DNA of 64,000 nucleotides from Bradyrhizobium sp. 149 (lineage in GTDB: Bacteria; Pseudomonadota; Alphaproteobacteria; Rhizobiales; Xanthobacteraceae). Within the stretch, counting starts at the first letter, position 1; each line of letters starts with the position of its first letter. The stretch lies in contig NZ_JADPKK010000019.1 in NCBI RefSeq assembly GCF_023073915.1, forward strand, positions 124,001 through 188,000, written 5' to 3'. Under the pieces are notes generated by a model. The model searched no databases and was not told the origin of the DNA. It saw nothing but the letters and a program-made list of their open reading frames with translations. The translations under genes and the position numbers were made by a program. Positions 1-64,000 of the stretch are shown here, one piece after another.

Positions 1-1
1 G

Positions 2-1291
2 AACAATCGGCCGACCATCTGCACTGCCGATGGGGCTAACTGCGTCGGCATCACCAGCCGCGTGCATTGGGATGTCGGCGGCTACGACTATCGGCCCAAC
101 ACGGCGGCAACCGTGCCGCAAAAGCTCGACAGCGGCGAGAACGTCCGCCGCGCGCGGATCGGCGTCGCCGGCAAGTTCTTCAACGACTGGAATTTCGCGC
201 TGGTCTACGACTTCGGCGGCTCCTCCGACGGATTTGGCGGCGCGGCTCCGGGCTCGCTGCCCGGCGGCGCCGTCTCCGGCGTCGAGAACGCCTATCTCAG
301 CTACACCGGCCTGAAGCCGTTCGGCGGCCGAATGGCGATCGAGGCCGGCATCATGGACCTGCCCTACACCCTGGATGAGGCCACGAGCTCCAACGACACC
401 ATGTTTATGGAGCGTGCCTCGGCCGGCATCGTCGCCACCAACATCGCCGCCGGCGACTTCCGCTCCGCCGTCGGCACACGCTGGTTCAACGACCAGCTCT
501 GGATCGGCGGCTATGTCACAGGACCGTCGACCGGCGCGATCCACTCCGCCTCCAGCGCGGCACCAGCCGGGACGAGCGAACAATATGGCGCCGTGGCGCG
601 TATTGCCGGCAACCCGATCAGCGGCAAGGATTACTCGGTGCATATCGGCGCCGACGCGGAATGGCTGATCCAGCCGCCGCGCAATCTGATCGCCAACACG
701 CAGACGGTCACGCTCAGCGACCGTCCAGAATTGCGCCTCGACCCGACGGCACTGATCTCGACCGGCGCAATCCCCAACGTCTCGGGCGCGCAGGTCTACA
801 GCGTCGAAGCGGCGGCGACCTATGGCCCGTTCATCGTTCAGGGGGAATACTTTTGGTACAACATCGACCGCACCGCCAACACCGGCGTGCCGCTGGTCGG
901 CGCACCGAGCCTGAAATTCCAGGGCGGCTATGCGCAGGCCGGCTACGTGCTGACGGGTGAAGGCCGAACCTACAACGCAGCGAACGCGGCCTACAACGGC
1001 GTCAAGCCCGCGCATCCGTTCTCGCTCGATGGCGGCGGCTGGGGCGCGTGGGAGATCGCGGGACGCTTCTCGACGATCGACCTCAACGACCAGCTCGCGA
1101 GCGCCAATGGCATCGCCGGCGGAAGGCAGACCGTCTACACGCTTGCGCTCAACTGGTATGTCAACGGCAACGTCCGCTTCATGCTCGATTATCTGCATGG
1201 CAACGTGTCGAAGCAAGCCTCGCCCGTCTCGACCGCCGATGTCGGTTCGAAGTACGACGCGGTTGCCATGCGCACGCAGTTCGCGTTCTGA
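2..1291 (+). CDS. OprO/OprP-type porin, C-terminal part (5' end outside window)
   Basis: Outer-membrane beta-barrel protein of the phosphate-selective porin O/P type, expected to form a channel for anions or small solutes. The reading frame is open from base 2, so the true start lies upstream; an internal GTG at 62 is only a possible start and is not preferred. About 429 residues are visible. They alternate short aromatic and glycine-rich strands, with typical segments such as NDWNFALVYDFGG and VENAYLSYTGLKPFGG. The protein ends in phenylalanine (RTQFAF), the usual Bam recognition ending of outer-membrane barrels. A perfect hairpin follows the stop. Substrate specificity cannot be judged from the sequence. 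Confidence 0.8.
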   Translation, partial: NNRPTICTADGANCVGITSRVHWDVGGYDYRPNTAATVPQKLDSGENVRRARIGVAGKFFNDWNFALVYDFGGSSDGFGGAAPGSLPGGAVSGVENAYLSYTGLKPFGGRMAIEAGIMDLPYTLDEATSSNDTMFMERASAGIVATNIAAGDFRSAVGTRWFNDQLWIGGYVTGPSTGAIHSASSAAPAGTSEQYGAVARIAGNPISGKDYSVHIGADAEWLIQPPRNLIANTQTVTLSDRPELRLDPTALISTGAIPNVSGAQVYSVEAAATYGPFIVQGEYFWYNIDRTANTGVPLVGAPSLKFQGGYAQAGYVLTGEGRTYNAANAAYNGVKPAHPFSLDGGGWGAWEIAGRFSTIDLNDQLASANGIAGGRQTVYTLALNWYVNGNVRFMLDYLHGNVSKQASPVSTADVGSKYDAVAMRTQFAF

Positions 1292-1302
1292 GGTGATCAC
1301 GT

Positions 1303-1328
1303 CCGGGAGCGGTACGGTCCGCTCCCGG
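1303..1328. terminator. Bidirectional terminator-like hairpin between convergent genes
   Basis: Perfect 10-bp inverted repeat CCGGGAGCGG / CCGCTCCCGG with a 6-nt loop, between the porin stop and the convergent HxlR-type gene. There is no T-run on either side, so it may need Rho or act mainly as a 3'-end stabiliser. Confidence 0.6.
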
Positions 1329-1332
1329 ATAT

Positions 1333-1710
1333 CTAGGCGGCGCGCTTCGGTTTCTTCACGATCACCGGCGCCGGCGCGCAGGAGAGCCGCTGCTGATGGC
1401 TCTCGCCCCAAGCCTTCAAGATGTCGATCACGGGCTTGAGGCTCTCGCCGAGCTCGGAGAGAGAATATTCCACGCGTGGCGGCACCTCGGCATAGACCTT
1501 GCGGATGACCAGCTTGTCCTCCTCCAGCGCGCGAAGCTGTTTGGTCAGCATGCGCTGGGTGATGCCGGGCACCCGGCGGCGTAGTTCGCCGAAACGGTGG
1601 GTGCCGCCCTGGAGGTGGTAGAGGATCACGCCCTTCCACTTGCCGTCGATGAGATCCAGCGTCGCCTCGACCGAGCAGCCTGGGCGACGGGCAAAATTGC
1701 GCCGTTTCAT
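1333..1710 (-). CDS. HxlR-family winged-helix transcriptional regulator
   Basis: DNA-binding regulator of 125 residues, the usual size for the HxlR family, whose members often control a divergently transcribed oxidoreductase. The HxlR signature is clear: a conserved N-terminal cysteine (RPGCSVEATLDLIDGKWK), then FGELRRRVPGITQRMLTKQL for the recognition helix region, then the wing RVEYSLSELGESL. The ATG at 1710 has GGGA about 8 bases upstream; a TTG 8 codons further out lacks better support. The divergent neighbour at 1832 encodes an NADPH-dependent reductase, so local control of that gene in response to quinones or aldehydes is likely. The effector is unknown. Confidence 0.88.
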   Translation of the reverse strand: MKRRNFARRPGCSVEATLDLIDGKWKGVILYHLQGGTHRFGELRRRVPGITQRMLTKQLRALEEDKLVIRKVYAEVPPRVEYSLSELGESLKPVIDILKAWGESHQQRLSCAPAPVIVKKPKRAA

Positions 1711-1831
1711 GCGTATTTTCCCAACAGTATCCAAACAGGGACTATATCCCCGAATTTACAGTACTTGCCAAATTGGAGCTAGAGCGACAGTTAGGGCGGC
1801 AGGCGACCACGCCATCTGATGGAGACAAGCC
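1711..1831. promoter_or_regulatory. Divergent promoter/operator region, HxlR regulator and reductase
   Basis: Short spacer holding both promoters. Two ACAGTA copies start at 1724 and 1758, each followed by a CCAA (ACAGTATCCAAAC and ACAGTACTTGCCAAAT). They could be half-sites for the HxlR protein, but no perfect dyad is present. This is a positional inference. Confidence 0.35.
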
Positions 1832-2845
1832 ATGAAGGCCGTCGGCTACAAGAAGTCGCTTCCGATCGAGGATCAGGACGCGCTGATTGATTTCGAGACC
1901 GCAAAGCCCGAGCCCAAGGGACGCGACATTCGCGTCGCCGTGAAGGCGGTCTCGGCCAATCCGGTCGATTACAAGGTGCGTAAGCGCGCCGCCCCGCCTG
2001 AGGGGGAAACCAAAATTCTGGGCTATGACGCGGCCGGATTGGTCGACGCCGTCGGTCCCGACGTCACGCTGTTCGAGCCGGGCGACGAGGTATTTTACGC
2101 CGGCTCGATCCTGCGCCAAGGTACCAATTCCGAATTCCATCTGGTCGACGAGCGTATCGTCGGCAACAAGCCGAAGAGCCTGTCGTTCGCGCAAGCTGCG
2201 GCCCTTCCCCTCACCTCCATCACCGCCTGGGAGCTGTTGTTCGATCGGCTCGGTGCGGTGCCCGACAAGAGCGTCGATCCGCGCACGCTGCTGATCACGG
2301 GCGGCGCCGGCGGCGTCGGATCGATCCTGATCCAGCTCGCCCGTCGCCTCACCGGGCTGACGGTGGTCGCGACCGCGACGCGGCTGGAATCGCAAAAATG
2401 GTGCCTCGATCTCGGCGCGCATGCGGTGGTCGACCACGGCGCGCCGATGAAGGAGCAGATCGAGAAGCTGAAGCTGCCGCCGGTCGCGCTGGTCGCGAGC
2501 CTCACCTTCACCGACCAGCACTACAAGGCGATCGCGGAGGTGATGGCACCACAGGGCAAATTCGGCCTGATCGACGATCCCGCGGAATTCACCGTGAGCG
2601 CGTTCAAGGGCAAGGCGATCTCGGTGCACTGGGAATCGATGTTCACGCGCTCCTCGTTCCAGACGGCCGACATGATCGCGCAGCATCATCTGCTGGACGA
2701 CGTCGCCGACCTCATCGACAAGGGCGTGCTGCGCACCACGCTCGACCAGACCTTTGGCACGATCAACGCGGCCAACCTCAAGCGCGCGCATGCGCTACTT
2801 GAGAGCGGCAAGTCGCGCGGGAAGATCGTGCTGGAGGAGTGGTAG
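1832..2845 (+). CDS. Zinc-type alcohol dehydrogenase-like / quinone oxidoreductase family protein
   Basis: Medium-chain dehydrogenase/reductase of 337 residues, expected to reduce quinones or reactive aldehydes with NADPH. The N-terminal GroES-like half carries NPVDYKVRKR and GYDAAGLVDAVG. The nucleotide-binding half has GGAGGVGSILIQLARRL (about residues 156-172). The cysteines of the catalytic zinc site of true alcohol dehydrogenases are not evident, which fits the zinc-independent 'zinc-binding alcohol dehydrogenase family' subgroup. The ATG follows GGAGACAAGCC. It is divergent from an HxlR-type regulator, a common pairing for detoxification reductases. The physiological substrate is not predictable. 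Confidence 0.87.
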   Translation: MKAVGYKKSLPIEDQDALIDFETAKPEPKGRDIRVAVKAVSANPVDYKVRKRAAPPEGETKILGYDAAGLVDAVGPDVTLFEPGDEVFYAGSILRQGTNSEFHLVDERIVGNKPKSLSFAQAAALPLTSITAWELLFDRLGAVPDKSVDPRTLLITGGAGGVGSILIQLARRLTGLTVVATATRLESQKWCLDLGAHAVVDHGAPMKEQIEKLKLPPVALVASLTFTDQHYKAIAEVMAPQGKFGLIDDPAEFTVSAFKGKAISVHWESMFTRSSFQTADMIAQHHLLDDVADLIDKGVLRTTLDQTFGTINAANLKRAHALLESGKSRGKIVLEEW

Positions 2846-2855
2846 TTTTCAACAT

Positions 2856-2877
2856 CCGGCCGCTTCCAAGCGGCCGG
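2856..2877 (+). terminator. Hairpin downstream of the reductase gene
   Basis: Perfect 8-bp stem CCGGCCGC / GCGGCCGG with loop TTCCAA, 10 bases after the stop codon. The downstream tract is pyrimidine-rich but is not a T-run. Confidence 0.5.
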
Positions 2878-2937
2878 CCCTCTCTGTTACGATCCGCCGC
2901 CCGCTGCGCCGGGCGACGATTATCAGGGATGAGCTGA

Positions 2938-3924
2938 ATGAGCTTCTGGATGAAAACAACGATCGTTGCGGCTGTATCCGCTGCTGCCGCGATGTTCGGC
3001 GGAGCAAACCTGGCTCTTGCCGACGACTATCCCGAGAGACCGCTGCAATTGGTCGTGCCGTTTTCTCCTGGAGGTGCCTCCGACGTCGTCGCGCGCATCA
3101 TCGGCGGCGAGCTCGAGGCCCGGCTTGGCAAGCCCGTCATCGTCATGAACCGTCCGGGCGGCGGCACCACGATCGCGGGCAAGGAGGTCGCGCGCGCCGC
3201 GCCCGACGGCTACACCCTGTTCTTCAGCTCCAACTCGACCTTCACGCTGCCAGCGGCCGTCAAGGAAACCGTGCCTTACGATGCGGCCAAGGATTTCGAG
3301 CCGCTCGGGCAAGTCGGCAAGATCACTCTGGTGCTGGTCACCTACAAGGACAATCCGATCAAGGATCTGGCCGCGCTTGTCGCGGAAGCCAAAGCCAATC
3401 CGGACAAGCTGTCGCTCGCGTCCTTCGGCGCCGCGACGGTATCGCACTTCGCAGGCGAGCTGTTCAAGTCGAGTGCAGGCATTAAGATGGTGCACCTGCC
3501 GTACAAGGGCAGCGCGCCTGCGATGAACGATCTGATCGGCAAGCACATCCAGTATCACGTCGACACCGTGATTGCAGTCAAGCCGCAGCTCGACGCCGGC
3601 ACCGTACGTGTGCTCGCGGTGTTCTCGGCCAAGCGGACGCCCTACCTGCCGGATGTGCCGACCCTCGCGGAGCTCGGATATCCCGGCATCGATTTCTCGT
3701 CCTGGGGAGCTGTCGTTACGCCGAAAGGACTTCCGCCGGCCATACGGGACAAGCTGACGTCCACGTTAGAAGCCACCATCAACAACCCGTCCGTGGTCGA
3801 GCGCTTCATCAAGGTCGGCTTTGAGCCGGGGTTCGCGCGCTACAGTGACTGGGCCTCTGCCGTCAATAAGGAGACCGCGGAGATGAAGCAGATCGCGCAG
3901 ACGGCCGGGATCAAGGAGGATTAG
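2938..3924 (+). CDS. Tripartite tricarboxylate transporter (Bug/TctC family) substrate-binding protein
   Basis: Periplasmic solute receptor of the Bug/TctC family, 328 residues. A signal peptide is visible: KTT basic start, alanine-rich hydrophobic core, and likely cleavage after ALA at residue 28. The mature protein starts DDYPERPLQLVVPFSPGG, where VPFSPGGASD is the family's ligand-binding motif. Later landmarks are LPYKGSAPAMNDL and PDVPTLAELGYPG. No TctA or TctB membrane gene is adjacent, so this is an orphan receptor, which is common for the expanded Bug families of soil bacteria. The ligand is unknown. The start at 2938 follows AGGGATGAG; an in-frame ATG at 2950 is the alternative. Confidence 0.9.
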   Translation: MSFWMKTTIVAAVSAAAAMFGGANLALADDYPERPLQLVVPFSPGGASDVVARIIGGELEARLGKPVIVMNRPGGGTTIAGKEVARAAPDGYTLFFSSNSTFTLPAAVKETVPYDAAKDFEPLGQVGKITLVLVTYKDNPIKDLAALVAEAKANPDKLSLASFGAATVSHFAGELFKSSAGIKMVHLPYKGSAPAMNDLIGKHIQYHVDTVIAVKPQLDAGTVRVLAVFSAKRTPYLPDVPTLAELGYPGIDFSSWGAVVTPKGLPPAIRDKLTSTLEATINNPSVVERFIKVGFEPGFARYSDWASAVNKETAEMKQIAQTAGIKED

Positions 3925-3975
3925 AGCATTTTTGAGCGAAGTGGATACCGCTTCGCGTGAAGAAAACGCGTCAGC
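3925..3975. repeat. Palindromic intergenic repeat element
   Basis: Between convergent genes. It contains GCGAAGTGG-ATA-CCGCTTCGC (9-bp stem with one wobble pair, 3-nt loop), followed by CGCGT..ACGCG flanking GAAGAAA. From memory, very similar sequence recurs in intergenic DNA of Bradyrhizobium and relatives. It may also serve as a terminator for the binding-protein gene. Confidence 0.55.
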
Positions 3976-3992
3976 CCTGCTCGCGCGCCAGC

Positions 3993-4289
3993 CTACGACG
4001 GCAAGACGCCCTCGACAAACAGCAGCCGGCGCTCCAGTGCCGTCTGCCGCAGTTTCAACGCTTCAGCGTAATCGGCCGAGGCATACCATTCCTTGAGCCG
4101 CGCCATCGAAGGAAATTCGACGATGATGATGGTCTTGGACGGCGGGCCGCCCTCCACCACTTCGGCGGTGCCGCCGCGCACGAGATAGCGGCCGCCATAT
4201 TGCGCGATGGTTGCTGCGGCCAGCGTGCGATAGGCCTCCATGGCGGCTGTGTCGCGCATCTCGACCTCGGAAATCACATAGGCCGGCAT
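3993..4289 (-). CDS. DUF1330 domain-containing protein
   Basis: Small cytoplasmic protein of 98 residues with the DUF1330 (dimeric alpha-beta barrel-like) fold: MPAYVISEVEMRD at the N-terminus, YGGRYLVRGG centrally, and IIIVEFPSMARLKEWY followed by SADYAEALKLR. These are the family's conserved blocks. It lies 9 bp downstream of the SDR gene on the same strand, so the two are probably co-transcribed. The biochemical role of the family is undefined; related folds include monooxygenases and chlorite dismutase-like stress proteins. Confidence 0.87.
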   Translation of the reverse strand: MPAYVISEVEMRDTAAMEAYRTLAAATIAQYGGRYLVRGGTAEVVEGGPPSKTIIIVEFPSMARLKEWYASADYAEALKLRQTALERRLLFVEGVLPS

Positions 4290-4298
4290 GCGCAGGCC

Positions 4299-5087
4299 TC
4301 AGGCGATGGTGTTGACGATACCGCCCTCGACACGCAACGCCGCGCCGTTGGTCGCGGATGCTTCTTTGGATGCGACATAGACCACCATGTTGGCGATCTC
4401 GTCGACGCTGGCGAAGCGCTGGAGCAGCGAGCTTGGGCGATGCTGCTTGACGAAATTGGCCGCGGCCTCATCGACTGACTGGCCGTTCTGTTTGGCAAGA
4501 TCCTTCACGAAGGTCTCGACGCCCTCCGACATTGTGGGGCCCGGCAGCACGGAATTGACGGTGACGCCGGTGCCGCGTGTGAGCTGCGCCAGGCCGCGCG
4601 CGACCGAGAGCTGGGCCGTCTTGCTCATGCCGTAGTGGATCATCTCGACGGGAATGTTGAGCCCGGACTCCGATGAGATGAAGACGACGCGGCCCCAGTT
4701 GCGCTTGAGCATGCCCTTCATATAGGCGCGCGAGAGACGCACGCCGCTCATCACGTTGACCTCGAAGAAGCGGCTCCAGTCCTCGTCTGGAATGTCGAAA
4801 AAGTCCTTCGGCTCGAAGATGCCGGCATTGTTGATGAGGATGTCGACATCGGGCAGCGCCGCGGCCAGCGCCTTGCAGCCCGCAGCGGTCGAGACATCGG
4901 CCGCGATGCCGCGGACCTTCCCGCCCATGGCTTCCAGCTTGCGCACCGCCGCATCGACCTTGTCCTGGCCGCGTCCGTTGATCACGACACTCGCACCCGA
5001 GGCGGCAAGGCCCCTGGCGATGGCGTGGCCGATGCCGGCGGTCGAGCCGGTCACGAGGGCGGTCTTTCCGGAAAGGTCGATCTTCAT
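4299..5087 (-). CDS. Short-chain dehydrogenase/reductase (SDR)
   Basis: Classical SDR of 262 residues, NAD(P)-dependent, probably acting on a small alcohol or ketone. The cofactor motif TGSTAGIGHAIARGL is near residues 12-26, NNAG near 87-90, the catalytic serine lies in FISSESG, and YGMSK supplies the YxxxK pair. The start at 5087 is chosen because GGAG precedes the ATG by about 6 bases; the frame stays open for 22 further codons, but those lack SDR similarity. DUF1330 follows after 9 bp. The substrate cannot be inferred. Confidence 0.9.
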   Translation of the reverse strand: MKIDLSGKTALVTGSTAGIGHAIARGLAASGASVVINGRGQDKVDAAVRKLEAMGGKVRGIAADVSTAAGCKALAAALPDVDILINNAGIFEPKDFFDIPDEDWSRFFEVNVMSGVRLSRAYMKGMLKRNWGRVVFISSESGLNIPVEMIHYGMSKTAQLSVARGLAQLTRGTGVTVNSVLPGPTMSEGVETFVKDLAKQNGQSVDEAAANFVKQHRPSSLLQRFASVDEIANMVVYVASKEASATNGAALRVEGGIVNTIA

Positions 5088-5195
5088 GCGTGATCTCCGT
5101 TGATGCTGGCGGAGATATTGGGCGCTACCGGCACGATAACAATCGGCACTCACTGACGCGTGAGCAGCGGGACGTAACCAACGAGGGCGGCTAAC

Positions 5196-5229
5196 AAAAA
5201 AAAGCGGCGCCCGAAGAAGGCGCCGCTTT
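5196..5229 (-). terminator. Intrinsic terminator at the end of the ribosomal superoperon
   Basis: On the minus strand, stem AAAGCGGCGCC / GGCGCCGCTTT (11 perfect pairs), 7-nt loop, then a continuing T-run of eight. It lies 24 nt past the rplQ stop. This is the clearest Rho-independent terminator in the window and marks the end of the str-S10-spc-alpha transcription block. Confidence 0.92.
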
Positions 5230-5252
5230 CTGAAAACTCTCTACCGGTCGGC

Positions 5253-5669
5253 TTACGCCGCCTCGGCTTCCTTTTCCTGCACCGGACCGGAGTCCTGGCC
5301 CTTGGCATCGACGTCGCGGTCGACGAACTCGATCACGGCCATCGGGGCGTTGTCGCCGTAGCGGAAGCCGGCCTTGATGATGCGGGTGTAGCCACCCTGG
5401 CGATCCTTGTAGCGGGGCGCGAGCGTGTCGAACAGCTTCCTGACCTGATCCTTGTCGCGCATCTCGGAGATGGCCTGGCGGCGCATGGCCAGCCCGCCCT
5501 TCTTGCCGAGGGTGATAAGCTTCTCGACGATCGGGCGCAATTCCTTCGCCTTCGGCAGCGTGGTGACGATCTGCTCGTGCTTGATCAGCGCGGCGCACAT
5601 GTTGGCGAACATCGCGCGGCGATGCTCGGCCGTGCGGTTGAGCTTCCGATGAACCTTGCCGTGACGCAT
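5253..5669 (-). CDS. rplQ: 50S ribosomal protein L17
   Basis: Large-subunit protein at the exit-tunnel side of the ribosome, 138 residues. The diagnostic N-terminus [20 protein letters not shown] and [17 protein letters not shown] are intact, then [17 protein letters not shown]-terminal acidic extension (about residues 115-138) is typical of alphaproteobacterial L17. It is the last gene of the alpha operon, after rpoA, and is followed by an intrinsic terminator. Confidence 0.98.
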
Positions 5670-5746
5670 TTTTCTATTCCTTGAATTTCATTCGTCGCGA
5701 CGGTTCGTCGGACTTGTTGCTCAGGTGGGCGGCCTGCGTTCGCCCG

Positions 5747-5772
5747 CAAAGGCGCGATGAGTCGCGCCTTTG
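5747..5772 (-). terminator. Hairpin between rpoA and rplQ
   Basis: Perfect 11-bp stem CAAAGGCGCGA / TCGCGCCTTTG with tetraloop, 28 nt beyond the rpoA stop. There is no T-run, so it is more likely a partial attenuator or RNA-processing/stability element than a full terminator. Confidence 0.5.
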
Positions 5773-5799
5773 CCTGTTCTTGGCCTGTTGTAGTTCGGA

Positions 5800-6831
5800 T
5801 CAGTAGTGATCCTCGAAGCGCTTGGCGAGCTCGTCGATGTTCTCCGGCGGCCAGCCCGGCACTTCCATGCCGAGATGCAGACCCATCTGGGCCAGCACTT
5901 CCTTGATCTCGTTCAACGACTTGCGGCCGAAGTTCGGAGTGCGGAGCATTTCGGCTTCCGACTTCTGCACGAGGTCGCCGATGTAGACGATATTGTCATT
6001 CTTCAAGCAGTTGGCCGAACGCACCGACAGCTCGAGCTCGTCCACCTTCTTGAGGAAGGCCGGATTGAAGGCGAGGTCCGGGATGATCTCCTGGGCGACT
6101 TCCTTGCGCGGCTCTTCGAAATTGACGAACACGTTGAGCTGATCCTGCAGGATGCGCGCAGCGTAGGCCACGGAATCATCCGGCGTCAGCGCACCGTTGG
6201 TCTCGATCGTCATGGTCAGCTTGTCGTAGTCGAGGATCTGGCCCTCGCGGGTGTTCTCGACCTTGTAGGAGACCTTGCGGACCGGCGAGTACAGGCTGTC
6301 GACGGGGATCAGGCCGATCGGCGCATCCTCGGGACGATTGCGCTCGGCGGGCACGTAGCCCTTGCCGGTTGCGACCGTGAACTCCATGCGGATCTCCGCG
6401 CCTTCGTCGAGCGTGCAGATCTGCAGGTCCGGGTTGAGCACGACGACGTCGCCGACGGTCTGGATGTCGCCAGCGGTGACGACGCCCGGGCCGGACTTCT
6501 TCACGACCATGCGCTTGGGGCCTTCGCCCTGCATCTTGATCGAGATGTCCTTGATGTTGAGCACGATGTCGGTGACGTCCTCACGGACGCCCGCGATCGA
6601 GGAGAACTCGTGCAGCACGCCGTCGATGTGCACCGACTGCACAGCCGCGCCCTGGAGCGAGGACAGCAGGATGCGGCGCAGCGCGTTGCCGAGCGTCTGG
6701 CCGAAGCCGCGCTCGAGCGGCTCGGCGACGATGGTCGCGAAACGGTTCGAATCGCTGCCGGGCTGCACCTGGAGCTTGTTCGGTCGAATCAGTTCTTGCC
6801 AATTTTTCTGGATCGTCACTGTTTCACCCAT
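5800..6831 (-). CDS. rpoA: DNA-directed RNA polymerase subunit alpha
   Basis: Alpha subunit, 343 residues; it dimerises to nucleate polymerase assembly and contacts promoters and activators. The N-terminal assembly domain has [20 protein letters not shown] (about residues 38-57). The C-terminal domain includes [14 protein letters not shown], with the arginine and asparagine that contact UP-element DNA, then [16 protein letters not shown] long proline/acidic C-terminus ([18 protein letters not shown]) follows. It sits in the standard rpsM-rpsK-rpoA-rplQ order. Confidence 0.99.
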
Positions 6832-6876
6832 ACAGGCCAGTCAAACTGCCGTTGCAGATACTGGCGTTGGAGAAAG

Positions 6877-6934
6877 GCCGCAGGTCGCACCTGCGGCTTC
6901 TTAAAAAAGTCATCGCGGGCGACGATGCGCCCGC
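6877..6934 (-). terminator. Two tandem hairpins between rpsK and rpoA
   Basis: In minus-strand order, GCGGGCG / CGCCCGC (6915-6934) comes right after the rpsK stop and is followed a few bases later by TTTTTT. Then comes GCCGCAGGT / ACCTGCGGC (6877-6897) with a 3-nt loop. The first hairpin plus T-run resembles a leaky intrinsic terminator that could lower rpoA transcription relative to rpsK. Confidence 0.5.
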
Positions 6935-6943
6935 AACTTCGTA

Positions 6944-7333
6944 TCAAACGCGCCGACGCTTGCGGGGACGGCAACCGTTGTGCGGGATCGTGGTCACGTC
7001 GCGGATCGAGGTGACGGTGAAGCCTGCGGCCTGGAGCGCGCGGAGCGCCGATTCGCGGCCCGAACCGGGACCGGCGACTTCGACTTCCAGCGTGCGCATG
7101 CCGTGTTCCTGCGCCTTCTTGGACACGTCCTCGGCGGCAACCTGTGCGGCATACGGGGTCGACTTGCGCGAGCCCTTGAAGCCCATCGTGCCGGCGGAGG
7201 ACCAGGCAATCGTGTTGCCCTGCGCGTCGGTGATGGTGATGGTCGTGTTGTTGAACGACGAGTTCACGTGCGCGACGCCGGAGGCGATGTTCTTGCGCTC
7301 ACGACGACGAACGCGGGTGGCTTCCTTGCCCAT
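6944..7333 (-). CDS. rpsK: 30S ribosomal protein S11
   Basis: Small-subunit platform protein, 129 residues. Diagnostic segments are [39 protein letters not shown] and the C-terminal [11 protein letters not shown] short N-terminal [19 protein letters not shown] is typical of alphaproteobacteria. It lies between rpsM and rpoA, with hairpin-containing spacers on both sides. Confidence 0.98.
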
Positions 7334-7398
7334 AGACTACCTTTCCTGAAGATCTCAAACGCCGCCGTAATGCCAGCGGCTACACCTGTAGAACGGAA

Positions 7399-7437
7399 GG
7401 CGTGTGGCGAACGGGTCATCCCCCTTCGCCACACGCC
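7399..7437 (-). terminator. Long hairpin between rpsM and rpsK
   Basis: Perfect 13-bp inverted repeat GGCGTGTGGCGAA / TTCGCCACACGCC around a 13-nt loop. No T-run follows on either strand. It is probably an mRNA structure that affects processing or stability inside the alpha operon. Confidence 0.5.
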
Positions 7438-7455
7438 GCGATTTGGATTCGAAAC

Positions 7456-7824
7456 TTACTTCTTCTTGCCGGCGATGGCCTTGGCCGGGCCCTTGCGCGT
7501 GCGCGCATTGGTGTGGGTCCGCTGGCCGCGCACCGGCAGGCCGCGACGATGGCGCAGGCCGCGATAGCAGCCGAGATCCATCAGACGCTTGATGTTGATG
7601 CCGACCTCACGACGCAGGTCGCCCTCGACGAGATAGTCGCGGTCGATCACTTCGCGGATCTGGAGCACTTCGGCGTCGCTGAGCTGATTGACGCGACGAT
7701 CCATCGGGATCTTGACCTTCTCCAGGATCTCACCGGCGATCTTCTGACCGATGCCATGGATGTACTGGAGCGCGATCAGCACGCGCTTGTTGGTGGGAAT
7801 GTTCACGCCGGCAATACGGGCCAC
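7456..7824 (-). CDS. rpsM: 30S ribosomal protein S13
   Basis: Small-subunit head protein that contacts P-site tRNA and bridges the subunits, 122 residues. [34 protein letters not shown] and the basic tail [20 protein letters not shown] are the family landmarks. The extreme C-terminus is lysine-rich. It is the first gene of the alpha segment; the 187-bp spacer after adk could carry an additional promoter. Confidence 0.98.
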
Positions 7825-8011
7825 GGCCTTCTCTCCTGTCGCCGATCCCTCGTCAGGAATCAGGCTTTAAGTGCTTGGTTTCTCGGGCAGGTGTTCACAA
7901 ACGCGAACACGACGCCCACCCCTGGTCTTCCTGGGGCCCGGCATCGTTTGAAACTATCCGACTTGGATGCTGGGCTTATTAGGGGATTCAGGGGGCTTTC
8001 GTCAACCGCTG
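7825..8011 (-). other. adk-rpsM spacer with an imperfect hairpin
   Basis: 187 bp without a gene. At 7885-7917, GGGC..GTGTTC pairs with GAACAC..GCCC around an 8-nt loop (6 + 4 bp with an internal loop). No convincing -35/-10 pair was identified, though position suggests a place for an internal promoter. Confidence 0.35.
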
Positions 8012-8908
8012 CTAGCGCTTAGCTCGCCTTTTCGTGACCTTTTTTGCGGCCTTTTTGGCACCCTTTTTGACAGCCTTCTTGGCGGTCTTTTTGGCTGCCT
8101 TCTTCTTCCCCGCTTTTTTGACGGTTTTCTTGATGGTTTTCTTGGCCGCCTTCTTGGCACCCGTCACGGCCTTCTTGGCCGCCTTCCTGGATTTGGCTGC
8201 CTTTTCGGCCGTCTTCGCCGGCTTTTTAGCCGATTTTTTGGCCGTCTTGGCCGGGGCCGCCTTGACCGCGCTCCGGGCGCGGGTCTTGCCATGAGTCTTG
8301 CCATGAGTCTTGGGCTCGACCGCCCCGAGCGCCAGGAGCTGGCGGTGGATGGCGCGGGTGACCTCGTCGATGGCCATCATGCCGTCGATGGTCGAGAGCT
8401 TCCGCCGCTCGGAATAATAGTGAATCAGCGGTTCCGTCTGGCTGCGGTAGCTGGCGAGTCGCTTGGTCAGGACCTCCGGAGTGTCATCGAGTCGGACCTC
8501 CTCCCCGCGCTCCCGCATCTGGGCGACGCGAGTTTCGACGCGGCTCAGGAGGGCGCTCTCGTTGACGCGGAGCTCGATCACGGCATCCAGCTTGAGGTGC
8601 TTGTGCTTGAGCAGTTCATCCAGCGCCTCGGCCTGCGGCACCGTGCGCGGAAAACCGTCGAGGATGAAACCGTTTCTGGCGTCCGGCTGATCGATCCGGT
8701 CGGAGATGATTCCGACCACGACATCGTCGGGCACGAGACCGCCGCTGGCCATGATCTCCTTGGCCTTGAGTCCGACCGGCGTTCCTGCCGCCACGGCGGC
8801 GCGCAACATCTCGCCGGTCGAGAGCTGGACGATACCATAGCGCTGCACCAGCAGCTGCGCCTGGGTCCCCTTGCCCGATCCCGGCGGTCCCAGAAGTATA
8901 ATTCTCAT
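8012..8908 (-). CDS. adk: Adenylate kinase with a lysine/alanine-rich, histone H1-like C-terminal tail
   Basis: Catalyses ATP + AMP = 2 ADP. Residues 1-195 form a complete short-LID adenylate kinase: P-loop GPPGSGKGT at 8-16, AMP-site segment [15 protein letters not shown] at 29-43, DGFPRT at 84-89, [15 protein letters not shown] at 113-127, and [14 protein letters not shown] at 141-154. The zinc-type LID cysteines are absent. Residues about 200-298 are a low-complexity basic tail built from KKAAKK/AKK units with almost no acidic residues. The start at 8908 ([10 protein letters not shown]) fixes the P-loop at the N-terminus; a longer frame adds 72 unrelated codons and is rejected. It follows secY, as in many spc operons. 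Confidence 0.95.
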
Positions 8909-9184
8909 CGGCGTACGCCCCCCGGATTGGTGAGCGATAGGTCGCGCACCTGTGTTCTGAAGTCCAATTACAGTGCAAATCATAATCGGCGCTGCACCGC
9001 TACCCATATCATAGGGGAGCAAATGGCCGGACGCCAAGGAGGCCTTTGAGATCAGTGATTGCGCTTGTGTGAGAGCGGCTCTGCCGATGCGACCGAATGG
9101 CCGGTTGGCCGTTCCTGCGGGCACCGCGCGTTGTCCGCGCGGCGAATCGGCGGCGCAGTCGCGCCGCCCGAGAGAACGCCGCGC
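8909..9184 (-). other. secY-adk spacer with a GC-rich hairpin
   Basis: 276 bp without a convincing gene. A perfect hairpin GGCGGCGC / GCGCCGCC with loop AGTC lies at 9149-9168, just past the secY stop. The rest shows no recognisable element. Confidence 0.4.
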
Positions 9185-10516
9185 TTAACGGCGGCGGCCG
9201 CGCAGCTTCGACTTCCGGATCAGGCCTTCGTACTGATGCGCAAGCAGATAGCCCTGCACCTGCGCCACGGTGTCCATGGTGACGCTGACGACGATCAGCA
9301 GCGACGTGCCGCCAAAGTAGAACGGCACCGACGCGTAGGAGATCAGGATTTCCGGGATCAAGCAGACGATCGCCAGATAGACCGCGCCGAGCACGGTGAT
9401 GCGCGACAGCACGTAGTCGATATATTCTGCGGTGCGCTCGCCTGGACGGATGCCCGGAATGAAGCCGCCGTGCTTCTTCAGATTGTCCGCGGTCTCGGTC
9501 GGATTGAACACGATCGCGGTGTAGAAGAACGCGAAGAACACGATCAGCGCCAGATACATGATCAGGAACAGCGGACGGCCGTGGCCGAGCTGGGTGTTGA
9601 TCCACTGGAACCATTCTGGCCCGCTGCCCGCGTTGAAGTTCGCAACCGTAGTCGGCAGCAGCAGCAGCGAGGACGCGAAGATCGGCGGGATCACGCCCGA
9701 GGTGTTGAGCTTGAGCGGCAGATGCGAGGACTGGCCTTCGAACATCTTGTTGCCGACCTGGCGCTTCGGATACTGGATCAAGAGCCGGCGCTGGGCGCGT
9801 TCCACAAACACGATGAATGCGATCACGGCCACCGCCATGATGATGACGACCAGGATCAGACCGGTCGACATGGCACCCTGACGACCGAGTTCGAGCATGT
9901 TGGCGAGCGCTGCGGGCAGCTCGGCGACGATGCCGGAGAGAATGATCAGGGAAATGCCGTTGCCGATGCCCCGCGAGGTGATCTGCTCGCCCAGCCACAT
10001 CAGGAACATAGTGCCGCCGGTCAGCGTGATCGCCGTGGACAGGCGGAAGAACATGCCGGGGTCGCTGACGACGTTGCCGGCGCCTTCGAGACCCACTGCG
10101 ATGCCGTAGGACTGGAACGCGGCCAGAATCACCGTGAGATAGCGGGTGTACTGGTTCAGCAGCTTGCGGCCGGACTCGCCTTCCTTCTTCAGCGCCTCGA
10201 GCTGGGGCGAGACGGTGGTCAGGAGCTGGATGATGATCGACGCCGAGATGTACGGCATGATGTTCAGCGCAAAGATCGCCATGCGGTGGATGCCGCCGCC
10301 GGCGAACATGTTGAACATGCCGAGGATGCCGCCCGCCTGGGAGCGGAACACCTGTTCCCAGATGTTGGGATCGATGCCGGGCAGCGGGATGTAGGTTCCG
10401 AGCCGATAAACGAGCAGCGCACCCAGGGTGAACCAGATGCGCTTCTTCAGTTCGTCGGCCTTGGCAAACGCGCCGAAATTGAGATTGGCTGCCAGTTGTT
10501 CCGCTGCAGAGGCCAT
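9185..10516 (-). CDS. secY: Preprotein translocase subunit SecY
   Basis: Central channel of the Sec translocon in the inner membrane, 443 residues, partner of SecE and SecG. The N-terminus is amphipathic (AEQLAANLNFGAFAKADELK), then RIWFTLGALLVYRLGTYIPLPGID begins the first transmembrane helix; ten hydrophobic helices can be traced. Conserved blocks include GIGNGISLIILSGIV and the cytoplasmic loop with FIPGIRPGERTAEYIDYVL, needed for SecA and ribosome contact. It lies between rplO and adk, the canonical spc operon position. Confidence 0.98.
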   Translation of the reverse strand: MASAAEQLAANLNFGAFAKADELKKRIWFTLGALLVYRLGTYIPLPGIDPNIWEQVFRSQAGGILGMFNMFAGGGIHRMAIFALNIMPYISASIIIQLLTTVSPQLEALKKEGESGRKLLNQYTRYLTVILAAFQSYGIAVGLEGAGNVVSDPGMFFRLSTAITLTGGTMFLMWLGEQITSRGIGNGISLIILSGIVAELPAALANMLELGRQGAMSTGLILVVIIMAVAVIAFIVFVERAQRRLLIQYPKRQVGNKMFEGQSSHLPLKLNTSGVIPPIFASSLLLLPTTVANFNAGSGPEWFQWINTQLGHGRPLFLIMYLALIVFFAFFYTAIVFNPTETADNLKKHGGFIPGIRPGERTAEYIDYVLSRITVLGAVYLAIVCLIPEILISYASVPFYFGGTSLLIVVSVTMDTVAQVQGYLLAHQYEGLIRKSKLRGRRR

Positions 10517-10636
10517 CTTGGACTTTCTCCCGCCGCTTTATGCGCCGTTATGCCCGCGGCCGGGCTACATTATACCGGACACCGGACATTATCTGGGGCT
10601 ACGGCTTCGATAAGTCCATCGTCCCGCATGCGTAAA

Positions 10637-10655
10637 GGCCCGCGAGCCGCGGGCC
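10637..10655 (-). terminator. Hairpin in the rplO-secY spacer
   Basis: Perfect 8-bp stem GGCCCGCG / CGCGGGCC with a 3-nt loop, 14 nt beyond the rplO stop. No T-run follows. Confidence 0.4.
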
Positions 10656-10668
10656 AATGACGCAGTTG

Positions 10669-11154
10669 TTACGCCGCCTCGCCTTCTTCCTTGGCAGGCG
10701 CGAGGATCTTCACCGAGCCGCCGGCCTTCTCGACCGCCGCGATCGCCGTCTTTGAGGCGCCGTGCACTTCGATGTTGAGCTTGGCCTTGAACTCACCGCG
10801 GCCGAGCAGCCGCAGGCCACCCTTGGCGCGGCGCAGCACGCCAGCCTTGACCAGGGATTCGACGTTCACGACGCTGCCAGTGTCGATCTTCTTGGCATCG
10901 ACCGCGTCCTGGAGCCGGTCGAGATTGATCTCGGCGAACTCGATGCGGAAGATGTTGTTGAAGCCGCGCTTGGGCAGACGGCGATGCAATGGCATCTGGC
11001 CGCCTTCGAAACCCTTGATGCGCACGCCGGAACGCGCGGTCTGGCCCTTGCCACCGCGGCCGGCCTGCTTGCCCTTGCCCGAACCAATGCCGCGGCCGAC
11101 GCGCATACGCTTCTTGCGCGAGCCGGCATTGTCGGCGATATCGCTGAGCTTCAT
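10669..11154 (-). CDS. rplO: 50S ribosomal protein L15
   Basis: Large-subunit protein, 161 residues, a late assembly protein on 23S rRNA. The glycine/arginine-rich N-terminal extension [20 protein letters not shown] and [20 protein letters not shown] are diagnostic, followed by the globular C-terminal domain with [17 protein letters not shown]. It lies upstream of secY and downstream of rpmD; a palindromic repeat sits in the rpmD-rplO spacer. Confidence 0.98.
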
Positions 11155-11174
11155 CGCCCTGCTCCTTGTTTCTT

Positions 11175-11223
11175 GCGCATGACCTTCACCGAAAACGGGT
11201 CCCCGCTTTTCGGGATCGTGCGC
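11175..11223. repeat. REP-like palindromic element inside the spc operon
   Basis: About 49 bp between rpmD and rplO. The core CCGAAAACGGG-TC-CCCGCTTTTCGG forms a stem with a single bulged C, and the outer arms GCGCATGACC / GGATCGTGCGC are partly complementary. From memory, it resembles the GCATGATC...GATCATGC palindromes common between Bradyrhizobium genes, in a diverged copy. Confidence 0.6.
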
Positions 11224-11229
11224 CTTTGC

Positions 11230-11436
11230 TTACTTCTCGTCGACGATGCGAACGAGATGGTGAACTTTCAAGATCATGCCACGGACCGCCGGAGTGTCCG
11301 GCAGTTCGCTGGTGCGGCCGATCTTGTTGAGCTTGAGCCCGATCAGCGTCGAACGCTGCGAGTGATGGCGGCGGATCGCGCTGCCGGTCTGCTCGAGCTT
11401 GATCGTCTTTGCGGTCGTAACGGCACTCTTGGCCAT
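11230..11436 (-). CDS. rpmD: 50S ribosomal protein L30
   Basis: Small large-subunit protein, 68 residues. [39 protein letters not shown] and [14 protein letters not shown] are the conserved family segments. It is encoded 25 bp after rpsE in normal spc order. The alphaproteobacterial form is slightly longer at the N-terminus than the E. coli protein. Confidence 0.97.
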
Positions 11437-11461
11437 GAAAGTCTACTCCGAAAAGCTTCCG

Positions 11462-12049
11462 TTATTCGGCAGCCGCCTCGGCGTCGCCACCGATACGGCG
11501 GGACTGGAGGGTGGACACCTTGATGTTGCGGCGGGCAGCGACCGAGCGCGGCGAATCCTGATGCTTCAGCGCGTCGAAGGTCGCGCGAACCATGTTGTAC
11601 GGGTTCGACGAGCCGATCGACTTCGCGACCACGTCCTGAACGCCGAGCGTCTCGAACACCGCGCGCATCGGACCGCCGGCGATGATGCCGGTACCGGCCG
11701 GAGCCGCGCGCAGATAAACACGGCCCGCGCCATGACGGCCAGCGATGTCGTGATGCAGCGTGCGGCCCTCGCGCAACGAGACGCGGGTCAGGTTTCGCTT
11801 GGCGGATTCGGTTGCCTTGCGGATCGCCTCAGGCACTTCGCGCGCCTTACCGTGACCGAAGCCGGCGCGGCCCTTCTGATCGCCGATCACGACCAGCGCC
11901 GCGAAACCGAAGCGCTTGCCGCCCTTGACGACCTTGGCGACGCGATTGATGTGGACGAGCTTGTCGACGAACTCGCTGTCGCGCTCTTCCCTGCGTTCAC
12001 GTCCGCCGCCGCGTTGATCGCGTCCACCACGTTGTTCGCGTTCTGCCAT
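11462..12049 (-). CDS. rpsE: 30S ribosomal protein S5
   Basis: Small-subunit protein important for decoding fidelity, 195 residues. An Arg/Glu/Gly-rich N-terminal extension (about residues 1-25) precedes the double-stranded-RNA-binding-like domain: [20 protein letters not shown] (the spectinomycin-loop region, intact), [19 protein letters not shown], and later [17 protein letters not shown]. It lies between rplR and rpmD. Confidence 0.98.
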
Positions 12050-12096
12050 GGTTTTTCCAGTCCTTCAGAGGCTTACGCCTCAATCCTCAAATTCTG

Positions 12097-12459
12097 TTAG
12101 AAGCTCAGCCCGCTCTCACGCGCCGCGTCGGCAAGAGCCTTGACGCGCCCGTGATAGAGATAGCTGCCGCGATCGAACACGACTTCCTTGACACCCTTCT
12201 CGGCGGCGCGCTCGGCCAGCAGCTTGCCGACCGCCTTTGCCGCATCGATGTCGGCGCCGGTCTTGCCGCCATCGCGCATCGACTTCTCGAGCGACGAGGC
12301 AGAGGCCAGCGTCTCGCCCTTCAGGTCGTCGATGACCTGGGCGTAGATGTGCTTGGACGAGCGGAACACCGACAGGCGCGGACGGCCGCCACCCGAGCGG
12401 CGCAGCTTCAACCGTACACTGCGCTTGCGCCGGGCATTCGTAATCTTGGCTTTCGACAT
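12097..12459 (-). CDS. rplR: 50S ribosomal protein L18
   Basis: 5S rRNA-binding protein of the central protuberance, 120 residues. Conserved [40 protein letters not shown] and the C-terminal [20 protein letters not shown] are present. It is encoded 11 bp downstream of rplF and 47 bp upstream of rpsE. Confidence 0.98.
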
Positions 12460-12470
12460 GACCGGCTCCG

Positions 12471-13004
12471 TTACTTCTTCTTGCCTTCCTTGCGGAAGAT
12501 GAATTCGCCAACATACTTCACGCCCTTGCCCTTGTAGGGCTCCGGCGGACGATAGGAGCGAATTTCGGCGGCGACCTGGCCGACGCGCTGGATGTCGCTA
12601 CCGGTCACCGTGATCTCGGTCGGCTTCGGCACGGTGATCGTGATCCCTTCCGGGATCGCGTAGACCACGTCGTGGCTGTAGCCGAGCGCGAGCTGCAGGT
12701 TCTTGCCCTGCAGCGCGGCGCGGTAACCGACGCCGGTGATTTCGAGCTTCTTCTCGAAGCCCTTGGTGACGCCTTCGACCAGATTCGCGACCTGAGCGCG
12801 AGCGGTTCCGTACAAGGCCCGCGCGCGGTTGGTCTCGACCCGCGGGTTCACCTTGACCTGGCCGTTGTCGAGCTTCACCTCGACGTCGTTATGGACGACG
12901 AACTGAAGTTGACCCTTCGGCCCCTTCATCTTGACGGTCTGCCCGTCGACGGTCGCGGTTACACCCGACGGCACCGCAACCGGCCTTTTGCCAACACGTG
13001 ACAT
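12471..13004 (-). CDS. rplF: 50S ribosomal protein L6
   Basis: Large-subunit protein near the GTPase-associated centre, 177 residues, with two repeated domains. [15 protein letters not shown] opens the protein; [19 protein letters not shown] links the halves; the C-terminal signature [14 protein letters not shown] is intact. It lies between rpsH (16 bp upstream) and rplR. Confidence 0.98.
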
Positions 13005-13020
13005 GGATCAAAAATCCTTC

Positions 13021-13419
13021 TCAGAACACCGTGAAGAGAACTTCACCGCCCACATTCGCTTCACGCGCACTGTGGTCGGCCATGATTCCCTTCGGCGTCG
13101 ACAATACCGAAATGCCGAGTCCGTTATTGACCCGCGGCAGGTTCTTCACCGAGGCGTAAACGCGACGCCCGGGCTTGGAGACACGCTCGATCTCGCGGAT
13201 AACGGGCTCGCCGTCGAAATACTTCAGTTCGATCTCGATCTCGCTGCGGCCCGAGGAGTGCTCAAGCGTGGCGTAACCGCGGATGTAGCCCTCGCTCTTC
13301 AGCACCTCGAGGACGTTCTCGCGCATCTTCGAGCCAGGCGTGGAGACCTTGTTCTTGGCACGCATCTGCGCGTTGCGGATGCGGGTGATCAGATCGCTGA
13401 TTGGATCGTGCGTAGACAT
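13021..13419 (-). CDS. rpsH: 30S ribosomal protein S8
   Basis: Primary 16S rRNA-binding protein of the platform, 132 residues; in E. coli it also represses the spc operon by binding its m[23 protein letters not shown] and the C-terminal [20 protein letters not shown] are typical. Whether the autoregulatory site exists near the rplE start here is not resolved. It is encoded 14 bp downstream of rpsN. Confidence 0.98.
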
Positions 13420-13433
13420 TTAAACGACCCTCC

Positions 13434-13739
13434 TTACCAGCTGGACTTCACGAGGCCCGGGACCATGCCCTTGGAGCCAAGGTCCCGCATTGCGATGCGG
13501 GACAGTTTGGTCAAGCGATAGTTCGAGCGCGAACGGCCCGACAGCTCGCAACGCAGACGGATGCGGGTCGCCGATGAATTGCGCGGCATTTCAGCCAGCT
13601 TCAGGGTCGCGGCGAACCGCTCCTCCATCGGCAGCGTCTTGTCGGCGATGATCGCCTTCAACCGCTCGCGCTTCGGGGCGGCGTTCTTCGTCATCCGCTT
13701 GCGCCGGTTGTTCTTCTCGATTGAACTCTTCTTTGCCAT
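13434..13739 (-). CDS. rpsN: 30S ribosomal protein S14 (zinc-independent long form)
   Basis: Small-subunit head protein, 101 residues, the usual length of the zinc-free form. The CxxC pairs of the short zinc-binding type are absent. NNRRKRMTKNAAPKRERLKA and the C-terminal LSRIAMRDLGSKGMVPGLVK are diagnostic. It lies between rplE and rpsH. Confidence 0.98.
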   Translation of the reverse strand: MAKKSSIEKNNRRKRMTKNAAPKRERLKAIIADKTLPMEERFAATLKLAEMPRNSSATRIRLRCELSGRSRSNYRLTKLSRIAMRDLGSKGMVPGLVKSSW

Positions 13740-13785
13740 GCTTGGCTCCTGGGTATCCGCGTTTGAGAGGCTTTAGGTCAGCGTC

Positions 13786-14335
<550 letters not shown>

Positions 14336-14343
<8 letters not shown>

Positions 14344-14650
14344 CGATCTCAGCTCCCGAGCTCTTGGCGATGCGGACCTTCTTGCCGTCCGCCAGAATCT
14401 TGAATCCGACGCGGGTCGGCTTTCCGTCCTTCCCGACATACGCGATGTTGGACAGTTGGATCGGCGACTCCTTCGAGATGATGCCGCCCTCCTGGGCCTG
14501 CGTCTGCTTCTGGTGACGCTTGACCATGTTGATGCCGCGCACGAGCGCCGTGCCGGCATCGGGACGCACTTCGAACACCTCGCCGGTGCGGCCCTTGTCG
14601 CGGCCGGTCAGCACGACGACCTTGTCGCCCTTGCGGATCTTCGCAGCCAT
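14336..14650 (-). CDS. rplX: 50S ribosomal protein L24
   Basis: Assembly-initiator protein of the large subunit, 104 residues, with a KOW motif: [20 protein letters not shown] then [20 protein letters not shown]. The C-terminal part [20 protein letters not shown] is typical. The ATG overlaps the rplN stop codon by one base (TGATG on the coding strand), and the 3' end overlaps rplE, so the three genes are translationally linked. Confidence 0.97.
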
Positions 14651-15018
14651 CACAGCACCTCCGGCGCGAGCGAGATGATCTTCATGTGGTTCTTCGCGCG
14701 CAGCTCGCGCGGCACGGGCCCGAAGATACGGGTGCCGACCGGCTCGGACTGGTTGTTGATCAGAACGGCGGCGTTGCGGTCGAAGCGGATGACCGAACCG
14801 TCGGCGCGGCGGATGTCCTTGCGGACGCGCACCACGACGGCCTTCATCACGTCGCCCTTCTTCACCTTGCCACGCGGAATCGCTTCCTTGATCGAAACGA
14901 CGATGATGTCGCCGATCGTGGCGTAGCGGCGCTTGGAGCCTCCGAGCACCTTGATACACATGACACGGCGTGCGCCAGAATTATCGGCCACGTCGAGGTT
15001 GGTCTGCATCTGAATCAT
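14650..15018 (-). CDS. rplN: 50S ribosomal protein L14
   Basis: Large-subunit protein at the interface with 16S rRNA (bridge B8), 122 residues. [40 protein letters not shown] and the C-terminal [13 protein letters not shown] are diagnostic. The start at 15018 is the family start; the 17 in-frame codons upstream do not match L14. Confidence 0.98.
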
Positions 15019-15101
15019 TGATGCACCTCGTCCTCTTCTCTTTGCGCCAGCCCAGCCGGCGCTCAACATTTCCCTGAAGTCAGTCGGCTAAAGCCAACAG
15101 A

Positions 15102-15350
15102 TCAGGCGCTTTTCTTGTGTTCGCCCCGGATCACGACCCAGCGCTTCAACTTCGAAATCGGCTTCGATTCCTCGATCCACACCATATCGCCCGGCTTGAA
15201 CTCGTTGCTCTCGTCGTGCGCGTGGTAGTTCTTCGAACGGCGGATCGTCTTCTTGTAGATCGGGTGCGTGAAGCGGCGATCGACGCGCACCACGATGGTC
15301 TTGGCTTGCTTGTCGCTGACGACCACGCCCTGCAAAGTACGTTTCGGCAT
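15102..15350 (-). CDS. rpsQ: 30S ribosomal protein S17
   Basis: Primary 16S rRNA-binding protein of OB fold, 82 residues. [40 protein letters not shown] and [19 protein letters not shown] match the family closely. The start at 15350 is the conserved MPKRTL; an upstream in-frame extension of 23 codons is rejected. It is encoded 13 bp after rpmC. Confidence 0.97.
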
Positions 15351-15363
15351 CTTCGTAAGCCTC

Positions 15364-15570
15364 TTACTTCTTCTTCGCGCGCGTCTGCGCGGCGACGGTC
15401 TTGATCCGGGCGATGTCACGGCGGGCCTCGCGCAGGCGCGAGGTGTTCTCGAGCTGCCCGGTGGCGCGCTGGAAGCGCAGGTTGAAGCGCTCCTTCTTCA
15501 GGTTCAGGATGGCGTCATCCTGCTGATCGGGGCTCATCGCGCGGATGTCTTCGATTTTCATCTGGGCCAT
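15364..15570 (-). CDS. rpmC: 50S ribosomal protein L29
   Basis: Large-subunit protein near the tunnel exit, which with L23 forms the docking site for trigger factor and SRP; 68 residues. Conserved [14 protein letters not shown] and [20 protein letters not shown] are present. Two ATGs compete. The one at 15576 overlaps the rplP stop but leaves only 2 bases after GGAG; the one at 15570 has the ideal 8-base spacing and gives the usual [10 protein letters not shown] start, so it is chosen. Confidence 0.95.
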
Positions 15571-15575
15571 GGCCA

Positions 15576-15989
15576 TTACTCCGCAATGCGCTCGACGAAG
15601 CGCGTCTTGATCGGCAGCTTGGCTGCCGCCAGGGTCAGCGCTTCACGCGCCGTCTGGGTGTTGACGCCGTCGATCTCGAACAGCACCCGGCCCGGCTTGA
15701 CGCGCGCGACCCACAGTTCCGGCGCGCCCTTGCCGGAGCCCATGCGGACTTCAGCAGGTTTCTTCGACACGGGAACGTCGGGGAATATGCGGATCCAGAC
15801 GCGGCCGGCGCGCTTCATGTGGCGGGTGAGCGCGCGGCGAGCGGCTTCGATCTGGCGCGCGGTGACGCGCTCAGGCTCGGTCGCCTTCAGGCCGAACTGG
15901 CCGAACGCCAACGTCGCGCCCGAAGACGCAACGCCGTGGATACGGCCCTTATGCGCCTTCCGGAACTTCGTTTTCTTAGGTTGCATCAT
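15576..15989 (-). CDS. rplP: 50S ribosomal protein L16
   Basis: Large-subunit protein at the A-site tRNA elbow, 137 residues. [40 protein letters not shown] and the loop [20 protein letters not shown] are conserved. It is encoded 32 bp after rpsC and directly before rpmC. Confidence 0.98.
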
Positions 15990-16021
15990 GGCTTCAAGCC
16001 CTCAAATTCTCTGTGCTGGCG

Positions 16022-16747
16022 TCAGGCTGCAGCGTTGTCACGGCGCTGCCGGCCGCCGCGATCGCCGCCGCCACCAGTCTCACCTTCGGCCATTCTCTTG
16101 TCTTGGGCCATCGGATCGTGCTCGAGGATCTCGCCCTTGAAGATCCAGACCTTGACACCGCAGGTGCCAAAGGTCGTGAACGCGGTCGCAACGCCGTAGT
16201 CGATGTCTGCGCGCAGCGTGTGCAGCGGCACGCGACCTTCGCGATACCATTCCATGCGCGCGATTTCCGCACCGCCCAGACGACCCGAGCAGTTGATGCG
16301 GATGCCTTCCGCGCCGAGACGCATCGCCGACTGCACGGCGCGCTTCATGGCGCGGCGGAACGCCACGCGGCGCTCCAGCTGCTGCGCGATCGACTCGGCC
16401 ACCAGCGTCGCATCGAGCTCCGGCTTGCGGATCTCGACGATGTTGATGACGACGTCGGACGAGGTAATGTCCGCCACCTTCTTGCGCAGCTTGTCGATGT
16501 CGGCGCCCTTCTTGCCGATCACCACGCCCGGGCGAGCCGAGTGGATGGTGACGCGGCACTTCTTGTGCGGACGCTCGATCACGATGCGGGCAACGGCGGC
16601 CTGCTTGAGCTCCTTGTGCAGGATCTCACGGATCTTGACGTCCTCGTGCAGCAGCTTGCCGTATTCCTGCTTGCCGGCGAACCAGCGGGAATCCCACGTA
16701 CGGTTGATGCCGAGACGCAGACCGATCGGATTGATCTTTTGACCCAT
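16022..16747 (-). CDS. rpsC: 30S ribosomal protein S3
   Basis: mRNA-entry channel protein with helicase role on the 30S, 241 residues. The N-terminal [20 protein letters not shown], the KH-domain GXXG-type motif in [18 protein letters not shown], and the C-terminal [16 protein letters not shown] are all present. The tail after residue 215 is glycine/arginine-rich, a common alphaproteobacterial extension. It lies between rplV and rplP. Confidence 0.98.
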
Positions 16748-16765
16748 CGTGTTCTCCTGCGTCCC

Positions 16766-17152
16766 TTAAGCCGCTGCTTCGGCTTCGACCTGACGAACGA
16801 TGATCGTCAGCTGTGAAAATGGTTTGTAGACACGACCCGAACGGCCACGGCCGCGGGCCGCAAAGCGCTTCATCACGAGGCCGTTGCCGACGAAGGCCTG
16901 CGCCACGACGAGATCGTCGACGTCGAGGTCGTGGTTGTTCTCGGCGTTGGCAATAGCCGATTCCAGGCACTTCTTCACGTCAACCGCGATCCGCTTGCGC
17001 GAAAACTGCAGGTCGGCGAGCGCAGCAGCGGCCTTCCGGCCGCGAATGAGCTGGGCGACCAGGTTGAGCTTCTGCGGGCTCACCCGCAGCATCCGGGCGA
17101 CCGCCTTGGCCTCGTTCTCGGCGAGGCTCCGTTCGCGCTTAGGTTTGCTCAT
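16766..17152 (-). CDS. rplV: 50S ribosomal protein L22
   Basis: Lines the narrowest part of the nascent-peptide tunnel; 128 residues. [40 protein letters not shown] and the beta-hairpin region [20 protein letters not shown] are intact with no macrolide-type insertion visible. It is encoded between rpsS and rpsC. Confidence 0.98.
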
Positions 17153-17162
17153 CGTTTAATCC

Positions 17163-17441
17163 TCAAGCCTTCTTGGCTTTCTTGTCCCCGGAGTGGCCAT
17201 GGAAGGTCCGGGTCGGCGAGAACTCGCCGAACTTGTGACCGACCATTTCCTCGTTGACGGCCACCGGGACGTGCTTCTGACCGTTGTAGACACCGAAGGT
17301 CAGGCCGACGAATTGCGGCAGGATCGTCGAGCGACGGCTCCAGATCTTGATGACGTCGTGACGGCCGGACGAGCGCGCGGCGTCTGCCTTCTTGAGCAGA
17401 GAACCCTCGACGAACGGGCCTTTCCAGACTGAACGAACCAT
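17163..17441 (-). CDS. rpsS: 30S ribosomal protein S19
   Basis: Head protein of the small subunit that forms a complex with S13; 92 residues. [40 protein letters not shown] and [20 protein letters not shown] are the family signature. It lies between rplB and rplV. Confidence 0.98.
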
Positions 17442-17453
17442 GTCCGGCGTTCC

Positions 17454-18287
17454 TTACTTCTTCCGCTTGTGGCGGCTTAGGAGAATGAATTTGTTGGTCG
17501 ACTTGTTGGATCGGGTCTTCTTGCCCTTGGTCGGCTTGCCCCACGGAGTGACCGGGTGGCGACCGCCCGAGGTACGACCTTCACCACCGCCGTGCGGATG
17601 GTCGATCGGGTTCATCGAAACGCCGCGGTTGTGCGGCTTGCGGCCCAGCCAACGGTTGCGGCCGGCCTTGCCGATCGAGGTGTTCATATGATCCGGGTTC
17701 GACACCGCGCCGATCGTGCCGCGACAACGGCCGTGCACGAGGCGCTGCTCGCCCGAATTCAGGCGGACGATCACGTAGTCCTGGTCGCGACCGACGAGCT
17801 GGGCGTAGGTGCCCGCGGAACGGGCGAGCTGGCCGCCCTTCCCGATCTTGACCTCGATGTTGTGGATGATCGTGCCGACCGGCATGTTGCCGAGCGGCAT
17901 GACATTGCCGGGCTTCACGTCGACATAGTTGCCGGCAACGACGGAATCGCCGACGGCCAGGCGCTGCGGCGCCAGGATATAGGCCTGGGTGCCGTCTTCG
18001 TACTTGACCAGCGCGATGAACGCGGTGCGGTTCGGATCATACTCCAGCCGCTCGACCGTCGCGGGCGCATCAACCTTGTCGCGCTTGAAATCGACGGTAC
18101 GCAGCGTCCGCTTATGACCGCCGCCGCGGAAGCGCACCGTGATGCGACCGGTGTTGTTGCGGCCGCCAGAGGAGTGCTTGCCTTCGGTGAGCGCCTTGAC
18201 CGGCTTGCCCTTGTAGAGCGCCGAACGATCGACCATGACCAGCTGGCGCTGGCCCGGCGTCGTGGGATTGAATGTCTTCAGTGCCAT
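17454..18287 (-). CDS. rplB: 50S ribosomal protein L2
   Basis: Highly conserved protein needed for subunit association and peptidyl-transferase function; 277 residues. [20 protein letters not shown] starts the chain, the RNA-binding core carries [20 protein letters not shown], and the C-terminal [20 protein letters not shown] with its essential histidine is intact. It is encoded 12 bp after rplW. Confidence 0.99.
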
Positions 18288-18299
18288 CGTCGTACGACC

Positions 18300-18602
18300 T
18301 TACAGACCGGTGGTCACGTCGATCCGGTGACCCTCTTCGAGAGTCACGATCGCGCGCTTGGAGTTCGACTGCGAGCCGAGATTGCCGCGGAAGATCTTGG
18401 TCTTGCCCTTGCGGACCAGCGTGTTGACGCTCTTGACCTTGACGTCGAACAGCTTCTCGATCGCTTCCTTGATCTGCGGCTTGGTCGCCTTCGCGGCCAC
18501 CTTGAACAGCACCTTGTTGTGCTCCGAGGCGATCGTGGCCTTTTCGGTCACGACCGGCGACAGGATCACGTCGTAGTGGCGAGGCTCGATGTTCTTCGTC
18601 AT
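18300..18602 (-). CDS. rplW: 50S ribosomal protein L23
   Basis: Tunnel-exit protein and docking point for trigger factor and SRP, 100 residues. [40 protein letters not shown] and [19 protein letters not shown] are typical. Its ATG overlaps the rplD stop (ATGA), indicating translational coupling. Confidence 0.98.
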
Positions 18603-19219
18603 TTGAAGCGCGCCTCCAGCGCATCGATGGCGGCCTTGGTCAGAACAAGCTTCCGACGGCGCAGGATGTCATAGACGTTGATGCCCTGAATCGGCAGCAC
18701 GTCCATGTTCGGGATATTGCGGGCCGCAGCGGCGAAGCCGTTGTTGAGCTCGGCGCCGTCGATGATCAGCGCGTTGGTCAAGCCGAGGCCCGAGAAGTGG
18801 CCGAGCAGCGCCTTGGTCTTGGCAGCTTCCAGCGCGGCCTTGTCGATCACGACGAGATCGCCGTCCTTGGCCTTGGCCGAGAGCGCATGCTTGAGGGCGA
18901 GCGCGCGAACCTTCTTCGGCAGGTCGGTGGCGTGCGAGCGCACCACCGGACCGAAGGCACGGCCACCGCCGCGGAACTGCGGCACGCGGGCCGAGCCGTG
19001 ACGAGCACCGCCGGTGCCCTTCTGCTTGTACATCTTCTTGCCGGTGCGCCAGATCTCGGCGCGGCCCTTGGCCTTGTGCGTACCGGCCTGGCGCTTGTTG
19101 AGCTGCCACTGCACGCAACGTGCAATGATGTCCTGGCGCGGCTCGAGGCCGAAAATGGTGTCGGAAAGCTGGACCGAGCCGGCTTCCTTACCTTCGAGGG
19201 TCGTGACCTTCAATTCCAT
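18599..19219 (-). CDS. rplD: 50S ribosomal protein L4
   Basis: Tunnel constriction protein, and in E. coli the autogenous regulator of the S10 operon; 206 residues. [20 protein letters not shown] begins the chain; the internal loop [20 protein letters not shown] and [20 protein letters not shown] is conserved. The start at 19219 gives the family N-terminus and leaves one base between it and the rplC stop; a 15-codon upstream extension is rejected. Confidence 0.98.
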
Positions 19220-19220
19220 C

Positions 19221-19934
19221 TCACGCCTCCTGCGCAGCCGGAGCAGCGTCCGCTTCGCCAGCAACCTTGAATTTGCCGGGCTTCGGAGCTTCCTTCGGCA
19301 GCGGCTTCTTGACGGCGTCGCGCACGCGAATCCAGCCGCCCTTGGAGCCAGGAACGGCGCCTTCGACGAGGATCAGACCGCGCTCGACATCGAGCTGGAC
19401 GACCCGAAGATTGAGCGTGGTGATGCGGTCGACACCCATGTGGCCGGGCATCTTCTTGTTCTTCCAGGTCTTGCCGGGGTCCTGACGGCCACCGGTCGAA
19501 CCGATCGAACGGTGCGAGACCGACACGCCGTGGGTGGCGCGCAGACCGCCGAAGTTCCAGCGCTTCATACCGCCGGCAAACCCCTTACCGACCGAAGTAC
19601 CGGTGACGTCGACGAACTGGCCGACGACAAAGTGGTCGGCCAGTATCTCGGCACCGACGGGGATCATCTGATCCGCGGAGACGCGGAATTCCTCGACCTG
19701 CCGCTTCGGCTCGACCTTGGCGACCGCGAACTGGCCGCGCTCCGCCTTGGGCATGTAGACGGTCTTGCGGCTGCCAGAACCAAGCTGGAGCGCGACATAA
19801 CCGTTCTTCTCTTCGGTGCGGTGGCCTACGACCTGGCAATTGCCGAGCTTCAGCACGGTCACGGGGATATGTTCGCCGGCCTCTGTAAAGACCCGCGTCA
19901 TCCCGACCTTTTGTGCGATCACTCCGGAGCGCAT
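19221..19934 (-). CDS. rplC: 50S ribosomal protein L3
   Basis: Early assembly protein near the peptidyl-transferase centre, 237 residues. [40 protein letters not shown] and [20 protein letters not shown] (with the glutamine that is methylated by PrmB in other bacteria) are intact. The C-terminal extension after about residue 212 is alanine/lysine-rich. It is encoded 53 bp after rpsJ. Confidence 0.98.
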
Positions 19935-19987
19935 CGGCGTGCTTCCTGTTCTTTCTGTCCGCTAGTCGCGAACGTGATCCAAAAATC

Positions 19988-20296
19988 TTAGAGCTTGATC
20001 TCGACGTCGACACCGGCGGCCAGATCGAGCTTCATCAAAGCATCGACGGTCTGCGGGGTCGGATCGACGATGTCGAGCAGGCGCTTGTGAGTGCGCATCT
20101 CGAACTGCTCGCGGCTCTTCTTGTCGACGTGCGGCGAACGGTTGACGGTGAACTTCTCGATGCGCGTGGGCAGCGGAATGGGTCCGCGGACCTGCGCGCC
20201 GGTGCGCTTCGCCGTGTTCACGATCTCGCGGGTCGACGTATCGAGGATACGATGGTCGAACGCCTTGAGACGGATACGAATGTTTTGGCCGTTCAT
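19988..20296 (-). CDS. rpsJ: 30S ribosomal protein S10 / NusE
   Basis: Head protein of the 30S that doubles as NusE in transcription antitermination with NusB and NusG; 102 residues. [40 protein letters not shown] and [20 protein letters not shown] are diagnostic. It is the first gene of the S10 segment, 82 bp after tuf, with a strong hairpin in the spacer. Confidence 0.98.
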
Positions 20297-20329
20297 TGCC
20301 GTGATCTCTCTTCAGTGGGGTGGCGAATA

Positions 20330-20360
20330 GCGAATAGCGAATGTCACATTCGCTATTCGC
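20330..20360 (-). terminator. Hairpin with internal 7-bp tandem repeat between tuf and rpsJ
   Basis: Perfect 14-bp stem GCGAATAGCGAATG / CATTCGCTATTCGC with loop TCA. The left arm is part of a short GCGAATA tandem (three units from 20323), so the hairpin can form in two registers. No T-run follows, so it is probably a partial terminator or attenuator dividing the str and S10 segments. Confidence 0.55.
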
Positions 20361-20378
20361 CGATCCCTGTTCTCGTAA

Positions 20379-21569
<1,191 letters not shown>

Positions 21570-21609
21570 TTGACTCTCCGTTCAATCGTCAGTTCGAGAC
21601 CGACGACAA

Positions 21610-23682
<2,073 letters not shown>

Positions 23683-23712
23683 GGAGTGTTCCTTAGATTC
23701 CGTGTGTCGCCG

Positions 23713-24198
<486 letters not shown>

Positions 24199-24570
24199 TT
24201 ACTTCGGACGCTTGGCGCCGTACTTCGAACGGCGCTGCTTACGGTTCTTGACGCCCTGGGTATCCAGAACGCCGCGGAGGATGTGGTAGCGCACGCCGGG
24301 CAAGTCCTTGACGCGACCGCCGCGGATCATGACCACCGAGTGCTCCTGGAGGTTATGGCCCTCACCGGGGATGTAGCCGATCACCTCGAAGCCGTTGGTC
24401 AGGCGCACCTTGGCAACCTTACGAAGCGCCGAGTTCGGCTTCTTCGGGGTCGTGGTGTAAACGCGCGTGCAAACACCGCGCTTCTGCGGCGACTGCTGCA
24501 GCGCCGGCACCTTCTTGCGCGACTTCTGCACTTCCCGCGGTTGAGCGATCAGCTGGTTGATCGTCGGCAT
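24199..24570 (-). CDS. rpsL: 30S ribosomal protein S12
   Basis: Decoding-centre protein, 123 residues. [20 protein letters not shown] begins the chain. The streptomycin-relevant lysines are wild type: K43 in [12 protein letters not shown] and K88 in [10 protein letters not shown]. The beta-methylthio-aspartate site D89 is present. It is the first gene of the str operon; a candidate promoter lies about 405 bp upstream. Confidence 0.99.
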
Positions 24571-25209
24571 CCTGGCATTACCCTTTGTGTTCTGCCGCGG
24601 CCCGTCACCGGGTCCGCAAATTCTTTCGAGCTACCCGCCCGACGAGGCCGCCTTCCGCGGAACAATCCGCACAAAGCGAAATCGCGCCAACCACTCATCA
24701 ACGAGCGGAAAGCGCTTCGACGCCACAGAGGACCGCAGTCTTTGAACCGGTCAGCTTGAAGCTGCGGCCCGCACACCGAGGTCATGCATCCGAATTCGAT
24801 CTCGAGAGACCATGCTCAAGAGAACTAAAATCGCACTGGCATTGCCTAGCTATGATCGACAGCGTTTGAGCGGCATTCGTCGAGGTTGGTGCCCGTCTTG
24901 GCGACCCCAGAGGGATCAAACGGGTGGCCCGTTCCGACGTTGGCGATGCTCACCGCCTGTCGTTAAGTGAGGGGGTTCTATAAGTGGGACTCAGTCGAGT
25001 CAAGGCGAAACGTCAGTCAGAAGCGCTTCCCGCACCTATCGAAATCGCGTCCGGGGCCGCTCGCTGCGTCTTTTCGATATGGGTGCGAAGAGCACGTTCC
25101 GCTATCCCGAGCCTATTTATATCCGGGTTAAATATACTTTTATAACCTTCGCTAAGGCTTTTTTTCCTGTTGGGGCATCAATGTGCCGCCTCCGGCAGAG
25201 ATTAGCGCC
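24571..25209. other. Divergent intergenic region, str operon leader and FAD-enzyme promoter
   Basis: 639 bp without a supported gene. The minus-strand str-operon promoter candidate is at 24976-25003, leaving a leader of about 400 nt. The side facing the FAD gene has an unusually AT-rich stretch (about 25107-25150, with TATTTATAT, TTAAATATA and TTTTATAA) that stands out from the GC-rich surroundings and probably holds that gene's promoter. No tRNA or obvious riboswitch fold was recognised. Confidence 0.45.
24976..25003 (-). promoter_or_regulatory. Candidate sigma-70 promoter of the str operon
   Basis: On the minus strand, -35 CTTGACT (TTGACT at 25003-24998), then TATAGA after 15 bases or TAGAAC after 17. 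The CTTGAC box fits the rhizobial housekeeping consensus. The distance to rpsL is long, so another promoter nearer the gene cannot be excluded. Confidence 0.45.
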
Positions 25210-26457
25210 ATGCGGTACACCGACATTGCCATTATCGGCGGCGGATTGTCCGGCTCGACGGCCGCCGCGATGCTCGGCCGTACCGGCATTTCGACTATCT
25301 TGATCGATCCGCATGAGAGCTATTCGGCGGACTTTCGAGTCGAAAAACTCAGTGGTCACGTGCAGGTCGGCCGATTCCTGCAGACGGGAATCGCCGAATC
25401 GGTGCTGCGCCGCGCGACCTTTGTGGGCGAGAACTGGATCGCGCGTTTCGGCCGTCTCCTCGACAAGGCGCCAAGCCGGCAGTTCAACATCCTCTACGAT
25501 TCCCTCGTCAACGCTGTCCGCGACGAAATTCCTGCCGGCGTCGAGCGCATCTGCGCCAAGGCCATCCTGGTCGAGACGAGTGCGGAGCGGCAGAAGGTCA
25601 CTCTCTCCGACGACGAGATGATCTCCGCCCGGCTGGTCGTGCTCGCCAACGGCCTCAACGTCGGCCTGCGCCATCAGCTGGGAATCGCGCGAAAAGTCAT
25701 CAGTGCCTGCCATTCGATTTCGATCGGGTTCGACGTGGTGCCCGCGGGACGGGACTCGTTCGACTTCCCGGCGCTGACCTATTTCTCGGAACGGCCGAGC
25801 GACCGCATTCCCTACCTCACGCTGTTTCCGATCGGCACGCGGATGCGCGCCAATCTGTTCGTCTATCGCAGCTTCGACGATTCCTGGCTGAGTGAGCTGC
25901 GCCGCGCGCCCGCCGAGACGCTGAACGCCGCGCTGCCACGGCTCAAGCGCATCACCGGCCCGTTCGACATTCCCGGAGAGCTGAAAATCCGCCCGGTCGA
26001 TCTCTATGTGAACGATGCCAGCGGCCAACCCGGCCTCGTGCTGGTGGGCGATGCCTTCTCGACGTCCTGCCCCGCTGCCGGCACCGGCTGCGACAAGGTC
26101 TTCACCGACGTCGAGCGGCTCTGCAACGTCTACATCCCGCGGTGGCTGGCCTCCGATGGGATGGATACAAGCAAGATCGCCGCCTTCTACGCAGATCCGG
26201 TCAAGCGGGAGTGCGATGAATGGTCGGCGGCGAAGGCGTTCGACTTCCGCTCAGTCTCGATTGCGACGAGCCCCTATTGGACGGCGCAGCGCTGGGCACG
26301 CTTCATCGCTTGGTCGATTCAGGGGCTATTGCGGCCGCTTGGAGGAGCCTTCGATCTGGAGCCGAACTTCCTCGGTCACTCCTCCTCGTCGTCCTTATCA
26401 TCCTCGTCGAGGTCGTCTTCATCCTCGTCGTCATCGTCGCTGTCCTCGTCGACGTGA
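25210..26457 (+). CDS. FAD-dependent monooxygenase/oxidoreductase-like protein
   Basis: Flavoprotein of the UbiH/PHBH-like superfamily, 415 residues, probably oxidising an aromatic or lipid-like substrate. The N-terminal dinucleotide motif DIAIIGGGLSGSTAAAML binds FAD, and the second FAD motif LVLVGDAFSTSCPAAGTGCD is near residues 275-294. The start at 25210 (MRYTDIAII) puts the Rossmann strand at the N-terminus. The last about 27 codons encode an almost pure serine run; they overlap, in antisense, the acidic C-terminal codons of the convergent ABC transporter gene by 82 bp, so the serine tail may be a by-product of that overlap. The substrate is unknown. Confidence 0.75.
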   Translation: MRYTDIAIIGGGLSGSTAAAMLGRTGISTILIDPHESYSADFRVEKLSGHVQVGRFLQTGIAESVLRRATFVGENWIARFGRLLDKAPSRQFNILYDSLVNAVRDEIPAGVERICAKAILVETSAERQKVTLSDDEMISARLVVLANGLNVGLRHQLGIARKVISACHSISIGFDVVPAGRDSFDFPALTYFSERPSDRIPYLTLFPIGTRMRANLFVYRSFDDSWLSELRRAPAETLNAALPRLKRITGPFDIPGELKIRPVDLYVNDASGQPGLVLVGDAFSTSCPAAGTGCDKVFTDVERLCNVYIPRWLASDGMDTSKIAAFYADPVKRECDEWSAAKAFDFRSVSIATSPYWTAQRWARFIAWSIQGLLRPLGGAFDLEPNFLGHSSSSSLSSSSRSSSSSSSSSLSSST

Positions 26458-28403
26458 GCCGCCGCGCCATGCGGCTGGTGGATCTGGTCGTTCCACAGCT
26501 TGCGATAGGTGCCGTTCTTGGCGAGCAGCTCGGCATGCGAGCCGCGCTCGATCGCCCTGCCCCCCGAAATCACGATGATCTCGTCCATCTCGACAACCGA
26601 GGTCAGCCGGTGGGTCGACCAGATCATGGTGCGGCCCTTGGCCACCTTAAGCAGCGTGCGGTTGATCGCGGCTTCCGTGGTCTGGTCGAGCGCCGAAGTG
26701 GCTTCGTCCAGCAGCAGCACGGAGGGATTGCGGATGACCGCGCGCGCGATCGCGATGCGCTGGCGCTGGCCGCCCGACAAGGTATCGCCGCGCTCGCCCA
26801 CCGGCGTGTCGTATCGCTGCGGCAGGCTCATGATGTAGCGGTGGATCTCGGCCTTCTTGGCCGCCTCCTCCACCTCCTCGTCGGTCGCGCCCTCCTTGCC
26901 GAGCCGGATGTTCTCTCGGATCGACATGTTGAACAGCATGTTCTCCTGGAACACCACCGCCATGCTCCGGCGCAGCGAATCCAGCGTCACCTTGCGGACG
27001 TCGACGCCATCGATGGTGACGCGCCCTTCGTCCGGCACGTAGAGCCGCAGGATCAAATTGAGCAGCGTGCTCTTGCCGGAGCCCGACGGGCCAACGATGG
27101 CAATGCGCTTGCCGACGTTGAGCTTGAGGCTGAGATTGTCCAGCACCGGCGTCTGGCTGCCTTCGTACTGGAACGTCACGTGGTCGAAGGTGATGTCGTT
27201 GGTGATGCGGGGCAGATCGGGCGCGCCGGCACGATCGGCGCTGCGCGTGGGCTCGTCGAGCAGCTCCTGCATGTGACGAATCGCGGCGGCCGCGGAGATC
27301 GACACGGGAATGAAATGCATCACATGGGCGATGTTGTAGGACACCTCCCAGAACGCGCTCTCGAAAGTGACGAAGGTGCCGATGGTGATCTGCCCCTTGG
27401 TCGCCAGATACGCGCCGATTGCGAGCACGACCAGATGCAAGAGCAGCACCGAGATGGTGACCGTCCGCTCCACCATGGTCGACAGGAACGCCGCCGACGC
27501 CATCCTGTGTCGCGTCTCGTCATTGCGGAAGGTGAAGAAGCCGAACATCCTGCGTTGCAGGCTGAACGCCTTGATCACGGCCTGCGCCGCCACGTTCTCC
27601 TGCACCATGCCGAGCAGCGCGGACTCATTGAGCTTCTGCTCGTAATTCGCCTGAACAGCCTTCGGCGTGAGCATGCGCGGACCGATCAGCGTGATCGGAA
27701 ACACCAGCAGCGCAACCACCGCGAGCTGCCAATTCAAGAACACCATCAGAATGATGCCCGCGATCAACTCCAGGAACGGCAGTGCCGCGCTGTTGGCAAA
27801 GGTCTTGACCGAGCCCTCGAAGGCGGCGAGGTCGACGGAAAAGCGCGACAGTATCTCGCCGCGCTTGGTCCGGCCGAAATAGGCCGCCGGCAGGTCCTGG
27901 ACGTGCTCGAACAGCCGTTTGCGGACGTCGGAAATGATGCAGGCCGCGAGCCGCGCATCCCAGCGCTCGTACCAGACCGCGACGATCGAGGTGAAGATGC
28001 CGGCGACCGCGAGCACGCCGAGGATCTTGTACAGCGCCTGGAAATCCTCCTCGCCGAGCGCGTCGTCGATCAGGTACTTCAGGCTGAGCGGCATGATGAC
28101 GTTGAACAGCGTCTCGACAAAGACGCCGAACGCCACGAAAGACAGCATCCGCTTGTAGTTGACCAGGAAGGGTTTGACGAAACCCAGGATAGTCGCGAGC
28201 GCGCCGGCGGCCTCGCGCGCGGTAAAGACGACGAGATCCTCGTCCTCATCGTCGTCATCGAGCTCCAGCTCGTCATCCCCATCGTCTTCATCGTCCTCGT
28301 CTTCGAGGTCCGGCTTGGCGGCAGGGACGAGCTTGCCCTCGAGCTCGGCCGCCTCTTCAGCGGCGAGCTTCTGTTTGTCGGGCGGGAGGGGCTTGGACGC
28401 CAT
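26376..28403 (-). CDS. ABC exporter, fused permease and ATPase, with acidic N- and C-terminal tails
   Basis: Homodimeric ABC exporter half-transporter of the MsbA/LapB-like type, 675 residues, in the inner membrane. After a cytoplasmic Asp/Glu run (about residues 31-57) come six transmembrane helices (about 70-360). The nucleotide-binding domain has Walker A GPSGSGKST, signature LSGGQRQRIAIARA, Walker B VLLLDEATSAL and the switch histidine in STHRL. A second acidic run (about residues 648-675) ends the protein. Related proteins export lipids, peptides or drugs, but the substrate cannot be named. It lies 132 bp downstream of the FAD-methyltransferase gene on the same strand, suggesting a shared pathway. 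Confidence 0.92.
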   Translation of the reverse strand: MASKPLPPDKQKLAAEEAAELEGKLVPAAKPDLEDEDDEDDGDDELELDDDDEDEDLVVFTAREAAGALATILGFVKPFLVNYKRMLSFVAFGVFVETLFNVIMPLSLKYLIDDALGEEDFQALYKILGVLAVAGIFTSIVAVWYERWDARLAACIISDVRKRLFEHVQDLPAAYFGRTKRGEILSRFSVDLAAFEGSVKTFANSAALPFLELIAGIILMVFLNWQLAVVALLVFPITLIGPRMLTPKAVQANYEQKLNESALLGMVQENVAAQAVIKAFSLQRRMFGFFTFRNDETRHRMASAAFLSTMVERTVTISVLLLHLVVLAIGAYLATKGQITIGTFVTFESAFWEVSYNIAHVMHFIPVSISAAAAIRHMQELLDEPTRSADRAGAPDLPRITNDITFDHVTFQYEGSQTPVLDNLSLKLNVGKRIAIVGPSGSGKSTLLNLILRLYVPDEGRVTIDGVDVRKVTLDSLRRSMAVVFQENMLFNMSIRENIRLGKEGATDEEVEEAAKKAEIHRYIMSLPQRYDTPVGERGDTLSGGQRQRIAIARAVIRNPSVLLLDEATSALDQTTEAAINRTLLKVAKGRTMIWSTHRLTSVVEMDEIIVISGGRAIERGSHAELLAKNGTYRKLWNDQIHQPHGAAAHVDEDSDDDDEDEDDLDEDDKDDEEE

Positions 28404-28450
28404 GAAACCAACCGATGCTGACGGCCGGCATGACCGCAGAGAAAGCAGGA

Positions 28451-28469
28451 AATAGCGGCGAACGCTATT
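28451..28469 (-). other. Small hairpin in the spacer upstream of the ABC exporter
   Basis: Perfect 7-bp stem AATAGCG / CGCTATT with loop GCGAA, about 67 nt past the preceding stop and 48 nt before the exporter start. There is no T-run. It could be a weak attenuator or mRNA structure. Confidence 0.3.
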
Positions 28470-28535
28470 GTACCGATTCTATGCGATCACGATGAATTCG
28501 GCAAAACAATTGGCGAAGGCGCCCGCTTCAAGCAG

Positions 28536-30596
28536 CTAGTCGTCTTCCTCGTCCTCGACCTTGTCGAAAAAGGAATAGCGCAAGGAATCGGCGTCGGCGT
28601 ACCACCGGCCCGGGCCCTTGTTGGCGGCGAGCGTCGTCTCCCAGAGCGCGTCGGTGCAGTCCTTGCGGTGCATCGACAAGTCAAAGCCGTTGCCGAAGAA
28701 CAGTTCGGACCATTCCCACCAGGTGCCGAGCTTCTTGACCCCGCGCAGGAGGTCGTAGCGGTCGATCAGTGCCGGCGCCATGTCCGAGGTGATCGAGCCA
28801 AACACGAGGCCGGTCTTGACCACACGATTCAGCTCCTTGATCGCACGTACCACCTGCTTCGGGGAAATATGGCAGAGGCTGGTCTCGAACACGAAGTCAA
28901 ACGCTCTGTCCTTGAACGGCATGTCAGTGATCGAACCGAGCTTGTTGTAGTTCTTCAGCGCCTTCGGCGTTCTGGCGTGAATGGCGCGGTTGTTCTCGAT
29001 GCCCCAGGCATCGATGCCGCGATCGCGCAGCGCGCCGACAAGCTCGCCACTGGCCGAGCCCGCAATCAAGAGCTTCGTGCCTTTGGCCTTGCCCCAGACG
29101 ATCCCGATCAGTTTTGTGAGATAGTCGGGATCCGTGAAGTGTTGCCACGCTTCGCTGTAAGGACCCTGCCCGCGATAATTGTCAAAATAGTCGCGATCGA
29201 TCTTGTCCGAGAGCGGCTTGTCGTCCTGCGAACGCTCGCGGCGCAGGCGCATCATCTCGGTCAAGATGATGTCAGTCGCCGCGTCCGAGGAATCGAGCAG
29301 ACCGTTCAGCGTCGAGTCGAACAGATAGTCACCGACCACCACGATTCCGGGGTGCTCCTTCGGTTCGGGCCGGTGATTGGTCATGACGTCGCGCACGGGC
29401 AAGCCGCCCGGAATCGCGTTCACCGACGACAGCCAGCGATGGATCTTGCCTTCCATGAAATGGGCGCGCGCATCGCCGAGCGATGCCGGCAGCGATTTCA
29501 GCGCGGCGTCGATCAGTTCCTGGTCGGAGAGATTCGCAAAGGCCAGCGCGTCGGAACCCGGAATCAGCCAGTTCAGCACGCCGTGCTTGCCGACATCATG
29601 GCGCGCGCCCTCGTTGTAGACGCAGCAACCGCCGAAGGCCTCCGACATGAACCAGGCGCCGGCGATCTTGTCGCCCCAGAACGGCGTGTCGAACAGGATC
29701 GAGACGCGTAAATAGTGCGCGGGACGGTCGAAGTACGCGACGTGCTTGACCATCGACTTGCGGAGCTGTTCGCCCTCCCAGCCGACGGTGCCGAGCCAGG
29801 AATGCGGCAGGCAGACCAGCACGAGGTCGAAGTCGCGCGTCTCCGGCCCCTTGCCGTTCATCATCTTGAGCTGATAGCGGCCGGTCGGCGCCTTGCCGAC
29901 GGTAAGGATGCGATGATTGAGCTGGATGTCGGCATTGACCTCCGACTGGAGACACTCGATGAGCTGCTCGTTGCCGTTCTGGATGGAATAGAGGCCGATA
30001 TAGCCGTCGACATCCATCAGGTAGTTCTTGAGCGCGTTGAGCCCGTTGGTGTTGTGGCTCTCGGTTGCGAGGTCCGAGCGCGCCATCACCTTGAAGAATC
30101 GTTTTGCAGTTTCGTCCTCGACCTCCTCGTCGAGCACCTGCTCGGCGGTCTTGTAGGCCCAGGGATTCTCGTTGTCGTGCGCGCCGACGCCCTCGTAATA
30201 CTCGATCGGCGTCATCGCCTCGGCGCAGCGCTTGCGGAACGCCTCGATCGCGGCCGCGGTCTTGGCGCCGTATTTGCGGCGCATGCCCGCGACGTCGTTG
30301 AGGAGTTCGCCGCCGAACTGCACCTGCTCGGCATCCATCGGAATGGTCTGCAAGCCGAAATGCTGGATCAGCTCGCGCAACGGATCCGGTCCGGTCATCG
30401 AGTAGTCGTAGATCTCGGCAACGCCGGCCTCGTACATCGCCGGCGCGGAATCGAATTTGCGCGTGACGATCTTGCCGCCGAGCCGGTCGGATGCCTCGTA
30501 GATGGTGACGCGGCAGAGGTCGCCGAGCTTGCGCTTCAGATACCAAGCGCTCATCAGCCCACCGGGGCCGCCGCCTACGATTGCGAGATCAAGCAT
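28536..30596 (-). CDS. Fused FAD-dependent amine oxidase-like and SAM methyltransferase-like protein
   Basis: Two-domain protein of 686 residues. Residues 1-450 are a flavin amine-oxidase/desaturase-like domain: FAD motif LAIVGGGPGGLMSAWYL at 4-20, YEASDRLGGKI at about 33-43, and a C-terminal FAD-contact segment GIVVVGDYLFDSTLNGLLDS. Residues about 500-610 resemble a class I methyltransferase: LLIAGSASGELVG replaces the usual EhGxGxG motif, followed by GIENN and a DMPFKDRAFDFVFETSLCHI motif-II/III region. The end is acidic (KVEDEEDD). The degenerate motif I makes catalytic methyltransfer uncertain. It is probably co-transcribed with the ABC exporter downstream. Its function is unknown. Confidence 0.72.
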   Translation of the reverse strand: MLDLAIVGGGPGGLMSAWYLKRKLGDLCRVTIYEASDRLGGKIVTRKFDSAPAMYEAGVAEIYDYSMTGPDPLRELIQHFGLQTIPMDAEQVQFGGELLNDVAGMRRKYGAKTAAAIEAFRKRCAEAMTPIEYYEGVGAHDNENPWAYKTAEQVLDEEVEDETAKRFFKVMARSDLATESHNTNGLNALKNYLMDVDGYIGLYSIQNGNEQLIECLQSEVNADIQLNHRILTVGKAPTGRYQLKMMNGKGPETRDFDLVLVCLPHSWLGTVGWEGEQLRKSMVKHVAYFDRPAHYLRVSILFDTPFWGDKIAGAWFMSEAFGGCCVYNEGARHDVGKHGVLNWLIPGSDALAFANLSDQELIDAALKSLPASLGDARAHFMEGKIHRWLSSVNAIPGGLPVRDVMTNHRPEPKEHPGIVVVGDYLFDSTLNGLLDSSDAATDIILTEMMRLRRERSQDDKPLSDKIDRDYFDNYRGQGPYSEAWQHFTDPDYLTKLIGIVWGKAKGTKLLIAGSASGELVGALRDRGIDAWGIENNRAIHARTPKALKNYNKLGSITDMPFKDRAFDFVFETSLCHISPKQVVRAIKELNRVVKTGLVFGSITSDMAPALIDRYDLLRGVKKLGTWWEWSELFFGNGFDLSMHRKDCTDALWETTLAANKGPGRWYADADSLRYSFFDKVEDEEDD

Positions 30597-30729
30597 CAGA
30601 ATTCCGTGGTCTCCGGCCCGCCCCCTTCACGGGACCACCGGTCTAAGCTCTCCTAGCAGAAGCGCTTTTGCGCCTGAAGGAAAGATGAACAAAGGTTGAT
30701 CCTGCACCGCAACAGGGAAACAAAGCGGC

Positions 30730-30756
30730 AAAAAGGCCGGCTTTCGCCGGCCTTTT
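30730..30756. terminator. Intrinsic terminator downstream of rpoC
   Basis: Stem GGCCGGC / GCCGGCC with a 4-nt loop, extended by flanking A/T tracts; on the minus strand it is followed by TTTTT. It lies about 30 nt past the rpoC stop and closes the rplJL-rpoBC transcript. Confidence 0.88.
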
Positions 30757-30787
30757 CATTGTCCTCGGTATTCCTACGGATGACCGA

Positions 30788-34984
<4,197 letters not shown>

Positions 34985-35077
34985 CGTCTTCTCCTCGCGT
35001 GCCGGTCGCCTCCGGCAGCAAATTCGAAAATCACTATGCGGGGCGCCCTGCCCTCGCGGCTCGGGGACTGGGCGCCG

Positions 35078-35102
35078 ATGCCCGGCCGTTCAGGCCGGGC
35101 AT
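35078..35102 (-). terminator. Hairpin in the rpoB-rpoC spacer
   Basis: Perfect 10-bp stem ATGCCCGGCC / GGCCGGGCAT with a 5-nt loop, 10 nt beyond the rpoB stop. No T-run follows, so read-through into rpoC is expected; it may be an RNase processing or stability element. Confidence 0.45.
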
Positions 35103-35112
35103 GAGGGTCGTA

Positions 35113-39228
<4,116 letters not shown>

Positions 39229-39707
39229 CGTGGCCTCTCATTTTCGTCGCCCGATTTGGGCGCGCCCTCCGGAACGCGGCTACCGCCGCTCCCCGGGTTG
39301 AATTTTTCGAACCCGCTTTGGGGGCCGGAGACTCAGTTTCAGGCAGGAATGTCCTGAATCTGTTCTTCAGACCTTCAAAACGCAAAACGACGCGCGGGGC
39401 GCAGGAGCGCGCCCGCCCGTCACAACCAACCTCTTCACGGACTGCAAAAGCCCGAAATAGCTTGCTCTCCCAACGGCTTACAGGGAATCCGGCATCCCTG
39501 CCCACCGCGCTTTCGTGCTGTCGACCCGATATGGGGCGACATTAGTGCAGATTCGAGGGGTAAACCCTCAAATCCACACACTTTTTCGTGTTCGGCTTGC
39601 GACGGGCGGTTCCGTCGCACGCCTTTTGCATCTGGCCCACTCCTGGGGAGTGGACCGAGATCCCGTTGCGCTGATGCTCACCGGGATCTCGTGCCAGCAA
39701 GCGTTGC
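39229..39707 (-). other. rplL-rpoB spacer with attenuator-like hairpins
   Basis: 479 bp without a gene. Just past the rplL stop (minus direction) are two perfect hairpins, GAGATCCCG / CGGGATCTC (39657-39690, 14-nt loop) and CCACTCC / GGAGTGG (39637-39653, 3-nt loop), neither with a T-run. In E. coli an attenuator in this spacer sets the ribosomal protein to polymerase ratio; these hairpins are good candidates for the equivalent. The remaining sequence near rpoB shows nothing recognisable. Confidence 0.5.
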
Positions 39708-40085
39708 TTACTTGAGCTCGACCTTCGCGCCAGCCTTCTCGAGCTGAGCCTTGAGCTTCTCGGCTTCGTCCTTGTTCACGCCTTCCTTGACAGGCTTCGG
39801 CGCGCCCTCGACGAGGTCCTTTGCTTCCTTCAGGCCCAGGCCGGTGATGGCGCGGACTTCCTTGATGACCTCGATCTTCTTGTCGCCGGCGGCGGCAAGA
39901 ACGACCGTGAACTCGGTCTTCTCTTCGGCCGGAGCGGCGGCAGCGCCACCACCAGCCGGGCCGGCCACGGCGACAGCCGCGGCAGCCGAAACGCCCCACT
40001 TCTCTTCGAGGAGCTTCGCGAGTTCGGCAGCTTCGAGCACGGTGAGGCTCGAGAGGTCGTCAACGATCTTCTGCAGGTCAGCCAT
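39708..40085 (-). CDS. rplL: 50S ribosomal protein L7/L12
   Basis: Stalk protein that recruits translational GTPases, 125 residues. The N-terminal dimerisation domain is [20 protein letters not shown], followed by an Ala/Gly-rich hinge (about 36-52) and the C-terminal domain with [20 protein letters not shown] and [16 protein letters not shown]. It is encoded 54 bp after rplJ. Confidence 0.99.
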
Positions 40086-40139
40086 TGTTCAGTTTCCTTG
40101 AATGTAAGTCTGGTTCGGGTTTGAGTTTTGCGAAGGGCG

Positions 40140-40658
40140 TCAGGCCGCTTCGCCCTTTGAGGCATAAGCCTGGATGACGCGCGCGAGCTTGCCCGCGGGC
40201 GCGTTGGCGAGCTGAGCGATCTTGGTCGCCGGGGCCACAAGCAGGCCGACGATCTTGGCGCGCAGTTCGTCAAGCGACGGCAGCGAGGCAAGTGCCTTCA
40301 CGCCGTCGACATTCAGGACGGTCTTTCCCATCGAGCCGCCAACGATGACGAACTTTTCGTTCGCCTTGGCGAATTCGACGGCGACCTTTGGCGCCGCTAC
40401 CGGATCGTCAGAAGTGGCGATCACGGTCGGTCCCTTCAGCATGGGGCCGATGGCAACGACGTCAGTGCCTTCAAGAGCAATTTTGGCGAGACGGTTCTTC
40501 GAGACCTTCACCGAGGCGCCAGCCTGCTTCATCTGCGAGCGCAGCTTCTGCATCTGGGCAACGGTCAGGCCGGAATATTGGGCAACGACCGCGACGCTCG
40601 TGGTCTTGAAGACCCCATTGAGCTGTTCGACCGCTTCCTTTTTTGCCGCTCGTTCCAC
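40140..40658 (-). CDS. rplJ: 50S ribosomal protein L10
   Basis: Base of the L7/L12 stalk, 172 residues; in many bacteria it represses its own m[43 protein letters not shown] and [17 protein letters not shown] are typical, with the L12-binding helix at the C-terminus. The GTG at 40658 is chosen: GGAAAG lies 8 bases upstream, and it gives the 172-residue length and [11 protein letters not shown] start expected for rhizobial L10. The ATG at 40685 lacks a good ribosome-binding site. Confidence 0.95.
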
Positions 40659-41234
40659 AGCAAGCTCTTTCCGGTTGGCGGTCATCGCGAAAGCGGGACC
40701 GCCGGGTTGCACCCATCGTCCCGCCCAAACCTGAACCTCAGGGCCAAACCCATCGGACACGCCGGGCAAGACGACAATTCAAAGCCTGCCCTCCGGGAGC
40801 CCGCTAGAGCCCACGGCGTGTCGAGGTCCGAACCAAACCCATTCCGCGACCGACCCTAAGGTGGGCACGAAGTGAAATCCGGCCTTCACCCGTCTATGCA
40901 GGCCATGCGATTAAGCCGTTGAGAAATCGAAATTCCCCGCGGGCGCCTGCAGTCTTGGACAGGACAAGGTCAGCCGGCGAACCGTCCGACCTCTGCCCGC
41001 ATCCCACACCCGACGAATTTCCCTCCTTTTCCGGCAAATCCTCACGGACGCCCTGAAAAGGAATGATCTCCATCGCTTGTTTTCGGAATGCGTGCACGAA
41101 CGCGCCAGCCGAGGCCGGCACGTCCGGAAGCGGTTCTTTAACCGCTCGGGGCCTGCTTGCCAAGAGCAAAATTCACACCAGTTCCAATCCGTTGCCGCGG
41201 GCGCTTGACCCGGGCCGTCACAGGCCGATTCAGG
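40659..41234 (-). other. rplJ leader region
   Basis: 576 bp upstream of rplJ without a supported gene. It begins with the end of the 2-hydroxyacid dehydrogenase gene and includes a candidate promoter at 41136-41163 and a small GCGGTT / AACCGC hairpin overlapping its -10. A long leader is expected for L10 autoregulation (kink-turn RNA), but I could not identify the L10-binding fold by eye. A 91-codon open frame at 40894-41169 looks non-coding. Confidence 0.4.
41136..41163 (-). promoter_or_regulatory. Candidate promoter of rplJL-rpoBC
   Basis: Minus strand TTGGCA, 16-base spacer, TTAAAG. The -35 is good and the -10 weak. It would let rplJL-rpoBC be transcribed independently of rplKA, consistent with the metabolic gene and terminator inserted between them. 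Confidence 0.35.
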
Positions 41235-42182
41235 CTATTTGACCCCGTAAGGCAGCGGCTTGCCGTCGAAAAACGCGGTCAGGTTCGCCAGCACGCAGTT
41301 CTGCATGGCGATGTGCGATTCCAAGGTGTGGCCGCCGAGATGGGGAGCGAACACGACATTGGGCAGCGCCGTCAGCGCGTCCGGGGCGTGCGGTTCCTTG
41401 TCGTAGACGTCGAGACCGGCGCCGGCGATGGTCTCCTCGGCGAGCGCCGCCACCAGGGCCTTCTGGTCGATCACCGAGCCGCGGGAGATGTTGACGACAT
41501 AGCCGTCCACCCCGAGGCGCTTGAGGATATCGGCGCTGACGGCATGCTGGGTATCGGCCCCCGCCCGGACCGCGATCATCAGCACGCTGCACCAGTCGGC
41601 GAGCGCTTCCAGCGTCGGGAAATATCGATAGGGCAGATCGTATTTGCTGCGGCTGAAATAGCCGACCTCGCTCTCGAATGCGGCGCAGCGCGCCGCGATT
41701 TTGCGGCCGATCTCACCCATGCCGTAGACGCCGATGCGGCGGCCGGGCATGCCCGCCTGGGGCCGCATCATCGGCGAGGGTTTTGACGCGGCCCAGTCGC
41801 CGCTGCGGACATATTGGTCGGCAACCAGGATCCGCCGCGTCGTCGCCAGCATCAAGGTCATCGCGATGTCGGCGACCGAGGCGGCATTGGCCCCGGGGCT
41901 ATGGCCGACGGCGATGCCGCGGGCCGCAGCCGCCTTCAGGTCGACGCCGTCATAGCCGGTACCGTAGCAGACGATCGCGCCCAGCTTCGGAAACAGGTCC
42001 ATCGCCTCCGCGCCGAGCGGCGTGCCGCCCGCCGTGAGCACCGCGCGGATGCCGCCGAGTTCGTCGGCCGAGAACACCTCGCCTGCGAGCTTGCCGCCGG
42101 TGTCGAGCAGTTCGAACCGCTCGGCGAAACGGGTCATCATCGACTTTGGAAAACGCGAGTAGATCAGGACCTTGTCAGTCAT
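41235..42182 (-). CDS. D-isomer-specific 2-hydroxyacid dehydrogenase (glyoxylate/hydroxypyruvate reductase-like)
   Basis: NAD(P)-dependent reductase of 2-keto acids, 315 residues. The nucleotide motif is GVYGMGEIGRKIA (about residues 151-163); the catalytic arginine lies in AVRAGADT, the glutamate in DVYDKEPHAP and the histidine in APHLGGHT, so the Arg-Glu-His triad is complete. YGTGYDGVDLKAAAARGIAV is the usual substrate-domain segment. Glyoxylate or hydroxypyruvate is the likely substrate, but the family is broad. It sits between rplA and rplJ, splitting the ribosomal operon, and is preceded by a strong hairpin. Confidence 0.88.
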   Translation of the reverse strand: MTDKVLIYSRFPKSMMTRFAERFELLDTGGKLAGEVFSADELGGIRAVLTAGGTPLGAEAMDLFPKLGAIVCYGTGYDGVDLKAAAARGIAVGHSPGANAASVADIAMTLMLATTRRILVADQYVRSGDWAASKPSPMMRPQAGMPGRRIGVYGMGEIGRKIAARCAAFESEVGYFSRSKYDLPYRYFPTLEALADWCSVLMIAVRAGADTQHAVSADILKRLGVDGYVVNISRGSVIDQKALVAALAEETIAGAGLDVYDKEPHAPDALTALPNVVFAPHLGGHTLESHIAMQNCVLANLTAFFDGKPLPYGVK

Positions 42183-42216
42183 TGTTCTTGCTTCCAGTGA
42201 ACGCCGTCACAAACGA

Positions 42217-42252
42217 CGAGGGGCGGAATCGGTTGCCCAATTCCGCCCCTCG
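42217..42252 (-). terminator. Terminator-like hairpin after rplA
   Basis: Perfect 13-bp stem CGAGGGGCGGAAT / ATTCCGCCCCTCG with a 10-nt loop, 20 nt past the rplA stop; on the minus strand TCGTTTGTG follows. It probably ends most secE-nusG-rplKA transcripts before the dehydrogenase gene. Confidence 0.65.
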
Positions 42253-42272
42253 CCTCATGCGATTTCCAAATC

Positions 42273-42965
42273 TCAGCCGAGAATGGTGCCCGGCTCGACC
42301 TTCACGCCGGGGCCCATCGACGAGGACACCGCAACGCGCTGGATGTAGGTGCCCTTGGAACCGGCCGGCTTGGCCTTGGAGACGGCGTCAGCCAAAGCCT
42401 TGATGTTCTCGACCAGTTTTTCCTCGGTGAACGAGGCCTTGCCGACGCCGGCCTGCAGAATGCCGGCCTTTTCGACGCGGAACTCGACCGAGCCGCCCTT
42501 GGCACCCTTCACCGCACCGGTGACGTCCATGGTCACGGTGCCGATCTTCGGGTTTGGCATCAGGCCGCGCGGGCCGAGCACCTTACCGAGGCGACCGACC
42601 AGCGGCATCATGTCGGGGGTGGCGATGCAGCGGTCGAAATCGATCGTGCCGTTCTGCACCTTCTCGACCAGGTCCTCGGCGCCGACGACATCGGCACCTG
42701 CAGCCTTGGCTTCATCGGCCTTGGCACCGCGGGCGAACACGCCGACGCGGAGCGTACGGCCGGTGCCGTTCGGCAGGGTCACGACACCGCGGACCATCTG
42801 GTCGGCGTGACGCGGATCGACGCCGAGATTGATCGCGACCTCGATGGTCTCGTCGAACTTCGCTTTCGCGCGTTCCTTGACCATCTTGATGGCGTCCGCG
42901 AGCGGGTAAAGCTTTTCGCGATCAACACCTTCGCGGGCTTTTTTCAAACGCTTTCCGATTGCCAT
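42273..42965 (-). CDS. rplA: 50S ribosomal protein L1
   Basis: Mobile L1-stalk protein that guides deacylated tRNA from the E site; 230 residues. [20 protein letters not shown] begins the chain; [20 protein letters not shown] and [20 protein letters not shown] are diagnostic. In E. coli it represses the L11 operon. It is encoded 6 bp after rplK and is likely translationally coupled to it. Confidence 0.98.
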
Positions 42966-42971
42966 GTCCGT

Positions 42972-43400
42972 TTACCCCGCCACTTCCAGGCCCATCGAGC
43001 GGGCGGAGCCCTCGACCATCTTCATGGCCGATTCGATGGAATCGCAATTGAGATCCTTCATCTTCTTCTCGGCGATCTCGCGCACCTGCGCCTTGGTCAC
43101 CGCGCCGGCCTTGTCACGGCCCGGAGCCTTGGAGCCGGACTGGATCTTGGCAGCCTGCTTGAGGAAGAAGGACATCGGCGGCGTCTTCATCTCGAAGGTG
43201 AAGGAACGGTCCGCATAAATGGTGATGACCACCGGGATCGGGGTGTTCTTCTCTTCCTTCTGGGTCTGGGCGTTGAACGCCTTGCAGAACTCCATGATGT
43301 TGAGACCGCGCTGACCAAGCGCGGGACCGATCGGGGGCGAAGGATTCGCCGCACCGGCCGGGACCTGAAGCTTCAGGTATCCGGTCACTTTCTTTGCCAT
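42972..43400 (-). CDS. rplK: 50S ribosomal protein L11
   Basis: GTPase-associated-centre protein, needed for RelA activation by stalled ribosomes; 142 residues. [20 protein letters not shown] (with the thiopeptide-relevant prolines), [12 protein letters not shown] and the C-terminal RNA-binding domain with [20 protein letters not shown] are intact. It precedes rplA. Confidence 0.98.
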
Positions 43401-43500
43401 GTATCACTCCTGTTGGGCCGGCTTGGGCCGGCGGTTTCAGGTTCGTGGTCTGGGTCGGATGCGGCTGGCAACCGCCCTCTCCCTCCCACGGCCTCTTGCT

Positions 43501-43522
43501 GCGTGAGACCGAAGTCTCACGC
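43501..43522 (-). terminator. Hairpin between nusG and rplK
   Basis: Perfect 9-bp stem GCGTGAGAC / GTCTCACGC with tetraloop CGAA, 8 nt beyond the nusG stop and without a T-run. It is probably a processing or partial attenuation element. Confidence 0.45.
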
Positions 43523-43530
43523 CTACCCGA

Positions 43531-44085
43531 TCAGACCTTCTCGACCTGACCGAATTCCAGTTCGACCGGCGTGGCGCGGCCGAAGATCGATACCGCGACC
43601 TTCACGCGCGAGCGCGCCTCGTCGATTTCCTCGACGACACCCGAGAACGAGGCGAACGGGCCATCGGCCACGCGCACGTTCTCGCCGATCTCGAACGACA
43701 CCGACGCCTTCGGCCGTTCCACGCCCTCCTGCACCTGGTGCAGGATGCGCATGGCCTCGGCTTCCGAGATCGGCATCGGCTTGTTCTCGGCGCCGAGGAA
43801 GCCGGTGACCTTCGGCGTGTTCTTGATCAGATGAAACGCCTCGTCGGTCAGCTTCATCTTCACCAGCACGTAGCCCGGGAAGAACTTGCGCTCGGCGTCG
43901 ATCTTGCGGCCGCGGCGTACTTCCGTGACCTTCTCGGTCGGAACCAGCACCAGCTCGAACAGCTCCTCGAGCCCGCGCTGCTTGGCCTGCTCGCGGATCG
44001 ATTCGGCGACCTTCTTCTCGAAGTTCGAATAGGCGTGGACGATGTACCAGCGCTTGTCAGACAATTGAGCCGTTGCTGTTGCCAT
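43531..44085 (-). CDS. nusG: Transcription termination/antitermination protein NusG
   Basis: Elongation factor bound to RNA polymerase that links it to Rho or to ribosomal S10; 184 residues. The NGN domain has WYIVHAYSNFEKKVAESIRE and RKFFPGYVLVKMKLTDEAFH. The C-terminal KOW domain carries GENVRVADGPFASFSGVVEE and VSIFGRATPVELEFGQVEKV. Its ATG overlaps the secE stop by one base. Confidence 0.98.
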   Translation of the reverse strand: MATATAQLSDKRWYIVHAYSNFEKKVAESIREQAKQRGLEELFELVLVPTEKVTEVRRGRKIDAERKFFPGYVLVKMKLTDEAFHLIKNTPKVTGFLGAENKPMPISEAEAMRILHQVQEGVERPKASVSFEIGENVRVADGPFASFSGVVEEIDEARSRVKVAVSIFGRATPVELEFGQVEKV

Positions 44086-44276
44086 CAGTGGATGCCCAGA
44101 AGGAAGGTGATGAGGACGCGGATAACCTGGTCGGCGGCGAAGAAGAAGATCGAGGCCACGGCGACCATGACGAACACCATGATGGTGGTGATCGTGGTCT
44201 CCCGGCGGGTCGGCCAGGTGACCTTGGCGGTCTCCGAGCGCACTTCCTGCAAGAACTTGAACGGGCTGACTGCCAT
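44085..44276 (-). CDS. secE: Preprotein translocase subunit SecE
   Basis: Single-helix clamp of the SecY channel, 63 residues, as usual for alphaproteobacteria. The cytoplasmic amphipathic segment KFLQEVRSETAKVTWPTRRE is diagnostic, followed by one transmembrane helix (about residues 31-55). The start at 44276 (MAVSPFKFL) is the family start; 42 upstream in-frame codons are rejected. It is the first gene of the secE-nusG-rplKA transcript. Confidence 0.97.
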   Translation of the reverse strand: MAVSPFKFLQEVRSETAKVTWPTRRETTITTIMVFVMVAVASIFFFAADQVIRVLITFLLGIH

Positions 44277-44653
44277 CGCTTGATGTCCAACGTCCGTCGA
44301 CAGACGCGAATGAATTTCAGGGATCCGAACAGCCGCCGTTGGCCCAGCCCTCTGTCTCGAAGGATGAGCCGGAAACCGGGCTCGATTGTTCGGGGATTTC
44401 AAAGCCGCGCCGGAGATCCGCGTCTAACGGGCCGGCTGCGAGTGCGCGGTATCTACTGCGGATGGGACCAAAGGTCAAGATAGCGAGGGCTCGCCCGGGT
44501 AAACCGACCTCCGCCGCCGACCCAGCAGAGATCAGACCGATCAAGGGCTTATCCGCCGCCTGCAAAGCCGCTCCCAAGACCTCAGCCGGTTCCTAGCAGG
44601 ACCACACCACCGGGGCGCGCCCCACCAGCCGTCCCTTTAGCGACCCTGCACGG
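44277..44653 (-). other. secE leader and promoter region
   Basis: 377 bp without a gene, containing the secE promoter and a leader of about 165 nt. A 12-bp perfect palindrome GGGGCGCGCCCC lies at 44612-44623, between the upstream methyltransferase stop and the promoter. A tRNA-Trp gene, often found just upstream of secE in related bacteria, was looked for and not found. Confidence 0.5.
44450..44478 (-). promoter_or_regulatory. Sigma-70 promoter of secE-nusG-rplKA
   Basis: Minus strand CTTGACC (TTGACC at 44478-44473), exactly 17 bases, then TAGATA (44455-44450). The spacing is ideal and the -35 matches the rhizobial CTTGAC consensus. Confidence 0.65.
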
Positions 44654-45925
44654 TCAGTCGGCCCGGTCGATCGTCGAAATGCCCGGCAACGGCACAACGA
44701 ATTTTCCGCCCTCGGCGAAATAGCGGGCATGCTTGGCCCGGATCGGGTCCACATAGCGCCAGGCGAAGACGACGACGAACGCCGGCTTGCGCTCGTAAAG
44801 GGCGGCGGGCGGCAAGATCGGGATGTCGTAGCCCGGGCCGGCCATCACGTTCCCCTTCTTGGGATCATCGTCCACCAGGAAGTCGATCTTGTTCTCCAGG
44901 CCGAACTGCGGCAGCAGGGTCGTGGTACCGACAGAGACGCCGTAGCCGGCCACGACTTGACCGCGCGCATGGGCGGCATCGGCCATCGCGACCAAATCGT
45001 CGCGGATGGCGGCGATCCTCTTCGCATAGGGCGCATAGTAGGCCGGCTGGTCGACGCCGAGCCGATCTTCCTCGGCGATGAAGCGCGCGACCTCCGCGGA
45101 CGGCTTCTTCGCGCCGCCGGCACGCTGCACGGTCACGCGGATCGAACCGCCCTTGGTTTCGATGTGCTGGACGTCGATCACTTCCATGCCGAGCCGGCCG
45201 AAGAAGCGCGTCAGCGGCTTGATGTTAAAATACGACAGATGCTCGTGATAGACGGTGTCGAGAAGGTTCTTCTCGGTGACATCGACGCCGTACTGCGTTT
45301 CGAAAACGAACAGGCCGTCCGGCGCAAGCACGTCGCGAACCCCGATTACCAGCGGATCGAGATTGTCGACATTGGCGATCATGTTGTTGGCGATCACGAC
45401 GCTGGCCGCGCCGTGGCTTTGCAGGATGCGGCGACCGATGGCATCGGTGAAGAAATCGCCGATGGTCTCGATCCCCGCTTCCGTCGCGCGCCGCGCGATC
45501 TCGACGGCGGGATCAACACCCAGCACCCGCATGCCACGCTCCCTGAAGAAGCCGAGCAGCGATCCGTCGTTGCTGCCGAGCTCGACGACCAGCGAGCCCG
45601 GCGCGATGGCGAACCGGCTGACGACGTCGTTGGCATAGCCTGCGAAATGCTCCCGCAGGCCAAGCGAGAGCGAGGTGGTGTAGACGTAGTTGCGGTACTG
45701 GATCTCCGGATTGCCGACCTGGAGAATCTGCAGGTGGCCGCAATCTGCGCACAGATGCAACGCCATCGGCACCGCGGCGCGAAAGACGGGATCATCGAGG
45801 CTCGCGTTCGGCACTTGGAAGTTCGGCGTGCCAATGGGCATGCCTGCCATCGGGACGACCAGCTCTTGCTTGTCCGAATGACAGAGGCGGCAGGTATGGC
45901 GGACGTAAAACAGGTTTTTCATCAT
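44654..45925 (-). CDS. Sugar C-methyltransferase-like protein with N-terminal zinc site
   Basis: SAM-dependent methyltransferase of the TylCIII/NovU type (zinc-binding N-domain, Rossmann core, C-methyltransferase C-terminal domain), 423 residues. The zinc cysteines are in HTCRLCHS and CADCGHLQI. Motif I is VVELGSNDGSLLGFF, then VDPAVEIARRA. YHEHLSYFN carries the histidine/tyrosine typical of deoxysugar C-3-methyltransferases. The C-terminal domain has VAGYGVSVGTTTLLPQFGL. The likely role is methylation of an NDP-keto-sugar. The start MMKNLFYVRHTC at 45925 fits the family; an ATG 7 codons upstream is possible. It lies at the left end of the carbohydrate cluster. Confidence 0.83.
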   Translation of the reverse strand: MMKNLFYVRHTCRLCHSDKQELVVPMAGMPIGTPNFQVPNASLDDPVFRAAVPMALHLCADCGHLQILQVGNPEIQYRNYVYTTSLSLGLREHFAGYANDVVSRFAIAPGSLVVELGSNDGSLLGFFRERGMRVLGVDPAVEIARRATEAGIETIGDFFTDAIGRRILQSHGAASVVIANNMIANVDNLDPLVIGVRDVLAPDGLFVFETQYGVDVTEKNLLDTVYHEHLSYFNIKPLTRFFGRLGMEVIDVQHIETKGGSIRVTVQRAGGAKKPSAEVARFIAEEDRLGVDQPAYYAPYAKRIAAIRDDLVAMADAAHARGQVVAGYGVSVGTTTLLPQFGLENKIDFLVDDDPKKGNVMAGPGYDIPILPPAALYERKPAFVVVFAWRYVDPIRAKHARYFAEGGKFVVPLPGISTIDRAD

Positions 45926-46058
45926 GGAACCGGAAAACGGAGACATGCAAGCGGGTGAGGCAATCTCACCCCGTGGTGATCAGATCGACGGCAATGGTCA
46001 AGAGGGTCAAGGGTGGCTCGATACCTCCTCGGCCTTCGCCAACCCGTAGTTCGGCGAA

Positions 46059-47030
46059 TCACTCGCAGCCTTCGCCGCATTGTCTGCTGAATACGAGCCG
46101 CGCTCCGGACCTAACCAGCCAGATCACGCCCCCTGCGAGGCCGACAATCACGCTGATGGCACCCAGCAGGAGCGAGACCGAGAGCGCCTCCTCGGAAGGA
46201 ACGCCTGCGAGGCCAAGACAGGCGACCATCGCCCCCTCACGAACGCCCCAGCCGCTGATCGAGATCGGAACAGCCGTTAACAGCACCACCGGCGGAATCA
46301 GGATGCCGGCGTCCAGCAGGGAGAGCTGCGCTCCCACGCCGCGCGCCAAGGCGTAGCAGGCCACTGCCGTCACGAGATGGATGAGGAGCGCCGATCCGAA
46401 CAGCAAACCGCGGCGTTCGCATTGCAGGAGAAGAAACCTGACGAGCGTTCCGAACCGCACGAAGCTTGCGATCGCGGGAAGCGCGGTGAGTCGCTTCGGC
46501 AGACGATCGAGCGTCAACAGGACCACGGTGCCGGCGACGCCGGCTAGCGTCAGCCCGCCGATGGCCAGGATCGCGGCCTGATTGGACACGCGTGACATCA
46601 GGAACGGCAATCCCGCCACCATCAGCACGATCAGCCCGATCAACGCGGTGAAACGGTCTGCCGCAACGCCCTTGACTGCGTCCGGCCACTGCACGCCACG
46701 CTGCCGCAGCAGCCACATCCGCACCGCGTCGCCGCCGACCGACGACGGCAGCACCTGGTTGAACCAGAGGCTGATCATGAGGATCCGCCAGCCGGCGAGC
46801 CAATCCAGCGACACGCCGAGCGCGCGCATGATCAGCCTCCACCGACCGTTGAGCACGAATGTCTGAACGAAGATCAGCGCCAGGGCGAGGACGAACAGGA
46901 AGGGATCGACGGAGACGAGATGGGTCCGCAACTGCTGCAGGTCGAGCCCGCGCGCGATGTAAACCGGCACCGCGATCGACAGCAGCAGCTTCACCGAAAA
47001 CAGAGCCGCCTGCTTGAACCGCGACTGCAT
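46059..47030 (-). CDS. UPF0104 / lysylphosphatidylglycerol synthase-type membrane protein
   Basis: Integral inner-membrane protein, 323 residues, with about eight hydrophobic helices. It belongs to the family of the transmembrane half of lysyl-PG synthase, often found alone in polysaccharide clusters where a flippase-like role is suspected. Landmarks are FVQTFVLNGRWRLIMRALGV, FNQVLPSSVGGDAVRMWLLR and ISGWGVREGAMVACLGLAG. It is clearly paralogous to the protein encoded at 59691-60677. It lies on the minus strand, 12 bp downstream of the SIS isomerase gene. Confidence 0.85.
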   Translation of the reverse strand: MQSRFKQAALFSVKLLLSIAVPVYIARGLDLQQLRTHLVSVDPFLFVLALALIFVQTFVLNGRWRLIMRALGVSLDWLAGWRILMISLWFNQVLPSSVGGDAVRMWLLRQRGVQWPDAVKGVAADRFTALIGLIVLMVAGLPFLMSRVSNQAAILAIGGLTLAGVAGTVVLLTLDRLPKRLTALPAIASFVRFGTLVRFLLLQCERRGLLFGSALLIHLVTAVACYALARGVGAQLSLLDAGILIPPVVLLTAVPISISGWGVREGAMVACLGLAGVPSEEALSVSLLLGAISVIVGLAGGVIWLVRSGARLVFSRQCGEGCE

Positions 47031-47042
47031 CGGATCCCCGCC

Positions 47043-47654
47043 TCAGGACGCCGGATATTCCGCGCGACCGATGACGAGGTCGATCGCGGCCATCATCCAG
47101 AACTGGTGCGTGGTCTCCACAATGTTGTAGCTGCGGCTATCGACGTAAAAATTGACGTCGCCGAGACTGCGCAGCGGATTGTCCGCATTCATGCCCGACA
47201 ACGTGATCACGTCGAGCTTCATCGTCCGCGCCTGCGCGACCGCATTGAGAATGTTCTTCGAGCGCCCCGACGAGCTGATCGCGACGAGGCAGTCGCCGGC
47301 GCGGGCGCTCAGCCGCACCGCATGCGCGAGCCAGTCCTCGAAACCGTAATCATTGGCAAGGCACGACATCATGCTGGCGTCGCTGAAGCAGTGTGCGGGC
47401 ACCGATGCGTTCTTCGCCAGATCGATCGCGAGATGCGAAGCGATGCCGGCCGAGCCGCCGTTGCCGATGAAGATGACGCGACCGCCCTGCTCGCGCGCGC
47501 GCAACCAGGTTGCGCGGGTGGCGGAGATCCTCGCGAAAACGCCGTCGTCAACCGCCGTCGCACGATGGAGGCGCCCCACGTAATCGTCGAGGAAAGCCTT
47601 GTGATCGGGATCGACGGACTCGGCGGGCATGGGCTCGCGGCTCGACTGCAACAT
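47043..47654 (-). CDS. SIS-domain phosphosugar isomerase (GmhA-like)
   Basis: Sugar-phosphate isomerase, 203 residues, close in length and pattern to sedoheptulose-7-phosphate isomerase GmhA. The phosphate-binding SIS motif IGNGGSAGIASHLAIDLAKN lies at about residues 63-82, followed by LANDYGFEDWLAHAVRLSA and AISSSGRSKNILNAVAQA. In GmhA this step starts nucleotide-activated heptose synthesis. The surrounding kinase/nucleotidyltransferase, HAD-like and epimerase genes fit a heptose-type pathway. A second start 8 codons in (47630) is possible. It is divergent from the epimerase gene at 47795. Confidence 0.82.
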   Translation of the reverse strand: MLQSSREPMPAESVDPDHKAFLDDYVGRLHRATAVDDGVFARISATRATWLRAREQGGRVIFIGNGGSAGIASHLAIDLAKNASVPAHCFSDASMMSCLANDYGFEDWLAHAVRLSARAGDCLVAISSSGRSKNILNAVAQARTMKLDVITLSGMNADNPLRSLGDVNFYVDSRSYNIVETTHQFWMMAAIDLVIGRAEYPAS

Positions 47655-47794
47655 GGCGCCCTGATACCGGCTATTACTAGGGATTGCAAAGGGATAATAC
47701 TTGCAAAAGGTGCGAGCGACTGTTAGTCGGCTTGAGAGTTCGACTCAAATTGGCGGGCCTGTTTCGCTGGGCATTCGCATCACGGATGTTCCCC
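47655..47794. promoter_or_regulatory. Divergent promoter region inside the carbohydrate cluster
   Basis: 140 bp between the minus-strand isomerase and the plus-strand epimerase. It is locally AT-richer, with GGATAAT at about 47690 and a short dyad TTGAG / CTCAA near 47731-47747. It must hold the promoters of both arms, but exact elements are uncertain. Confidence 0.4.
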
Positions 47795-48823
47795 ATGAAA
47801 TGCATCGTAACTGGTGGCGCCGGCTTCATCGGCAGTCACCTCGTCGATCGCCTCCTCGACGACGGCCACGACGTCATCGCGCTCGATAATTTCGTGATCG
47901 GACGTCCTGAAAATCTGGCGTCGCGCGCCGATTCGAGCCGGCTGAAGATCGTGCGGGCCGACGTCACCGAACTCGAATCGATCAAGCCGCATTTCGACGG
48001 CATCGACTGGGTCTTCCATCTCGCGGCGCTGGCCGACATCGTTCCCTCGATCGAGTCCCCGATCCCGTATCATCGCGCCAATGTCGACGGCACGGTCAAC
48101 GTTCTCGAGGCTGCACGGCAGGCGGGCGTCAGCCGCTTCGTTTATGCCGCGTCGTCATCCTGCTACGGAATTCCCGACGCCTATCCGACGCCGGAGAGCG
48201 CCGAGATCCGGCCGATGTATCCCTATGCGCTCACCAAGAATCTCGGCGAACAGTGCGTCATGCACTGGTGCCAGGTCTACAAGCTGCCCGCGGTCGCGCT
48301 GCGCCTGTTCAACGTGTACGGGCCGCGCCATCGCACCACGGGCACTTACGGCGCCGTGTTCGGCGTGTTCATGGCGCAGAAGCTCGCCGGCAAGCCCTTC
48401 ACGGTGGTCGGCGATGGCGAGCAGACCCGCGACTTCACCTTCGTCAGCGATGTCGCCGACGCCTTCGTGACCGCGGCGCGCTCCGAGGTCTCGAACGAAA
48501 TTTTCAACGTCGGCTCCGACAACACCTACAGCGTCAACCGACTGATCGAGCTTCTCGGCGGCGACAAGGTCCACATTCCCAAGCGTCCCGGCGAGCCCGA
48601 TTGCACCTATGCCGATATCACCAAGATCAAGCGCATCCTGAAATGGACGCCGAAGGTGAAATTCGAGGACGGCGTCGCGACGATGCTGAAGTCGATGGAT
48701 CAGTACAAGGACGCGCCGCTCTGGACAGTGGACAAGATCGCGGACGCCACGAAGGACTGGTTCAAGTATCTTGGCGGCGACAACGACACGGCGTCCAGCA
48801 CGCCGCAGAAGACAAGCCGTTGA
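47795..48823 (+). CDS. NAD-dependent sugar epimerase/dehydratase (extended SDR)
   Basis: Nucleotide-sugar epimerase-like enzyme, 342 residues. NAD motif TGGAGFIGSHLVDRLLDDGH is at the N-terminus, the catalytic serines are in YAASSSCYG, and YPYALTK gives the YxxxK pair; LFNVYGPRH and RDFTFVSDVADAFV are typical of UDP-sugar 4-epimerases such as WbpP. Two ATGs (47786, 47795) are close. The second, MKCIVTGGAGF, gives the standard N-terminus and is chosen, though neither has a strong ribosome-binding site. It is the first gene of the plus-strand cluster. Confidence 0.87.
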   Translation: MKCIVTGGAGFIGSHLVDRLLDDGHDVIALDNFVIGRPENLASRADSSRLKIVRADVTELESIKPHFDGIDWVFHLAALADIVPSIESPIPYHRANVDGTVNVLEAARQAGVSRFVYAASSSCYGIPDAYPTPESAEIRPMYPYALTKNLGEQCVMHWCQVYKLPAVALRLFNVYGPRHRTTGTYGAVFGVFMAQKLAGKPFTVVGDGEQTRDFTFVSDVADAFVTAARSEVSNEIFNVGSDNTYSVNRLIELLGGDKVHIPKRPGEPDCTYADITKIKRILKWTPKVKFEDGVATMLKSMDQYKDAPLWTVDKIADATKDWFKYLGGDNDTASSTPQKTSR

Positions 48824-48914
48824 GCAGACTCGTCTCGACCTCAACGCCCTTGCCGTCGACCGACCAATTGGAGACTCGCCGCCTGAGACCGGCCGGCGCT
48901 TTGGGATGATCAAG

Positions 48915-50483
48915 ATGGGTAATCCGACCGACAATCCCGCGTCGAACGACCAACTGGCGACGCACGAAAAGATCAAGACAATCGAGGAACTGGGCGAGAT
49001 CGCGCGATCCGCGCAAGCGCAGGGACGGACGGTTGCACTCTGCCACGGCGTCTTCGACCTCGTGCATCTCGGCCATATCAGGCACATCCAGGCGGCGCGC
49101 AACGAAGGCGACGTCGTCATGGTGACGATCACGGCGGACCGCTACGTCAACAAGGGACCGGGTCGGCCGATCTTCCCCGAAAGCATGCGGGCCGAGATGC
49201 TGGCCTCGCTCGCAAACGTCGATTGGGTCGGCATCAATCACACCTCCAGCGCCGAACCGATCCTGGATACGGTGCGGCCGGACATCTACGTGAAGGGTTC
49301 CGACTACGAGAACCCCGAAGACGACGTGACCGGCAAGATCCGGACGGAGCGCGACGCCGTCGAGCGTCACGGCGGACGCATCGTGTTCACGCGCGACGTG
49401 ACGTTCAGCTCCTCATCGCTCGTGAACCGGTATTTCGACATCTACGATCCTCCACTCCGTGACTATCTGCAAAAGGTCCGTGAAGGTGACGGCGCCGATC
49501 GCCTGCTGAAGCTGATCGACAAGGTGCAGGACATGCACGTCGTGCTGGTCGGCGACACGATCGTCGACGAGTACCAATACGTCACGGCGCTCGGGAAGGC
49601 CTCGAAGGAAAACATCGTCGCCACGCTATTCAAGAACGGCGAGCAATTTGCCGGCGGCGTCATTGCCGCGGCGAACCATGTCGCGAGCTTCTGCAAGTCG
49701 GTCGAGATCGTCACGACGCTGGGCGGCAACGACTATCCCGAGGAGTTCATCCGCGCGCATATCCGCCCGAATGTCACGCTGACGCCGATCCGCATTCAGG
49801 GCCGTCCGACGACCCGCAAATCGCGGTTCGTCGAGCTGGGATACCTTCACAAGCTGTTCGAAGTCTACACCATGGACGACACGCCGCTCGATGAGGCTGA
49901 CCGGAAGGAGATCGACCGCATCACCGCCGAGCGCGTGCGCGGCGCGGACGTGGTGATCGTCACCGATTTCGGTCACGGCATGATCGCGTCGAGCACGATC
50001 GACACTTTGATCGCCAACTCCAGGTTCCTGGCGGTCAACGCCCAGAGCAACAGCGGCAATCACGGCTACAATCTGATCACGAAGTACCCGCGGGCCGACT
50101 ACATTTGCATCGACGCACCGGAAGCGCGTCTGGCGGCAACGGACAAGTTCAGCGACATCGCCTCCGTGATCGAGGTCGGCCTGCACCGCAAGATCGACTG
50201 CAACAACATGATTATCACGCACGGCTCTTTCGGCTGCTACCCGTTCTCGTCCAAAACCGGCGTCACGCGCGTTCCCGCCTTCACCAAAACCGTCGTCGAC
50301 ACCGTCGGCGCGGGGGACGCGTTCCTGACGATCACCGCGCCGCTGGTCGCCGCCGGCGGCCATATCGAGGACGTCGCCTTCATCGGCAACGCCGCCGGCG
50401 CGATCAAGGTCGGGATCGTCGGCCACCGTAGCTCGGTCGAGAAGGTGCCGCTGGTCAAATTCGTCACCGCGTTGTTGAAGTAA
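48915..50483 (+). CDS. Bifunctional nucleotidyltransferase-PfkB sugar kinase, reverse HldE domain order
   Basis: Two-domain enzyme of 522 residues. Residues about 36-175 are a cytidylyltransferase-fold domain: HGVFDLVHLGH at 44-54 is the HxGH-type active site, and DVTFSSSSLVNRY at 161-173 corresponds to the family's SSS/T motif. Residues about 205-522 are a ribokinase/PfkB kinase: VLVGDTIVDEYQYV at 210-223 and the anion hole with catalytic base DTVGAGDAF at 462-470. HldE, which phosphorylates and nucleotidylates heptose, has the same two domains with the kinase first. GGGA about 8 bases upstream supports ATG 48915. It probably activates a heptose-like phosphate; which nucleotide it uses is open. 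Confidence 0.87.
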   Translation: MGNPTDNPASNDQLATHEKIKTIEELGEIARSAQAQGRTVALCHGVFDLVHLGHIRHIQAARNEGDVVMVTITADRYVNKGPGRPIFPESMRAEMLASLANVDWVGINHTSSAEPILDTVRPDIYVKGSDYENPEDDVTGKIRTERDAVERHGGRIVFTRDVTFSSSSLVNRYFDIYDPPLRDYLQKVREGDGADRLLKLIDKVQDMHVVLVGDTIVDEYQYVTALGKASKENIVATLFKNGEQFAGGVIAAANHVASFCKSVEIVTTLGGNDYPEEFIRAHIRPNVTLTPIRIQGRPTTRKSRFVELGYLHKLFEVYTMDDTPLDEADRKEIDRITAERVRGADVVIVTDFGHGMIASSTIDTLIANSRFLAVNAQSNSGNHGYNLITKYPRADYICIDAPEARLAATDKFSDIASVIEVGLHRKIDCNNMIITHGSFGCYPFSSKTGVTRVPAFTKTVVDTVGAGDAFLTITAPLVAAGGHIEDVAFIGNAAGAIKVGIVGHRSSVEKVPLVKFVTALLK

Positions 50484-50511
50484 CGCGAACGGCAGATACT
50501 GGAGAACGACA

Positions 50512-51513
50512 GTGATTGATCAAACATGGAATGTGATGGTCACCGGTGGTGCCGGCTATGTCGGCAGCGTGCTGGTTCCGCAGTTGCTCGCCGCCGGCCA
50601 TAAGGTCACCGTGCTCGACCTGTTCATGTATGGCGAGGACGTCTTCGATGCCGTCCGCACCAACTCCAATTTGCGCCTGATCAAGGGCGACATCCGCGAT
50701 GAAGCCGCGATCAACGAGGCGCTGCGCGGCAACAACGCCGTGATCCACCTCGCCTGCATCTCCAACGACCCGTCATTCGAGCTGGATCCGGGGCTCGGCA
50801 AGTCCATCAACTACGACTGCTTCCGGCCGATGGTACGCGCCGCCAAGAAGGCGGGCATCAAGCGCTTCATCTACGCCTCCTCGTCCAGTGTCTACGGCAT
50901 CAAGGACGAGGCCGAGGTGACCGAGGACCTGTCCTGCGAGCCGCTCACGGACTACTCGAAGTTCAAGGCGATGTGCGAGACCGACCTTGCCGACGAGGCC
51001 GCGTCCGGTTTCGTCGCCTGCACGGTTCGTCCCGCCACCGTCTGCGGCTACGCACCGCGGCAGCGGCTCGACGTCGTCGTCAACATCCTGACCAATCTCG
51101 CGGTCAACACCGGCCGCATCCGCGTGTTCGGCGGAACGCAGCGCCGGCCCAACCTGCACATCGAGGACATGTCCGCCGCCTATCTGTTCCTGCTCCAGCA
51201 GGATGACGCAAAGATCGACGGCAAGACCTACAATATAGGCTACGAGAACCACTCGCTGATGAAGATCGCCGACATCGTAAAGTCGGTGGTCGGCAGCAAT
51301 GTCGACGTCGTCGTCGAGCCGACCGACGATCTCCGCTCGTACCACGTCTCTTCGGAGAAGATCCGCCGCGAGCTCGGCTTTGCGCCGACCCACACGATCG
51401 AGAACGCCGTGTCCGGCCTCGTGAACGCCTTCAAGGCCGGCCGCCTGCCGAACTCGCTCAACGACCCCCGGTACTTCAATATCAAGATGATGCAGAACAT
51501 CAGCCTGAAGTGA
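50512..51513 (+). CDS. NAD-dependent sugar epimerase/dehydratase (extended SDR)
   Basis: Second nucleotide-sugar SDR, 333 residues, distinct from the one at 47795. NAD motif VTGGAGYVGSVLVPQLL, HLACISNDPSFELDP, serine in YASSSSVYG, and catalytic YSKFK. RRPNLHIEDMSAAYLFLL is typical of the GDP/CDP-sugar epimerase-like subgroup. The GTG start at 50512 is supported by GGAG 7-8 bases upstream. Its stop overlaps the next start (GTGA), so it is translationally coupled to the HAD-like gene. Confidence 0.86.
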   Translation: MIDQTWNVMVTGGAGYVGSVLVPQLLAAGHKVTVLDLFMYGEDVFDAVRTNSNLRLIKGDIRDEAAINEALRGNNAVIHLACISNDPSFELDPGLGKSINYDCFRPMVRAAKKAGIKRFIYASSSSVYGIKDEAEVTEDLSCEPLTDYSKFKAMCETDLADEAASGFVACTVRPATVCGYAPRQRLDVVVNILTNLAVNTGRIRVFGGTQRRPNLHIEDMSAAYLFLLQQDDAKIDGKTYNIGYENHSLMKIADIVKSVVGSNVDVVVEPTDDLRSYHVSSEKIRRELGFAPTHTIENAVSGLVNAFKAGRLPNSLNDPRYFNIKMMQNISLK

Positions 51514-52130
51514 GCGGCGTGCGGATCGGCATCGATTTCGACAACACGATCATCTGCTACGACAAGGTCTTCGCCGCCGTCGCCCGTCAGCGTGGGCTGG
51601 TCCCGGAGGGGTGGGAGGGGCTCAAGACCGATGTGCGGGATCATCTCCGGTCCCGCGAGGGCGGCGAACTCGCTTGGCAAGGACTGCAAGGCTTCGCCTA
51701 CGGCAAGGGAATTGGCGGCGCCGAAATCTATCCGGGGGTGCGGGAATTCCTGGCAATGTGCAAGCAGGCCGGCTCGAAGGTCTCCATCGTCAGCCACAAG
51801 ACCCGATTCGGTCATCAGGACCCCGACCGCACCGACCTGCGCGCCGCCGCGCGCAGCTGGCTACGGGGCGCCAACCTGATCGACGCTGCGGATGCGGCGC
51901 TGGACATCGGCGACGTCTATTTCGAGGACACGCTGGCCGCCAAGGTCGAGAGACTTGCGAGCCTGGAGCTCGATATCTTCATCGACGATCTCGTTGATGT
52001 CTTCGAGCAACCGCATTTTCCGAAGACCACGCGATCGATCCTGTTCACGCGGTCGCAGCCTCCCCACCCCGAACATTGCAAGCCGATCGCGACATGGGCC
52101 GATATCCGCCGCGAGGTGTTTGCGGCATGA
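51510..52130 (+). CDS. HAD-superfamily phosphatase-like protein
   Basis: Probable sugar-phosphate phosphatase, 206 residues. The nucleophile motif DFDNT is at residues 9-13 (IGIDFDNTIICYD), motif II is SIVSHKTRFG (about 93-102) with K nearby, and the motif III/IV region has DIFIDDLVDVF with paired aspartates. In a heptose-type route it could remove the C-1 or C-7 phosphate, as GmhB does, though it lacks the GmhB DxDGxL form. The GTG at 51510 overlaps the previous stop. Function beyond HAD fold is inferred. Confidence 0.68.
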   Translation: MSGVRIGIDFDNTIICYDKVFAAVARQRGLVPEGWEGLKTDVRDHLRSREGGELAWQGLQGFAYGKGIGGAEIYPGVREFLAMCKQAGSKVSIVSHKTRFGHQDPDRTDLRAAARSWLRGANLIDAADAALDIGDVYFEDTLAAKVERLASLELDIFIDDLVDVFEQPHFPKTTRSILFTRSQPPHPEHCKPIATWADIRREVFAA

Positions 52131-53155
52131 GCGAGACCGACATCACCGCGCCGGATGCGATGGCGATCGGCAGCCGCCTGGCCTGTGCGCGGGTTGCTGC
52201 CGCCCAGCCGGCACGGTCCGGCGGCAACAACAGGGTATTTCGACTGGAGATGGCAGAGGGAGCGCCCCTTGCCCTCAAGCATTATCCGTCCGACGGACGC
52301 GATCGCCTGGGGCAGGAATATGACGCACTCTCGTTTCTGTCGCGCCACGGCATCATGTCGACGCCGCGACCGGTCGCCAAGGACGCGGATGCGTTCTGCG
52401 CGCTATACCAATGGTTCGACGGCGAGGCCGCGGTGCTGCGCCCTCAAGGCGACGATGCCGATCAGCTCGCCGATTTCCTGATCGAGTTGCAGAAACTGCG
52501 CGACGCCGAAGGCGCGCAGAATTTGCGGAACGCCTCGGCCAGCGTCTTTTCGCCCGAGGCAGCCATCGCCCAGTACGAGCAGCGCCTGGACAGACTGAGG
52601 CGGGCCTCGGATGATCATCCCGACCTTCGCGCGTTCATGGAGGGCAGCCTGGTTCCCAGCACTGTCGTCGCGATTCGGCAGCTCCGCCGACGCTATGCGG
52701 AACTGGGGCGGGATCCGGCGGCGGACCTTGCGCCCGTCCATCGTGCGCTAAGTCCGTCAGATTTCGGACTGCACAACGCGCTGCGCGCCGAAGACGGGAG
52801 CTTGCGATTCATCGACTTCGAATATTTTGGCTGGGACGATCCGGTCAAGCTCGTGTCCGACACCGCAATTCACCCCGGCAGCGATCTGCCCGAGGCGAGC
52901 GCGAATCGCTTGATCGAACGGCTGTCGCGTACCTTCGAGGCCCGGGATGACGCGTTTGCGATCCGCCGTGACGTGCTGTATCCTGTGTTCGTGGCGATTT
53001 GGTGCCTGATTGTCCTGAATGCCTATTTGCCGGAAAGCCGCTCCCGGCGCGCCATGGCTGCGCAAGGTGGCGATCTGACGGTCCGCCTTGCCGGTCAGCT
53101 CGACAAAGCCCGACGGCTCCACCAAACGATTTACCCAAACGATTCGCAGACGTGA
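52127..53155 (+). CDS. Aminoglycoside phosphotransferase-like kinase
   Basis: Small-molecule kinase of the APH/choline-kinase fold, 342 residues, likely phosphorylating a sugar or related hydroxyl. The N-lobe lysine is in LALKHYP, the catalytic loop is HRALSPSDFGLHNAL (aspartate and asparagine present), and the metal-binding segment is FIDFEYFGWDDPVKL. The ATG overlaps the preceding stop (ATGA). An antibiotic-resistance role is unlikely given its position within a sugar operon. Confidence 0.77.
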   Translation: MSETDITAPDAMAIGSRLACARVAAAQPARSGGNNRVFRLEMAEGAPLALKHYPSDGRDRLGQEYDALSFLSRHGIMSTPRPVAKDADAFCALYQWFDGEAAVLRPQGDDADQLADFLIELQKLRDAEGAQNLRNASASVFSPEAAIAQYEQRLDRLRRASDDHPDLRAFMEGSLVPSTVVAIRQLRRRYAELGRDPAADLAPVHRALSPSDFGLHNALRAEDGSLRFIDFEYFGWDDPVKLVSDTAIHPGSDLPEASANRLIERLSRTFEARDDAFAIRRDVLYPVFVAIWCLIVLNAYLPESRSRRAMAAQGGDLTVRLAGQLDKARRLHQTIYPNDSQT

Positions 53156-54000
53156 TCCAGATCTCACCCCACGCTGAAGCTGCCCTCGCCTGCACGCTGG
53201 ACGAGCGCAGCCTTTATTTGCGCCGCCTGGTCCTCGGCTCTGTCCGCTCCGCAGGACGCGGACATGTCGGTCCGGCATTGTCGCTGATCGAGATGGTCCG
53301 TGTACTCTACGACGACGTGTTGCGGATCGATCCGAACAACCCGCGCGATCCAGCCCGCGACCGCGCCATCCTCAGCAAGGGACACGGGTGTCTGGCGCTC
53401 TATGCGCTCTTGGCCGATCGCGGCTTCTTTCCGCTGTCGGAGCTGGACAGCTTCTGCGGCCCCGACAGTATTTTGGGCGGACATCCAGAGTACGGAATGG
53501 TGCCTGGGGTCGAGGCGTCGACCGGCGCGCTAGGACACGGCCTGTCGATCGGTGTCGGACTTGCGCTCGCCGCGCGCATGCGCGAGCGCACCTACCGCAC
53601 CTTCGTCCTGCTCGGCGATGGCGAGATCAACGAGGGATCGGTGTGGGAAGCCGCCATGGGCGCGGCCAAGCACGGGCTCGACAATCTGGTCGCGCTGATC
53701 GACTACAACAAGCTGCAGAGCTACGGCCCCACCGACTACGTCCTGCCGCTGGAGCCGCTCGCGGACAAATGGCGCAGCTTCGGCTTTGCCGTGCAGGAGC
53801 TTAACGGCCACGACGTCGGCGCCCTGCGCACCGTCCTGAAGCAGATCCCGGCCGTTCCGGGAAAGCCAACCGCGATCATCTGCCATACCGTGAAGGGCAA
53901 GGGTCTGCCGGCGGCGGAATCCAACGCCGATTGGCATCACAAAAACAAGCTGACCGACAGCGAGCTCGACGCCATCCGCGTCGCCGTCGGCGATTTTTGA
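53152..54000 (+). CDS. Transketolase, N-terminal (thiamine-diphosphate-binding) subunit
   Basis: First half of a two-subunit transketolase, 282 residues, transferring two-carbon ketol units between sugar phosphates. GRGHVGPALSLIEMVRVLYD, LSKGHGCLALYALLA and GGHPEYGMVPGVEASTGALG with GHGLSIGVGLALAAR are conserved. The ThDP/Mg motif is GDGEINEGSVWEAAMGAAKH, with the distal asparagine in DYNKLQ. The GTG start at 53152 overlaps the previous stop. It pairs with the C-terminal subunit 10 bp downstream. Location in a sugar cluster suggests a pathway-specific transketolase. Confidence 0.9.
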   Translation: MIQISPHAEAALACTLDERSLYLRRLVLGSVRSAGRGHVGPALSLIEMVRVLYDDVLRIDPNNPRDPARDRAILSKGHGCLALYALLADRGFFPLSELDSFCGPDSILGGHPEYGMVPGVEASTGALGHGLSIGVGLALAARMRERTYRTFVLLGDGEINEGSVWEAAMGAAKHGLDNLVALIDYNKLQSYGPTDYVLPLEPLADKWRSFGFAVQELNGHDVGALRTVLKQIPAVPGKPTAIICHTVKGKGLPAAESNADWHHKNKLTDSELDAIRVAVGDF

Positions 54001-54010
54001 TCGGCTCCCC

Positions 54011-54970
54011 ATGCGCAACACCGCGATGAACATGGTCCACAAGCTCGCCACGCGCGACGAGCGTGTGCTCTACATCGGCTCAGATCCCGGCGCGGGCACC
54101 TTGCGCGCGATGAGCAAGGAGTTTCCGAAGCGGCATCTAATCGAAGGCATTTCAGAAGCGCACATCATCGGCATGTCGGCCGGCCTCGCGATGGAAGGCT
54201 TCGTGCCCTACGTCAACACCATCGCGACCTTCCTCACCCGCCGATGCTACGAACAGGTCGCCGTCGATCTCTGCCTGCACAATCTGCCGGTGCGGCTGAT
54301 CGCCAATGGCGGCGGGCTCGTTTACGCGCCGCTCGGCCCCACCCACCAGGCGATCGAGGACATCGCCATCATGCGGGCGCTGCCGAACATGACGGTGGTC
54401 TGCCCGTGCGACGCCGACGAGGCGGCGCGCCTGATGGATCAGACGCTCGACTGGACCGGGCCGATCTACATCCGGCTCGGCAAGGGTGGCGACGCCGTCG
54501 TCTCCAAGGCCGAGCACGGCTTTGAGATCGGCAAGGCCATCCTGATGCGGCCACCGGGCGACGTCGTCATGGTCACGACAGGCATTATGCTCCAGCGCGC
54601 ACTCGCTGCGGCCGACCTGCTGGCCGCGCAGGGCATTCGCGCCGGCGTCCTGCACATGCACACGGTCAAGCCGCTCGACGCCGAGACGCTGCTGCAAGCG
54701 ATCCAGGGCACCAAGCTCGTGGCGACGCTGGAGGAACACGTGCCCTCCGGCGGCCTCGGCAGCGCGGTCGCGGAGGCGCTGATCGACAAGCTCGGCTTCG
54801 GCTTGCCCGCGATGCTGCGGTTGTCGCTGCCGGACCGGTTCATGCACAATTATGGATCGCAGGACTCGCTGCTGAAGAAGCACGGCCTTTCCGCCGGCGC
54901 CATTGCGACGTCGATCGAGCGCGCACTCGCCGCCTCTCACACCTCCTCCCCTCAACTTCATTCCACCTGA
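54011..54970 (+). CDS. Transketolase, C-terminal (pyrimidine-binding) subunit
   Basis: Second half of the split transketolase, 319 residues. The catalytic glutamate that activates the aminopyrimidine is in LIEGISEAHIIGMSAGLAME; GPTHQAIEDIAIMRALPNMT is the other hallmark. The C-terminal Rossmann-like domain has LHMHTVKPLDAETL and LEEHVPSGGLGSAVAE. The subunit order and close spacing match split transketolases in other sugar-biosynthesis and DXS-like operons. Confidence 0.9.
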   Translation: MRNTAMNMVHKLATRDERVLYIGSDPGAGTLRAMSKEFPKRHLIEGISEAHIIGMSAGLAMEGFVPYVNTIATFLTRRCYEQVAVDLCLHNLPVRLIANGGGLVYAPLGPTHQAIEDIAIMRALPNMTVVCPCDADEAARLMDQTLDWTGPIYIRLGKGGDAVVSKAEHGFEIGKAILMRPPGDVVMVTTGIMLQRALAAADLLAAQGIRAGVLHMHTVKPLDAETLLQAIQGTKLVATLEEHVPSGGLGSAVAEALIDKLGFGLPAMLRLSLPDRFMHNYGSQDSLLKKHGLSAGAIATSIERALAASHTSSPQLHST

Positions 54971-54978
54971 CGGGCCCC

Positions 54979-56085
54979 ATGCACGACGTTCGATATTCCT
55001 ATCTGCTCGAGCAATTCTCCGATCCTGCCCCGATCCTGGCCGAGATCGGCCGACTGGTGGCGACCGGTGACTTCACCCTGGGCAAGCCTGTCGCCGAATT
55101 CGAGCGGCGCTTTGCCGAGCTGATCGGCGTACGTCACGCCATCGGCGTCGGATCGGGCACCGATGCGCTCAAGCTGCCGCTCAAGGCGCTCGGCATCGGC
55201 CATGGCGACGAGGTCATCACCGCCGCCAACACCTTCATCGCCACCGTCGGCGCCATCGCGGAAACCGGGGCGACGCCGGTGCTGGTCGACTGCGACGATT
55301 CCTTCTGCATGAACGTCGACTACGTCGAAGCGGCGATCACGGGGAAGACCAAGGCGATCATGCCGGTTCAGTTGACCGGCGAGGTCACCGACATGGGCAA
55401 GCTGATGGCGATCGCCCAGCGTCACAACATCCCCGTCGTCGAGGATTCCTGCCAGGGCATCCTGTCGGAGTTCGGGGGAAAACGGTCCGGCACCCACGGC
55501 ATCGCAGCCGGCTTCTCCCTGCATCCGCTCAAGAACCTCAATGTCTGGGGCGATGCCGGTGTCGTCGTCACCAATGATGACGGGATGAACGAGCGGCTTC
55601 GTCTGATCCGCAACCACGGCATGAAGAACCGCGACGAGATCGCGATCCTCGGCTGCAATTCGCGGCTGGATTCTCTGCAGGCCGTGGTCGGCAACTGGCT
55701 GATCGGCCAGACCAGCGAGATCACGCGGCGCCGGATCGAGAACGCAGCCTATTACGATGCGGGCCTTGTCGGCCTGCCTGGCCTGCGCGTCCCGCCGCGC
55801 CGGCCCAACGTGAAGCACGTCTACCATCTCTACATGGTGTTCGCCGAGCGTCGCGACGAGCTCTACAAATACTGCCTGGACAACGGCATTGAAGCGAAGA
55901 TCCACTATCCGATCCCGCTGTATCAGCAGGAAGGCCTCAAGCACCTCGGCTACGCGCCGGGCGACTTCCCGATCACCGACCGCCATGCCCGGGAAGTCAT
56001 CAGCTTCCCCGTCGACCAGCATCTGACGCGAGCGCAACAGGACCGCGTCATCGAGACCGTCCGAAAGTTCTGCCATGGACGCTGA
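54979..56085 (+). CDS. DegT/DnrJ/EryC1/StrS-family PLP aminotransferase, copy 1
   Basis: Sugar aminotransferase, 368 residues, transferring an amino group (usually from glutamate) to a keto-sugar nucleotide. GSGTDALKLPLKALGIGHGD, KAIMPVQLTGEVTDMGKLMA and the PLP-lysine region HPLKNLNVWGDAGVVVT are characteristic; NHGMKNRDEI follows. It is paired head-to-tail with a second family member at 56075, overlapping it by 11 bp. The two share the HPLKNLN motif and general layout, suggesting an old duplication with separate substrates. Confidence 0.9.
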   Translation: MHDVRYSYLLEQFSDPAPILAEIGRLVATGDFTLGKPVAEFERRFAELIGVRHAIGVGSGTDALKLPLKALGIGHGDEVITAANTFIATVGAIAETGATPVLVDCDDSFCMNVDYVEAAITGKTKAIMPVQLTGEVTDMGKLMAIAQRHNIPVVEDSCQGILSEFGGKRSGTHGIAAGFSLHPLKNLNVWGDAGVVVTNDDGMNERLRLIRNHGMKNRDEIAILGCNSRLDSLQAVVGNWLIGQTSEITRRRIENAAYYDAGLVGLPGLRVPPRRPNVKHVYHLYMVFAERRDELYKYCLDNGIEAKIHYPIPLYQQEGLKHLGYAPGDFPITDRHAREVISFPVDQHLTRAQQDRVIETVRKFCHGR

Positions 56086-57193
56086 CACCGGCCGCCGGCG
56101 CATCGGTTACGTCAATCTTCCCGCGCAATTCGAGGAAGAGCGCGCTGAGATCATGCAGGCGGTCGAGGGCGTGTTCCGCCGCGGCGATTTCATCGGCGGC
56201 GCGGCCGTTGCGAAGCTCGAAGAGGAACTCACTACCTATCTCGGCTCGCCGCATGTGGTGACGCTGAATTCCGGCACCGATGCGCTGATCCTGTCCTTGA
56301 GGGCGCTCAACATCGGTCCCGGGGACGAGGTGATCACCCCGCCGAATTCGTTTGTGGCATCGACCGCCGCCATCATCGCCGTCGGCGCCACGCCGGTGTT
56401 TGCGGACGTGCTGCCGGACCAGAACATCGATCCCGCCGCGGTGGAGGCCGTCGTCACCACGCGGACCAGGGCGATCATGCCGGTGCACCTGACCGGACGC
56501 ATGGCCGACATGAACCCGCTCATGGCGATCGCGGCCAAGCACGCGCTCGCCGTGATCGAGGACAGCGCGCAGGCCGTCGGTTCGACCTATGACGGGCGGA
56601 TGAGCGGGACCATCGGAACGTTCGGCTGCTTCTCCGCCCACCCGCTGAAGAATCTCAATGCCGCGGGCGACGCCGGCTTCGTCGTCACCGCCGACGCCGA
56701 GCTTGCCGCGAGAATTCGCCGCCTGCGCAATCACGGCCTGATCAATCGCAGTGACGCCCAGGAGTGGGGCATCGTGTCACGCCTCGACACGGTCCAGGCC
56801 GAAGTGCTTCGCATTCGCCTGCGTCACCTGCCCTCTGTCATCGAACGCCGGCGTCGCAACGCCGCGCAATACCGCACTGAGCTCGCCGGCCTTCCCCTGT
56901 TCATCCCGAACTGCCGCAACATCGAGTTCAACACCTTCCACACCTTCGTCGTGCAGACGGACCGTCGCGACGATTTCCAGAAATATCTTGCCGACAAGGG
57001 TATCGAGACCGCGATCCACTATCCGGTCCCGATCCACCTCCAGGAGGCGGCGGCGCATCTGGGTCACGGCCGCGGCGCGTTCCCGGCGGCGGAACGACAG
57101 GCGGACCAGATCCTCACGCTTCCGATCAACCAGTTCCTGTCGGCCGCCGATATTAGCTATATCTGCGCGACCGCCCGGGAGTATTTTGCATGA
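56075..57193 (+). CDS. DegT/DnrJ/EryC1/StrS-family PLP aminotransferase, copy 2
   Basis: Second sugar aminotransferase, 372 residues. LNSGTDALILSLRALNIGPG, RAIMPVHLTGRMADMNPLMA and the PLP-lysine segment HPLKNLNAAGDAGFVVT are present, with IHYPVPIHLQEAAAHLG near the C-terminus. Two tandem aminotransferases imply either a diamino sugar or two amino sugars made by the cluster. The stop overlaps the start of the oxygenase gene (ATGA). Confidence 0.9.
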   Translation: MDADTGRRRIGYVNLPAQFEEERAEIMQAVEGVFRRGDFIGGAAVAKLEEELTTYLGSPHVVTLNSGTDALILSLRALNIGPGDEVITPPNSFVASTAAIIAVGATPVFADVLPDQNIDPAAVEAVVTTRTRAIMPVHLTGRMADMNPLMAIAAKHALAVIEDSAQAVGSTYDGRMSGTIGTFGCFSAHPLKNLNAAGDAGFVVTADAELAARIRRLRNHGLINRSDAQEWGIVSRLDTVQAEVLRIRLRHLPSVIERRRRNAAQYRTELAGLPLFIPNCRNIEFNTFHTFVVQTDRRDDFQKYLADKGIETAIHYPVPIHLQEAAAHLGHGRGAFPAAERQADQILTLPINQFLSAADISYICATAREYFA

Positions 57194-57996
57194 TGGATAC
57201 GGACTTCCTTCAGGCCGACGAGCAGGCGCTGGCGCAGCGCTTCATCGACGACGGCTTCGTCACCACGCCGGCCGACGACCGCGCCGGGCTCGATCGCATC
57301 CAGCGGCGCGCGGCCGAGCTCGCGGCGGACTATCTGAAGCTGCCGCACGGCAACGACCCCTATGCGATGCTCGACACCATCCACACGCGGGTGAGCGTGG
57401 ATGATCTCAACGGCCTGCGGCTGCACGTGTTCAACGGCCTCAACGCCGAGCCCTGGTTCCGGCCGACCTATTTCCGTCTGGCGCGCTCGACGATCGAGAC
57501 CATCGTCGGCAACGAGCTCTGCATGCAGCGCCGCGTCAATCTCAGCATCCAGATGCCCGGCGACGATTCCTCGCTGCTCGCCACCCATTCCGACGTCTGG
57601 TCGGGCGACTCGCCGTTCGAAGTCGTGGTGTGGGTGCCGCTGGTCGACGTCCACAGCACTAAGGCGATGTATCTGCTCCCGCCGTCGCTGAACGGCGACA
57701 TGCAGGACCGGATGGCAAGCCTGCGCAGCGCCGAGGAACTCTACAAGACCATCAAGCCGCACGCGACCTTCATCGAGATTCCCTACGGTCACGTGATGCT
57801 GTTCAATCAGACCCTGATGCACGGTAATCGCGTCAACGAGGAGCCCGGCACGCGCTGGAGCATGAACTGCCGCTTCAAGAGCATCATGTCGCCCTACGCG
57901 GACAAGCGCTTCGGCGAGTTCTTCGAGCCGATCCTGCTGCGCCCGGCAACGCGGGTCGGCATGCAATACAAGCTGCCGGGAGGCTTCCATGGCTGA
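57190..57996 (+). CDS. 2OG-Fe(II) oxygenase-like protein of a sporadic carbohydrate cluster
   Basis: Probable 2-oxoglutarate/Fe(II) dioxygenase, 268 residues. The facial triad is visible: H133 and D135 in ATHSDVWSG, and H211 in TLMHGN, with R222 in GTRWSMNCRFK as the likely 2-oxoglutarate ligand. I recognise the pattern as the oxygenase named from 'sporadic carbohydrate clusters', usually next to the LIC12192-type protein, which is encoded directly downstream here. It may hydroxylate or otherwise oxidise a nucleotide sugar. The reaction is not established. Confidence 0.75.
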   Translation: MMDTDFLQADEQALAQRFIDDGFVTTPADDRAGLDRIQRRAAELAADYLKLPHGNDPYAMLDTIHTRVSVDDLNGLRLHVFNGLNAEPWFRPTYFRLARSTIETIVGNELCMQRRVNLSIQMPGDDSSLLATHSDVWSGDSPFEVVVWVPLVDVHSTKAMYLLPPSLNGDMQDRMASLRSAEELYKTIKPHATFIEIPYGHVMLFNQTLMHGNRVNEEPGTRWSMNCRFKSIMSPYADKRFGEFFEPILLRPATRVGMQYKLPGGFHG

Positions 57997-58381
57997 GCGA
58001 GCCGGCCATCGCGGCTACATCGGCGCGCGGCCGCTGAACGGCAGTCGCACCCCGCAGCACGTCCAGAACATCGTGATCCGCGACTACGCGCGGCGGAAAA
58101 ACCTGCAATTTCTGCTCAGCGCCGTCGAGCACATCATGCCCGGCAGCTACATGGTGCTTGAGGACATCCTGGACGAGTTGCCCCGCTTGAAGGGGCTGAT
58201 CCTCTACAGCATCTTCATGTTGCCGCCCGTCGAGGCCCGGCGACGGGAGATCTACGACCGCGTGCTGAGCGAGGGCTGCGACCTGCACGCGGCCGTCGAG
58301 GAGATCACGCTGTCCTCGCGCAGCAACATCCAGACCGTCGAGGACATCCTGCTCGTCAACAAATTCGCCACCATCCTGTGA
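57989..58381 (+). CDS. LIC12192-type sporadic carbohydrate cluster protein
   Basis: Small conserved protein of 130 residues recognised by GYIGARPLNGSRTPQHVQNI, IVIRDYARRKNLQFLLSAVE and GLILYSIFMLPPVEARRREI, the pattern of the LIC12192 family named after a Leptospira carbohydrate-locus gene. It has no signal peptide or membrane helix. It overlaps the oxygenase gene by 8 bp; these two families are found together in scattered sugar loci. No biochemical function is known to me. Confidence 0.77.
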   Translation: MAERAGHRGYIGARPLNGSRTPQHVQNIVIRDYARRKNLQFLLSAVEHIMPGSYMVLEDILDELPRLKGLILYSIFMLPPVEARRREIYDRVLSEGCDLHAAVEEITLSSRSNIQTVEDILLVNKFATIL

Positions 58382-58406
58382 CGATGCCGCGAACCGGTTG
58401 GAGACA

Positions 58407-59072
58407 ATGACCGAGATCAACCTGCTCCAGCCGATGCACGCATCGACCAAGCGGAACTACGTTCAGCGGGTCGTCGAGCACGACAAGGCGGAATCCGCCA
58501 CCGTGGCCCGGCAATGGGGACATGACTACTGGGACGGCGACCGCCGCTATGGTTACGGCGGCTACCACTACGACGGACGGTGGCGCCCGCTCGCCCAGAC
58601 CCTGATCGACCGCTACGGCATCAAGCCCGGGATGAGCGTGCTCGATGTCGGCTGCGGCAAGGGCTATTTGCTCTACGAGTTCACCCAGCTCGTCCCCGGC
58701 CTCACGATCGCCGGCATCGACATCTCCGACTACGGCATCGCCAACGCGAAGGAGGAGGTGCGAGCGCAATTGAAGGTCGGCAGCGCCGTCGAGCTGCCCT
58801 ACCCCGACCACAGTTTCGATCTCGTGGTATCGCTCGGCGTGCTCCACAATCTTCCGCTCGAGGACGTCTTCCGCGCGGTGCCTGAGATCGAACGCGTCGG
58901 GCGCGGCGCATCGAAATATCTAATGGTCGAATCCTTTCGCAACGAGCGCGAGAAGGCGAACCTGCTCTACTGGCAGCTCACCTGCCTGAGTTTCCACGGT
59001 CCGGAAACGTGGGCCTGGATCTACGACAACTGCGGGTACCGGGGCGACCATGGGTTCATCTTCTTCGAATGA
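58407..59072 (+). CDS. Class I SAM-dependent methyltransferase
   Basis: Small-molecule methyltransferase, 221 residues. Motif I VLDVGCGKGYLLYEF is at about residues 74-88, the acidic SAM contact in IAGIDISDYG, and DLVVSLGVLHNLPLEDVFRA is post-I/II. The N-terminal region RQWGHDYWDGDRRYGYGGYH is rich in aromatics and conserved in methyltransferases of sugar clusters. GGAG lies close before ATG 58407. It overlaps the next gene by 23 bp. O- or N-methylation of the cluster's sugar is likely. Confidence 0.85.
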   Translation: MTEINLLQPMHASTKRNYVQRVVEHDKAESATVARQWGHDYWDGDRRYGYGGYHYDGRWRPLAQTLIDRYGIKPGMSVLDVGCGKGYLLYEFTQLVPGLTIAGIDISDYGIANAKEEVRAQLKVGSAVELPYPDHSFDLVVSLGVLHNLPLEDVFRAVPEIERVGRGASKYLMVESFRNEREKANLLYWQLTCLSFHGPETWAWIYDNCGYRGDHGFIFFE

Positions 59073-59667
59073 AGCAACGGGCCTGCGCCGGCCGACCTCG
59101 CTGCGTGCGCAGAATCCCGAGGTGTATTATTCGGACGACGCCATCGTCACGGCGGACGACGCCACGATCGCGGAACTGAAGCGCATCGCCGCGGGCAATC
59201 CGCGTCTGCGCAGCCGGCTGTGCACGCATCCCGATCCCTCGTCCGGCCTGCATGAGATGCTGATCGTGCATCATCGCGAGGCCTATGTGCGGCCTCACAA
59301 GCATTTTGGCAAACCTGAATCGTTTCACCTGATCGAGGGCACCGCGCAGGTCGTGATCTTCGAGGACGACGGCCGCATTCGCGACGTGCTCGGGATGGCG
59401 CCGTACGGCCGGGGCGCCCTTTGCTATTACCGCATGCCCGAGCAGGTGTTTCACTCGATCCTGATCACCTCGGAGTGGCTGGTGTTTCACGAAACCACCG
59501 CCGGCCCGTTCGATCCCTCCCGCACGGCATTTCCCGACTGGGCTCCCGACGGCAGCGATTCCGCCGAGGTCCAGGATTACGTCACAAAGGTTGGCGCGCT
59601 TGCCACGGAACATCTGGCGAGAACATCGACATCGACCTCTACCGCTGCTCGACTATCCCCGCCGTGA
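59050..59667 (+). CDS. WbuC-family cupin-fold metalloprotein
   Basis: Cupin protein, 205 residues, resembling WbuC from O-antigen loci. The metal-site motif VRPHKHFGKPESFHLIEGTA (about residues 77-96) gives two histidines and a glutamate, and HSILITSEWLVFHETTAGPF is the second cupin motif. WbuC proteins accompany O-antigen and capsule gene sets, but their activity is unclear. The only good start (59050) lies inside the preceding gene's 3' end, implying coupled translation. The C-terminal 15 residues are Ser/Thr-rich. Confidence 0.8.
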   Translation: MGSSSSNEATGLRRPTSLRAQNPEVYYSDDAIVTADDATIAELKRIAAGNPRLRSRLCTHPDPSSGLHEMLIVHHREAYVRPHKHFGKPESFHLIEGTAQVVIFEDDGRIRDVLGMAPYGRGALCYYRMPEQVFHSILITSEWLVFHETTAGPFDPSRTAFPDWAPDGSDSAEVQDYVTKVGALATEHLARTSTSTSTAARLSPP

Positions 59668-59690
59668 ATGATCGAGGACGAGACCAGCCG

Positions 59691-60677
59691 ATGAGGCCGC
59701 CTGCAAAAGCACTGGTTACTCTGGTCAAGTTCGTTGTCTCGATCGGGATTCTCGTATTGCTGTTGCGCGGCCAGGACTTGTCGTCCCTGAAAGCCGACCT
59801 TCTCGCCGTCAAATTGGACATGCTGGCGCTTGCGGTGCTGCTGCTGTTCGCCCAGACTTTCGTGCTCTGTCACCGCTGGATCCTGATCCTCCAAGCCATG
59901 CATGTGCCGCTTGATTGGCCGGCAGGGTGGCGCATTGTCATCGTCAGCACGTTTTTCAATCAGGTGCTGCCCGCCGGCGGCGATGCGGTCCGGATCTGGA
60001 TGTTGCGGCGTCGTGGCGAGCAATGGTCGCGGACCATCAGCAGCATCGTGGCCGATCACTTGGTCGCGCTGCTTGCCCTCGGTGCTATCATATTCGCAGG
60101 AATGCCGTTCCTGCTCCCGCGGATAAGCGATGGCTCGCTCCTCTTCGCCATCGTCACCATTCTCGCCGTTGCATGCCTTGGCGCAATCGCTCTGGCCACG
60201 CTGGATCATTGGCCGCCTGGCATGATCGGTATCCTGCCGGCCAGGATCGTGCAATTCGCGATGCTGGTCAGGGCTCCGTTGCTGGCGGCCGAAGGGCGCG
60301 GCACGCTGATCGCGTCCGCCGTCTTCATCCACTTGATCACGGTTGCAGCCTGTTATGTCCTCGCGATCGGCCTCGACGCACCAATCTCCGCGCTCGATGC
60401 ATTCGTTCTTGTCCCGCTCGTCATCCTGTCGTCCGCGGTTCCGGTCTCGATCGGAGGATGGGGAGTGCGAGAAGGCGCGATGGTTGCCGCGCTTGGCCTG
60501 GCGGGGATCGCATCCGACAAGGCGCTCGCGATATCGGTTTTCCTCGGCCTCGGCGGCCTGATCGTGGGACTGTTCGGCGGCCTGGTGTGGTTGCTCGCAC
60601 CGGAGCGCGCCCATTTCAGCGCAGGCCAGGCCCGGGCCGTCGCCGAACGGGCAGACGCTACACCGATCCAACCATGA
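59691..60677 (+). CDS. UPF0104 / lysylphosphatidylglycerol synthase-type membrane protein, second copy
   Basis: Integral membrane protein, 328 residues, paralogous to that at 46059-47030. Shared landmarks: FAQTFVLCHRWILILQAMHV, FNQVLPAGGDAVRIWMLRRR and IGGWGVREGAMVAALGLAG. About eight hydrophobic helices are visible. ATG 59691 is used; a GTG at 59664 overlapping the previous stop is an alternative. It is a suspected flippase or lipid-linked sugar carrier protein. It is followed by a 297-bp gap that separates it from the methyltransferase gene at 60975. Confidence 0.85.
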   Translation: MRPPAKALVTLVKFVVSIGILVLLLRGQDLSSLKADLLAVKLDMLALAVLLLFAQTFVLCHRWILILQAMHVPLDWPAGWRIVIVSTFFNQVLPAGGDAVRIWMLRRRGEQWSRTISSIVADHLVALLALGAIIFAGMPFLLPRISDGSLLFAIVTILAVACLGAIALATLDHWPPGMIGILPARIVQFAMLVRAPLLAAEGRGTLIASAVFIHLITVAACYVLAIGLDAPISALDAFVLVPLVILSSAVPVSIGGWGVREGAMVAALGLAGIASDKALAISVFLGLGGLIVGLFGGLVWLLAPERAHFSAGQARAVAERADATPIQP

Positions 60678-60974
60678 CAGGAATGGGCTTTGCCCGAACG
60701 AGTTTGCGCCCATCGGCAAATGCTGTGATCTGGCTTCCCATCTTCTCCGGTTCGAGGTCGGCCACTGAGACAGGCTGCATCTGTTGATGGCGACGTTCCT
60801 GCCCAGGGTGACCCGGATTGCTTCTGGCGCCAAGTTCGAAAACGACGAATTGACGCCCCGCCACGGCAACTTAAGAATTGTGGCACGACCTGTGGCGCGA
60901 TATAGGCTTCAACGGCGTCGCGTATCGCCTGGCGCACCGATGTTCCCCTGCTTTTCCCGCACAGAGCCAAACCC
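60678..60974 (+). other. Intergenic region within the carbohydrate cluster
   Basis: 297 bp without a supported gene. A 64-codon open frame at about 60784-60978 has no recognisable features and no good ribosome-binding site. This is the largest gap in the plus-strand operon and could hold an internal promoter for the downstream methyltransferase genes. No strong hairpin was noticed. Confidence 0.35.
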
Positions 60975-62192
60975 GTGACCGATCATTGCCGCCTCTGCCA
61001 TTCAACCAATTTGCGCCCGGTCGTCGACCTCGGACAGATGCCGATTGCGCATCGGCTTCGGCACAGCCGCGACGAACAGGAAGAACGGTATCCGTTCGAG
61101 GTGCTCGCCTGCGGCGAATGCGGCCTGCCCCAGATCGTCAAGCCGATCGATCCCGACATTCTGTACCGGCAGTTCAACTACAATTTCAGCAGCTGGAAGC
61201 CGGAGCCGCACCAGGTCGACGAGCTCGATACCATCGCGAAATTCTCGAGCCACCAGTCCGTGTTCGAGATCGGATGCAATGACGGCCTGTTCATGGACAG
61301 GCTCCGCGAACGGGGGGCGAAGGTTCTGGTCGGCGTCGAGCCCAACCCAGTGTCGGGCGAGATCGCCCGCGAGCGCGGCATCAAGGTCTATGCCGACATG
61401 ATCAGCCCGGCGCTGTGTCACGACGCGGTCGCCGAGGCCGGCAAGTTCGACCTCGTCGTCTCGCGTCAGGTGCTGGAGCACATCGTCGATTTCGAGAACT
61501 TTTTCGACTGCGTGAAGATCGCGCTGCGCGACGACGGGCTGCTGTTCATCGACGTGCCTGATTTCGCACCCGGCTCGACGGCGGGCGACCTCTCGGTCCT
61601 GTGGGAGGAGCACGTCAGCTACTTCACCGAACCGACGCTGCTCGCGCTGCTGGCGCGCCACGGCTTCGAGGCGATGTCGGTGAAGAAATACAATTTCAGC
61701 GGCGGCAGCCTCGCGATCGCGGCGCGCCGCGCCGCGCACGACGTGACGCCACCGCCCGCCCCTGCCGGCGTCGGCGAGAGGTTCGGCCAGCGCGCAAGGG
61801 AGTATGGCGCGCGGCTCCGCCCGGTCCTCGCCAAGGCCCGCGCCAATGGCGCCGAGATCGCCATCTATGGCGCCGGCTGCCGCGCATGCACCTTCACCAA
61901 TGCCCACGGACTCGCGGATCTCGTCGACCTCTCGGTCGACGATCAGAAGGAGCGCCAAGGGTTGTTCCTGCCTGGCACCGGCATTCCGATCCGCCCGCCG
62001 GAGGACCTCGCCCACAAGTCGGATTCGCTCGTCTGTCTTCTGGCCGTGAACCAGGAGAACGAAGACAAGGTCAGCGTCCGGCTGCGCGAAAACGTGAAGC
62101 GTCCGCTCCACATCGTTTCGATCTTCGCGCCCTCTGACATCTGGAGCGAACTCGATCGCCTCGAGGCGGCCGCAGGGTCGCGGCATGGCTGA
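60975..62192 (+). CDS. Class I methyltransferase with N-terminal zinc site, C-methyltransferase type
   Basis: SAM-dependent methyltransferase, 405 residues, same three-domain plan as the protein at 44654-45925. Zinc cysteines are in HCRLCHS and CGECGLPQIV. Motif I is VFEIGCNDGLFMDRL, VEPNPVSGEIARERG follows, and EEHVSYFTEPTL matches the catalytic His/Tyr region. The C-terminal domain has IAIYGAGCRACTFTNAHGLA. It probably methylates a keto-sugar nucleotide. GTG 60975 is the start (MTDHCRLCH). It overlaps the next gene by 8 bp. Confidence 0.83.
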   Translation: MTDHCRLCHSTNLRPVVDLGQMPIAHRLRHSRDEQEERYPFEVLACGECGLPQIVKPIDPDILYRQFNYNFSSWKPEPHQVDELDTIAKFSSHQSVFEIGCNDGLFMDRLRERGAKVLVGVEPNPVSGEIARERGIKVYADMISPALCHDAVAEAGKFDLVVSRQVLEHIVDFENFFDCVKIALRDDGLLFIDVPDFAPGSTAGDLSVLWEEHVSYFTEPTLLALLARHGFEAMSVKKYNFSGGSLAIAARRAAHDVTPPPAPAGVGERFGQRAREYGARLRPVLAKARANGAEIAIYGAGCRACTFTNAHGLADLVDLSVDDQKERQGLFLPGTGIPIRPPEDLAHKSDSLVCLLAVNQENEDKVSVRLRENVKRPLHIVSIFAPSDIWSELDRLEAAAGSRHG

Positions 62193-63390
62193 GGACAAGC
62201 TCTTCAACTACTACGAACGTCAGGACGTCCTGCCGACGTTCGGGAATTTCAAATCCGCCGCCGAACTCGAAGCCTATGCCGGCCTGCGGCGCGAGTTGTT
62301 TTCGGACAAGCTCGTGCTGCCGCCGCGATTGTTCCGCGACGCCGACGTGCTTGAATTCGGCCCTGATTCCGGCGAAAACGCGCTGGTGTTCGCGGGCTGG
62401 GGCGCGAACATGACGCTCGCCGAGCCGAACCGGCATGCGCACGCGAAGATCCAGGCTTACTTCGCGCATTTCAGCCAAGCCCAGCGTCTCCGCGAACTCG
62501 TATCGTCCGATCTCGAAGGATTTCGCAGCGATCGTCGTTTCGACATCATCGATGCCGAGGGATTCATTTACACGGTGCAGCCGACTGAAAATTGGCTGGG
62601 CATCTTTCACCGGCTGCTCAATCCGGACGGATATGCCGTCGTTTCCTATTACGAGCGCTACGGCGGTTTCTTCGAGCTCGCGCTCAAGGCGATTTATGCG
62701 GCCGGCAAGGTGCTGACGGGCCGTTCCGGGCTCGAAACGGCGAAGCTGCTGTTCGACGCGAAATGGAACAGCATTCCGCACACGCGCAGCTTCGAATCCT
62801 GGCTGATGGACGTGCTCGAAAATCCTTTCGTCCGGCACCGCTACTTCCTCGACGCGGGAGCCTTGTGCACGGCGGCGCATGAGCAGGGGTTCGACATCCA
62901 TTCGGCGTGGCCGGCTTATCGCGACAGCCTGGACGTCTACTGGCACAAGAAGGTCCTCTCCGACGACGAGAAGCTGCGGCGCGCGACGCGCCACCTCAGC
63001 CGCAGCCGTCTGAGCTTCCTCGGTGGACGGAAGCTCTATCTGGCGGGACGGACCGAAGCGGTCGAGGCGATCTCGGCTTCGATCGAGACCCTCGTTCTCG
63101 ATGTCGATGCGATGATCGACAATCCCTTCGGCGACAGCCTGCCCCGTGTGATCGCGAGCCTCGCGTCGCTTCGCGAGACGATACGGACGACAGAAATTCT
63201 CGCCGACAATGCTTCCGACATCGACGCCGTCATTGCGACCCTTGACAGTTTCCATCGTATCTTTGGCGCGATCGGGCGACGGGATGCGTCCACAGTCACC
63301 GCTCTCACCCAATCCGACCAGGCGTTCATCAACACCTGGGGACAGCCGGCGCATTTTCTCGTCATCCGGAAGCGCTTCGAGGGATTCTAG
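62185..63390 (+). CDS. Methyltransferase-like protein of unknown substrate
   Basis: Protein of 401 residues with a SAM-binding-like N-terminal half: VLEFGPDSGENALVFAGWGA (motif I, about residues 53-72), LAEPNRHAHAK as the acidic ribose contact, and FDIIDAEGFIYTV as post-motif. The C-terminal half (about 250-401) is helical without a recognised domain. The family is not known to me. Close coupling with the upstream methyltransferase and downstream oxidoreductase suggests a sugar-modifying role, but catalytic activity is not demonstrated by the sequence. Confidence 0.6.
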   Translation: MAEDKLFNYYERQDVLPTFGNFKSAAELEAYAGLRRELFSDKLVLPPRLFRDADVLEFGPDSGENALVFAGWGANMTLAEPNRHAHAKIQAYFAHFSQAQRLRELVSSDLEGFRSDRRFDIIDAEGFIYTVQPTENWLGIFHRLLNPDGYAVVSYYERYGGFFELALKAIYAAGKVLTGRSGLETAKLLFDAKWNSIPHTRSFESWLMDVLENPFVRHRYFLDAGALCTAAHEQGFDIHSAWPAYRDSLDVYWHKKVLSDDEKLRRATRHLSRSRLSFLGGRKLYLAGRTEAVEAISASIETLVLDVDAMIDNPFGDSLPRVIASLASLRETIRTTEILADNASDIDAVIATLDSFHRIFGAIGRRDASTVTALTQSDQAFINTWGQPAHFLVIRKRFEGF

Positions 63391-63393
63391 CAC

Positions 63394-64000
63394 GTGAGGC
63401 CAGGCATTGGCATCATCGGAACGGGCATGGTCGGCCAGATGTGCCACCTCGCCAATTTCGTCGCCAATCCCACCTGCCGCGTTGTCGCGATCGCCGATCT
63501 CCGGCCTGATCTCGCCGCCGCAGCGGCGCAAAAATTCGACGTCGCGCGGATCTACGGCACGCACCGGGAACTACTGGCGGACAGCGAGGTGTCCGCCGTC
63601 GTCGTGGTGACGAAGCGTCGCGCCACCGGTCCGATCGTGCTGGATGCGTTGAACAGCGGCCGCCACGTACTGTCGGAAAAGCCGATGGCCTACACCACGG
63701 CTCAGGCCGTTTCACTGGCCGAGGCGGCGCGGCGGCAAAACCTCGTCTACAGCATCGGCTATATGAAGCGTCACGACGCCGGGGTGGCGCGCGCGATAGC
63801 CGAGTTGACGCGCATTCGAGCAGATCATTCGCTTGGACGCATTATCGGCGCGCGAGGCTGGTGCTACGGCGGCAGCACTGGCTGGTCGCAGGACAACTTC
63901 GTCATGACCGGCGAAGCGCGGCCGGACGGGCTCGAGCTCTGGCAGGATGGGCCCGACTGGATGCCGGGCGCGATGCGACCCGGCTACGACAATTTTCTGA
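63394..64000 (+). CDS. Gfo/Idh/MocA-family oxidoreductase, N-terminal part (runs off window)
   Basis: NAD(P)-dependent sugar dehydrogenase-like protein; 202 codons are visible and the gene continues past 64000. Rossmann motif GIGIIGTGMVGQM is at residues 4-16, followed by VVAIADLRPDLAAAAAQKF, the conserved EKP motif in HVLSEKPMAYTTAQA (about 91-105), and YSIGYMKRHDAGV. It starts at GTG 63394, 3 bp after the preceding stop. It likely oxidises or reduces a nucleotide sugar in the cluster's pathway. Confidence 0.85.
   Translation, partial: MRPGIGIIGTGMVGQMCHLANFVANPTCRVVAIADLRPDLAAAAAQKFDVARIYGTHRELLADSEVSAVVVVTKRRATGPIVLDALNSGRHVLSEKPMAYTTAQAVSLAEAARRQNLVYSIGYMKRHDAGVARAIAELTRIRADHSLGRIIGARGWCYGGSTGWSQDNFVMTGEARPDGLELWQDGPDWMPGAMRPGYDNFL

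Follow-up and report, generated by a model that had tools for sequence, protein, structure and literature searches.

Adenylate kinase is a soluble enzyme of core metabolism, and the adk gene of Bradyrhizobium sp. 149 raises the question of what about one hundred Lys- and Ala-rich residues do at its C-terminus. A first-pass annotation of the window (the whole stretch of 64,000 nucleotides that was analyzed) had proposed a complete adenylate kinase with a tail like those of histone H1-like proteins. This interpretation was partly supported: the sequence evidence points to a full adenylate kinase, and to an H1-like tail that has been kept and whose positive charge is under selection.

The adk gene and its enzyme core

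The adk gene is located at 8012-8908 on the minus strand and its open frame encodes 298 residues followed by a TAG stop. It is flanked upstream by secY (9185..10516, minus) and downstream by rpsM (ribosomal protein S13; 7456..7824, minus), which we take to be these genes from their translations and the gene order. The catalytic part (residues 1-195; 8324..8908, minus), with a short LID and a P-loop, was delimited by the Pfam ADK domain, alignments with relatives and AlphaFold2. The product scored 188.1 bits with PF00406 (ADK, Pfam; cut-off 26.8), 212.1 bits with TIGR01351 (NCBIfam; cut-off 168) and 481.8 bits with NF010381/PRK13808 (cut-off 426), the last aligning residues 1-294 with model positions 1-299. 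In an alignment of 23 sequences, G7-G10, G12-Q16, R36, D84, R88, R123, R127, D142 and R150 were invariant, Gly, Gln, Arg and Asp positions that we take to have catalytic roles. The predicted pI of residues 1-195 was 6.9, and pLDDT values were 84-95 across residues 1-200 (AlphaFold2, blocks of ten). Judged by its domain and conserved positions, the adk product is a complete and normal adenylate kinase, predicted to catalyse ATP + AMP = 2 ADP. The short-LID enzyme followed in frame by about 100 basic Lys/Ala residues was thus correctly recognized in the first-pass annotation.

Composition and predicted disorder of the tail

The tail comprises residues 196-298 and, with its stop codon (8012-8014), spans 8012..8323 on the minus strand, as delimited by translation, pLDDT and charge-conserving substitutions. 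An earlier span of 8012-8312 lies within it and lacked about four residues at the front. The 103 residues are in frame with the core and include 38 Lys, 27 Ala, 10 Thr, six Arg, three Pro and two Glu, with no Asp; the predicted pI is 12 and the predicted charge about +41. The repeat unit is four residues long with paired Lys, and the underlying DNA contains arrays with 12-nt and 24-nt periods. From residue 201 onwards pLDDT was 42-51 (AlphaFold2, blocks of ten) with neither helix nor strand assigned, and the stretches matched by solved structures stopped at residue 198 or earlier (60 of 89 matched sequences). The tail is therefore predicted to be disordered.

To count as a tail, an extension beyond the core had to be 40 or more residues long and to contain 20% or more Lys plus Arg. 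The 120 tails collected from the family (64 from Bradyrhizobium) were 54-229 residues long (median 99) and had median contents of 28% Lys, 9% Arg, 29% Ala and 1% Asp plus Glu. Their net charge ranged from +19 to +71 (median +37.5), and F, W, Y, C, M, L and I together made up 2%. Of these 120 tails, 93 had a stop in the +1 frame and 103 in the +2 frame. A frame error or sequencing artefact as the source of the tail was ruled out, the frame being open in all Bradyrhizobium relatives read. A known RNA element under the tail was likewise ruled out, as Rfam gave no match at the gathering threshold over 7400-9200.

Other Lys-rich proteins of the same genome were also recorded. In 464 kb (the window and a further 400 kb of its contig), four open frames of 60 residues or longer had 11 or more Lys and no more than two Asp/Glu within a stretch of 40 residues; the two strongest were adk and a free-standing H1-like Lys/Ala protein of 106 aa, encoded outside the window (G000:C16:75610-75927; L150:1441-1761). 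The latter has the same Lys/Ala repeat make-up as the tail and 56% identity to it over 59 residues, but it is a separate gene and the match was not significant (E 0.44). It had a match in six of 61 family genomes, its own included. When the tail was used as query against its own genome no significant match was obtained, composition correction probably hiding low-complexity matches. A 720-residue frame of the same genome (L241:11388-13550, minus) also has a Lys-rich C-terminal end.

Distribution of the tail

A search with the core found adk in 191 of 195 Bradyrhizobium genomes. All 64 Bradyrhizobium loci that were read, Bradyrhizobium sp. 149 among them, encoded the tail. These were Bradyrhizobium sp. 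Tv2a-2 (L153) plus 63 others, made up of the 30 best-scoring, two from the family draw and 31 chosen lower among the 191 matching genomes. Absence or a frameshift in close relatives would have spoken against the first-pass interpretation; the only such case among the 64 concerned the last six residues of one tail (L275), which are frameshifted and end AKKGHEKAS. Relative to its neighbours, the A-run in the conserved end block of L275 is longer by one A, this being either real or an assembly error.

Among 100 genomes drawn from the family, 98 had adk, with a tail in 58 and without one in 40. The tail was found throughout in 28 of 47 genera, in none of the genomes in 17 and in some in two, often with one to three genomes per genus. 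Second adk copies without a tail (L146 and L147, genomes G286 and G258) were left out of the family count, and L155, whose P-loop was not readable, was dropped before counting; L152 (Bradyrhizobium sp. CCBAU 43298) duplicates L006 and was left out of the tail statistics. Another tail-less copy, L165 of Bradyrhizobium sp. BR13661, had 59% identity to the query alignment's first row. The 26 adk genes read from other families, which were the best-scoring and not a random part of the order draw, all lacked a tail. A wide scan of named genomes gave 80 loci among the matches listed, of which 79 were readable; four were tailed (L151, L152, L153 and L198) and 75 tail-less. In a class-wide draw of 190 genomes, which was scored by the PRK13808 cut-off and not for other kinds of tail, only Bradyrhizobium sp. 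149, the one member of the family in that draw, passed.

In the phylogenetic tree of the cores (116 rows; many deep forks open), a tail-less group with Ancylobacter was separated from a large, mostly tailed group with scattered tail-less lineages. The trait required 12 gains or losses on this tree (9-12 over bootstrap trees), at least five of them forced by the starred branches. In genus g20 (L039, L050 and L055) the tail was lost and the frame stops after 206 residues with SGVPMSKFG(V/I)RRW. The tail is retained genus-wide and in a large part of the family and is no local accident. Because tail-less genes occur in 19 of 47 genera and 12 gains or losses were counted, it is dispensable in the long run.

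In 92 of 98 family loci, rpsM lay no more than 400 nt downstream of adk. The first-pass annotation had remarked that a link between energy charge and nucleoid or ribosome would be striking inside the ribosomal superoperon. The same adk-rpsM order is kept in 36 of the 40 tail-less loci, therefore the location is no evidence for such a link.

Length drift and selection on charge

Tail evolution was compared in 29 disjoint Bradyrhizobium pairs, leaving out pairs with core DNA distances below 0.5% or of 16% and more, and in 13 pairs from other genera, leaving out distances below 0.1% or above 25%. For tail rates and exchange counts the last 10 codons were set apart, and L275 was left out of the pair tests.

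Among the Bradyrhizobium pairs, 28 of 55 indels were of four or eight residues, which together with the 12-nt arrays shows that slippage sets much of the length. The dN/dS was 0.31 in the tail versus 0.058 in the core and synonymous divergence was twice as high (0.50 versus 0.245); repeat alignment in the tail is uncertain and may inflate both synonymous and non-synonymous rates. Single-base changes of tail Lys codons led to Arg in 44 cases, Thr in 11, Gln in nine, Asn in seven, Glu in two and Met in one. Lys-Arg and Lys-Glu are each one A/G transition, yet were found 44 and 2 times (p = 3e-11), and single-base Ala-Gly changes numbered 25 versus one Ala-Asp/Glu (p = 8e-7). The other genera displayed the same bias, with 17 Lys-Arg versus three Lys-Glu (p = 0.003) and 17 Ala-Gly versus no Ala-Asp/Glu (p = 2e-5). 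Acidic residues do arise when all codon differences are counted, for example five Lys-Glu and two Ala-Asp in the Bradyrhizobium pairs. Lys/Arg, Ala/Val and Ala/Thr swaps are tolerated in the tail, and substitutions that add negative charge are mostly removed.

The substitution bias indicates that selection acts on the charge of the protein. It marks a charge constraint and not its purpose, because the core of the same Bradyrhizobium pairs also lacked Lys-Glu changes among its 16 non-synonymous single-base Lys changes; a need for solubility, or harm done by acidic tails, would give the same bias. From these comparisons, the tail length stems largely from slippage of the 12-nt (four-residue) repeat, with selection keeping the charge. 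Slippage, named at the outset as the dull alternative, is thus a rival reading and also the source of much of the length change, charge selection acting on top of it.

The spacing of Lys/Arg was analyzed as well. In Bradyrhizobium the period peak was exactly 4.0 (z 50), which is the repeat itself. In 54 tails from outside Bradyrhizobium a broad period of 3.5-3.9 residues was obtained (z 6 to 10 versus shuffles), with weaker peaks at 3.3, 4.1, 4.8 and 5.1. A period of 3.5-3.9 residues would suit a helix formed on binding; the signal is suggestive only, because the tails are related and weaker peaks occur elsewhere.

The tail might be nothing else than a tolerated slippage product, a 12-nt repeat that expanded in the space separating the adk end from the rpsM promoter, from which selection only purges harmful (acidic, hydrophobic) residues, and which tethers nothing. 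The repeat arrays, the predominance of four- and eight-residue indels, the exact period of 4.0, the relaxed dN/dS and the many gains and losses over the family would all fit such an origin. We nevertheless consider it unlikely, though deserving serious weight, as charge persisted in tails whose divergence leaves no common repeats (aligned identity of 33-66% for 11 of the 13 other-genus pairs), the median of 28% Lys needs upkeep in genes whose cores have 65% G+C, and so many genera have the tail throughout.

A possible tether to polyanions

The explanation that we favour, with about as much doubt as confidence, is that the adk tail is a disordered polycationic tether to polyanions, namely nucleic acid and possibly polyphosphate (polyP). 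The C-terminus of the adenylate kinase continues as a disordered polycation, some 100 residues long with a charge near +40, and this would act in the manner of H1-type tails on other bacterial proteins. A disordered polycation on a soluble enzyme should bind polyanions, and selection on positive charge is what a polyanion tether requires. Binding would be without sequence specificity, most likely to DNA and RNA (nucleoid, polysomes) and possibly to polyP, and would keep part of the enzyme at sites of ATP use. Charge density would matter in such a tether, and exact sequence and length would matter little.

A narrower version, in which the tail brings Adk to polyP granules to interconvert the adenine nucleotides of polyP kinases (ADP, AMP and ATP), seems improbable to us. 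According to the accessible text of one report, AlgP, which has an H1-like tail, is associated with polyP granules, and the polyP kinases of R. eutropha found on granules are the basic ones, but the isoelectric point is an imperfect predictor of granule binding in P. aeruginosa (PMC9239181). Sequence moreover cannot tell polyP from nucleic acid as the partner.

If the polyanion tether holds, its wider consequence may be that adenylate kinase was made polyanion-anchored in this family. Nucleotides would be interconverted on the nucleoid, polysomes or polyP granules, and energy charge would be buffered locally. The bound fraction would shift with salt, Lys acetylation or polyP level, the tail length would be tuned by slippage and the tail would be lost repeatedly where it is not needed. 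We regard this whole scenario as rather unlikely. The adk tail, in a family that includes a genus of soybean symbionts, offers a natural test of energy metabolism anchored to polyanions: it can be removed without touching the active site, and the natural tail-less relatives can serve as controls.

A putative promoter at the end of the tail

The last codons of the tail coincide with a conserved DNA block, GCAAAAAAGGTCACGAAAAGGCGAGCT (8021..8047, minus), recognized by its column identity and few synonymous changes. It is located upstream of a conserved promoter-like pair ahead of rpsM (7976..8005, minus), TTGACG (8000-8005) and TAATAA (7976-7981) separated by 18 nt. The whole promoter-like stretch (7976-8047, minus) overlaps or abuts the adk end in most tailed family genes, in any reading phase. 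Over the 64 Bradyrhizobium loci, column identity per ten bases was 0.92-0.98 in the block versus 0.65-0.73 in the tail just upstream, and synonymous divergence fell from 0.50 in the other tail codons to 0.105 in the last 10. In Bradyrhizobium the final residues hardly vary (KVTKKRAKR in 40 of 64), and many family tails outside this genus end with RLTKRR or RRG. These endings are translations of a single type of DNA stretch, in which GGTTGACGAAA is preceded by an A-rich block (in the Bradyrhizobium neighbourhood) and followed by GAATCC and TAATAA.

GTTGAC was present no more than 40 nt from the stop in 56 of 58 tailed family genes versus 14 of 40 tail-less ones; in the tailed genes its phase relative to the stop was distributed as 44, 9 and 3 over the three frames. 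Within -60 to +300 of the stop it was found in 27 of the 40 tail-less genes. In all three g20 genomes (L039, L050 and L055), DNA resembling the tail end stands past the stop: a closely similar block, together with TTGACG and TAATAA, lies 80-155 nt beyond it. KVTKKRAKR or RLTKRR as a protein signal was ruled out by this coincidence with a DNA block that is present in tail-less g20, by the different phases and by the few synonymous changes. The conservation of the last ten or so tail residues is better explained by the overlapping promoter-like DNA than by a function of the tail itself.

As a candidate sigma-70-type promoter (TTGAC-like -35 and TATA-like -10 hexamers spaced by 16-18 nt), TTGACG-18-TAATAA is strongly conserved, but a consensus promoter scan did not report it and its -10 hexamer departs from TATAAT. 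The pair loosely fits the RpoD-like pattern of B. japonicum, TTG-N(16-18)-TATA, given in the accessible part of a transcription start site paper, the main text of which contains neither 'rpsM' nor 'adk' (PMC4842269). We read the end block as a putative promoter that overlaps the adk end and would drive rpsM together with the genes that follow. That the tail region as a whole is kept at the DNA level for this promoter, with the peptide as a by-product, would suit the last ten or so codons and the block beyond the stop in g20, but is very improbable, since the tail DNA upstream of the block displays high synonymous divergence and codon-level selection, the block alone needs no 300 nt of coding tail, and most tail-less genes lack GTTGAC near the stop. 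The adk gene suggests that a promoter inside a gene end can fix the last residues of a protein and so mimic a conserved protein motif.

Comparison with known systems

The long form of adk is already present in NCBIfam, where the PRK13808 model (335 positions) spans both core and tail and is named only adenylate kinase. A literature search, with subscription papers mostly outside its reach, found no discussion of such a tail on adenylate kinase; in the accessible text of PMC8263066, part of a fungal protein is reported to resemble the PRK13808 model weakly, and this text is not about the adk tail. What is new here is a known tail type on an unexpected enzyme, together with the evidence for charge selection, which we have not seen reported.

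The resemblance to H1-like proteins of the HctA/AlgP type, proposed in the first-pass annotation, was confirmed for composition and did not extend to a shared domain, all Pfam matches up to E 0.1 being of ADK or AAA kinase type and located in the core. The C-terminal domains of AlgP and PhaF from Pseudomonas are, like the adk tail, long, disordered, Lys/Ala-rich, very basic and built from short repeats. As described in the accessible text, Pseudomonas aeruginosa needs the Lys-rich tail of AlgP to space its polyP granules evenly, and an AlgP fragment is said to bind DNA; AlgP combines a helical N-terminal domain with KPAA repeats (PMC9239181). In adk the partner is an enzyme, and with three Pro in 103 residues the tail does not have KPAA-type repeats. 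The adk product may work like H1-like proteins by analogy but is not a member of their family, the comparison with HctA and AlgP being one of composition and not of sequence.

A second likeness was found with NF011492/PRK14900, a valine--tRNA ligase model of which positions 965-1042 of 1044 matched adk residues 188-296 (E 2.5e-6). The adk product is a different enzyme and not a member (25.6 bits versus a cut-off of 1783). The match is likely compositional, and perhaps points to another housekeeping enzyme with such a tail.

The accessible text of PMC6821194 says that histone-like proteins, topoisomerases and Ku contain Lys-rich low-complexity regions. It also mentions Lys-repeat tails of Streptomyces topoisomerase I and mycobacterial Ku. 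Like the adk tail, these are Lys-rich stretches on a folded protein. These two proteins already act on DNA, whereas adenylate kinase does not. Lys-rich tails are familiar from proteins with an existing role in nucleic-acid handling, and here a conserved one is found on a core metabolic enzyme.
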